From: Candidatus Cloacimonadota bacterium
GTDB taxonomy: Bacteria > Cloacimonadota > Cloacimonadia > Cloacimonadales > TCS61
DNA length: 35,993 bases
Assembly (NCBI GenBank): GCA_018645365.1
Contig: JABGOP010000010.1
Coordinates: 1-35,993, forward strand
Direction: 5' to 3'
Shown: positions 1 through 35,993 of the stretch, one piece after another
Position numbering within the stretch: position 1 is the first letter of the stretch
How the letters are laid out: the number at the start of each line of letters is the position of its first letter
Program-made: the position numbers and the translations under genes
Notes under the pieces: generated by a model
What the model saw: only the letters and a program-made list of their open reading frames with translations
The model's database searches: none
Told to the model about the DNA's origin: nothing

Positions 1-83
1 GTAGTGACAAACTTTCATTTTCCCCATTCATTATACCATTTCCCCCCAAGGGAATTTCGTTTCCCCTTGGCATTTTTACATTA

Positions 84-156
84 AATCTCGGGATTCTGTC
101 GCATAATCTCGGGATTCTGTCGCATAGTCTCGGGATTCTGTCACATAGTCTCGGGG
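84..156. repeat. 21-bp tandem repeat, about 3.5 copies
   Basis: Three consecutive 21-bp units start at 84, 105 and 126, followed by a partial unit from 147. The shared core is TCTCGGGATTCTGTC; the third unit differs from the others by two substitutions. There are no unique spacers, so this is a minisatellite and not a CRISPR array. It lies between the left window edge and a terminator, outside any open frame I can support. Positions 1-83 hold no recognisable gene, only an imperfect inverted repeat around 48-70 (CCAAGGGAA against TTCCCCTTGG). Confidence 0.85.
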
Positions 157-160
157 AAAT

Positions 161-192
161 AAAAAGCCCTACTCAATTGAGCAGGGCTTTTT
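161..192 (-). terminator. Intrinsic terminator (bidirectional)
   Basis: AAAAAGCCCT at 161-170 pairs with AGGGCTTTTT at 183-192, and the intervening CTCAATTGAG is itself self-complementary, so the hairpin can extend to near its tip with one A/C mismatch. A/T runs on both sides let it work in both directions. On the minus strand it follows the stop codon of the P-loop protein gene at 256. Confidence 0.85.
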
Positions 193-255
193 ATATCTGT
201 TTATGGGGTGGGGACTATTCCATTTTAAGAAAAAATATTTTAATGGCAGATTTTT

Positions 256-918
256 TTATTCCCACGGTTTATTCAGGTAGTAATTCAGGACAATTTTTGT
301 TTTATGTTCGATTGTAATTTTGTTTTTATATTTGTCCAAAACTAAATATTTATCAAACTTCAGCGAGTGTGAATCAGCTACATTTTGGATAATTTGAATG
401 CCATTGTTAACTATGTCTGTATCGGTAAATTCCATTAAATTTGTGTTGCAAATTAGCTCTGTAACCTTTAATTTTGAAGTTCTTTGCAGTCCTCCTAGCA
501 TTTCAATAATTCCTTTTTCATCAGCTGTGAAAGGTCTTTTTGTGTTAATTACAAAGTGCATTTCGTAACCGCGTTGTTTAATTACATTCAAATATCTAGC
601 GAGCGTGCGACACCCAGCAGAATCTCCTCCCACATCTAGAATAACTGTATTATTCCCTGCTTTCAAAACTCCCATAATTTTTGATGAAAGCATTGGTAGA
701 TCTGCAAATCGAAATTCGCCTTCGGGTGCAATCACTTCGATGCCCTCTTTTTGAAAAACCTCTTGTACATCGCGACTGCGAAAATATGGATTTACAACAT
801 CTAAATCTACTAAATATGTATTTGCAGCCTCATTTTTTAATTTTCTTGCTAAATTTATAGAATACTCACTTTTTCCACTTCCAAAAGCACCGATTACAAC
901 AATTAACTTATTTTTCAT
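256..918 (-). CDS. P-loop ATP-binding protein (MinD/CobQ-like)
   Basis: A 220-residue cytoplasmic nucleotide-binding protein. A Walker A motif GAFGSGKS lies at residues 10-17, followed by a second conserved segment (DLDVVNPYFRSRD, about 38-50) and a Walker-B-like LDVGGD around 94-99. This is the pattern of a small P-loop family of the SIMIBI/MinD-CobQ type found in anaerobes, sometimes near 2-oxoacid:ferredoxin oxidoreductases; the partner and reaction are not known to me. The ATG at 918 has a good Shine-Dalgarno sequence (GAGGAAAG). The gene is divergent from the operon starting at 1039 and shares its short control region, which contains a perfect inverted repeat. No membrane segment or signal peptide is seen. 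Confidence 0.75.
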   Translation of the reverse strand: MKNKLIVVIGAFGSGKSEYSINLARKLKNEAANTYLVDLDVVNPYFRSRDVQEVFQKEGIEVIAPEGEFRFADLPMLSSKIMGVLKAGNNTVILDVGGDSAGCRTLARYLNVIKQRGYEMHFVINTKRPFTADEKGIIEMLGGLQRTSKLKVTELICNTNLMEFTDTDIVNNGIQIIQNVADSHSLKFDKYLVLDKYKNKITIEHKTKIVLNYYLNKPWE

Positions 919-946
919 CTTTCCTCATTTTTACATAAAATCTATG

Positions 947-991
947 GCAAAATTTAATTTAAGTAAATATTGTCAAAATTCTTTTTGACAA
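947..991. promoter_or_regulatory. Divergent promoter region with perfect 9-bp inverted repeat
   Basis: TTGTCAAAA (970-978) and TTTTGACAA (983-991) form a perfect inverted repeat around a 4-nt spacer. Each arm carries TTGACA in one direction, so the palindrome can supply a -35 element to both flanking genes. For the minus-strand gene, TTG at 976-974 is followed after 17 nt by TAAATTTTGC (956-947), which resembles the Bacteroidetes -7 element. The plus-strand -10 is unclear. The palindrome may also be a repressor site. Confidence 0.45.
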
Positions 992-1038
992 TTTTTGTCT
1001 ATTTTTCAGATTGCAACAAATTAGTTTTGGAGAATATT

Positions 1039-1770
1039 TTGTATAATAAAATGGTTTTGCTTTTAATTTTGTTGGCTTCATCGCTTTTGGCAGATGATTA
1101 TCTCGATTTGAATTTTTTCATTGAGCCTCAGTTTGCAGAAGATGAAATTTATCTAAAAAATTTTGCTATCTACAACATTCGCAATGATTCTATTCCGCAG
1201 ACAAACATTTTTGCTGGAAAATTGATGAACACACACACTTCGGACAGTTTAGTAGTTGAATTCATCAATTTATGTAAATCGAAAATAATTGCACCAACAG
1301 ATTATTGTTTTTACGATACAAATCTCGAAAAGCCGTTATTAATCTCTAACATAGAAAGTGATTCCGTTGCAATAATTAAGCATAAAATAGTTTCGGTAGA
1401 TTCTTTTAAGGTTGGTATTTTTTCACTTTACACACCAGATTTTATGGTAAAAAATAAGATTGCTGCAAATGCAAAATTTGATTTTAATTTTTTGGAAATA
1501 GCCAAACAACAATTTGATTATTTAAGGGAAGAGAGTGATTTTGTGATTTTGCTTTCCAATTTTTCCAAATACATTGATAGTGATATTGTTGCAGAGATTC
1601 CCGTTGATGTGGTGGTTAGTTTTGACTATAAAGGGAAGAAAAATGGTAAATTGGCTAATGGTAAAACGATGTTTTACAGTATTTTAAGTAAATCTGAATA
1701 CTATGGGAAATTGCGATTGACCTATCAAAATGGTAAAATCGCCCAGAAATGGCAAAAGGTGAAATTATGA
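1039..1770 (+). CDS. Secreted, degenerate 5'-nucleotidase/metallophosphatase-like protein
   Basis: A 243-residue protein that I place in the UshA/5'-nucleotidase-like calcineurin fold from its layout: a segment KVGIFSLYTPD (about residues 124-134), a helix-strand reading LREESDFVILLSNF, and a C-terminal YYGKLRLTYQNGKI strand pair. At the position of the family metal-binding GGHSH loop it has VVSFDYKG, so the catalytic histidines are missing and enzymatic activity is doubtful. The chosen start is TTG at 1039, which has GGAG 6 nt upstream and yields a short signal peptide (MYNKM, then VLLLILLASSLLA). A frame extending up to TTG 970 lacks a ribosome site. The stop overlaps the next gene as ATGA, so it heads a four-gene operon. 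The family call is moderate; the loss of the metal site is inferred from motif alignment by eye. Confidence 0.6.
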   Translation: MYNKMVLLLILLASSLLADDYLDLNFFIEPQFAEDEIYLKNFAIYNIRNDSIPQTNIFAGKLMNTHTSDSLVVEFINLCKSKIIAPTDYCFYDTNLEKPLLISNIESDSVAIIKHKIVSVDSFKVGIFSLYTPDFMVKNKIAANAKFDFNFLEIAKQQFDYLREESDFVILLSNFSKYIDSDIVAEIPVDVVVSFDYKGKKNGKLANGKTMFYSILSKSEYYGKLRLTYQNGKIAQKWQKVKL

Positions 1771-2699
1771 TTTTAGATGTTCTATATTTAGTTGTCGGCT
1801 TTTTGATGCTAATAAAAGGTGCAGATTTTTTGGTAGATGGTTCGTCTTCTTTAGCCAAAAAATTACGAATTTCTGAATTTGCTATTGGTATAACCATCGT
1901 AGCTTTTGGTACTTCTGCACCAGAATTAGTTGTGAATATTTTTGCTAGTATCTCGGGCCATCACGAGATAACTTTTGGTAATATTTTGGGGAGTAACATC
2001 TTTAATATCTTGATGGCGTTGGGTGTTTCTGGAATAATTGCACCGCTTATCGTCAAAAAACTTTCTGTCAAAAAAGAGATTGTTATGCTAATGTTTGCGA
2101 CGGTTGTGGCATTTTTATTTGTCTTTTGGGATAACGAATTATCTACATTTGACGGTATTTTAATGCTGATATTTATCACGCTATTTTTTGTTTATATTTT
2201 CGGGATATTACGTACTAATCCACTAAATGGGGAAGAGGTGAAAATATTTTCAATGAAAACGACTGTTTTTATGGTTTTAATTGGAATGCTAGGACTATTT
2301 TGGGGCGGAAAATTAGTTGTAAATAATTCCATTTCGATTGCCCAACATTTCAATGTTAGTGAAAAGCTCATTGCCCTTACAATCGTGGCTTTTGCTACAT
2401 CTTTGCCAGAATTAATTACTTCTGTAATGGCAACTAAAAAACAACGATTTGGCATTGCAATTGGTAATGTGGTCGGTTCTAATATATTTAATTTATTGCT
2501 TGTACTTGGTGTTAGCGCTACGATTAGCCCAATTAAATATAATCCAGACTTGAATATCGATTTCATCTTTTTAATTGTAATTACGCTTATTTTAGGAATT
2601 AGTTTGCTTTTCAAAAAGCACAAGATTTCCAAAGTTGAAGCAACTATTTTTATTTGCGGATATTTTGTTTATCTATTCTACATAATCTATCGAAAATAG
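1767..2699 (+). CDS. Calcium/sodium antiporter (CaCA family, YrbG-like)
   Basis: A 310-residue inner-membrane exchanger with about ten hydrophobic segments. Both signature alpha repeats are intact: GTSAPE at residues 48-53 with GSNIFN at 75-80, and ATSLPE at 210-215 with GSNIFN at 237-242. The paired acidic residues E53 and E215 are the ion-binding glutamates of the family. It should exchange Na+ (perhaps also K+) for Ca2+. The ATG at 1767 is preceded by AAAGGTGA and overlaps the previous stop (ATGA); an upstream in-frame ATG at 1749 has no such site and lies inside the previous gene. Second gene of the operon. Confidence 0.93.
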   Translation: MILDVLYLVVGFLMLIKGADFLVDGSSSLAKKLRISEFAIGITIVAFGTSAPELVVNIFASISGHHEITFGNILGSNIFNILMALGVSGIIAPLIVKKLSVKKEIVMLMFATVVAFLFVFWDNELSTFDGILMLIFITLFFVYIFGILRTNPLNGEEVKIFSMKTTVFMVLIGMLGLFWGGKLVVNNSISIAQHFNVSEKLIALTIVAFATSLPELITSVMATKKQRFGIAIGNVVGSNIFNLLLVLGVSATISPIKYNPDLNIDFIFLIVITLILGISLLFKKHKISKVEATIFICGYFVYLFYIIYRK

Positions 2700-2707
2700 G
2701 AGATTTT

Positions 2708-3403
2708 ATGAGTAAATTACTCATTTTGAATTGCACCCTCGCCGAAGCTGGAATTGCCCGCTTAGATGGTCTTTTTAGCGAGATTTTAGGCAAGTTAAAC
2801 ATTGATTTTGAATCGATACATCTTTCCAAGGCGATTGGTAATACAGATAGATTTTCGCACCTTCTCATTACCGGTTCTGCTCTTTTTGCATCCCAAGCAA
2901 ATGAATGTGATGAAAAAATCTATGAAATTGTTGGAACATTTATGAATAAACACATTTTGGGGATTTGTTATGGTCATCAAATGTTGGCAAAAGCATTGAT
3001 GAAAAAAAATGTTTGCAGACAAAGTAAAACACCAGAATTGGGTTGGCGAAAGATTGAATTGAATGATAATGCACTTTTTGAAGGGATACAAAATCCAGTC
3101 TTATACGAATCTCATTTTGAAGAAGTCTTTGATTTAGATGATAATTTTCGGATAATTGCTAAAAATCAAAATTGTAATATACAAAGTTTTCAATATAAAG
3201 ATTTACCCATTTGGGGCGTTCAATTTCATCCTGAAATTACTTTTGAATATGGAAAACAATCTATCAAAAATAGTAAACAACGATTTGCAGAAAAGGGTGA
3301 TTTCTTCAAAATTGAATTGGAAAATAAATCTCAAATTGAGCAGAATTTCAAAATATTTAAAAATTTCTTTAAAGGAGAAAATGATGAAAAAAGAAGTTTA
3401 TAG
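2708..3403 (+). CDS. Class I glutamine amidotransferase (GMP synthase GATase-like)
   Basis: A stand-alone 231-residue class I glutamine amidotransferase. The nucleophile elbow ICYGHQM places the catalytic Cys at 87, and GVQFHPE places His174 and Glu176, so the triad is complete. It hydrolyses glutamine to deliver ammonia, or may act as a related gamma-glutamyl hydrolase; no synthetase partner is adjacent, so the acceptor is unknown. ATG 2708 has AGGAGA directly after the exchanger stop and is preferred over an upstream in-frame ATG at 2654, which lies within the exchanger gene. Its 3' end overlaps the next gene by 20 bp. The C-terminal 40 residues are lysine- and phenylalanine-rich and have no motif I recognise. 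Confidence 0.85.
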   Translation: MSKLLILNCTLAEAGIARLDGLFSEILGKLNIDFESIHLSKAIGNTDRFSHLLITGSALFASQANECDEKIYEIVGTFMNKHILGICYGHQMLAKALMKKNVCRQSKTPELGWRKIELNDNALFEGIQNPVLYESHFEEVFDLDDNFRIIAKNQNCNIQSFQYKDLPIWGVQFHPEITFEYGKQSIKNSKQRFAEKGDFFKIELENKSQIEQNFKIFKNFFKGENDEKRSL

Positions 3404-3794
3404 CTATTTCAAACAAACCCAGAAGGTCTATCTATCTACATTTGGCGAAAAATTTCCACGCGTAAGACCAATCACATTGATTTATCTAGAAGACGAATTT
3501 TTTATTGCTACTGGTGGGGATGATGCCAAAGTTAAACAATTGAATGAATGTAAAAATGTAGAATTTTGTTTAACTTTAAATGATTCAGAAAATGAAGGTT
3601 ATATTCGTGGAGCTGGCGTTTCCGAAAGAATTGGCGCAGTTGAGACGAAACGCAAAATTATGGAAGTGATTCCCTATATTAAGCAATTTTGGGATGATCC
3701 TGCAGCACCTGGTTACGCACTTTTTAAAATTCACCTGCAAGAAATTGAATATTTAAAAGTAGGTGAATGGTTAGCAAAAAAGTTCAAAGTTTAA
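3384..3794 (+). CDS. Pyridoxamine 5'-phosphate oxidase-like FMN-binding protein
   Basis: A 136-residue split-barrel flavoprotein. The N-terminal strand pattern (YLSTFGEKFPRVRPITLIY), followed by an FIATGGDDAKVKQLN segment and EGYIRGAGVSERI, is characteristic of small PNPOx-like proteins that bind FMN or F420. These include general redox and stress proteins and are usually not true PdxH. The ATG at 3384 lies 6 nt after AAAGGAG; the adjacent ATG at 3381 is only 3 nt away. It overlaps the amidotransferase gene in another frame, so the two are translationally coupled. Last gene of the operon, followed by a strong terminator. Substrate unknown. Confidence 0.82.
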   Translation: MKKEVYSYFKQTQKVYLSTFGEKFPRVRPITLIYLEDEFFIATGGDDAKVKQLNECKNVEFCLTLNDSENEGYIRGAGVSERIGAVETKRKIMEVIPYIKQFWDDPAAPGYALFKIHLQEIEYLKVGEWLAKKFKV

Positions 3795-3812
3795 TTTTTC
3801 TCATAAAACCTT

Positions 3813-3848
3813 AAAAAATAGCAACAGTCTTGTTGCTATTTTTTTTTG
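3813..3848 (+). terminator. Intrinsic terminator
   Basis: AATAGCAACA pairs with TGTTGCTATT around a GTCT loop, flanked by an A run before and nine Ts after. It closes the 1039-3794 operon. The A-rich 5' flank means it could also stop transcription coming from miaB on the other strand. Confidence 0.93.
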
Positions 3849-4074
3849 AATGAAATACCATTTAAATTTAATTATCGTTGCGCAAAATCGATTTTTGAAA
3901 ACAAACAGTAAAGATAAACACGATCAAAACAGATAGACAAGACTAAAATCTCCATCATAAGTAAAGATTTGCGAGAAAACAACTTAGATTATCATATGGA
4001 AGTTTACATAATATCCATTATCGGTGGTTACATCTATTTTGGTGCTTTACCCTCTTTTGCTTAATCGGATATGA
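3849..4074. other. Intergenic gap between convergent operons
   Basis: AT-rich sequence between the terminator and the miaB stop. I see no hairpin, tRNA or supported gene. A 22-codon ATG frame at 3996-4064 lacks a ribosome binding site. Confidence 0.6.
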
Positions 4075-5376
4075 TTATTTTATGATTTTACCTTTTAGTG
4101 TCCAACCGACCGCGTCGATAATTTTGACTTTCACAAATTGCCCAATTAAAGATTTATCGCCTTCAAAAACAGTAATTTTAAAGTCTCTGCTTTTTCCCGC
4201 AACTTCAAGGTCGGATTTTTTACTGATTTTTTCGACATAAATATCTTTAATTTTGCCAATTTGCTCTTTATATTTCTTTAAAGTAATACTTTCTTGGAGC
4301 TTTATCAATCGTTGAAGTCGCTCTAAACGAACATTTTCATCGATTTGATTGGTAAATTCAGCAGCTTTCGTTCCTTTTCGAGGTGAATATTTGAAAGTAA
4401 ATGCATAATCAAATTCTACTTTTTCCATTAAATCGTAAGTTTTTTGAAATTGCTCTTCAGTTTCGCCTGGAAATCCAGCGATAATGTCGGTAGTTATTGC
4501 TATTTCTGGCATTGCTTTGCGTAATTTTTTCACAATATTCAAATAATGTTCAGCAGTGTAACCACGATTCATTTTTGCTAAGATGTCATTATCACCAGAT
4601 TGCATTGCTAAGTGTAAGTGTTCACAGACTTTATTGCATTCTGCCATTGCGGAAATAACCTCGTCTGAAAGATCTTTTGGATGTGAAGTGACAAATCTTA
4701 CTCGCTCTATCGTCTTGATATTATTTATGTTACGCAATAATTGTGCGAAATTAGTGCCTTCAAAGAAATATGAATTCACATTTTGTCCTAAAAGAGTTAC
4801 ATCTTTGAAACCATTTTTACCAGCAATTTCTACTTCTTTCAAAATATCGTTGAGTGGTCTACTGCGTTCACGACCGCGAGTGTGAGGCACGATGCAATAG
4901 CTACAAAAATTATTGCAACCACGCATAATTGTTACAAATGCATTCAACTCTCCCCCACGATGCGGATATAAATCTTTGTAAATTTCATCATTATTTACGA
5001 GAGTTGCTTCCTGAAAAGTAGTATTTTTTTCAAATAGATTTTCAATAATTTCTGGAATTTGTTTATATTGATCAACTCCGACCACAAAATCGATCTCTTT
5101 ATTCATTTCGTGCAATTTATCCTGCAATCTTTGTGCCATACAACCGATTACACCAATCTTTAAATTTTGTTTTGACTTGCGACTCATTTCATTTGAAATG
5201 CGTCCCATTACGCGATCTTCCGCATTTTGACGCACTGAACAAGTATTGAAAATGATAACATCTGCTTCTTTCACATTTTTGGTAATTTGAAATTTATTAT
5301 CTTGCAAAATGGTCGAAACCAATTCACTATCCGCCACATTCATTTGGCAACCGTAAGTTTCTATAAAGATTTTCAT
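4075..5376 (-). CDS. miaB: tRNA-2-methylthio-N6-dimethylallyladenosine synthase
   Basis: A 433-residue radical-SAM methylthiotransferase that converts i6A37 to ms2i6A37 in tRNAs reading UNN codons. The N-terminal UPF0004 domain has the three auxiliary-cluster cysteines C10, C46 and C79 (ETYGCQMN, NTCSVR, GCMA). The radical-SAM CxxxCxxC is GCNNFCSYC (C154, C158, C161), and the last 65 or so residues form a TRAM domain. ETYGCQMN and NTCSVRQNAEDRVMGR fit MiaB better than RimO or MtaB. The start is ATG 5376, with AAAGGA upstream; the frame stays open to 5493 but that stretch overlaps the upstream gene and does not look like family sequence. It follows the permease gene by 50 bp, probably in the metG operon. 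Confidence 0.95.
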   Translation of the reverse strand: MKIFIETYGCQMNVADSELVSTILQDNKFQITKNVKEADVIIFNTCSVRQNAEDRVMGRISNEMSRKSKQNLKIGVIGCMAQRLQDKLHEMNKEIDFVVGVDQYKQIPEIIENLFEKNTTFQEATLVNNDEIYKDLYPHRGGELNAFVTIMRGCNNFCSYCIVPHTRGRERSRPLNDILKEVEIAGKNGFKDVTLLGQNVNSYFFEGTNFAQLLRNINNIKTIERVRFVTSHPKDLSDEVISAMAECNKVCEHLHLAMQSGDNDILAKMNRGYTAEHYLNIVKKLRKAMPEIAITTDIIAGFPGETEEQFQKTYDLMEKVEFDYAFTFKYSPRKGTKAAEFTNQIDENVRLERLQRLIKLQESITLKKYKEQIGKIKDIYVEKISKKSDLEVAGKSRDFKITVFEGDKSLIGQFVKVKIIDAVGWTLKGKIIK

Positions 5377-5426
5377 TTTTTTCCTTTTTATGTTACAACA
5401 AATAACGAAAATTTTGCAAATTGTTT

Positions 5427-7283
5427 TTACCTTCTTCTTTTTCCTAAAAGTACAACATCGCGGAGGGCATTTGTGGATTTTGCGTTCATCCATTTTTTTT
5501 CGAAAGTGGTATCTTGTACAATTTGAGCGATAGCTGCGAGTGAACGCAGGTGATAATGTCGTTCATCTCGCGTGCCAGCGATGACAAATACCATCTGAAT
5601 TTTGGTGGCATTTTCAGAAAAATAGACACCTTTTTTACAGCGGACTAAAAGGATGTCAAATTCTTTTTCACCATCAAGAATTATGTGAGGAATTGCTAAA
5701 TTATTGGTCAAAACGGTGGTACTTTCTTTTTCTCTTTCGATTAAACGCTCGTAAATAACCTCTGCTTTCATTTCCAAAGAATTTTCCATTTTGGCAGCTA
5801 CTATTTTGAAAAACTCGTCTAAATTAATTTTTTCTTTAATATCTAAAATCGTGCATTTTTCAATAATTTCATCAAAACGGTCTTTTTTAATGTTGTCGCG
5901 TTCCCAAATTATCTCTTTAAGTTCTGTTTCTAAAGTATTGGAAACAAGCTCTTTATCTTTTATTTTACGAATCAAATGCAACAATGCCGAATCTTTATTT
6001 GCCCTAATTTTCCCATATAGTAAATACCAAATCATGCTAGAAAATAAGAATGTCCCCGCAATTATAAGTGGTATTTTTCCCATTTGTACAATGATAAAAC
6101 CGTACGCAATTATTGCAAAAATTTGCACCCAAGGGTAGAGTGGTGATCTGAATTTTGGACGGTAATTTTGCAAACCGCTTTCTCGCATAATAATAAGTGA
6201 GAGATTTACAAAAATAAAAAGTAGAATCATAATAGTTGAAGCAGTTTTAACCAATATTTCTAAGGGCAGAAAAAGCACAATAATAATAAAAATAGAAGTG
6301 AAAATAATTGAATTATGAGGAGTTTTAAATCTGTCATTCACAGAATTAAAAAAACGGGGCAATAATCTATCTCTACTCATTGCCATTGGGTTTCGGGAAG
6401 CAGCTAAAATTCCCGCATTTGCCGTTGAAATAAATGCTAAAAGGGCAGCGATAGCTAAAGTTACTTTGCCCCAACTACCTAAGAACACTTCGGCACTATC
6501 AGAAATAGGAGTAAGTGAAAAATTTGTTTGGCTACTGGCAAGTTTATCACCGAGAACACCAACCGTTACAAAAACAGTGAAAACATAAATGATAGTAACT
6601 ATTACAAAAGCCAAAAACATGCCGAGTGGTAGGTTTCTTGAAGGATTTTCCACCTCTTCTGCGACACTGGCAATTTTGGTTAAACCACCATAGGATATGA
6701 AAATCAAACCAGCGGTCATAAAAATAATTTTTGCGTCAAAATCTATTTTAGAGCTAAAGTTTTCCAATTTAATTGCAGACATTCCATTAAAAATGTAAAA
6801 AAATAAAATAACAATTAAACTGCCAACTAACCAAGTTTGCAGACGGCTAGAATGCTTCGTGCCAATTAAATTTGTGACCATAAACAAAAGACAAAAGAAA
6901 ATAGCAATTAGCTTAATTTGCAACATAGATATTTCTGGAAAAAGAATAGTAGCAAATGCACCAATACCAAGCAGTGCAAAGGCACTTTTGAATGCTAATG
7001 AAAACCACGCTGAAATGCCACTCAAAGTACCAAGACCAGCACCCATGCTGCGTTCAATAAAGAAATATGCTCCACCAGATTTGGGCATTGCAGTGGCTAA
7101 TTCTGCCTTACTAAATACAGATGGAATAACTAAAAATCCTGCCAATAAATAAGCCACAATTACCATAGAACCAGATTTTGCGTAAGCTAAACCTGGTAAA
7201 ATGAAAAGCCCAGAACTTATCATTGCCCCAGCCGCAATACTGAATACGTCAATTAATTGCAATTCTCTTTTTAATTTTCTCAT
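5427..7283 (-). CDS. APC-family amino-acid permease fused to a PTS EIIA (Fru/Mtl-type) domain
   Basis: A 618-residue two-part protein. Residues 1 to about 430 form an APC-superfamily transporter with around twelve membrane segments and the family start pattern (DVFSIAAGAMISSGLFILPG). After a charged linker, residues of about 470-618 resemble the phosphotransferase EIIA domain of fructose/mannitol type, with the histidine motif AIPH (His533) intact. Transport may therefore be controlled by phosphorylation or by a PTS-like signal, though no other PTS gene is visible here. The start ATG overlaps the stop of the GGDEF gene (ATGA), so it is translationally coupled and probably lacks its own ribosome site. 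The substrate is unknown; the neighbours metG and miaB suggest but do not prove methionine or another amino acid. Confidence 0.9.
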   Translation of the reverse strand: MRKLKRELQLIDVFSIAAGAMISSGLFILPGLAYAKSGSMVIVAYLLAGFLVIPSVFSKAELATAMPKSGGAYFFIERSMGAGLGTLSGISAWFSLAFKSAFALLGIGAFATILFPEISMLQIKLIAIFFCLLFMVTNLIGTKHSSRLQTWLVGSLIVILFFYIFNGMSAIKLENFSSKIDFDAKIIFMTAGLIFISYGGLTKIASVAEEVENPSRNLPLGMFLAFVIVTIIYVFTVFVTVGVLGDKLASSQTNFSLTPISDSAEVFLGSWGKVTLAIAALLAFISTANAGILAASRNPMAMSRDRLLPRFFNSVNDRFKTPHNSIIFTSIFIIIVLFLPLEILVKTASTIMILLFIFVNLSLIIMRESGLQNYRPKFRSPLYPWVQIFAIIAYGFIIVQMGKIPLIIAGTFLFSSMIWYLLYGKIRANKDSALLHLIRKIKDKELVSNTLETELKEIIWERDNIKKDRFDEIIEKCTILDIKEKINLDEFFKIVAAKMENSLEMKAEVIYERLIEREKESTTVLTNNLAIPHIILDGEKEFDILLVRCKKGVYFSENATKIQMVFVIAGTRDERHYHLRSLAAIAQIVQDTTFEKKWMNAKSTNALRDVVLLGKRRR

Positions 7284-8149
7284 TTTGCTTTTATTGAAAT
7301 ATTGCGCCCCGTTCTTTTACCTTCATAAAGTGCTAAGTCAGACCTTTTTAAGCATTCGTCTATTGTCTCGGATTCTTCATAAGCAGAAACTCCAAAAGTT
7401 AAAGTGATATTCAAAATTACATCTTTAAACTCAAAAGTATGTTTCATAATCAAGTTTCTGATGTTTTCTGCTAATTTGAATCCGCCCGAAAGCGTTGTTT
7501 GGGGCAATAATAATAAAAATTCATCTCCACCCCACCTTCCAACGGTATCTTGCTTTCTCACGGTATTAAACATTAATTTTGCAATTTCTTGTAAAATAAA
7601 ATCACCAGCATCGTGACCGTGGGCATCATTTATAGCTTTAAAATTATCAACATCACACAAAACAAGCGCAAATGGCTCTTTGTTTCTTTCTAAACGCACC
7701 AATTCATAATTGATTTTTTTCATCATTGAACGACGATTATTAATATTAGTAAGTCCATCAGTTGTAGATAGTAATCTCATCTTTTTTAAAGTATTACGTA
7801 ACTTTCGTTCCGTTTCGATACGATCGTTTACATCTTGAATTGTAACCAAAATAACATCATTTTCGTATTTTGAAATATCTATCAAAAACATTTCCAGCGA
7901 AAGTTCTTCCCCATTCACAGTAATAAAACTTTGTAATGTGAACACATTTCTTTTAAAAGTGTCATCGCTTTCTGAAGCAATAAAATTCGTAAATTTTTCA
8001 CCGATTAAATCTTTTTGTATGTAACCAAAAATTTTTTCAGCAACTTTATTAACGCGTATTATTCGCTTAGATAGTGAGTCTATTACAAGTTGTGCATTAA
8101 TTGATTGCTGGAAAATTTCCTCAAAAATTAGTGATTTATTCATAGTCAT
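7280..8149 (-). CDS. PAS-GGDEF diguanylate cyclase
   Basis: A 289-residue soluble protein. A PAS-type sensor occupies roughly residues 8-108, a short coiled linker follows, and a GGDEF domain spans about 125-285. The active site is an intact GGDEF at 207-211, and an RxxD inhibitory site (RKQD, 198-201) sits the usual five residues before it, so it should make cyclic di-GMP with product feedback. No membrane segment is seen, so the signal is cytosolic. It overlaps metG upstream and the permease/EIIA gene downstream, both by ATGA, which ties its synthesis to an aminoacyl-tRNA synthetase and a transporter. Confidence 0.93.
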   Translation of the reverse strand: MTMNKSLIFEEIFQQSINAQLVIDSLSKRIIRVNKVAEKIFGYIQKDLIGEKFTNFIASESDDTFKRNVFTLQSFITVNGEELSLEMFLIDISKYENDVILVTIQDVNDRIETERKLRNTLKKMRLLSTTDGLTNINNRRSMMKKINYELVRLERNKEPFALVLCDVDNFKAINDAHGHDAGDFILQEIAKLMFNTVRKQDTVGRWGGDEFLLLLPQTTLSGGFKLAENIRNLIMKHTFEFKDVILNITLTFGVSAYEESETIDECLKRSDLALYEGKRTGRNISIKAK

Positions 8150-9813
8150 CTCTTTTTCTTTTCCAAAAGATTTATCTGTTTTTCTATTTCATTATCGTCA
8201 ATTTTGCGGTACAAACGCTCAACTTCATCGATTATGAAATTATGTTGGTTTTTGGCTAAATTTTGCCAAAAAAATTCTTCATTTAATCCAAGCATTTTAC
8301 GCAATTTATCCATACTTTTAGGAATAACTGGTGAAGCCACAATAGAGATAATTCGCAGAATTTCCGAACAAATAAAAAGCGTTTCTTCTGCTTTTGCACT
8401 ATCTGTCTTAATCTCTTTCCACGGCTGTGTTTCATTAAAATATTTATTGCCAATTCTGGCAATATCTATAAATAATTTCGTTGCTTTTCGCACTTCGTAA
8501 TTTGCGTAACATTTGCCGATTTCACTTGCCAAATCGTTAACTTCTGTGAGTGTATTTTTTGCATTTGGTGAAAGCTCATTTTTTCTTGAAATGTTACCAT
8601 CAAAATATTTTTTTGCGAACATGAAATTTCGATTTGCCAAATTACCCAAAACATTATTCAAATCATTATTTATTTTTAGTTGGAAATCTTTCCAATTAAA
8701 ATCGCTATCGCGTGTTTCAGGTGCATTTGCCGCCAAAACAAAACGCAAATATTCGCCTTCAAAATCTTGCAAATAATCTTCCACCCAAACTGTCCAATCT
8801 CGACTTGTAGACATTTTTTGCCCTTCCAAAGTCAAGTACTCATTCGCTGGAACATTGTGCGGAAGTACGAAGTTTTCTTTCTGTTTGGAAAGCATTGCTG
8901 GCCAAATTATGGTGTGGAATGGAATATTATCTTTTCCTAAAAAATGCACCATTTTGGTATTTTTATCAAGCCAATAATCTTTCCATTTTTCTGGTTTATC
9001 AATTTTTTGGAAAAATTCTTTCGTCGAAGAGAGGTAACCAATCGGTGCATCAAACCAAACATAAAGCACTTTTCCATCGGTATTTTCGAGCGGAATTGGC
9101 ACTCCCCAATCTAAATCTCGCGTGATTGCTCTTTCTTGCAAGCCTTCATTTAGCCAGCTCAAAATGAAATTACGAACATTATCTTTCCAATATGTTTTCG
9201 TTTCCAACCAATCCTTCAACTCGTTTTCGAATTTTGGTAAATCCAAATACCAATGCGTAGTTTCTTTAATGATCGGTGTTTCAGCAGAAAGTTTACTCTT
9301 GGGATCAATCAATTCCATTGCATCGATTAATTTTCCGCATTCATCACATTGATCGCCACGAGCACCATCTGCTTTACAGAATGGGCAAATTCCTTCGACG
9401 AGTCGGTCAGAGAGAAAACGATTCTTAGAAGCATCGTAAAATTGCTGTAAGCTACGTTTTTTGATATAACCTGCTTCATTCAAATTCGTGAAAAAATCTT
9501 GTGAATCTTTAATATGATTCTGGTGTGAAGTCCCAGAAAAATTATCTAATCGAATATTCAAACCTGCTAAATCTGCCCGCATACTTTTGTTGAATTTATC
9601 GACAATTGATTGTGGCGTAACGCCTTCCTCTTCCGCTTTAAGTGAAATCGGCGTACCATAATCATCGCTCCCACCGATATAAATCACATCATTTTTTAGT
9701 AATTTTTGGTATCTTACAAAAACATCTGCATTCAAATATGAACCAGCAATATGCCCGATGTGCAACTTTCCATTCGCGTATGTTAACGCACTTGTTACGA
9801 GTATTTTATCCAA
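8146..9813 (-). CDS. metG: Methionine--tRNA ligase
   Basis: A 555-residue class I synthetase charging tRNA-Met. The HIGH motif is at residues 18-21, the KMSKS loop is KMSTS (333-337), and a knuckle with C143, C146, C156 and C159 carries the zinc. The C-terminal EMAP/Arc1p-like tRNA-binding extension of longer MetG proteins is absent; the protein ends in a lysine-rich tail. The start is TTG at 9813, supported by AGGGAG 7 nt upstream. It is the first gene of the operon metG-GGDEF-permease-miaB. Confidence 0.96.
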   Translation of the reverse strand: MDKILVTSALTYANGKLHIGHIAGSYLNADVFVRYQKLLKNDVIYIGGSDDYGTPISLKAEEEGVTPQSIVDKFNKSMRADLAGLNIRLDNFSGTSHQNHIKDSQDFFTNLNEAGYIKKRSLQQFYDASKNRFLSDRLVEGICPFCKADGARGDQCDECGKLIDAMELIDPKSKLSAETPIIKETTHWYLDLPKFENELKDWLETKTYWKDNVRNFILSWLNEGLQERAITRDLDWGVPIPLENTDGKVLYVWFDAPIGYLSSTKEFFQKIDKPEKWKDYWLDKNTKMVHFLGKDNIPFHTIIWPAMLSKQKENFVLPHNVPANEYLTLEGQKMSTSRDWTVWVEDYLQDFEGEYLRFVLAANAPETRDSDFNWKDFQLKINNDLNNVLGNLANRNFMFAKKYFDGNISRKNELSPNAKNTLTEVNDLASEIGKCYANYEVRKATKLFIDIARIGNKYFNETQPWKEIKTDSAKAEETLFICSEILRIISIVASPVIPKSMDKLRKMLGLNEEFFWQNLAKNQHNFIIDEVERLYRKIDDNEIEKQINLLEKKKR

Positions 9814-9840
9814 TTTAATTCTCCCTAATTTTCAGAAATT

Positions 9841-9871
9841 GTAAACTCTAAAACTTTATCTATTTTGTCAA
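9841..9871 (-). promoter_or_regulatory. Putative promoter of the metG operon
   Basis: On the minus strand TTGACA (9871-9866) is followed, 18 nt after its TTG, by TAGAGTTTAC (9850-9841). There is no good TATAAT at the 17-bp position. The TTGACA overlaps the stop codon of the upstream TPR-protein gene, and no terminator separates the two genes. Confidence 0.35.
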
Positions 9872-11049
9872 GAATTGATTTTTTCTAAATTTTTTTTTGC
9901 CATCTCCATCTCAGGATTAATTTTTAGACATTTATGTAAGAGCAACTTTGCTTTTTCTGGTAAATTTTCATCGATGTAAATAGATGCTAAATTATTCAAA
10001 GAACGCGTTTCGGCTGCATTTTGCTCCAAGATTTCCAGATATTCTACCTTTGCTTTTGCGATCTCGTTTTCAGAGTGTAAAGTGAAAGCATAATTGTATT
10101 TTGCTTCCGTAAATCCAGAGTCAATTTCAATGGCGTTAAGGTAAAATACTTTTGCTTTTTTTGGTAGGTTAGAAAGCGAATAAAATAAACCCCAATAGTA
10201 GTGTAAATCTGCTGAATCAATATAAATAGCAGAATATTTTTTCAATAGTTCATATGCACTTGTTAGTTTTTGTTGTGATAAAAACATGGCAATTTGTTTC
10301 ATTGCTTCCGTTTCACCATTCACTATTTTTGGTTCGCCAAATATTTTTGCGAAAATTTTCCATTTGTCGTTAATTTTGCGTAAAACTAATGATAAATCAT
10401 ACCTTTTATTAAGTTCAAAATAAACAACAGCTTCTTTCTGATTTTGTGAAATAGCCGATGAAATCAATTTAAATTCGGTTATTTTTTTTAAAATTTTATT
10501 TTTTGAGATACGATTTAGATAATTTTTTTGATATTTGCCATTCAACGAATAAGAGAGTAAATAAATCGTTTTTTGCCAATTTTGTTCGATTATTTTTTCG
10601 ATAAAATTTTTGGCAATATCTTCGTGGTTTTTAGTCTGATGTAACACTTTGTGATTATCCAGTTTATACTTTGTATGTAAATAAGTTAGCGGCACTGACG
10701 ATGGAAAAATAACTTTACTAAAAAAATCCTCTATCTCTTTTTTTCCAACATCATTTTGGAGCATATCTTTGGGGATTTTATTGTTAAATGTTTTTTGTGG
10801 ACTCAGCATCCACTTATCAATTTGTTTTTTGATTAAATCGGCGTATTCTTCGGTCGAATCAGCGTTTGTTTTAACACCAAAAGTTACATCTGTTTTTAAT
10901 GAATAACGGCAACTTTCGGAACATTTTGCATCAATTCGTTTTTCGTTACAACAATTCCAACAAATATTTTTTGCAATTCGTAAACAGAAACGATTTCCAC
11001 GATTTTCTTTACAGATTTTACAACGATTATCTTTTTTTAAAAAACTCAA
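9868..11049 (-). CDS. Cysteine-rich zinc-finger / TPR protein
   Basis: A 393-residue soluble protein of unknown function. Residues 10-47 carry eight cysteines (C10, C13, C22, C30, C33, C34, C43, C47) in a pattern of CxxC, FC, CWNCC, CxxxC. I recognise this as a putative zinc-binding module of anaerobe proteins of uncertain role. The centre has a mixed alpha/beta region, and the last 140 residues or so form about four tetratricopeptide repeats, suggesting a protein-protein adaptor. The start is TTG 11049, with GGAG 5 nt upstream inside the end of nadE, so it is coupled to nadE. The family assignment is by motif only. Confidence 0.7.
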   Translation of the reverse strand: MSFLKKDNRCKICKENRGNRFCLRIAKNICWNCCNEKRIDAKCSESCRYSLKTDVTFGVKTNADSTEEYADLIKKQIDKWMLSPQKTFNNKIPKDMLQNDVGKKEIEDFFSKVIFPSSVPLTYLHTKYKLDNHKVLHQTKNHEDIAKNFIEKIIEQNWQKTIYLLSYSLNGKYQKNYLNRISKNKILKKITEFKLISSAISQNQKEAVVYFELNKRYDLSLVLRKINDKWKIFAKIFGEPKIVNGETEAMKQIAMFLSQQKLTSAYELLKKYSAIYIDSADLHYYWGLFYSLSNLPKKAKVFYLNAIEIDSGFTEAKYNYAFTLHSENEIAKAKVEYLEILEQNAAETRSLNNLASIYIDENLPEKAKLLLHKCLKINPEMEMAKKNLEKINS

Positions 11050-11051
11050 AT

Positions 11052-11810
11052 TTACTCCAAAATTGGTGGCATTTTGCGTTTAAACTCACTTAAATTGTAA
11101 AGTTTCAATACTTTTTTAACATTTTCAATTCCAAAATTTTCTAACTCCGTTTCAGATTTTCCGAGTTCGAAATAACCATAAAGGATTTCATCTAATGTAG
11201 CGTATGAGATGCCCAACTCATCTTCATCTGATTGACCTTCCCAAAGATCTGCAGTTGGTTTTTTTTCGATTACAGATGCTGGTAAACCAAGAGTTTTTGC
11301 TAATTCAAATACTTCGGTTTTGTACAAATGACCGATTGGTTCGAACGCGCAAGCACTGTCGCCATATTGTGTGCAGTAACCAACCATCAGTTCAGATTTA
11401 TTGCCAGTGCCAGCAACGAGAGCATTGGTTTTTGCAGAAAAATCATAAAGAATACACATTCTTTCACGCGCCATCCTGTTCCCTTTTCGTAAAATATCTG
11501 CGTCGTTTGCATAATTTGAAAAATAGGTATCTACCATCGGCGAGATGTCGATAATTTGTGATTTTATTTCTAGAATTTCAGCAACTTTTTCCGCATCGCT
11601 TAGGCTATCAGGATGGCTTTTGCGATATGGCAACATTAGTCCCAAAACATTTTCATTGCCAATTGCTTTTACGCAAAGTGCTACTGTAACTGCTGAATCT
11701 ATCCCACCTGAGAGTCCAATGACAACTTTACTAAAGCCAGCACTATTCAACTCATTCCGAATGAAATCAACAATTTTTTCAATCTCTCTATTCAGATTAA
11801 TTTTACGCAT
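11052..11810 (-). CDS. nadE: NH3-dependent NAD+ synthase
   Basis: A 252-residue enzyme that amidates nicotinic acid adenine dinucleotide to NAD+, the last step of NAD biosynthesis. The ATP-pyrophosphatase P-loop is GLSGGIDS (32-39); the family segments GTGNKSELMVGY and the following TQYGDSACAFEPIGHLYKTE are present. There is no nitrilase-type glutaminase domain, so free ammonia or a separate amidotransferase would supply nitrogen. ATG 11810 has GAGG 5 nt upstream. First gene of a two-gene unit with the TPR protein, divergent from the oxidoreductase at 11973. Confidence 0.94.
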   Translation of the reverse strand: MRKINLNREIEKIVDFIRNELNSAGFSKVVIGLSGGIDSAVTVALCVKAIGNENVLGLMLPYRKSHPDSLSDAEKVAEILEIKSQIIDISPMVDTYFSNYANDADILRKGNRMARERMCILYDFSAKTNALVAGTGNKSELMVGYCTQYGDSACAFEPIGHLYKTEVFELAKTLGLPASVIEKKPTADLWEGQSDEDELGISYATLDEILYGYFELGKSETELENFGIENVKKVLKLYNLSEFKRKMPPILE

Positions 11811-11898
11811 AACAACCTCAAAATTTAATGATTCCCATCAGGAAAAATAGGTTTAGCAGGTCAAGAAAATGTTTATAGTTTTTATTTTTAAAATCTGC

Positions 11899-11938
11899 TT
11901 GACACAATATGTTGATGACAATTTTTTCTGTCTAAAAT
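11899..11938 (+). promoter_or_regulatory. Putative promoter of the aldehyde oxidoreductase gene
   Basis: TTGACA at 11899-11904 is not followed by a -10 at 17 bp. Twenty nt after its TTG comes TTTTTTCT (11922-11929), a near match to the TnnnTTCG element seen at other promoters in this window. A TAAAAT at 11933-11938 could instead pair with TTGATG at 11912. The assignment is tentative. Confidence 0.35.
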
Positions 11939-11972
11939 AAATAAATTTTAAAATAAAAATGGAGGATTAACA

Positions 11973-14126
11973 ATGTCTGTAAACGAAATGAAAGCGAAAC
12001 ACAAACTTTTGAAAGAATACTCTTATAAGTTAGGAAAAATTGACAAAGGTTACGCTAATCGCACTTTATATGTGAATTTAAGTGAGAATGAAATTAAGGA
12101 AAAACCAGTTACTCAACTGATGAAAGACAAATTTATTGGTGGAAAAGGATTCGGTTTGAAATTACTTTGGGACGCGACAAAACCAAATACAAATTGGGAT
12201 GACCCCGAAAATGAAATTATTATTTCACCAGGTCCAGTTGCAGGAATCACACAATATGCGGGTGCTGGAAAATCTTTGGTGGTATCCATTTCACCACTCA
12301 CCAATATCGTAATTGACAGTAATGTTGGCGGATATTTTGGACCTTTCTTAAAGTTTGCTGGATTTGATGCTCTCGAAGTTCAAGGTAAAGCGAAAGAAGA
12401 TGTTATTGTCGTGATTGATGGGCGAAATGGCACAATCCGCATTGAAGAAGCTCCAACTGAAGCTATTGATAGCCATATTTTGGCAGAACAATTGACCGAT
12501 ATGTACGCAGAATCTGAAGCGAAGAAAAATCTCATTTCAGTTGTTTCAGCGGGAATGGCAGCAGAAAATAGCCAAATTGGTGTTCTCAATTTTAGTTTTT
12601 ACGATAAAAAAAGAAAAAAAGTTCGCTTGAAACAAGCTGGTCGAGGCGGAATTGGTTCTGTTCTCAGAAATAAAAAAATTAAAGCACTCGTTGCAATTGC
12701 TACAAAAATTGAATCTGACCCAAATAATGTTGTGGATATGAAAGCAATTCAAGAATGTGGCACACGCTTCAATAAAGAGATGCGTGAACTTGACGATGAT
12801 CAATGCAGAATGAGAAAAGAAGGAACTGCACATCTTGTTGAAATTATGAATGATTACGATCTTCTTCCAACAAAAAACTTTAAGTACGGTTCGCACAAAG
12901 ATATTATGAATATTCATTCGAGTGTGTGGCGTTCTAAATTTACCCAAAATATTTTTGATGGATGTTGGATTGGTTGCACGATGGCTTGTGCAAAAGCAGT
13001 TGACGACTTTGAACTGCAAACTGGACATTACAAAGGTGATAAAGTTATCGTTGATGGACCAGAATATGAAACAGTTGGTGGACTCGGCTCGAATTGTGAA
13101 ATCTTTGACGCAGACCACATCATAGAAGCAAATTTCTATTGCGACACTTATGGAATCGACACAATTTCGTTCGGAACTTTAACAGCATTTTTGATGGAAT
13201 GTTACGAAAATGGCATTATTGACAAAGAAAAAACTGGCGGTTTGGATTTATCGTTTGGCAATAAAGATGCAGTAATGGAATTGATGCATCAAATGGCACG
13301 TGGTGAAGGTTTTGGATTAATCGCTGGACTCGGTATTCGTAAAATTAAAAAGTATTTTGTCGAAAACTTTGGAGCTGACGAAAAATTCTTAAATGACATC
13401 GGAATGGAAAACAAAGGTCTAGAATATTCGCAGTATGTTTCCAAAGAATCGTTGGCACAACAAGGCGGTTACGCAATGACAAATAAAGGTCCGCAACACG
13501 ACGAAGCGTGGCTGATTTTTATGGATATGGTTAACAATCAAATTCCAACATTTGAAGACAAAGCAGAAGCACTTCATTATTTCCCAATGTTCCGAACTTG
13601 GTTTGGCTTGATGGGATTGTGTAAACTACCGTGGAACGATGTGGAACCAGCTGACAACGCTGAAACTGATGAACCAGCAAAAGTTCCAGAACATGTGCAA
13701 AATTACCTTACTGTTTTCGGAGCAGTTACTGGCATAAAAATCGATAAAGAAGAGATGATTCGTCAATCGGAACGAGTTTACAATTTCCAGCGAGTTTTCA
13801 ATATCCGTCGTGGCTACGGACTTCGTAAACACGATGCACAGCCATATCGTGCGGCTGGTCCTGTGACAATGGAAGAATACGAATCTCGTGCGGATCGATA
13901 CGATAAACAGCTCATCGAGAAATTCAATGAAAATATTGAAGGAAAATCTTCAATAGAAAAAGTGGCTATCTTGCGAAAGCACAAAGAAGGAATGTACGAA
14001 CAACTTCTTGATTCTGTCTATTATCGACGCGGTTGGAACAAAAATGGCGTTCCCAAAATTGAACATTTGAAAGATTTAGGTATGGACCTTCCCGAAGTTT
14101 TGGAAGTAGTCTCACCACTTCAATAA
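11973..14126 (+). CDS. Aldehyde:ferredoxin oxidoreductase family protein (W/Mo-bis-pterin)
   Basis: A 717-residue member of the AOR family, which uses a tungsten or molybdenum bis-pyranopterin and one [4Fe-4S] cluster to interconvert aldehydes or related compounds and acids with ferredoxin. Family segments are clear: GGKGFGLKLLW (56-66), RGGIGSVLRNKKIKALV (224-240) and GPEYETVGGLGSNC (362-375). Candidate cluster ligands are C331, C335, C339 and C550. The first pair is spaced CxxxC, where Pyrococcus AOR has CxxC. It is about 100 residues longer than the classical enzymes, with extra sequence at the N terminus and C terminus. Strong GGAGG 7 nt before ATG 11973. A terminator separates it from a ThiS/MoaD-like carrier, a usual AOR companion. 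The true substrate cannot be read from sequence. Confidence 0.92.
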   Translation: MSVNEMKAKHKLLKEYSYKLGKIDKGYANRTLYVNLSENEIKEKPVTQLMKDKFIGGKGFGLKLLWDATKPNTNWDDPENEIIISPGPVAGITQYAGAGKSLVVSISPLTNIVIDSNVGGYFGPFLKFAGFDALEVQGKAKEDVIVVIDGRNGTIRIEEAPTEAIDSHILAEQLTDMYAESEAKKNLISVVSAGMAAENSQIGVLNFSFYDKKRKKVRLKQAGRGGIGSVLRNKKIKALVAIATKIESDPNNVVDMKAIQECGTRFNKEMRELDDDQCRMRKEGTAHLVEIMNDYDLLPTKNFKYGSHKDIMNIHSSVWRSKFTQNIFDGCWIGCTMACAKAVDDFELQTGHYKGDKVIVDGPEYETVGGLGSNCEIFDADHIIEANFYCDTYGIDTISFGTLTAFLMECYENGIIDKEKTGGLDLSFGNKDAVMELMHQMARGEGFGLIAGLGIRKIKKYFVENFGADEKFLNDIGMENKGLEYSQYVSKESLAQQGGYAMTNKGPQHDEAWLIFMDMVNNQIPTFEDKAEALHYFPMFRTWFGLMGLCKLPWNDVEPADNAETDEPAKVPEHVQNYLTVFGAVTGIKIDKEEMIRQSERVYNFQRVFNIRRGYGLRKHDAQPYRAAGPVTMEEYESRADRYDKQLIEKFNENIEGKSSIEKVAILRKHKEGMYEQLLDSVYYRRGWNKNGVPKIEHLKDLGMDLPEVLEVVSPLQ

Positions 14127-14130
14127 ATCC

Positions 14131-14155
14131 AAAAAGGGGCTGAAAAGCCCCTTTT
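14131..14155 (+). terminator. Intrinsic terminator between AOR and carrier genes
   Basis: AAAAGGGGCT and AGCCCCTTTT form a perfect 10-bp stem around a GAAA tetraloop. The T-run is only four long, so it may be leaky and set a lower level of the downstream carrier gene. Confidence 0.85.
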
Positions 14156-14168
14156 ACCTTATAGAATT

Positions 14169-14372
14169 ATGAAGAAAATCAGAGTCAATGATAACGAAAT
14201 AAATTGGGAAAAAAATATGACCATTAATCGCATTTTAGAAGTAATGAATTACACATTTCGCATGTTGGTGGTGAAAGTAAATGACGAATTGGTCAAAAAA
14301 GAAAATTATGATAAATTTATCGTGCCAAAAAATGCAGATGTGAAAATAATTCATCTCATTAGTGGTGGTTAA
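14169..14372 (+). CDS. ThiS/MoaD-like sulfur carrier protein
   Basis: A 67-residue beta-grasp protein. The sequence ends in ISGG, the diglycine tail that is adenylated and thiocarboxylated in ThiS and MoaD proteins. Its position directly after an aldehyde ferredoxin oxidoreductase suggests a role in building the pterin dithiolene of the tungsten/molybdenum cofactor, but a ThiS role in thiamine synthesis cannot be excluded by sequence. No clear Shine-Dalgarno sequence precedes ATG 14169, unusual in this window, and a terminator hairpin ends only 13 nt upstream. It is followed after 14 nt by the PpnP-like gene. Confidence 0.85.
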
Positions 14373-14386
14373 AAAGGAGAAAACTT

Positions 14387-14698
14387 ATGTTCAAAACAAA
14401 CGAATATTTTGACGGAAAAGTAAAATCAATCGCGTTCAAAGTTAAGAAAGACGCAGCTACAATCGGCGTGATGGCAAAAGGCGAATATGAATTTGGCACT
14501 TCTTCAAAAGAGATTATGACAGTTATTAGCGGTCGCTTAATCGTGAAGTTACCAAATTCTGATGAATGGCAAATTTTTGACGCAAACCAAACTTTTGAAA
14601 TTGAAGCTAACCAAAAATTTCAGGTAAATGTAGAAGAAGATTCTGCATATTTGTGCGTTTACAAAGAGGAAAAGAGTTGTTGCTGTTGCGGCTGTTAA
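14387..14698 (+). CDS. ppnP: Pyrimidine/purine nucleoside phosphorylase (PpnP/YaiE-like)
   Basis: A 103-residue cupin-fold protein, near full-length similar to PpnP (formerly DUF1255): the N terminus [13 protein letters not shown], then [30 protein letters not shown], and the C-terminal SAYLCVYK match the family by recall. PpnP splits nucleosides with phosphate to base and ribose 1-phosphate. The odd part is the tail: after the normal end (CVYKEE) the protein adds KSCCCCGC, five cysteines in six residues, which could bind metal or a cluster. AAGGAG precedes ATG 14387. It shares a transcript with the carrier protein and is closed by a strong terminator. Confidence 0.9.
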
Positions 14699-14720
14699 CT
14701 TGAAAGTAAAAATTTGCATT

Positions 14721-14747
14721 AAACCGCCCCATTTCGGGGCGGTTTTT
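14721..14747 (+). terminator. Intrinsic terminator
   Basis: AAACCGCCCC and GGGGCGGTTT form a perfect stem around an ATTTC loop, followed by a T-run. The CCGCCCC/GGGGCGG stem is the same as in the terminator at 17934-17967. Confidence 0.95.
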
Positions 14748-14770
14748 TGTTTGATAATCCTCTGAGTATC

Positions 14771-14858
14771 GATTCCTCTCCTCGTAAATGCGGTTTTCAG
14801 TACTTAAAAGTGGATTCCTCTCCTCGTAAACGCGGTTTTCAGTACTTAAAAGTGGATT
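14771..14858. repeat. 42-bp direct repeat, two copies
   Basis: Units 14771-14812 and 14813-14854 are identical except for one T/C change, and the first four bases of a third copy follow. The unit contains CCTCTCCTCGTAAA and TTTTCAGTACTTAAAAG. It lies between the ppnP terminator and the promoter of the beta-helix gene. The rest of 14748-14878 shows nothing else recognisable. The minus strand reads through the repeat as a 14-residue periodic frame, but that frame then runs backwards through the terminator and into ppnP. Confidence 0.9.
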
Positions 14859-14878
14859 TGCCACCTACCAAAATAACA

Positions 14879-14909
14879 TTTGACAGAAACTTTCCCTGAT
14901 TTTTATTCG
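14879..14909 (+). promoter_or_regulatory. Putative promoter of the beta-helix gene
   Basis: TTTGACA at 14879-14885 is followed, 19 nt after its TTG, by TTTATTCG (14902-14909). The same arrangement is found at 19294-19324 and, on the minus strand, at 35002-35032. No TATAAT is found at the usual spacing. Confidence 0.5.
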
Positions 14910-14994
14910 AATTGTTCGTAACACCGTGTGTTAATATCGCAGTTATTGTTTGTTGTGTAGTTGATTCTTTTTATCTTTATTGAGGAGGAAACAA

Positions 14995-17925
14995 ATTAAA
15001 AAAACATTTTTAGTTATTTTAGTATTATTTTGTACAAATTCGTGGTTAGACGCAACCATTATCAATATCCCCGCAGACTACGAGACAATCCAAGCTGGAT
15101 TAAATACTGCCACAAATGGTGATACTGTATTAGTTGCTACTGGAATTTATTACGAAAATATTATTTGGCCGGCTACAAACGGCATCAAACTGATTGGTAG
15201 TAGCGAAGAAAATTGCATAATTGATGGTGATTCTCTTACTAGCGTAATACGCTTTGAAGAGGATTTAAATGGAATTATTAACACGACTACACTAATAACT
15301 GATTTTACGATACAAAATGGTTATGCGCATGGAGATTGGCCAAATGATTTTGGCGGCGGGATTTATTGTAGGAATTCAGATCCGAGTTTAGCTAATGTGA
15401 TTATTACTAACAATTCAGCTTCTGTTGGCGGTGGGATTTATTGTTACTATTCCGAACCGAGTTTTGCTAATGTGATTATTACTAACAATTCAGCTTCTTC
15501 TGGTGGTGGCGGGATTTATTGCAACTATTATTCAAATCTGAATTTAATGGGTGTAAAAATTCACAACAATACAGCTTCTCGTGGTGGTGGAATTTATTGT
15601 AGCGGTTCCAGCCTGAATTTCTCAACAGAAAATAGGTGTAGCATCTACTCCAATAATACAATCAATCGTGAAATTGGGGCAGATATTTACTTTTCTGATA
15701 GTGGCACAATTGAGGTTATTTTAGATACATTTACAGTGATGAATCCTACCAATTATCACGCTTATCCGTTAGATAATTTTACTTTTGATATTGTGCATGC
15801 AGTCCATTCAGAGCAAGTAGATGCAGATTTGTATGTTTCGCCGCTGGGCGATAATAGCAATGATGGTTTAACAGCGGAAACTCCCCTTAAAACGATACAA
15901 TATGCGAATACAATTATACTGGCAAACGAGACTAATCCTCACACAATTCATTTAGCAGATGGTGTCTATAATCCTTCTACTACTGGTGAATTTTTCCCCA
16001 TAGAAGTAATAAATTATGTGTCATTAATAGGAGAAAGTGAAACGGGTGTAATTCTCGATGCCGAAAATGTTGCTGGTGTGATGAGGTGTGAGCACATTAC
16101 ATCTTCCACAATTTCAAATATGACTTTGACAAATGGTTTAGCTTCTAGTGGTGGCGGGATTCGTTCTTTTGAATCCACGCTCGATTTAGAAAATGTAACG
16201 ATGAGTAGTAATGTTGCTGCTTTTTCTGGTGGAGCAATTTATTGTTATGAATCTGATCTAAATTTAACAAATGTAACAATTATTGATAATGTGGCTGCTT
16301 CTGGTGGTGGGGGAATAAACTGTCGTTACAATTCCAATTTAAGTTTAGCAAATGTAACAATCAGTAATAATACTGCTTGTTACGGCGGTGGAATTTATTG
16401 TTACTATGATTCTGAACCGTATTTTTCGGCAGAAAATAAGTGTAATATTTATTCAAATAACAGTGAAGATGAAAATGGAGCAGATATTTATGTGCATAAT
16501 TGCGAGCCGATTGCTGTGATTGTAGATACATTCACAATGAAATATCCGAACGATTATCACGCTTTCCCGTTTGATAATTTTACTTTTGATATTTTGCACG
16601 GGGCGATTGAACAATTTAATGCAAATTTATATGTTTCGGCGGAGATGGGAGATGATAATAATGACGGCTTGACGGCAGAAACACCTCTAAAAACAATAGA
16701 ATATGCGAATACTGTCATCTTGGCAACCGATACTAATCCTCATACAATCTACCTTGCAAACGGAATTTATAGTCTTTCTACTAATAACGAATCTTTTCCA
16801 GTAACAGTTAAAAATTATGTTTCATTGGTGGGAGAATCTGAGGTTGGCGTAATTCTCGATGCCGAAAATGATGCTAGTGTGATGGAATGTGCAGGTGTTA
16901 CATCTGCCACGATTTCAAATATGACTTTAACGAATGGTTCTGCTTATAAAGGCGGTGGAATTTATTGTTTTGGTTCTAATCCAAGTTTGGAAAATGTGCT
17001 AATTTACGAAAATATGGCTTCTTTTGGTGGGGGGATTTATTTCGATGGTTCCAATTCTAATTTAGAAAATGTAACAATTAGTAATAATGTGGCTACCTCT
17101 GGTGGCGGAGTATATTTTCATGGTGGTAGTCCAAATTTGGAAAATACGCAAATTTCCGAAAATACGGCTAAAAATGGCGGTGGGTTTTATTGTTTTGCTT
17201 CCAGTTCAAGTTTAGAAAGTGTAGTAATTTACGGAAATACAGCTGAAAATGGAGGTGGTGCTTATCTTGATATCGCAAATCCGAGTTTCACAAATGTAAC
17301 AATTAATAATAATATAGCTTCTTCTGTTGGTGGTGGAATTTATTCTGCTGATTATTCCAATTCTAATTTGGTAAATTGCGTTATGTGGAGTGATTTACCA
17401 GAAGAAATTTTTGGTAATGGAATAGCTGTAAATTATTCAAATATTCAAGGTGGTTACGATGGTGAGGGCAACATAGATGCCGACCCACTTTTTGTAGATG
17501 CAATTAATGGAGATTTTCATCTTACCGAGTTTTCCCCTTGCATCGATGCGGGTAATCCAAATTCACCGTTCGACCCAGATGGCACCATTGCAGATATGGG
17601 AGCGTTTTATTATCATCAAGATGTTGGAATAAATGATAACGAATTAGCAGTTACTAATTACCAACTATCCAACCACCCCAATCCTTTCACGGGTGAAACC
17701 ACGATTTCTTTTTCTTTAACCACGAATTTACACGAAAAAGCGGAGATAACAATCTACAATGTGAAAGGACAGAAGGTGGAAACTCTCTCAAATCTCCAAA
17801 TCACAAATTCACCAAATCAAGAAATTATTTGGAACGCAAATAATTTCGCCACGGGTGTTTATTTCTATAAACTTGTTGTCGATGGTAACCCTGTCGATAC
17901 AAGGAAAATGATCCTCATTAAATAG
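14995..17925 (+). CDS. Secreted parallel beta-helix repeat protein with sorting tail
   Basis: About 976 residues. A signal peptide (KKTFLVILVLFCTNSWLDA) is followed by three blocks of right-handed beta-helix coils of the pectate-lyase/polymorphic-repeat type (NVTISNNTA-x-x-GGGIYC). Blocks two and three each begin with a DUF1565-like segment (LYVS...NDGLTAETPLKTI) about 266 residues apart, showing internal duplication. The last 80 residues or so are a Por-secretion-like sorting tail (NHPNPFTGETTISF, NVKGQKVETL, GVYFYKLVVDG). A role at the cell surface, perhaps binding or modifying polysaccharide, is inferred; no catalytic site is evident. GAGGAGG lies 6 nt before ATT 14995, exactly where an ATG is expected. 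TTG 14980 is the only conventional alternative and lies before that ribosome site, giving five extra residues. Confidence 0.85.
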   Translation: MKKTFLVILVLFCTNSWLDATIINIPADYETIQAGLNTATNGDTVLVATGIYYENIIWPATNGIKLIGSSEENCIIDGDSLTSVIRFEEDLNGIINTTTLITDFTIQNGYAHGDWPNDFGGGIYCRNSDPSLANVIITNNSASVGGGIYCYYSEPSFANVIITNNSASSGGGGIYCNYYSNLNLMGVKIHNNTASRGGGIYCSGSSLNFSTENRCSIYSNNTINREIGADIYFSDSGTIEVILDTFTVMNPTNYHAYPLDNFTFDIVHAVHSEQVDADLYVSPLGDNSNDGLTAETPLKTIQYANTIILANETNPHTIHLADGVYNPSTTGEFFPIEVINYVSLIGESETGVILDAENVAGVMRCEHITSSTISNMTLTNGLASSGGGIRSFESTLDLENVTMSSNVAAFSGGAIYCYESDLNLTNVTIIDNVAASGGGGINCRYNSNLSLANVTISNNTACYGGGIYCYYDSEPYFSAENKCNIYSNNSEDENGADIYVHNCEPIAVIVDTFTMKYPNDYHAFPFDNFTFDILHGAIEQFNANLYVSAEMGDDNNDGLTAETPLKTIEYANTVILATDTNPHTIYLANGIYSLSTNNESFPVTVKNYVSLVGESEVGVILDAENDASVMECAGVTSATISNMTLTNGSAYKGGGIYCFGSNPSLENVLIYENMASFGGGIYFDGSNSNLENVTISNNVATSGGGVYFHGGSPNLENTQISENTAKNGGGFYCFASSSSLESVVIYGNTAENGGGAYLDIANPSFTNVTINNNIASSVGGGIYSADYSNSNLVNCVMWSDLPEEIFGNGIAVNYSNIQGGYDGEGNIDADPLFVDAINGDFHLTEFSPCIDAGNPNSPFDPDGTIADMGAFYYHQDVGINDNELAVTNYQLSNHPNPFTGETTISFSLTTNLHEKAEITIYNVKGQKVETLSNLQITNSPNQEIIWNANNFATGVYFYKLVVDGNPVDTRKMILIK
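15382..15498 (+). repeat. Intragenic direct repeat, 75-bp period (one beta-helix coil)
   Basis: A 42-bp segment encoding the NVIITNNSAS coil occurs at 15382-15423 and again at 15457-15498 with a single base change. The 75-bp period equals 25 residues, one helix turn, so this looks like a recent duplication of a coil. Confidence 0.85.
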
Positions 17926-17933
17926 AAAATCAC

Positions 17934-17967
17934 AAAAAAAACCGCCCCAAAAAGGGGCGGTTTTTTT
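17934..17967. terminator. Bidirectional intrinsic terminator
   Basis: ACCGCCCC and GGGGCGGT form a stem around a five-A loop, with seven As before and seven Ts after. It sits between the convergent beta-helix and pgk genes and can stop both. Confidence 0.96.
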
Positions 17968-17983
17968 ACTTTATAGTTGAATG

Positions 17984-19210
17984 TTACAGTAACGCTTTTA
18001 CTGGTTCCAAGCCAAACGGAGATTTTTCTTTTATTGCCTTTAAAATGGTGCCACCACCCGTAAAAAAATAGAACGAATTATCTTTTTTGGCATCTTCAAA
18101 CAACTCTGGCAAATTGAGTTTAAACTCTTGTAAAGTATCTCCCCCACCAAAGTACTTTTTGGCATCTTTATTATTGGCAATCGTTTTATAGAGTTCAATA
18201 GTGCCATCTGCAAAATGTGGAGTAAAACCCATCACAGCATTCACAAAAATAGTTTTTGCATTTTGAAAAATGTTTTGAACTTCTTCGTTTTGAAAAGATT
18301 TTGGGTCTGCATCTAACACAAAATGCCCAGCTACATCTTTAATGGCAGAAGTTTTGAATTTTCCACCAATTTTAGCTTCTAAAATTTCAGACTCAATGAC
18401 AAAGGGCAATTCAACAATTTTTTCGGGATACTTTTCTGCAATTTTCACAAATTCTAGTGCAGATTTCACATCTTCTTCTGAAACACCACTTATTTTAACT
18501 CCATATTTTGCTGAAAGATAAGCATTGTAAATCACTCCCCCAATCACAAGATGATCCACACTTTCCAAAAGAGCGGTCAAAGGTCCTATTTTAGTGTCAA
18601 ATTTAGAACCAGCAACGACTGCTAAAAATGGTCTTTTAGGCACAATTACATTCTCCAAATTAGCAATTTCTTTTTGCATCAAAAGCCCTGCAAACGATGG
18701 TAAATACTGCGTAACACCTACTGTAGAAGCATGTGGTTGCCACGAGCCGAAAGCGTCATTCACAAAAATATCTGCTAAATTTGCCAATTGCTGGGCAAAT
18801 GTATCCTTGGCACTTTCTTCTCCTGTAAACCAGCGTGTATTTGGTAAATACAATCCGTCCACTTCTCCACTTTTCAATGAATCCAAATAACTGTTTTCCG
18901 CAAAATCTGGTTTATTATCAAAAGCTATTTTAAAATTCAAATTATATCTTTTTTTCAAGTAATCTACAATCGGTTTAACAGAAGTATTTTCGGAAATAAT
19001 TATCTCTTTGGTTTGCTTGTTTTTCGGTCGCCCGACATGTGTCATCACGATTGGTTTTCCACCATTTTTAATGATGTATTGAATCGTTTCAATCGAAGCG
19101 TCAATGCGGTATGAATCCTTAATTAACCCTTTTTTCACAACATTGTGATCAACCCGAATCAAAATTACTTTACCTTCCAATTTTGCATCTTGAATTTTTG
19201 CTAATTCCAT
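17984..19210 (-). CDS. pgk: Phosphoglycerate kinase (divergent)
   Basis: A 408-residue glycolytic/gluconeogenic enzyme transferring phosphate between 1,3-bisphosphoglycerate and ADP. The family frame is present: IRVDHNV, SYRIDASIETI, THVGRPK, VNDAFGSWQPHASTVGV, AGSKFDTKIGPL, YFGGGDTL and FFTGGGTILK. Several nearly invariant stretches are altered: RVDFNVP is RVDHNV, LRF is TRWF, and the GPMGVFE segment reads NAVMGFTP. It is therefore a divergent branch, though core substrate residues appear kept. ATG 19210 has GGAG 6 nt upstream; the in-frame ATG at 19222 lies before that site and would add four residues. Convergent with the beta-helix gene, divergent from the DUF6765-like gene. Confidence 0.92.
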   Translation of the reverse strand: MELAKIQDAKLEGKVILIRVDHNVVKKGLIKDSYRIDASIETIQYIIKNGGKPIVMTHVGRPKNKQTKEIIISENTSVKPIVDYLKKRYNLNFKIAFDNKPDFAENSYLDSLKSGEVDGLYLPNTRWFTGEESAKDTFAQQLANLADIFVNDAFGSWQPHASTVGVTQYLPSFAGLLMQKEIANLENVIVPKRPFLAVVAGSKFDTKIGPLTALLESVDHLVIGGVIYNAYLSAKYGVKISGVSEEDVKSALEFVKIAEKYPEKIVELPFVIESEILEAKIGGKFKTSAIKDVAGHFVLDADPKSFQNEEVQNIFQNAKTIFVNAVMGFTPHFADGTIELYKTIANNKDAKKYFGGGDTLQEFKLNLPELFEDAKKDNSFYFFTGGGTILKAIKEKSPFGLEPVKALL

Positions 19211-19293
19211 TAAATTCTCCATTAGATATTTTCCATTTCACGAAAAATATGTTCGCTATTTCTTGCAACTTTTTTCTTTATTTCTTTTTTTTG

Positions 19294-19324
19294 TTTGACA
19301 TAATAATCCGTATTAATAAGTTCG
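19294..19324 (+). promoter_or_regulatory. Putative promoter of the DUF6765-like gene
   Basis: TTTGACA at 19294-19300 is followed, 19 nt after its TTG, by TAAGTTCG (19317-19324). This resembles the Bacteroidetes -33/-7 layout (TTTG, then TAnnTTTG) with a TTCG ending. Confidence 0.5.
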
Positions 19325-19365
19325 CAACAATCGAAATGCTATAGAGAGTGTTCAAAGGAGATTTT

Positions 19366-20307
19366 ATGAATATTGAGTTCCATTATTACACAATGAAGTA
19401 TCTTGCCATCGAAGCTGGATTTTCACCAAAAGAGGCGGAAACTATCGCCTATTCTTCCCAATATGTTGACGATAACTCTATTATTCATCGCATCAAAAAA
19501 GAAGACGATTCTATGTATGAAAACTACATTTCTCAAACTATGAATATCTTCAAACCCAAGAAATCTTTGATGCGTATTTACCTGTTATTTCACTTTTTAC
19601 CGGGCGACCCAATTCACTCTAATAGTCGTCGCAAAGATGGAAAAATGCATCTTCTGAACACGACAAAAGCAAGCACTCACGCTACTGAAATATTTTTTGA
19701 TGCCACTCGTTCCGAAAATCTTTACCTTTTGGGGATTGCGTCCCACATGCTTTCCGACACATATTCACACCAAAATTTTATCGGGACTTTTGATGAGATG
19801 AATGCATTTTCGGGACTTTGGCAAAAACTTGTACCAAACATCGGACACGCAGATGCTGGACAAAAACCTGACATTCCAAATTTAATCTGGCAAGACCCTC
19901 GTTTAATCGAAGAAAATGCAGCTATTGATAACAAAAAACTGTTTCTTGCTGCTGCCAAAAAAATCTACCGAAATTTCATTTTGATTACTTCAAGTACAAA
20001 TAATTGGGTTTCTATAAAAGATAATTTAGGAAAAATTATTGGCGAACCAATTGACGAAAGTAATTTAAAAAAAGAAAAAAATAATCGGATTGAAATGTTC
20101 AAATCACTACTTGCAGAATATGATAAAAACAACGATTACGACAAAAATAGTTGGTTCAAAGAAGCGGTAAATGAAGATGCAACTTTCAAAGAAAATTACA
20201 CAAAATTAAATTGGTATAAATTTCAAGAAGCAATTAAACACTATCAAAAAATTGCGACTCACAAAATGAAGCCAATTTTGGAACAAATGGAAATCAAAGA
20301 GTGGTAA
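19366..20307 (+). CDS. DUF6765-like protein, putative metal-dependent hydrolase
   Basis: A 313-residue protein without signal peptide or membrane segment. The start (MNIEFHYYTMKYLAIEAGF), the segment IAYSSQYVDDNS, then FHFLPGDP and LGIASHMLSDTYSHQNFIG recall the DUF6765 family, which I place by memory. Conserved His/Asp clusters such as SHMLSDTYSHQ look like those of phospholipase-C/nuclease-type helical metal enzymes, so a hydrolase is possible but unproven. ATG 19366 follows AAAGGAG; an upstream GTG at 19348 lies before that site. The secreted protein gene begins 15 bp downstream, suggesting an operon. Confidence 0.7.
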   Translation: MNIEFHYYTMKYLAIEAGFSPKEAETIAYSSQYVDDNSIIHRIKKEDDSMYENYISQTMNIFKPKKSLMRIYLLFHFLPGDPIHSNSRRKDGKMHLLNTTKASTHATEIFFDATRSENLYLLGIASHMLSDTYSHQNFIGTFDEMNAFSGLWQKLVPNIGHADAGQKPDIPNLIWQDPRLIEENAAIDNKKLFLAAAKKIYRNFILITSSTNNWVSIKDNLGKIIGEPIDESNLKKEKNNRIEMFKSLLAEYDKNNDYDKNSWFKEAVNEDATFKENYTKLNWYKFQEAIKHYQKIATHKMKPILEQMEIKEW

Positions 20308-20322
20308 AAATTAGGAGGAAGT

Positions 20323-22071
20323 ATGAAAAAATTGTTTTTTATTGGATTGTTGATGGGGGCGTTACTTTTTGCGCAAAATGTGTGGATAAACGAATTTCAT
20401 TATGACAATGCGAGTACAGATGAAGGGGAATTTATCGAAATTATTTTACAAAATGCAGAAAATTTTGATTTAGCTGAATTTACTGTAACTTTTTACAATG
20501 GTAGCAATGGCACCGAATATGACACCAAAACCTTAGACCAATTTACCGTTGGCGAATCAGTTGCAAATTACACTTTTTTTTACTATTTTAAGGAAGGTAT
20601 TCAAAATGGAGCACCAGATGGAATTGCAATTTCGTACCAAAATGCTCTAATCCCTGGTCAGTTCATTAGTTATGAAGGTGAACTTGAAGCAACCGAAGGC
20701 GTAGCGACCGGCATTACATCCGTTGATATTGGTGTTGCAGAAGGCGGTACTACAGAAATTGGAATGTCGCTTCAACTTTCTGGACTTGGGGCAGAATACA
20801 GCAATTTCATTTGGGTAGAACCAGCCCCAGAAACGATTGGGCAACTCAATAATAATCAAACTTTAGATGGCAATCCTGATCCAACCATTACCGTAATTTC
20901 ACCAAACGGTGGCGAAGAATGGGAACAAGGTTCAATTCACAACATCAATTGGAGCTCTGTTAATTTTGAAGGTAATGTTGATGTTTATCTTTATGAAGCT
21001 TGGCGAGAAAATCGCGAGACCTTGCTTGTTGGAAATATTGAAAATGATGGAATTTGGGAATGGGAAATTCCCGTAGATTTAACTGCACACCCAAATTATA
21101 CAGTTGGTATTTGTGGCGTTATCGATGGTGATCCTTGTGATGTAAGTGATGCTGATTTTAGTATCATTACTCCAGTTTTGCCAGAAGAGCTCACTATTTT
21201 CGACATTCAATACACCCAAAATGAAACTGGTGATTCCGATTATATCGACCAATATATTCAAACAAATGGCGTTGTAACTGCCAAATTTGGAAGCAGTTTT
21301 TTCATTCAAGATGGGATTGGCGAGTGGAATGGAGTTTGCATCTATCCAAATGGGTTTGATGTTACCGAAATTACAGTAGGTCAAAACATCACAATTACAG
21401 GTTACATTGCCGAATACAATGGTAAAACTGAGATTACAGATTTAACAAATATTAGCATCAACGGAACTGAAAATTTACCAGATCCTTCACCTATTTTTAC
21501 TGGTTATATCTCGTTAGAAGATTACAATCCAGAAGCTTGGGAAGGCGTTCTCGTGCAAACGAGTGAAGTTACCATTACAAATCCAGATCTCGGTTATGGA
21601 ACTTGGGAAATTGATGATGGTATAGATTCTTCTGGTCCTTGTGTTGTAGCTCATTCTGGTAGCTATGAATATGTTCCTGTTTTGAATGATATCTTGCCAC
21701 GAGTTGTTGGCATTGTAGATTTTGCTTATGATGGTTTCCGCATCGAACCGCGTGATGATAATGATTTTTTACCTGTTTCTGCTGAAAACAGTGAACTGGA
21801 AATCACGAATTACAATTTGCAAAATTACCCAAATCCGTTTAATCCTTCTACCACGATTTCATTTGATATAATTGATGCTAATTCTTTTGTTACAATTGAA
21901 ATTTTCAATGTGAAAGGACAACTAGTGAAACAATTGGGAATTACGAATTATGAATTAGGCGTTAATCAAGTAACTTGGAACGCGGAAAATTTCTCGTCTG
22001 GAATTTACTTCTATAAACTTGTCGTAGATGGAAAATTGGTTGATACCAAGAAGATGATTCTGATGAAATAA
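20323..22071 (+). CDS. Secreted multidomain protein with OB-fold region and sorting tail
   Basis: 582 residues. A signal peptide (MKKLFFIGLLMGALLFA) is followed by a lamin-tail-like beta domain (WINEFHYDNASTDEGEFIEI, about 20-180). Next is a Kre9/Knh1-type module (ISPNGGEEWEQGSIHNINWS, about 190-285), then an OB-fold-like region typical of extracellular nuclease/YhcR proteins (YIQTNGVVTA, FFIQDG, VGQNITITGYI, about 295-480). The last 80 residues are a sorting tail (NYPNPFNPSTTISF, NVKGQLVKQL, GIYFYKL). The nuclease catalytic domain that often follows such OB modules is absent. AGGAGG precedes ATG 20323. The tail-coding DNA is nearly identical to that of the next gene. Exported role inferred; substrate unknown. 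Confidence 0.82.
   Translation: MKKLFFIGLLMGALLFAQNVWINEFHYDNASTDEGEFIEIILQNAENFDLAEFTVTFYNGSNGTEYDTKTLDQFTVGESVANYTFFYYFKEGIQNGAPDGIAISYQNALIPGQFISYEGELEATEGVATGITSVDIGVAEGGTTEIGMSLQLSGLGAEYSNFIWVEPAPETIGQLNNNQTLDGNPDPTITVISPNGGEEWEQGSIHNINWSSVNFEGNVDVYLYEAWRENRETLLVGNIENDGIWEWEIPVDLTAHPNYTVGICGVIDGDPCDVSDADFSIITPVLPEELTIFDIQYTQNETGDSDYIDQYIQTNGVVTAKFGSSFFIQDGIGEWNGVCIYPNGFDVTEITVGQNITITGYIAEYNGKTEITDLTNISINGTENLPDPSPIFTGYISLEDYNPEAWEGVLVQTSEVTITNPDLGYGTWEIDDGIDSSGPCVVAHSGSYEYVPVLNDILPRVVGIVDFAYDGFRIEPRDDNDFLPVSAENSELEITNYNLQNYPNPFNPSTTISFDIIDANSFVTIEIFNVKGQLVKQLGITNYELGVNQVTWNAENFSSGIYFYKLVVDGKLVDTKKMILMK
21811..22071 (+). repeat. Sorting-tail DNA repeat, copy 1
   Basis: This 261-bp segment encodes the sorting tail of the gene at 20323 and matches 22899-23159 with only scattered substitutions, no indels, and long identical runs. 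The sequence outside the tail is not similar, so the repeat is confined to the tail. Confidence 0.9.
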
Positions 22072-22090
22072 AGAGGAAAAGGAGAAAAGG

Positions 22091-23159
22091 ATGAAAAAAC
22101 ACATTTGTTTTTTAGTTTTATGTATTCCACTTTTGGCATTTTCACAAATTATCATCAACACAAACGAATTGGAATACGAATTGGGAGGTTATTATAAAAT
22201 GTATAATATACCTTCTGCTACAGGAGTTATCGGAATGACTGGTATTACAGAAGGACCACACATTTTTGATTTTTCAAATGGACAAGATACGCATATTCTT
22301 ATGTTTGATTATGTTGATGTTTCTGAAGGTGGACACGGTGGCAATTTTCCATTAGCAGAAATAGCAGAACGCAAATCTGGTGATTTCGGTGATGCGATGA
22401 TGTTTCTTAGGAGTTGGCAGAACAAATTACGGTTTTTACGATGAAGCTGGCCTTCCTGAATCACCGTCTATTGCATTCAATCCCGCTATTATTGATTTTC
22501 CAGATAACCTCACATATCAAACTTATTTCACTGGCGAAACTACTTTTGATGCAATAATGCAAAATTTAGAAATCAATATTGAATACACTTTTACGGGATT
22601 TGTAGATGCTTATGGAACTATTATTCTGCCAAACAATTTAGGCACTTTCGATTGTATCCAAGTAAATTATGAAGAAGCATATGTTTATAATTGGATGGGA
22701 TCACCAATACAAAATAGTTATTTGCGATCATACTACTATTTAGTAGAGGAAATTGGAATTGCAGCTATCATCACATCAATAGAAGCTGATAATCCTGTGC
22801 CAAACACATTCAATGTAGCCAATACTATTGCACGGTGTTTTGAAACATCAAAAATCGAAGTTGATGCAGAAGAAAATTTTGAATTGGAAACTGTAGATTA
22901 CAAATTGCAAAATTATCCAAATCCGTTTAATCCTTCTACCACGATTTCATTTGATATAATTGATGCTAATTCTTTTGTTACAGTTGAAATTTATAATGTG
23001 AAGGGACAGATCGTGAAGCAATTGGGAATTGCAAATTATGAATTAGGCGTTAATCAAGTAATTTGGAACGCGGAAAGTTTCTCGTCTGGCATCTATTTCT
23101 ACAAACTTGTTGTCGATGGCAAATTGGTTGATACTAAGAAGATGATTTTGATGAAATAA
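22091..23159 (+). pseudogene. Secreted sorting-tail protein, interrupted by a +1 frameshift
   Basis: Two frames together encode one protein of about 355 residues. The first begins at ATG 22091 after AGGAG with a signal peptide (MKKHICFLVLCIPLLAFS) and runs in frame to about 22408. The second frame carries the rest (GVGRTNYGFYDEAGLPES) through to a sorting tail ending at 23159. The shift occurs at CTT-AGG-A (22406-22412): skipping A22409 after CTT joins FL to GVGR smoothly, and without it translation stops at 22442-22444. It may be an inactivating indel, a sequence error, or a programmed +1 shift. The middle domain is unrecognised. A terminator follows, and the gene is 19 bp after the previous one, so it is likely co-transcribed. 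Confidence 0.8.
22899..23159 (+). repeat. Sorting-tail DNA repeat, copy 2
   Basis: Second copy of the 261-bp tail-coding repeat, same length and register as 21811-22071. It encodes NYPNPFNPSTTISF to the final MILMK. Differences are mostly synonymous. Confidence 0.9.
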
Positions 23160-23172
23160 GGTAAATATTCGT

Positions 23173-23207
23173 AAAAAAACACTCTGACGTTTCGGAGTGT
23201 TTTTTTA
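23173..23207. terminator. Bidirectional intrinsic terminator
   Basis: AAAAAAACACTC pairs with GAGTGTTTTTTT across a loop of about 10 nt. It lies between the frameshifted plus-strand gene and the convergent flippase gene; its T-run reaches the flippase stop codon. Confidence 0.9.
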
Positions 23208-24671
23208 TTTTACACCAATTTTTGAAATTATTCCCCGAATTTTAGCTAATTCTGTTTTTTCGAAAAAACCAAATAAGTAAAGTAAAATCGGGAACAATAA
23301 ACATAAACTTAACTTAAACACTATTTGCAAAAATATTGCATTAAAATTTACGAAAAATTGAATGAGAAATAGAATAAAAGCAACTAATAAAGCAATAAAT
23401 ATTTTGCCAATTTCGTAATTGATTAGATAAATTTTTCGAGATGCAAAATAGAGAATTATCATAATAAATAAAGTTGATAAGACTGTTGAAAAAGCCGCTC
23501 CAGAAATTCCAGTTTGTAAAATTTTGATAAAGAAATAATTCAAACCAAAATTTATCAAAACAGCAACAGAAACGATTACCGCGATCTGTTTTGTCTTTTT
23601 CTTAAAATAAAATGCGAGAGCAAACATATTTTGCAAACCTTTGAAAACAAACGCTAAAGTTATGAATGGCACGATTTTATATGCAATAACATACTCTTGT
23701 TTTTGGGCAAATATTTCCAAAATTTCGCGTGAAAATATAGATAAAGTAAAAGCTCCAAAAAGTAAAATTACTGCAAAATATTTGAACACTTTCTTGAAAA
23801 ATTCTTTTGCGTCCGGTTGTTTGAACATTTTAAACGCAATCGGCACAAAAGCCAGCTGAAATGATTGGACAACGAGCACATTCAAAACACCGGAAATTTT
23901 ACCGCCCAAAGAATAAATACCAACTGCTTCGTAACCCAATAAATAGCGAATAATGTATTTATCGCCAATCGCCAAAAGTTGTACCGAAATCGCGCTAAAA
24001 ATTAGAGGAACACCATAGCCCAACATCTCTTTTATCAATTTGAAATTAAAATGATAATTAAAATTTTTCAGTAAGATTGGAAGCGAAAATATAAACTGCA
24101 AAATATTAGCAATTAATTGGCTGTAGAATATACCAATTACGCCAATGTCCATTTTGACTAAGAAAAAAATATTTAGCAAAAGTACGACACTTAATTTTGA
24201 TACAAAAAAAATGGTGTAAATTGCTGATTGCTCTCTAAATCGGAATAAATTCATCGGCACTTGATTGATAATTTCAAAACCAACTGTCATAAAAATTACG
24301 GTAAAATAATTTACATAATCGGTTGTTCCGAAGAGCAAATTTGAAAATATTTCACGGAATGGATTCAGTAGAACATTCAATAAAATCGCCACAAAAAATA
24401 GCATAAAATATGAGTTAAAAAGTATCGACTTGCGTTCTGTTTTGTCTTCTGTTTCTGCACTCCATCGCATCATTGATGAGACAATTCGCAAACCAAAAAT
24501 CATCGCCATAAACATGGCAGTTGTTTCCAAAATTGTAAATTTACCGTAATCCAAAAGCGTTAATTTAGCGGTGTAAAGTGGCAATAAAACAAGCCCAACA
24601 ACTTTTGTGGAAAAATTTCCTAAACTGTAAATGAATGTGTGTTTAGCGGTACTTTTTAATTTATTTAACAT
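23205..24671 (-). CDS. Polysaccharide/oligosaccharide flippase (Wzx-like, MOP superfamily)
   Basis: A 488-residue inner-membrane protein with about 12-14 hydrophobic helices. The N terminus (FIYSLGNFSTKVVGLVLLPLYT, then LTLLDYGKFTILETTAMF) is the usual signature of lipid-linked oligosaccharide flippases. It should move undecaprenyl- or lipid-linked glycans across the inner membrane. Its ATG lies inside the last codons of the nitroreductase gene, so it is coupled. It is the last gene of the long envelope operon beginning at 34975. The transported glycan is unknown; the neighbouring pyruvyl transferase suggests a pyruvylated sugar. Confidence 0.92.
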   Translation of the reverse strand: MLNKLKSTAKHTFIYSLGNFSTKVVGLVLLPLYTAKLTLLDYGKFTILETTAMFMAMIFGLRIVSSMMRWSAETEDKTERKSILFNSYFMLFFVAILLNVLLNPFREIFSNLLFGTTDYVNYFTVIFMTVGFEIINQVPMNLFRFREQSAIYTIFFVSKLSVVLLLNIFFLVKMDIGVIGIFYSQLIANILQFIFSLPILLKNFNYHFNFKLIKEMLGYGVPLIFSAISVQLLAIGDKYIIRYLLGYEAVGIYSLGGKISGVLNVLVVQSFQLAFVPIAFKMFKQPDAKEFFKKVFKYFAVILLFGAFTLSIFSREILEIFAQKQEYVIAYKIVPFITLAFVFKGLQNMFALAFYFKKKTKQIAVIVSVAVLINFGLNYFFIKILQTGISGAAFSTVLSTLFIMIILYFASRKIYLINYEIGKIFIALLVAFILFLIQFFVNFNAIFLQIVFKLSLCLLFPILLYLFGFFEKTELAKIRGIISKIGVK

Positions 24672-25300
24672 AAATATTTATCCAGGCTTGCTCGTTTAAT
24701 CATATTTTTACCGTGTCTCATTTTTTCAATATCTGGTAAATTTTTCCCAAATCCAAAAACAATTCCACATTGAATTTCTAGATAGTTTGGAATTTTTAAA
24801 CCTTTGTGTAAAAAATATGCTAAACTGTATCTATTTTGACGATGCATTCCAATAAGTTTCAACAATTCTTTCTCAATTTTCTGAACCAAATTCAATTTTA
24901 AATTTTTCTGATAATGCATATTTGTTAAATTGATAATACAGCTATCAAATCCATCGTTTTTTGCTTGCAAAACCATATTTTGAATTGCTAATCCAGCATC
25001 AATGAAAGACATGTTTTTTGCAGATTTTGATTTTTTGTAAAGAGCATTACTGAGAGGAATAGACATATCTCTAAAAATTAAAATTATGTGAGAAACACCT
25101 CTGAAAAAAGGTTTGAAGCAAAGCATTTTTTGAAGTTTTTCATCATCTGCAATAACCAAAAATTTTAGTTCTTGGTTATTGCAACCAGTTGGTGCCCAAA
25201 CACCAGCGTCAATGATTTGTTCAATGTTTTCTTGAGAAATTTTTTCACCAGTAAACACACGAATACTACGCCTTTCTTTAATCAAATTTATTAAATCCAT
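24665..25300 (-). CDS. Nitroreductase-family FMN protein
   Basis: A 211-residue nitroreductase-fold protein. The FMN-phosphate motif RRSIRVF (residues 10-16), the WAPTGCNNQELKFLVI segment and the DAGLAIQNMVLQAKNDG helix are typical. Such proteins often occur beside polysaccharide pyruvyl transferases in glycan clusters, where their role is unclear; a redox step on a sugar or its pyruvyl donor is speculation. The start is ATG 25300, with GAGGT upstream; the longer frame to 25360 runs into the pyruvyl transferase gene. It overlaps the flippase gene by 7 bp. Confidence 0.85.
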   Translation of the reverse strand: MDLINLIKERRSIRVFTGEKISQENIEQIIDAGVWAPTGCNNQELKFLVIADDEKLQKMLCFKPFFRGVSHIILIFRDMSIPLSNALYKKSKSAKNMSFIDAGLAIQNMVLQAKNDGFDSCIINLTNMHYQKNLKLNLVQKIEKELLKLIGMHRQNRYSLAYFLHKGLKIPNYLEIQCGIVFGFGKNLPDIEKMRHGKNMIKRASLDKYLC

Positions 25301-25301
25301 C

Positions 25302-26522
25302 TTACCTCTTTTTTTCAATCTCTGTAAATAATAAATGGATTGATTTATCAATTTCAGCAATTAATTTTTTGTGCATTTTTACTGAATAATTTTCATCAAA
25401 CCAATTTCTATTTTGGTAAAATTCATCAATTTCAGCAAAAGCATCATCAATCGATTTTTTTCTACAATTAATTGCTAAGTATTTTTTATGAAACAATGAC
25501 ATTATATCATTGTATTTTGTGTGCCAAGATAGTGCAATTACAGGGATTTTAATCGTCAAAGCAGAAACTAAAGAATGGTACCGTCCAGTTATGTAAAAAT
25601 CTAATTGTCCTATTATCGCACGAACTTCTTTGTAAGCAAGCGAGGTATCATTTAAAATGAATAATTTGTCGTTTTCTATTTCAGCATAAATTTCTTTTGC
25701 AAAAGCTAAATCACAATTTGTTAAATCTTTTCCATCACCGATTGAATGTGGAATAATCAACACACTATTTCCCTTATCAATCAATTGTTTAATAATCATT
25801 TTACTCAATATTTTATGATTTTTTCCACTACAATTTTGCCTCGAATTTTGTTTAATATTCCTAATCACAACTGATGGAGAAATGCCAACAATTTTGCCTT
25901 TTAACAACATCTTTTCGAGATATTTTTTTGCCCATGTTTTAGATTCAGCATTCAATCCAATCGAAATATCTGGAAATGAGTATAGTAAAGTTTTAAGGTT
26001 CATTTGTTCTAAATTTTTAAGATTTTCTTCACCCCTTACCATCAAAAAAGGCAATTTATTAAAATGACTTTTAATAATTCTACGGTAAAATTTTCCGATA
26101 AATGGACCATAAGATTTTGTGTACTTTAGGTAAATTTTATCATATTTTTCTGCTAATTTTTGAGTAAAAATCACATTAAGCAATTCTTTCCACTTTGTTG
26201 TTTTTGGTAAATTCCCAATAAATTCAATGCCGGCTAAATCGATGATTACATCATTTTGTTTTATTAAATTATTGTATTTTTTAAGTTGTATCCAATCATT
26301 CAAAGAAAATAATGTAGAACTTTTTAAACGAGGTTTAATGAATAATTTTAAGTTATTCTTTTTTGCAAAAATTTTATCTTCACGAATATATTTTGTATCT
26401 GATATTGTAATGGAAATTTCCGCATCTATCCTGTTTCTAATTTTTTCAATTAATGGTAATAATAAAGCCTGTGCACCATAATTATGATGAAAATATGCTA
26501 AATCTGTAATTAATATTTTCAT
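25302..26522 (-). CDS. Polysaccharide pyruvyl transferase family protein
   Basis: A 406-residue cytoplasmic enzyme of the CsaB/WcaK type, which adds a pyruvate ketal to a sugar of an envelope or exopolysaccharide using phosphoenolpyruvate. Supporting segments are the N-terminal LAYFHHNYGAQALLLPLI, the middle MVRGEENLKNL, and the C-terminal ITGRYHSLVSALTIKIPVIA with the conserved RYHS. Start ATG overlaps the glycosyltransferase stop (ATGA). The acceptor sugar is not visible from sequence. The following nitroreductase starts 2 bp after its end. Confidence 0.9.
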   Translation of the reverse strand: MKILITDLAYFHHNYGAQALLLPLIEKIRNRIDAEISITISDTKYIREDKIFAKKNNLKLFIKPRLKSSTLFSLNDWIQLKKYNNLIKQNDVIIDLAGIEFIGNLPKTTKWKELLNVIFTQKLAEKYDKIYLKYTKSYGPFIGKFYRRIIKSHFNKLPFLMVRGEENLKNLEQMNLKTLLYSFPDISIGLNAESKTWAKKYLEKMLLKGKIVGISPSVVIRNIKQNSRQNCSGKNHKILSKMIIKQLIDKGNSVLIIPHSIGDGKDLTNCDLAFAKEIYAEIENDKLFILNDTSLAYKEVRAIIGQLDFYITGRYHSLVSALTIKIPVIALSWHTKYNDIMSLFHKKYLAINCRKKSIDDAFAEIDEFYQNRNWFDENYSVKMHKKLIAEIDKSIHLLFTEIEKKR

Positions 26523-27694
26523 TTTTCAAAAACTCTCTGATACATTTCAATTAATTTTTTTGAACTATTTTGCCAGTTATATTTTGTCTCAACTGCCACC
26601 TTACCATAATTCCCCATTTTTTGGCAAAGTTTATCATTTTTTAATAACAGTTTAATCTTTTTGGCTAAATCTCCAGAATCTTTATCTTTATAAACAACAC
26701 CACAACCTACCTTTTTCACGATTCGTTTTACAGAATCACAATCACTCACTACAATTGGTTTTTGGGAAAACATGTACTGAAAAAGTTTATTTGGTGAAGA
26801 GTTGTTAGTCTGAATCGAGCGGAGATGCGTAATTATTGCAATTTGTGCTTTTTGTAACATCATCATCATTTCTGAATAATTTTTCCAACCGTAAAATTCT
26901 ACATTATTCGATAAATTCTCAGTCATAACTTTTTGACGCAAGATCTTTTCGTAACTACCGCTACCAACAATTTGCAACCTAATTTCAGGATATTCTTCTT
27001 TAATTATTTTAATCGCATCAATCGCTATCTGCAATCCACGATGGTAATTTATACCACCCGAATAAAAAATATTAATTTTATCATCGTCTTTTTTATTTGC
27101 ATTTATTATGAAGTTTTCAAGCTCAATTGTATTTTGCAAAACTGAAATTTTATTTTCTTCAATTTCAAGTTTGCAAATCCGATTTTTCATCTCCTCAACA
27201 ACAGTTATAACAGCATCTGCCCTCTTTGTATATTTTTTTTCATAATTTTCCCATTGCTTATTTGAAGATAGCATTTTGCCCAAAAAAGTGTTTGTGTGAA
27301 CAGCAATTTCTAGTGCAGCTGGCCAATTTTCATGCAAATCTAAAATAAAAGGAATTTGAAATTTATCTGCAAATTTATCTGCAATTTTTGAAAGCGGCAA
27401 ATCGTGCAGATGAATTGCATCAAATTTATATTGTTGGAAAATTTTTGTTAACAACTTTTTCCAATACAAAAAATAAAAAGAAAATTTTAAAGCACCAACA
27501 CTTGTTTTATAAATAAATTTTGACATTTTATGCTGATGTATAATTGCATCATTCCAATGTTTTATTTCATTTTCTGAATCAACAGAAGATGTTAATAAAA
27601 CAATTTCATATCCTGCCGCAATTAGTGATTTTATCTCTTTTTCTACCCTTACATCTGGTGGAAAATTTCTTTCTAAAATCATTAGAATTCGCAT
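26519..27694 (-). CDS. GT4-type glycosyltransferase
   Basis: A 391-residue GT-B glycosyltransferase. The N-terminal domain has the start ILERNFPPDVRVEKEIKSL and the segment FDAIHLHDLPL; the C-terminal domain has FYSGGINYHRGLQIAIDAIK, LQIVGSGSYE and SPNKLFQYMFSQKPIVVSD. It would transfer an activated sugar onto a glycan or lipid acceptor at the inner face of the membrane. The ATG directly follows the TAG of the LptG-like gene (TAGATG), with AGAGGTG upstream, and its stop overlaps the pyruvyl transferase start. Donor and acceptor unknown. Confidence 0.93.
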   Translation of the reverse strand: MRILMILERNFPPDVRVEKEIKSLIAAGYEIVLLTSSVDSENEIKHWNDAIIHQHKMSKFIYKTSVGALKFSFYFLYWKKLLTKIFQQYKFDAIHLHDLPLSKIADKFADKFQIPFILDLHENWPAALEIAVHTNTFLGKMLSSNKQWENYEKKYTKRADAVITVVEEMKNRICKLEIEENKISVLQNTIELENFIINANKKDDDKINIFYSGGINYHRGLQIAIDAIKIIKEEYPEIRLQIVGSGSYEKILRQKVMTENLSNNVEFYGWKNYSEMMMMLQKAQIAIITHLRSIQTNNSSPNKLFQYMFSQKPIVVSDCDSVKRIVKKVGCGVVYKDKDSGDLAKKIKLLLKNDKLCQKMGNYGKVAVETKYNWQNSSKKLIEMYQRVFEK

Positions 27695-28779
27695 CTACAC
27701 CTCTGCTTTTACAACGAAAATAATGCCAACAAATGCGAAAACAATATTCGGTAACCACGCAGCCATAAATGGCGATAACACTTCATTATAACCCAAACTT
27801 TGACAAATTCGCAAAGCCGATAGATACAAAAAACAGACCAAAAGTCCGATGGCAAAAACCATTCCTCGCCCCTTACTACGTGACATCGTGGATACAAGCG
27901 GCACACTAAACAACAAAATAATCAAATTGGCAAACGGAAATGAAATTTTTAAGTTTAATTCAACGAGTTCTTTGCTATATTTTTCACCGATTTTTTTCAA
28001 TCGCTTGATGTATTCTTTTAGTTCGAAATAATTCATTGAAATTGGTTTTTTGGCACTCTTAATAAAATCTATTGGTTTTACATCTATTTCAGCAATTGTA
28101 GTTGAATCATAGTGGATTAGTTCCTCAAATTTACCATTTTTGAAGATTCTGATATCACAATTTTCAAACTGCCATGCACCATTTTTCCAATCGGCAGAAG
28201 TGGCAGTAATTTTCTTATTCAAAACACCTCTTTTCTCATCGTAATTTGTTACATCAATAGTTTTTAGCGTATTTCTGTAACCATCAAAAAAGCCGATGTA
28301 GTAAAGATTATTATTTTGTCCCAAATAATTTATGTGCGATCGCATTTTGTTATCTTTCACTTTCATATTTTTGATTTTTTCGGTATAAATATAATTTCGA
28401 TATTCTTCTGCTTTTGGTAAAACAAAATCACCAAAAAACATAATAAATATACTGAAAAATAGACCAAACCAAATGAGCGGAGTTATCATTCTAAAAATGC
28501 TGATGCCAGCAGCGCGAATAGCAATCGACTCACTATATTTAGATAAATTGTTCATTACAAAAAGCCCAGAGAGAAGGATAATCACCGGCGATGCAAGTAA
28601 CATCAAATATGGAATTCGAAGTACAAAATAGGCAATAATATCGCTAATTTCTGCACTTTTTCGAAGTAATCGCGGCAATCTGTCTGAAATATCAACAACA
28701 AGAAACAGCACAAAAAATGAGAATAAAATCACCAAAAATGTGGTAATGTAAGATTTCAGAATATACTTATCTAAGATTC

Positions 28780-28783
<4 letters not shown>
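27695..28783 (-). CDS. LptF/LptG-family permease (shorter paralogue)
   Basis: A 362-residue YjgP/YjgQ-family protein, the usual length for LptG. Three N-terminal and three C-terminal membrane helices flank a periplasmic beta domain (about residues 110-260). In the LptB2FG ABC exporter, LptF and LptG pull lipopolysaccharide from the inner membrane into the Lpt bridge. The N terminus MRILDKYILKSY parallels that of the preceding paralogue (MKILEKYILKEN). ATG 28783 overlaps the previous stop as ATGA; a longer frame to 28900 would lie inside the upstream gene. No lptB or lptC is in the window. Confidence 0.9.
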
Positions 28784-32078
<3,295 letters not shown>

Positions 32079-32128
32079 TTATGTCAAAAAAGCGAACTTA
32101 TCTTTATCGGCAACCATTTTTTTCAAAA

Positions 32129-34975
32129 TTAAAATTCCGCTTTAATTTCTGCACTAAATTTATGTAAATCATCTTCATTTGGATATTTTTGACCAGAATA
32201 TTTGAGTGAAAACGAAGTATAATTATTTAGTGAAAAATAGACATTTGAGAACCACTTAAAGATAAAACCATCTTTTTTTTCGTTGTAATATCCACTAAAA
32301 TCAGAAAAGTTTCTTTTGCAAGTTAAACTAGCTAACAACCTGTATTTACGCTTCCAAAAACAAGTCAAATGTTCGTTAATTCGCAAAGATGTGATTTGAT
32401 AATTTGATGTATCAAAACCACTTTCTTCCGAAAAGTCAAAGGTCGATTGCAAAGTAAAATTACCTGTCATTTTATTGCGAATGTCTAATTGAATAGAATT
32501 TATTTCGCTTTGCACACTGTTGATTTTAGATTTTGCATTTTCAAAGATTATTTCGCTGTTTGTGTTTCGCAAAAAATTCAAATTAAATTTTGCTTCGAAA
32601 AATTGCGTTTCTCTTTTTTCCATCTCATCATTGTAGCGCGTATCTATTATTTTTTCATTTTTAATTTTGAAACGAGATGTCACTTTTTTGCCAAAATCAA
32701 TCCATAAAATTTGCTGAATTTTACAGCTTCCATAAAGAGTGAAATTTTCGTTCAATAAAATATTTTGATCTAAATAATAAACTCTCATCTTCTGTGGACT
32801 TTTGGAATTTTCTGAAATCATTAAATGTGATTCTGTCCTAAAAATTTTCAAAAAAGAATTTGTTAGTAAATTCGGATTTACAAAAAATCTAAAATTAGCA
32901 TTTAACTCAATTGACGGTTGTGGATTTTCATAATCAACACCTGTTATCACATAATCATATTCACCATTTTCGGCAATATTACCCAAACTATCGTAAACGC
33001 CAAAATCATCGCCAACAAATTCTAAAGCACGAGTCTTTTCATAAAATTCTACATTTTTCAAAGTATAATACGAATTAAATTTTAGCAAATTTTGGAAAAA
33101 TGAATTGTGCAAATTCACATCTGCCACATCATAACTTTGTTGAATAGAATCTCTTACAATCCGTTTTGCAACATCAATTTTAACACGATGATTTTGCGAA
33201 ATTAGCATTGATTTAATTCCATATGTTTCCGATAATTTTTCATATTCATTATTATTTTCAAAAAAAAGTTGAGATGAAAAATTGTTATTTTTGAGTTCAA
33301 TAAAATATTTTTTTTTGCGAATTTCTGTCGTATTATTCGCCATTTTACTTAAATAATTTAAACCAAAATCAAAAAACTTAGTTTTGTAATTTGCATCTAG
33401 CGAATAAAGTTTAATGTTTATCTCATTTTGTTCGAAATTTAAAAAACGGTGGAATATTTTTGGAAAATATTTTTGTTGATTAAAATTTGAATTTAACGAA
33501 AAATATCGAGACTGATTTAGAAAAATTTTGTAAAATAATTCTGGTTTATAAAAATCGAAAATATTTGCATAAAAGTTTAGTGAATATTCATCAATTTGCG
33601 TCAAATTTTCGGTTTCGCCAATCTCATAAATTTCTGTGGAATTTTTGATGTCGGCAAGAGGTGAAATGTTTTCACCTAAATGACAATAATTAAAAATAAA
33701 TTCAGAATTAAATAAATTCGGCTTGATAGCAAATTCGACATTTCCAGCGTAATCAATTGTGTCTTTATCGCTTGCAAAATATGTATAAAGCCCCTCTGCA
33801 GCAAAACGAAACACGCTTTTTTGGTAATTTAATTGCACATTAACATTCGTTCTGTTTTCTGCTATTTTGGTGGAATCAGCAGAAAGTGGATTTGCACTAT
33901 CATCATTTTGCACCATTAAATGAGTATTTAATTTCAAGTTTTCAACAAATGTGATTTCTGCTGATGTTAGATAAAGATTTTGTCTAAAATTTTCGTCCGA
34001 ATATTGAAAAATAACTCGAATGTGCGATGCTGAAGAGATAAAATGCAAATTTGTAAATGTAATACTTCCCTCTGTGTAATCAACGATATAATCTGCCCCA
34101 CGCTCCATTTTAACGCCATTCAAAAAAACAGACTCAGAAGCGGGGACAAGTTTCACACCAATCGAATTTACAGCAATATAATAGGGACCTTGTTTCGCTT
34201 CTTCTGCCTTGATGACAGTTGTTTTATTTTTTCCTTTGGAAATTGCCATTGCACCAGAAAATTTATGTTTATCTTTCCAACCAAGTTTCACACCTTCAAA
34301 TTTAGGAAAAATATTCATGAATTTTGTGTTCGAAAATTGCATCTCTGAATCACCGAAAGCAATATCGTAATTTTTACCATAAAGTTTTAAATAGATATTG
34401 TCTATTTCACTGATATATCTGGAATTACCTTCAGGCGTGATGGGCGATTTGCTGTCGGTTAATTGTGCTTTAATTTTTATATTTTCACTAATATTTCCAT
34501 CAATTTTTAGAAATAAGGATTGATTGATTTGTGGCTCGCCCTCTGCTACAGAAACAAGAATTGTTTTATTCCCGCTAATGTCGATATTCGAGCCGTAACG
34601 AAAAACATTTTTGGGCTTTATCGAAGGAATATAATCCAAAGAATCTACATAATCTAGCACCAAATAGTAACTGAATTTATTCAATAATTTGGAAGGATAA
34701 ATTAAAAATTCAATGGTAATTTTTCCAACTGCTTTCTTGAAAAATATTTGCCCTTTTTGATAATCAATTTGATAGTCATTATTTTTGGTAAATTGGAGAG
34801 AATCGTTAAACACTCTTTCCGAGTTGATAATGATATTTTTTTGTTGTAAATCATAAACTTGTGGATTTTTGATATAACTTTGCCTTTGCTGTACCATTGG
34901 CGAAACAAAGTTGTAACCTTCCAAAAATACAGATGCAAACAAAAACAACGCAATTATCAAATGTCTTTTTTTCAT
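32129..34975 (-). CDS. Large exported outer-membrane-type protein with SprA-like strand motifs
   Basis: 948 residues with a signal peptide (MKKRHLIIALFLFASVFLEG). The rest is dominated by alternating hydrophobic/polar strands rich in aromatic residues, ending in KFSAEIKAEF, as expected of an outer-membrane beta barrel with a terminal aromatic residue. Two segments, NNDYQIDYQKGQIFF (about 66-80) and VFLNGVKMERGADYIVDYTE (about 295-314), match the 'xxNGxxxxxGxDYxVDYxxGxIxF' pattern that I know from SprA, the type IX translocon barrel of Bacteroidetes, which is much longer. Function unassigned: a translocon-like channel, a glycan export pore and a structural barrel are all possible. It heads the operon with ligA, LptF/G and glycan genes. 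Confidence 0.72.
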   Translation of the reverse strand: MKKRHLIIALFLFASVFLEGYNFVSPMVQQRQSYIKNPQVYDLQQKNIIINSERVFNDSLQFTKNNDYQIDYQKGQIFFKKAVGKITIEFLIYPSKLLNKFSYYLVLDYVDSLDYIPSIKPKNVFRYGSNIDISGNKTILVSVAEGEPQINQSLFLKIDGNISENIKIKAQLTDSKSPITPEGNSRYISEIDNIYLKLYGKNYDIAFGDSEMQFSNTKFMNIFPKFEGVKLGWKDKHKFSGAMAISKGKNKTTVIKAEEAKQGPYYIAVNSIGVKLVPASESVFLNGVKMERGADYIVDYTEGSITFTNLHFISSASHIRVIFQYSDENFRQNLYLTSAEITFVENLKLNTHLMVQNDDSANPLSADSTKIAENRTNVNVQLNYQKSVFRFAAEGLYTYFASDKDTIDYAGNVEFAIKPNLFNSEFIFNYCHLGENISPLADIKNSTEIYEIGETENLTQIDEYSLNFYANIFDFYKPELFYKIFLNQSRYFSLNSNFNQQKYFPKIFHRFLNFEQNEINIKLYSLDANYKTKFFDFGLNYLSKMANNTTEIRKKKYFIELKNNNFSSQLFFENNNEYEKLSETYGIKSMLISQNHRVKIDVAKRIVRDSIQQSYDVADVNLHNSFFQNLLKFNSYYTLKNVEFYEKTRALEFVGDDFGVYDSLGNIAENGEYDYVITGVDYENPQPSIELNANFRFFVNPNLLTNSFLKIFRTESHLMISENSKSPQKMRVYYLDQNILLNENFTLYGSCKIQQILWIDFGKKVTSRFKIKNEKIIDTRYNDEMEKRETQFFEAKFNLNFLRNTNSEIIFENAKSKINSVQSEINSIQLDIRNKMTGNFTLQSTFDFSEESGFDTSNYQITSLRINEHLTCFWKRKYRLLASLTCKRNFSDFSGYYNEKKDGFIFKWFSNVYFSLNNYTSFSLKYSGQKYPNEDDLHKFSAEIKAEF

Positions 34976-35001
34976 GAACTCTTTTCAATTTTATTTTGAA
35001 T

Positions 35002-35032
35002 CGAATCCATTTTATTTGTGTTTTCAAGTCAA
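35002..35032 (-). promoter_or_regulatory. Putative promoter of the envelope operon
   Basis: On the minus strand TTGACT (from 35032) is followed, 20 nt after its TTG, by TGGATTCG (35009-35002). It begins 18 nt after the stop of the upstream beta-helix gene, with no terminator in between. Confidence 0.5.
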
Positions 35033-35049
35033 GCGATAAAATATTTAAA

Positions 35050-35993
35050 CTAGTCACCTACTGGAAATTCGTCAATTAAACCAACTGCATATTGCAAAAT
35101 CAAGGAAGCATCGTAAGCTTGAATTTGACCATTTCCATCTACATCGGCAACAAAAACTTGATTTTCATTAAACTCAATTAAGCCCACAGCATCTTGGAGC
35201 GTCAATGATGCATCGTAAGTTTGAATTTCGCCGTTGTAATCTACATCACCATGATTCATCTCACAATAAAATGCTCCCATTTCTACAATGCTTCCATCTG
35301 GATCGAGTGGTGAGTTTGGATTACCGGCATTTATACAAGGAGAATTAAAAGTTAAATGATAATTATCATTGGCTGCATCAACGAAAAGTGGGTCTGTAGC
35401 TATGTTACCTGCTTCCCAATAAACTGTGCCGTTATCATCTGTTACAATGCCGTATTCTCCACCTTGAATATCAGAATATGCAATTGTAATTGTATTTGCG
35501 CCAGGATATCCATAAAAATAAATCTCTTGCGGTGAATCATTCCACATAATGCAATTCAACAGGCTCGGGCTGGAAGAATTGCGACAATAAATCCCGCCGC
35601 CAGTTGTAGCCGAATTACCCGAAATCGTCACATTCAACAAATTTGGATTGGAATTAGAATAGCAATAAATTCCACCACCTCTTGAATTAGCGATATTATC
35701 ACTAATTACCACATTTACCAAACTCGGGCTACTGGAAGAAGAACAAAAAATCCCACCGCCAGAACTAGCTGAACTGTTTGTTATCGTTACATTCTCTAAG
35801 CTCGGATTGGAAGAAAAGCAATAGATTCCGCCTCCAGTAGAAGCTGAGTTGGTGCTGATTGTTACATTTACCAAACTCGGACTGGAAGAAAAGCAATAGA
35901 TTCCACCTCCATTATAGGTAGCTGAATTAGCGCTGATTGTTACATCCAGCAAACTTGAATTAGACTCATAGCAATAAATCCCGCCACCATAAC
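35050..35993 (-). CDS. Beta-helix repeat protein with C-terminal dockerin-like domain (partial)
   Basis: The 3' part of a gene that continues past the right window edge; 314 codons are visible and the frame is open to the edge, so the start is not in the window. At least six beta-helix coils (SLVNVTISTNSASTGGGIYC and variants) are encoded by near-identical DNA repeats of about 60-70 bp. After a closing segment (DPLFVDAANDNYHLT, SPCINAGNPNSPLDPDG) the protein ends in two calcium-loop repeats, GDVDYNGEIQTYDASLTLQ and ADVDGNGQIQAYDASLILQ, which match type I dockerin duplicates. Unlike the other exported proteins here it has no sorting tail. A surface or complex-bound role is inferred. Confidence 0.88.
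   Translation of the reverse strand, partial: YGGGIYCYESNSSLLDVTISANSATYNGGGIYCFSSSPSLVNVTISTNSASTGGGIYCFSSNPSLENVTITNSSASSGGGIFCSSSSSPSLVNVVISDNIANSRGGGIYCYSNSNPNLLNVTISGNSATTGGGIYCRNSSSPSLLNCIMWNDSPQEIYFYGYPGANTITIAYSDIQGGEYGIVTDDNGTVYWEAGNIATDPLFVDAANDNYHLTFNSPCINAGNPNSPLDPDGSIVEMGAFYCEMNHGDVDYNGEIQTYDASLTLQDAVGLIEFNENQVFVADVDGNGQIQAYDASLILQYAVGLIDEFPVGD

Follow-up and report, generated by a model that had tools for sequence, protein, structure and literature searches.

All eight open reading frames (ORFs) that a sequence-only reading had joined into an envelope operon headed by a SprA-like barrel were present at their coordinates, tightly packed on the minus strand. The window, that is, the whole stretch of DNA that was analysed (35,993 nucleotides), belongs to a Candidatus Cloacimonadota genome of 1.79 Mb that is 97% complete. 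The leading ORF (32129..34975, minus strand) encoded a protein of 948 aa, which the reading frame, its homologues and an AlphaFold2 model identify as a putative giant outer membrane (OM) beta-barrel of the SprA superfamily. Pfam and NCBIfam supported the assignment of the other seven genes, all on the same strand: ligA, a neighbour outside the module discussed below that encodes an NAD-dependent DNA ligase (30072..32075); the LptF/G permease genes lptF and lptG (27695..30075); and the genes for a glycosyltransferase (GT4), a polysaccharide pyruvyl transferase, a nitroreductase and a polysaccharide flippase (23205..27694). The barrel gene was separated from ligA by 53 bp. The subsequent distances were −4 (ligA/lptF), −121 (lptF/lptG), 0 (lptG/GT4), −4 (GT4/pyruvyl transferase), −59 (pyruvyl transferase/nitroreductase) and −7 bp (nitroreductase/flippase). 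The value of −121 was based on a mechanically assigned GTG start of lptG, for which an ATG 39 codons further in provides a conventional start, and the value of −59 likewise derives from a mechanical start.

While the ORFs, gene families and spacing of the proposed operon stood, the grouping was unique to the window among 40 barrel loci from 39 Cloacimonadota genomes (3.6–20 kb each, several on short contigs). Synteny did not extend across the phylum: the seven downstream genes were found beside the barrel in none of the 39 other loci, including those of the same genus (tblastn, E ≤ 1e-5). Since these genes adjoin the barrel only in the window's own locus, the grouping of barrel and ligA is local and specific to this genome. 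The position of the barrel in front of ligA-lptFG is most likely without functional meaning, and a functional operon with ligA and lptFG was rejected, as this gene arrangement occurred in only 1/40 barrel loci. The linkage to ligA, lptF/G and glycan genes being absent from the other loci, a reading as a glycan exporter gains nothing from it. Elsewhere in Cloacimonadota, the barrel often adjoined PspC-like, GmhA-like, Dtd-like and HAD-like genes, and in another family it lay beside TPR, LexA-like and permease-like genes (all names assigned by eye from the sequence). Upstream of the barrel in the window, at a distance of 74 bp, a gene for a beta-helix protein with a terminal dockerin-type domain (35050-35991, minus strand) was cut by the window edge.

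Three ORFs on the plus strand matched Por_Secre_tail, and the earlier observation of sorting-tail proteins in the same region was thus correct. They encoded a beta-helix protein with a type IX secretion system (T9SS) sorting tail (14980..17925), a tailed protein that is probably a cargo of the organism's own T9SS (20323..22071; 39 bits, cut-off 27) and the second part of a frame-shifted T9SS-tail cargo gene (22557..23159), the first part of which lies at 22091-22444. The signal-peptide half and the tail half of this last gene (22091-23159) are in different frames, as in a pseudogene or an assembly error.

The barrel protein and its relationship to SprA

The protein consisted of a putative signal peptide, an N-terminal module, the predicted barrel and a C-terminal Phe. 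It had no match in Pfam at E ≤ 1, no identity was obtained from PDB sequences, and a single-sequence search of the genome collection matched 19 stretches, none of which was confirmed. The searched copies of Pfam and NCBIfam contained no family for this barrel, and nothing on a short SprA-like barrel was found in the titles and opening lines of abstracts in the literature.

Profile–profile alignment (hhalign) revealed two N-terminal blocks shared with SprA/Sov, the T9SS translocon (PDB 6H3I, 6H3J, 8GL6, 8GL8). Block 1 (approximately residues 116-261; 34193..34630, minus strand) corresponded to about positions 146-308 of the SprA profile, with a probability of 94.2% (E 1.1e-7) against the N-terminal piece of SprA and 89.8% (E 1.8e-6) against the whole of it. 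Block 2 (approximately residues 260-359; 33899..34198, minus strand) contained a DYxIDYxxG hairpin and corresponded to positions 588-687, with a probability of 97–98% (E 3.6e-11 to 6e-14). In the alignment of the family profile, both blocks were collinear in the barrel family and in Cloacimonadota SprA. The control profiles, namely reversed SprA, five column-shuffled SprA profiles, Omp85, M6, PorV, DUF5683 and NHL, reached at most 1.4%. When 32 barrels from outside Cloacimonadota were compared with SprA on their own, the probability was 97.0% (E 9.4e-11). The C-terminal barrel did not match SprA significantly in sequence (8.5%). The SprA model TIGR04189 (cut-off 200 bits) yielded nothing at E ≤ 1 for the window protein and matched 4/37 family members, with a best E of 2.6e-10. 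Because two collinear blocks match while the controls stay at or below 1.4%, profile comparison establishes homology between SprA and the N-terminal part of the barrel family; the remainder is too diverged to tell.

The AlphaFold2 model of the window protein had a mean pLDDT of 84.5 and a pTM of 0.71, and that of a full-length relative (L120) had values of 85.8 and 0.72. The window protein is thus confidently predicted to form an OM beta-barrel of very large size. The description as SprA-like accordingly applied to the predicted OM barrel fold and the two N-terminal blocks, but not to the C-terminal barrel at the sequence level. DSSP alone, which does not provide an exact count, assigned 39–40 predicted strands of at least 8–9 residues after residue 129 of the L120 model; the barrel of SprA has 36 strands (PMC10994853). 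The protein had been called far shorter than SprA. This was true of the chain (948 versus approximately 2000 aa) but not of the predicted number of strands, which is about the same: the slim barrel has about half the length of SprA and a similar predicted strand number.

A Foldseek search with the L120 model returned SprA entries as the top four matches (E 2e-12 to 5e-10), followed by the next best at 4e-9. Their overall superposition was poor, with TM-scores by query of 0.25–0.30 and an rmsd of 25–31. VIA-align matched 683 residues to SprA over positions 129-1088 of the L120 model (Z 15.7, rmsd 8.3). The VIA Z values of porins, ushers and other barrels equalled or exceeded that of SprA, which occupied rows 35 and 33 in two listings. 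With the model of the window protein, SprA ranked sixth, after SlpA-type, LptD and Mtr barrels. Given this rank and the equal or higher Z values of other barrels, the predicted folds alone are weak evidence for kinship with SprA.

The window copy was shorter than its 36 relatives. These measured approximately 1040–1230 aa, mostly 1070–1140 aa, and the difference from the 948 aa of the window copy is in part due to the in-frame loss of a segment of about 90 residues. The junction was located at 33855..33875 (minus strand), where the profile match was split (33862/33872, model positions 375 and 469). The segment is rich in YVGxGxGxY motifs and lies between two predicted barrel strands, as judged from the strand spacing in both AlphaFold2 models. 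Among the 37 aligned members it was missing from the window copy only; by eye, the motifs were also lacking in one protein from outside Cloacimonadota (L221).

Distribution and association with type IX secretion genes

Barrel homologues were found in 109/124 Cloacimonadota genomes and in 68/70 of the good ones. Outside the phylum, a profile search detected a strong barrel (E ≤ 1e-27) in 44/214 genomes, and 84/214 matched at a looser threshold of E ≤ 1e-3. The 32 outside barrels aligned with the Cloacimonadota barrel profile with 100% probability over 1056 columns. The barrel belongs to a family of giant OM beta-barrels that is widespread and uncharacterised and has a common ancestry with SprA.

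The barrel had been proposed as a missing OM component for protein or glycan export in this lineage. This was not sustained, because the genome of the window encoded a separate SprA (G000:C18, 1990–1992 aa, over the family cut-off), an LptD_2, a PorU-like protein and PorV-family proteins. The PorU-like gene encoded 1043 aa and scored 399 bits, just under the cut-off of 420. Homologues of sov, porU and porV had been named as informative. SprA exceeded its cut-off in 108/121 Cloacimonadota genomes, and LptD_2 was present in 109/121. The classical LptD family (PF04453) was matched weakly in 3/121 genomes, none of them over the cut-off. The barrel resembles LptD and LptD_2 in being a large OM barrel with LptD chains among its fold matches, but no LptD or OstA profile matched the window protein (Pfam) or any of the 37 members. 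The barrel as the missing SprA or LptD was ruled out by the separate SprA and LptD_2 in the same genome. The possible presence of T9SS in Cloacimonadota has been mentioned before (PMC11285876); by term search, the available text of a study cited there (PMC8542988) names the system only in its reference list. In the genome of the window, the SprA gene (L094:6126-16955) was followed by genes for MlaD, an ABC auxiliary lipoprotein, MlaE and an ABC ATPase, and the loci L097-L099 had a similar layout, judged from ORF lengths only. This gene order suggests a link of the T9SS translocon with a Mla-type lipid transporter.

Outside Cloacimonadota, SprA was found in 43/44 barrel genomes, the exception being G226. 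Among the 170 genomes without a strong barrel, 9 had a strong SprA, or 35 when weak matches were counted (Fisher p 5e-35 and 2e-22, respectively, not corrected for phylogeny). The absences behind these counts are soft, since often no more than two candidates per genome were scored. The table was tallied by hand, with 44 genomes having a barrel at E ≤ 1e-27 and 49 having SprA at E ≤ 2e-40; G162, G190 and G307, in which frames of 1766–2221 aa matched SprA in pieces, were added to the latter, and 26 further genomes had weaker matches. Because SprA occurred without a strong barrel in 9 genomes, and a weaker SprA did so in 26, the range of the barrel is almost nested in that of SprA. Three of the 9 genomes were at least 90% complete (G184, G235 and G320). 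PorU (NF033707) was matched in 46/46 of the barrel genomes searched, which included 44 from outside Cloacimonadota, and in 0/14 of the control genomes included in the same search. The match was over the cut-off in 36/46 and weakest in G190 (2e-13). The PorV family was present in 10/10 barrel genomes searched. The co-occurrence of barrel and T9SS may stem from the shared ancestry of the lineages.

Gene order was compared in 35 outside loci. The matches listed comprised 36 outside genomes with a strong barrel, from which G178, with a 434-aa frame, was left out; G153, G204, G212, G244, G249, G280, G300 and G307 were also outside the sample. The order was derived from a six-frame count, with distances taken between stop-to-stop frames. 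An NHL gene lay directly upstream of the barrel in 25/35 loci. Directly downstream, the commonest gene, in 23/35 loci, was a BamA/TamA-type Omp85, a family to which the barrel does not belong. The count of 23 is a lower bound, as the barrels of L206, L209, L229 and L232 were less than 900 bases from the contig start on the downstream side. A gene for PorV or an M6-metalloprotease-like protein was near and on the same strand in 11/35 loci, upstream of the conserved order of NHL propeller, barrel and Omp85. The barrel is thus often encoded with T9SS genes outside Cloacimonadota, in agreement with the type IX link that had been suspected from the window. Genes labelled C25, PorV, M6 and DUF5683 occurred together upstream of the barrel in 9/35 loci, G226 included; the C25 label came from a mixed alignment, and the positions from the PorU profile are firmer. 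These placed a PorU match less than approximately 10 kb upstream of the barrel and on the same strand in G132, G148, G189, G222, G225, G226, G253, G258 and G333. The order in L231 was PorU, PorV, M6-like, DUF5683, NHL, barrel and Omp85, where PorU and the PorV family exceeded their cut-offs in profile scans and the M6-like match was below its own.

The downstream Omp85 had POTRA domains and measured 455–692 aa in 17 ORFs. Of 17 barrel genomes without an adjacent Omp85 in a first pass, 14 had an Omp85 of 543–642 aa with an E of 1e-60 or better; the remaining three contained an 804-aa frame (G317), a 405-aa piece (G148) and a 615-aa candidate at 1e-55 (G225). The Omp85 matches were weaker in the barrel-less SprA genomes G184, G235 and G320 (best E 3e-51 to 9e-31, frames of 771–864 aa), with an additional 647-aa frame among those of G235. 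In Cloacimonadota, an Omp85 of the partner type (463–649 aa, E ≤ 1e-63) was counted by eye in 86/98 genomes and was mostly unlinked to the barrel. The same search found a second, BamA-sized Omp85 of approximately 740–800 aa, longer than the partner type. Among 20 Cloacimonadota Omp85 loci, PorV and M6 were linked in L240, L241, L242 and L254 and near in L239, and in L251 the partner-type Omp85 was one gene away from the barrel. None of the 40 Cloacimonadota barrel loci had an Omp85 next to the barrel or an NHL gene before it. The genome of the window retained a partner-type Omp85 elsewhere (G000:C1:31171-32754). T9SS genes also adjoin an Omp85 gene in Flavobacterium johnsoniae, where porG and skpA are at the bamA locus (PMC12611786). 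Both the T9SS genes and the Omp85 are different ones there, and the available text of that study describes no such barrel.

One run of genes in G226 (98% complete; L233, G226:C2:50000-65304) comprised PorU, PorV, M6-like, barrel and Omp85. SprA was not detectable in this genome, which possibly has a T9SS equipped with just the slim barrel, or an assembly gap.

Possible role of the barrel

On balance, we lean towards the barrel being an unrecognised member of the SprA superfamily that serves a T9SS-linked module as an accessory component in the OM. It would act as a second channel, or as a barrel for docking, used by a subset of the cargo or in the attachment step of PorU/PorV, and the neighbouring Omp85 would insert the barrel or work together with it. 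On this reading, the gene has moved away from its partner genes in the window, where it has also lost approximately 90 conserved residues. Unlike SprA/Sov, with which it shares the two collinear blocks and roughly as many predicted strands, the barrel is half as long, lacks a full-length TIGR04189 match, has a C-terminal barrel unrecognisable by sequence and coexists with a separate SprA in all but one of the 44 barrel genomes outside Cloacimonadota.

A SprA-descended barrel might instead function outside the T9SS, as a general OM pore or as a lipid or glycan exporter, with the gene order reflecting a common OM-biogenesis (Omp85) locus. The direct neighbours are Omp85 and NHL, while PorV/M6 are confined to 11/35 loci; the Cloacimonadota neighbours recognised by eye (GmhA, Dtd, PspC, LexA-like or TPR) include no T9SS genes, and G226 has the barrel without a detectable SprA. 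Against this stand the presence of SprA in 43/44 barrel genomes outside the phylum, the PorU match in 46/46 searched, and the C25, PorV, M6 and DUF5683 genes that together precede the barrel in 9/35 loci, that of G226 among them. We regard this explanation as possible, if doubtful.

It is improbable that the protein is an ordinary large barrel of the porin or receptor type that resembles SprA by chance through its DYxxDYxxG hairpin. The phage tail models TIGR02217 and NF052337 did match 27/37 and 23/37 members, with the hairpin as the matched part of the window protein, and porins and ushers reached similar or higher VIA Z values. Yet the hairpin-free block (approximately residues 115-260, aligned to SprA 146-308) was also homologous and collinear, the hhalign controls were negative, and 0/37 members matched a TonB receptor or a porin in Pfam at E ≤ 0.1. 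Least credible by far is an envelope operon whose barrel supplies the OM partner that LptF/G and the glycan genes lack, or the SprA that the lineage lacks: the close packing with the lptF/lptG genes seen in the window and the beta-barrel fold would fit, but SprA and LptD_2 are widespread in the phylum and both present in the same genome, the barrel is next to ligA/lptFG in a single locus, and it matches neither LptD nor OstA.

The preferred reading, an accessory component linked to the T9SS, has a further-reaching form that we put forward as speculation and consider unlikely as a whole. Many lineages would have two SprA-superfamily barrels per T9SS, with SprA exporting the bulk of the cargo and the slim barrel, with its dedicated Omp85, providing a second route such as the surface attachment of PorU, PorV and M6; the slim barrel might even be the sole translocon of at least one lineage (G226).

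For annotation, the results correct the reading of this protein as a SprA-like partner of LptF/G or ligA. If the accessory role is true, the type IX pathway has a conserved component in the OM that has been overlooked so far, and the NHL protein, the giant barrel and the Omp85 would form a defined three-gene unit that is open to functional testing. Because an Omp85 of its own often accompanies the barrel, the unit would also be a natural system for studying the insertion of very large barrels made of a single chain.
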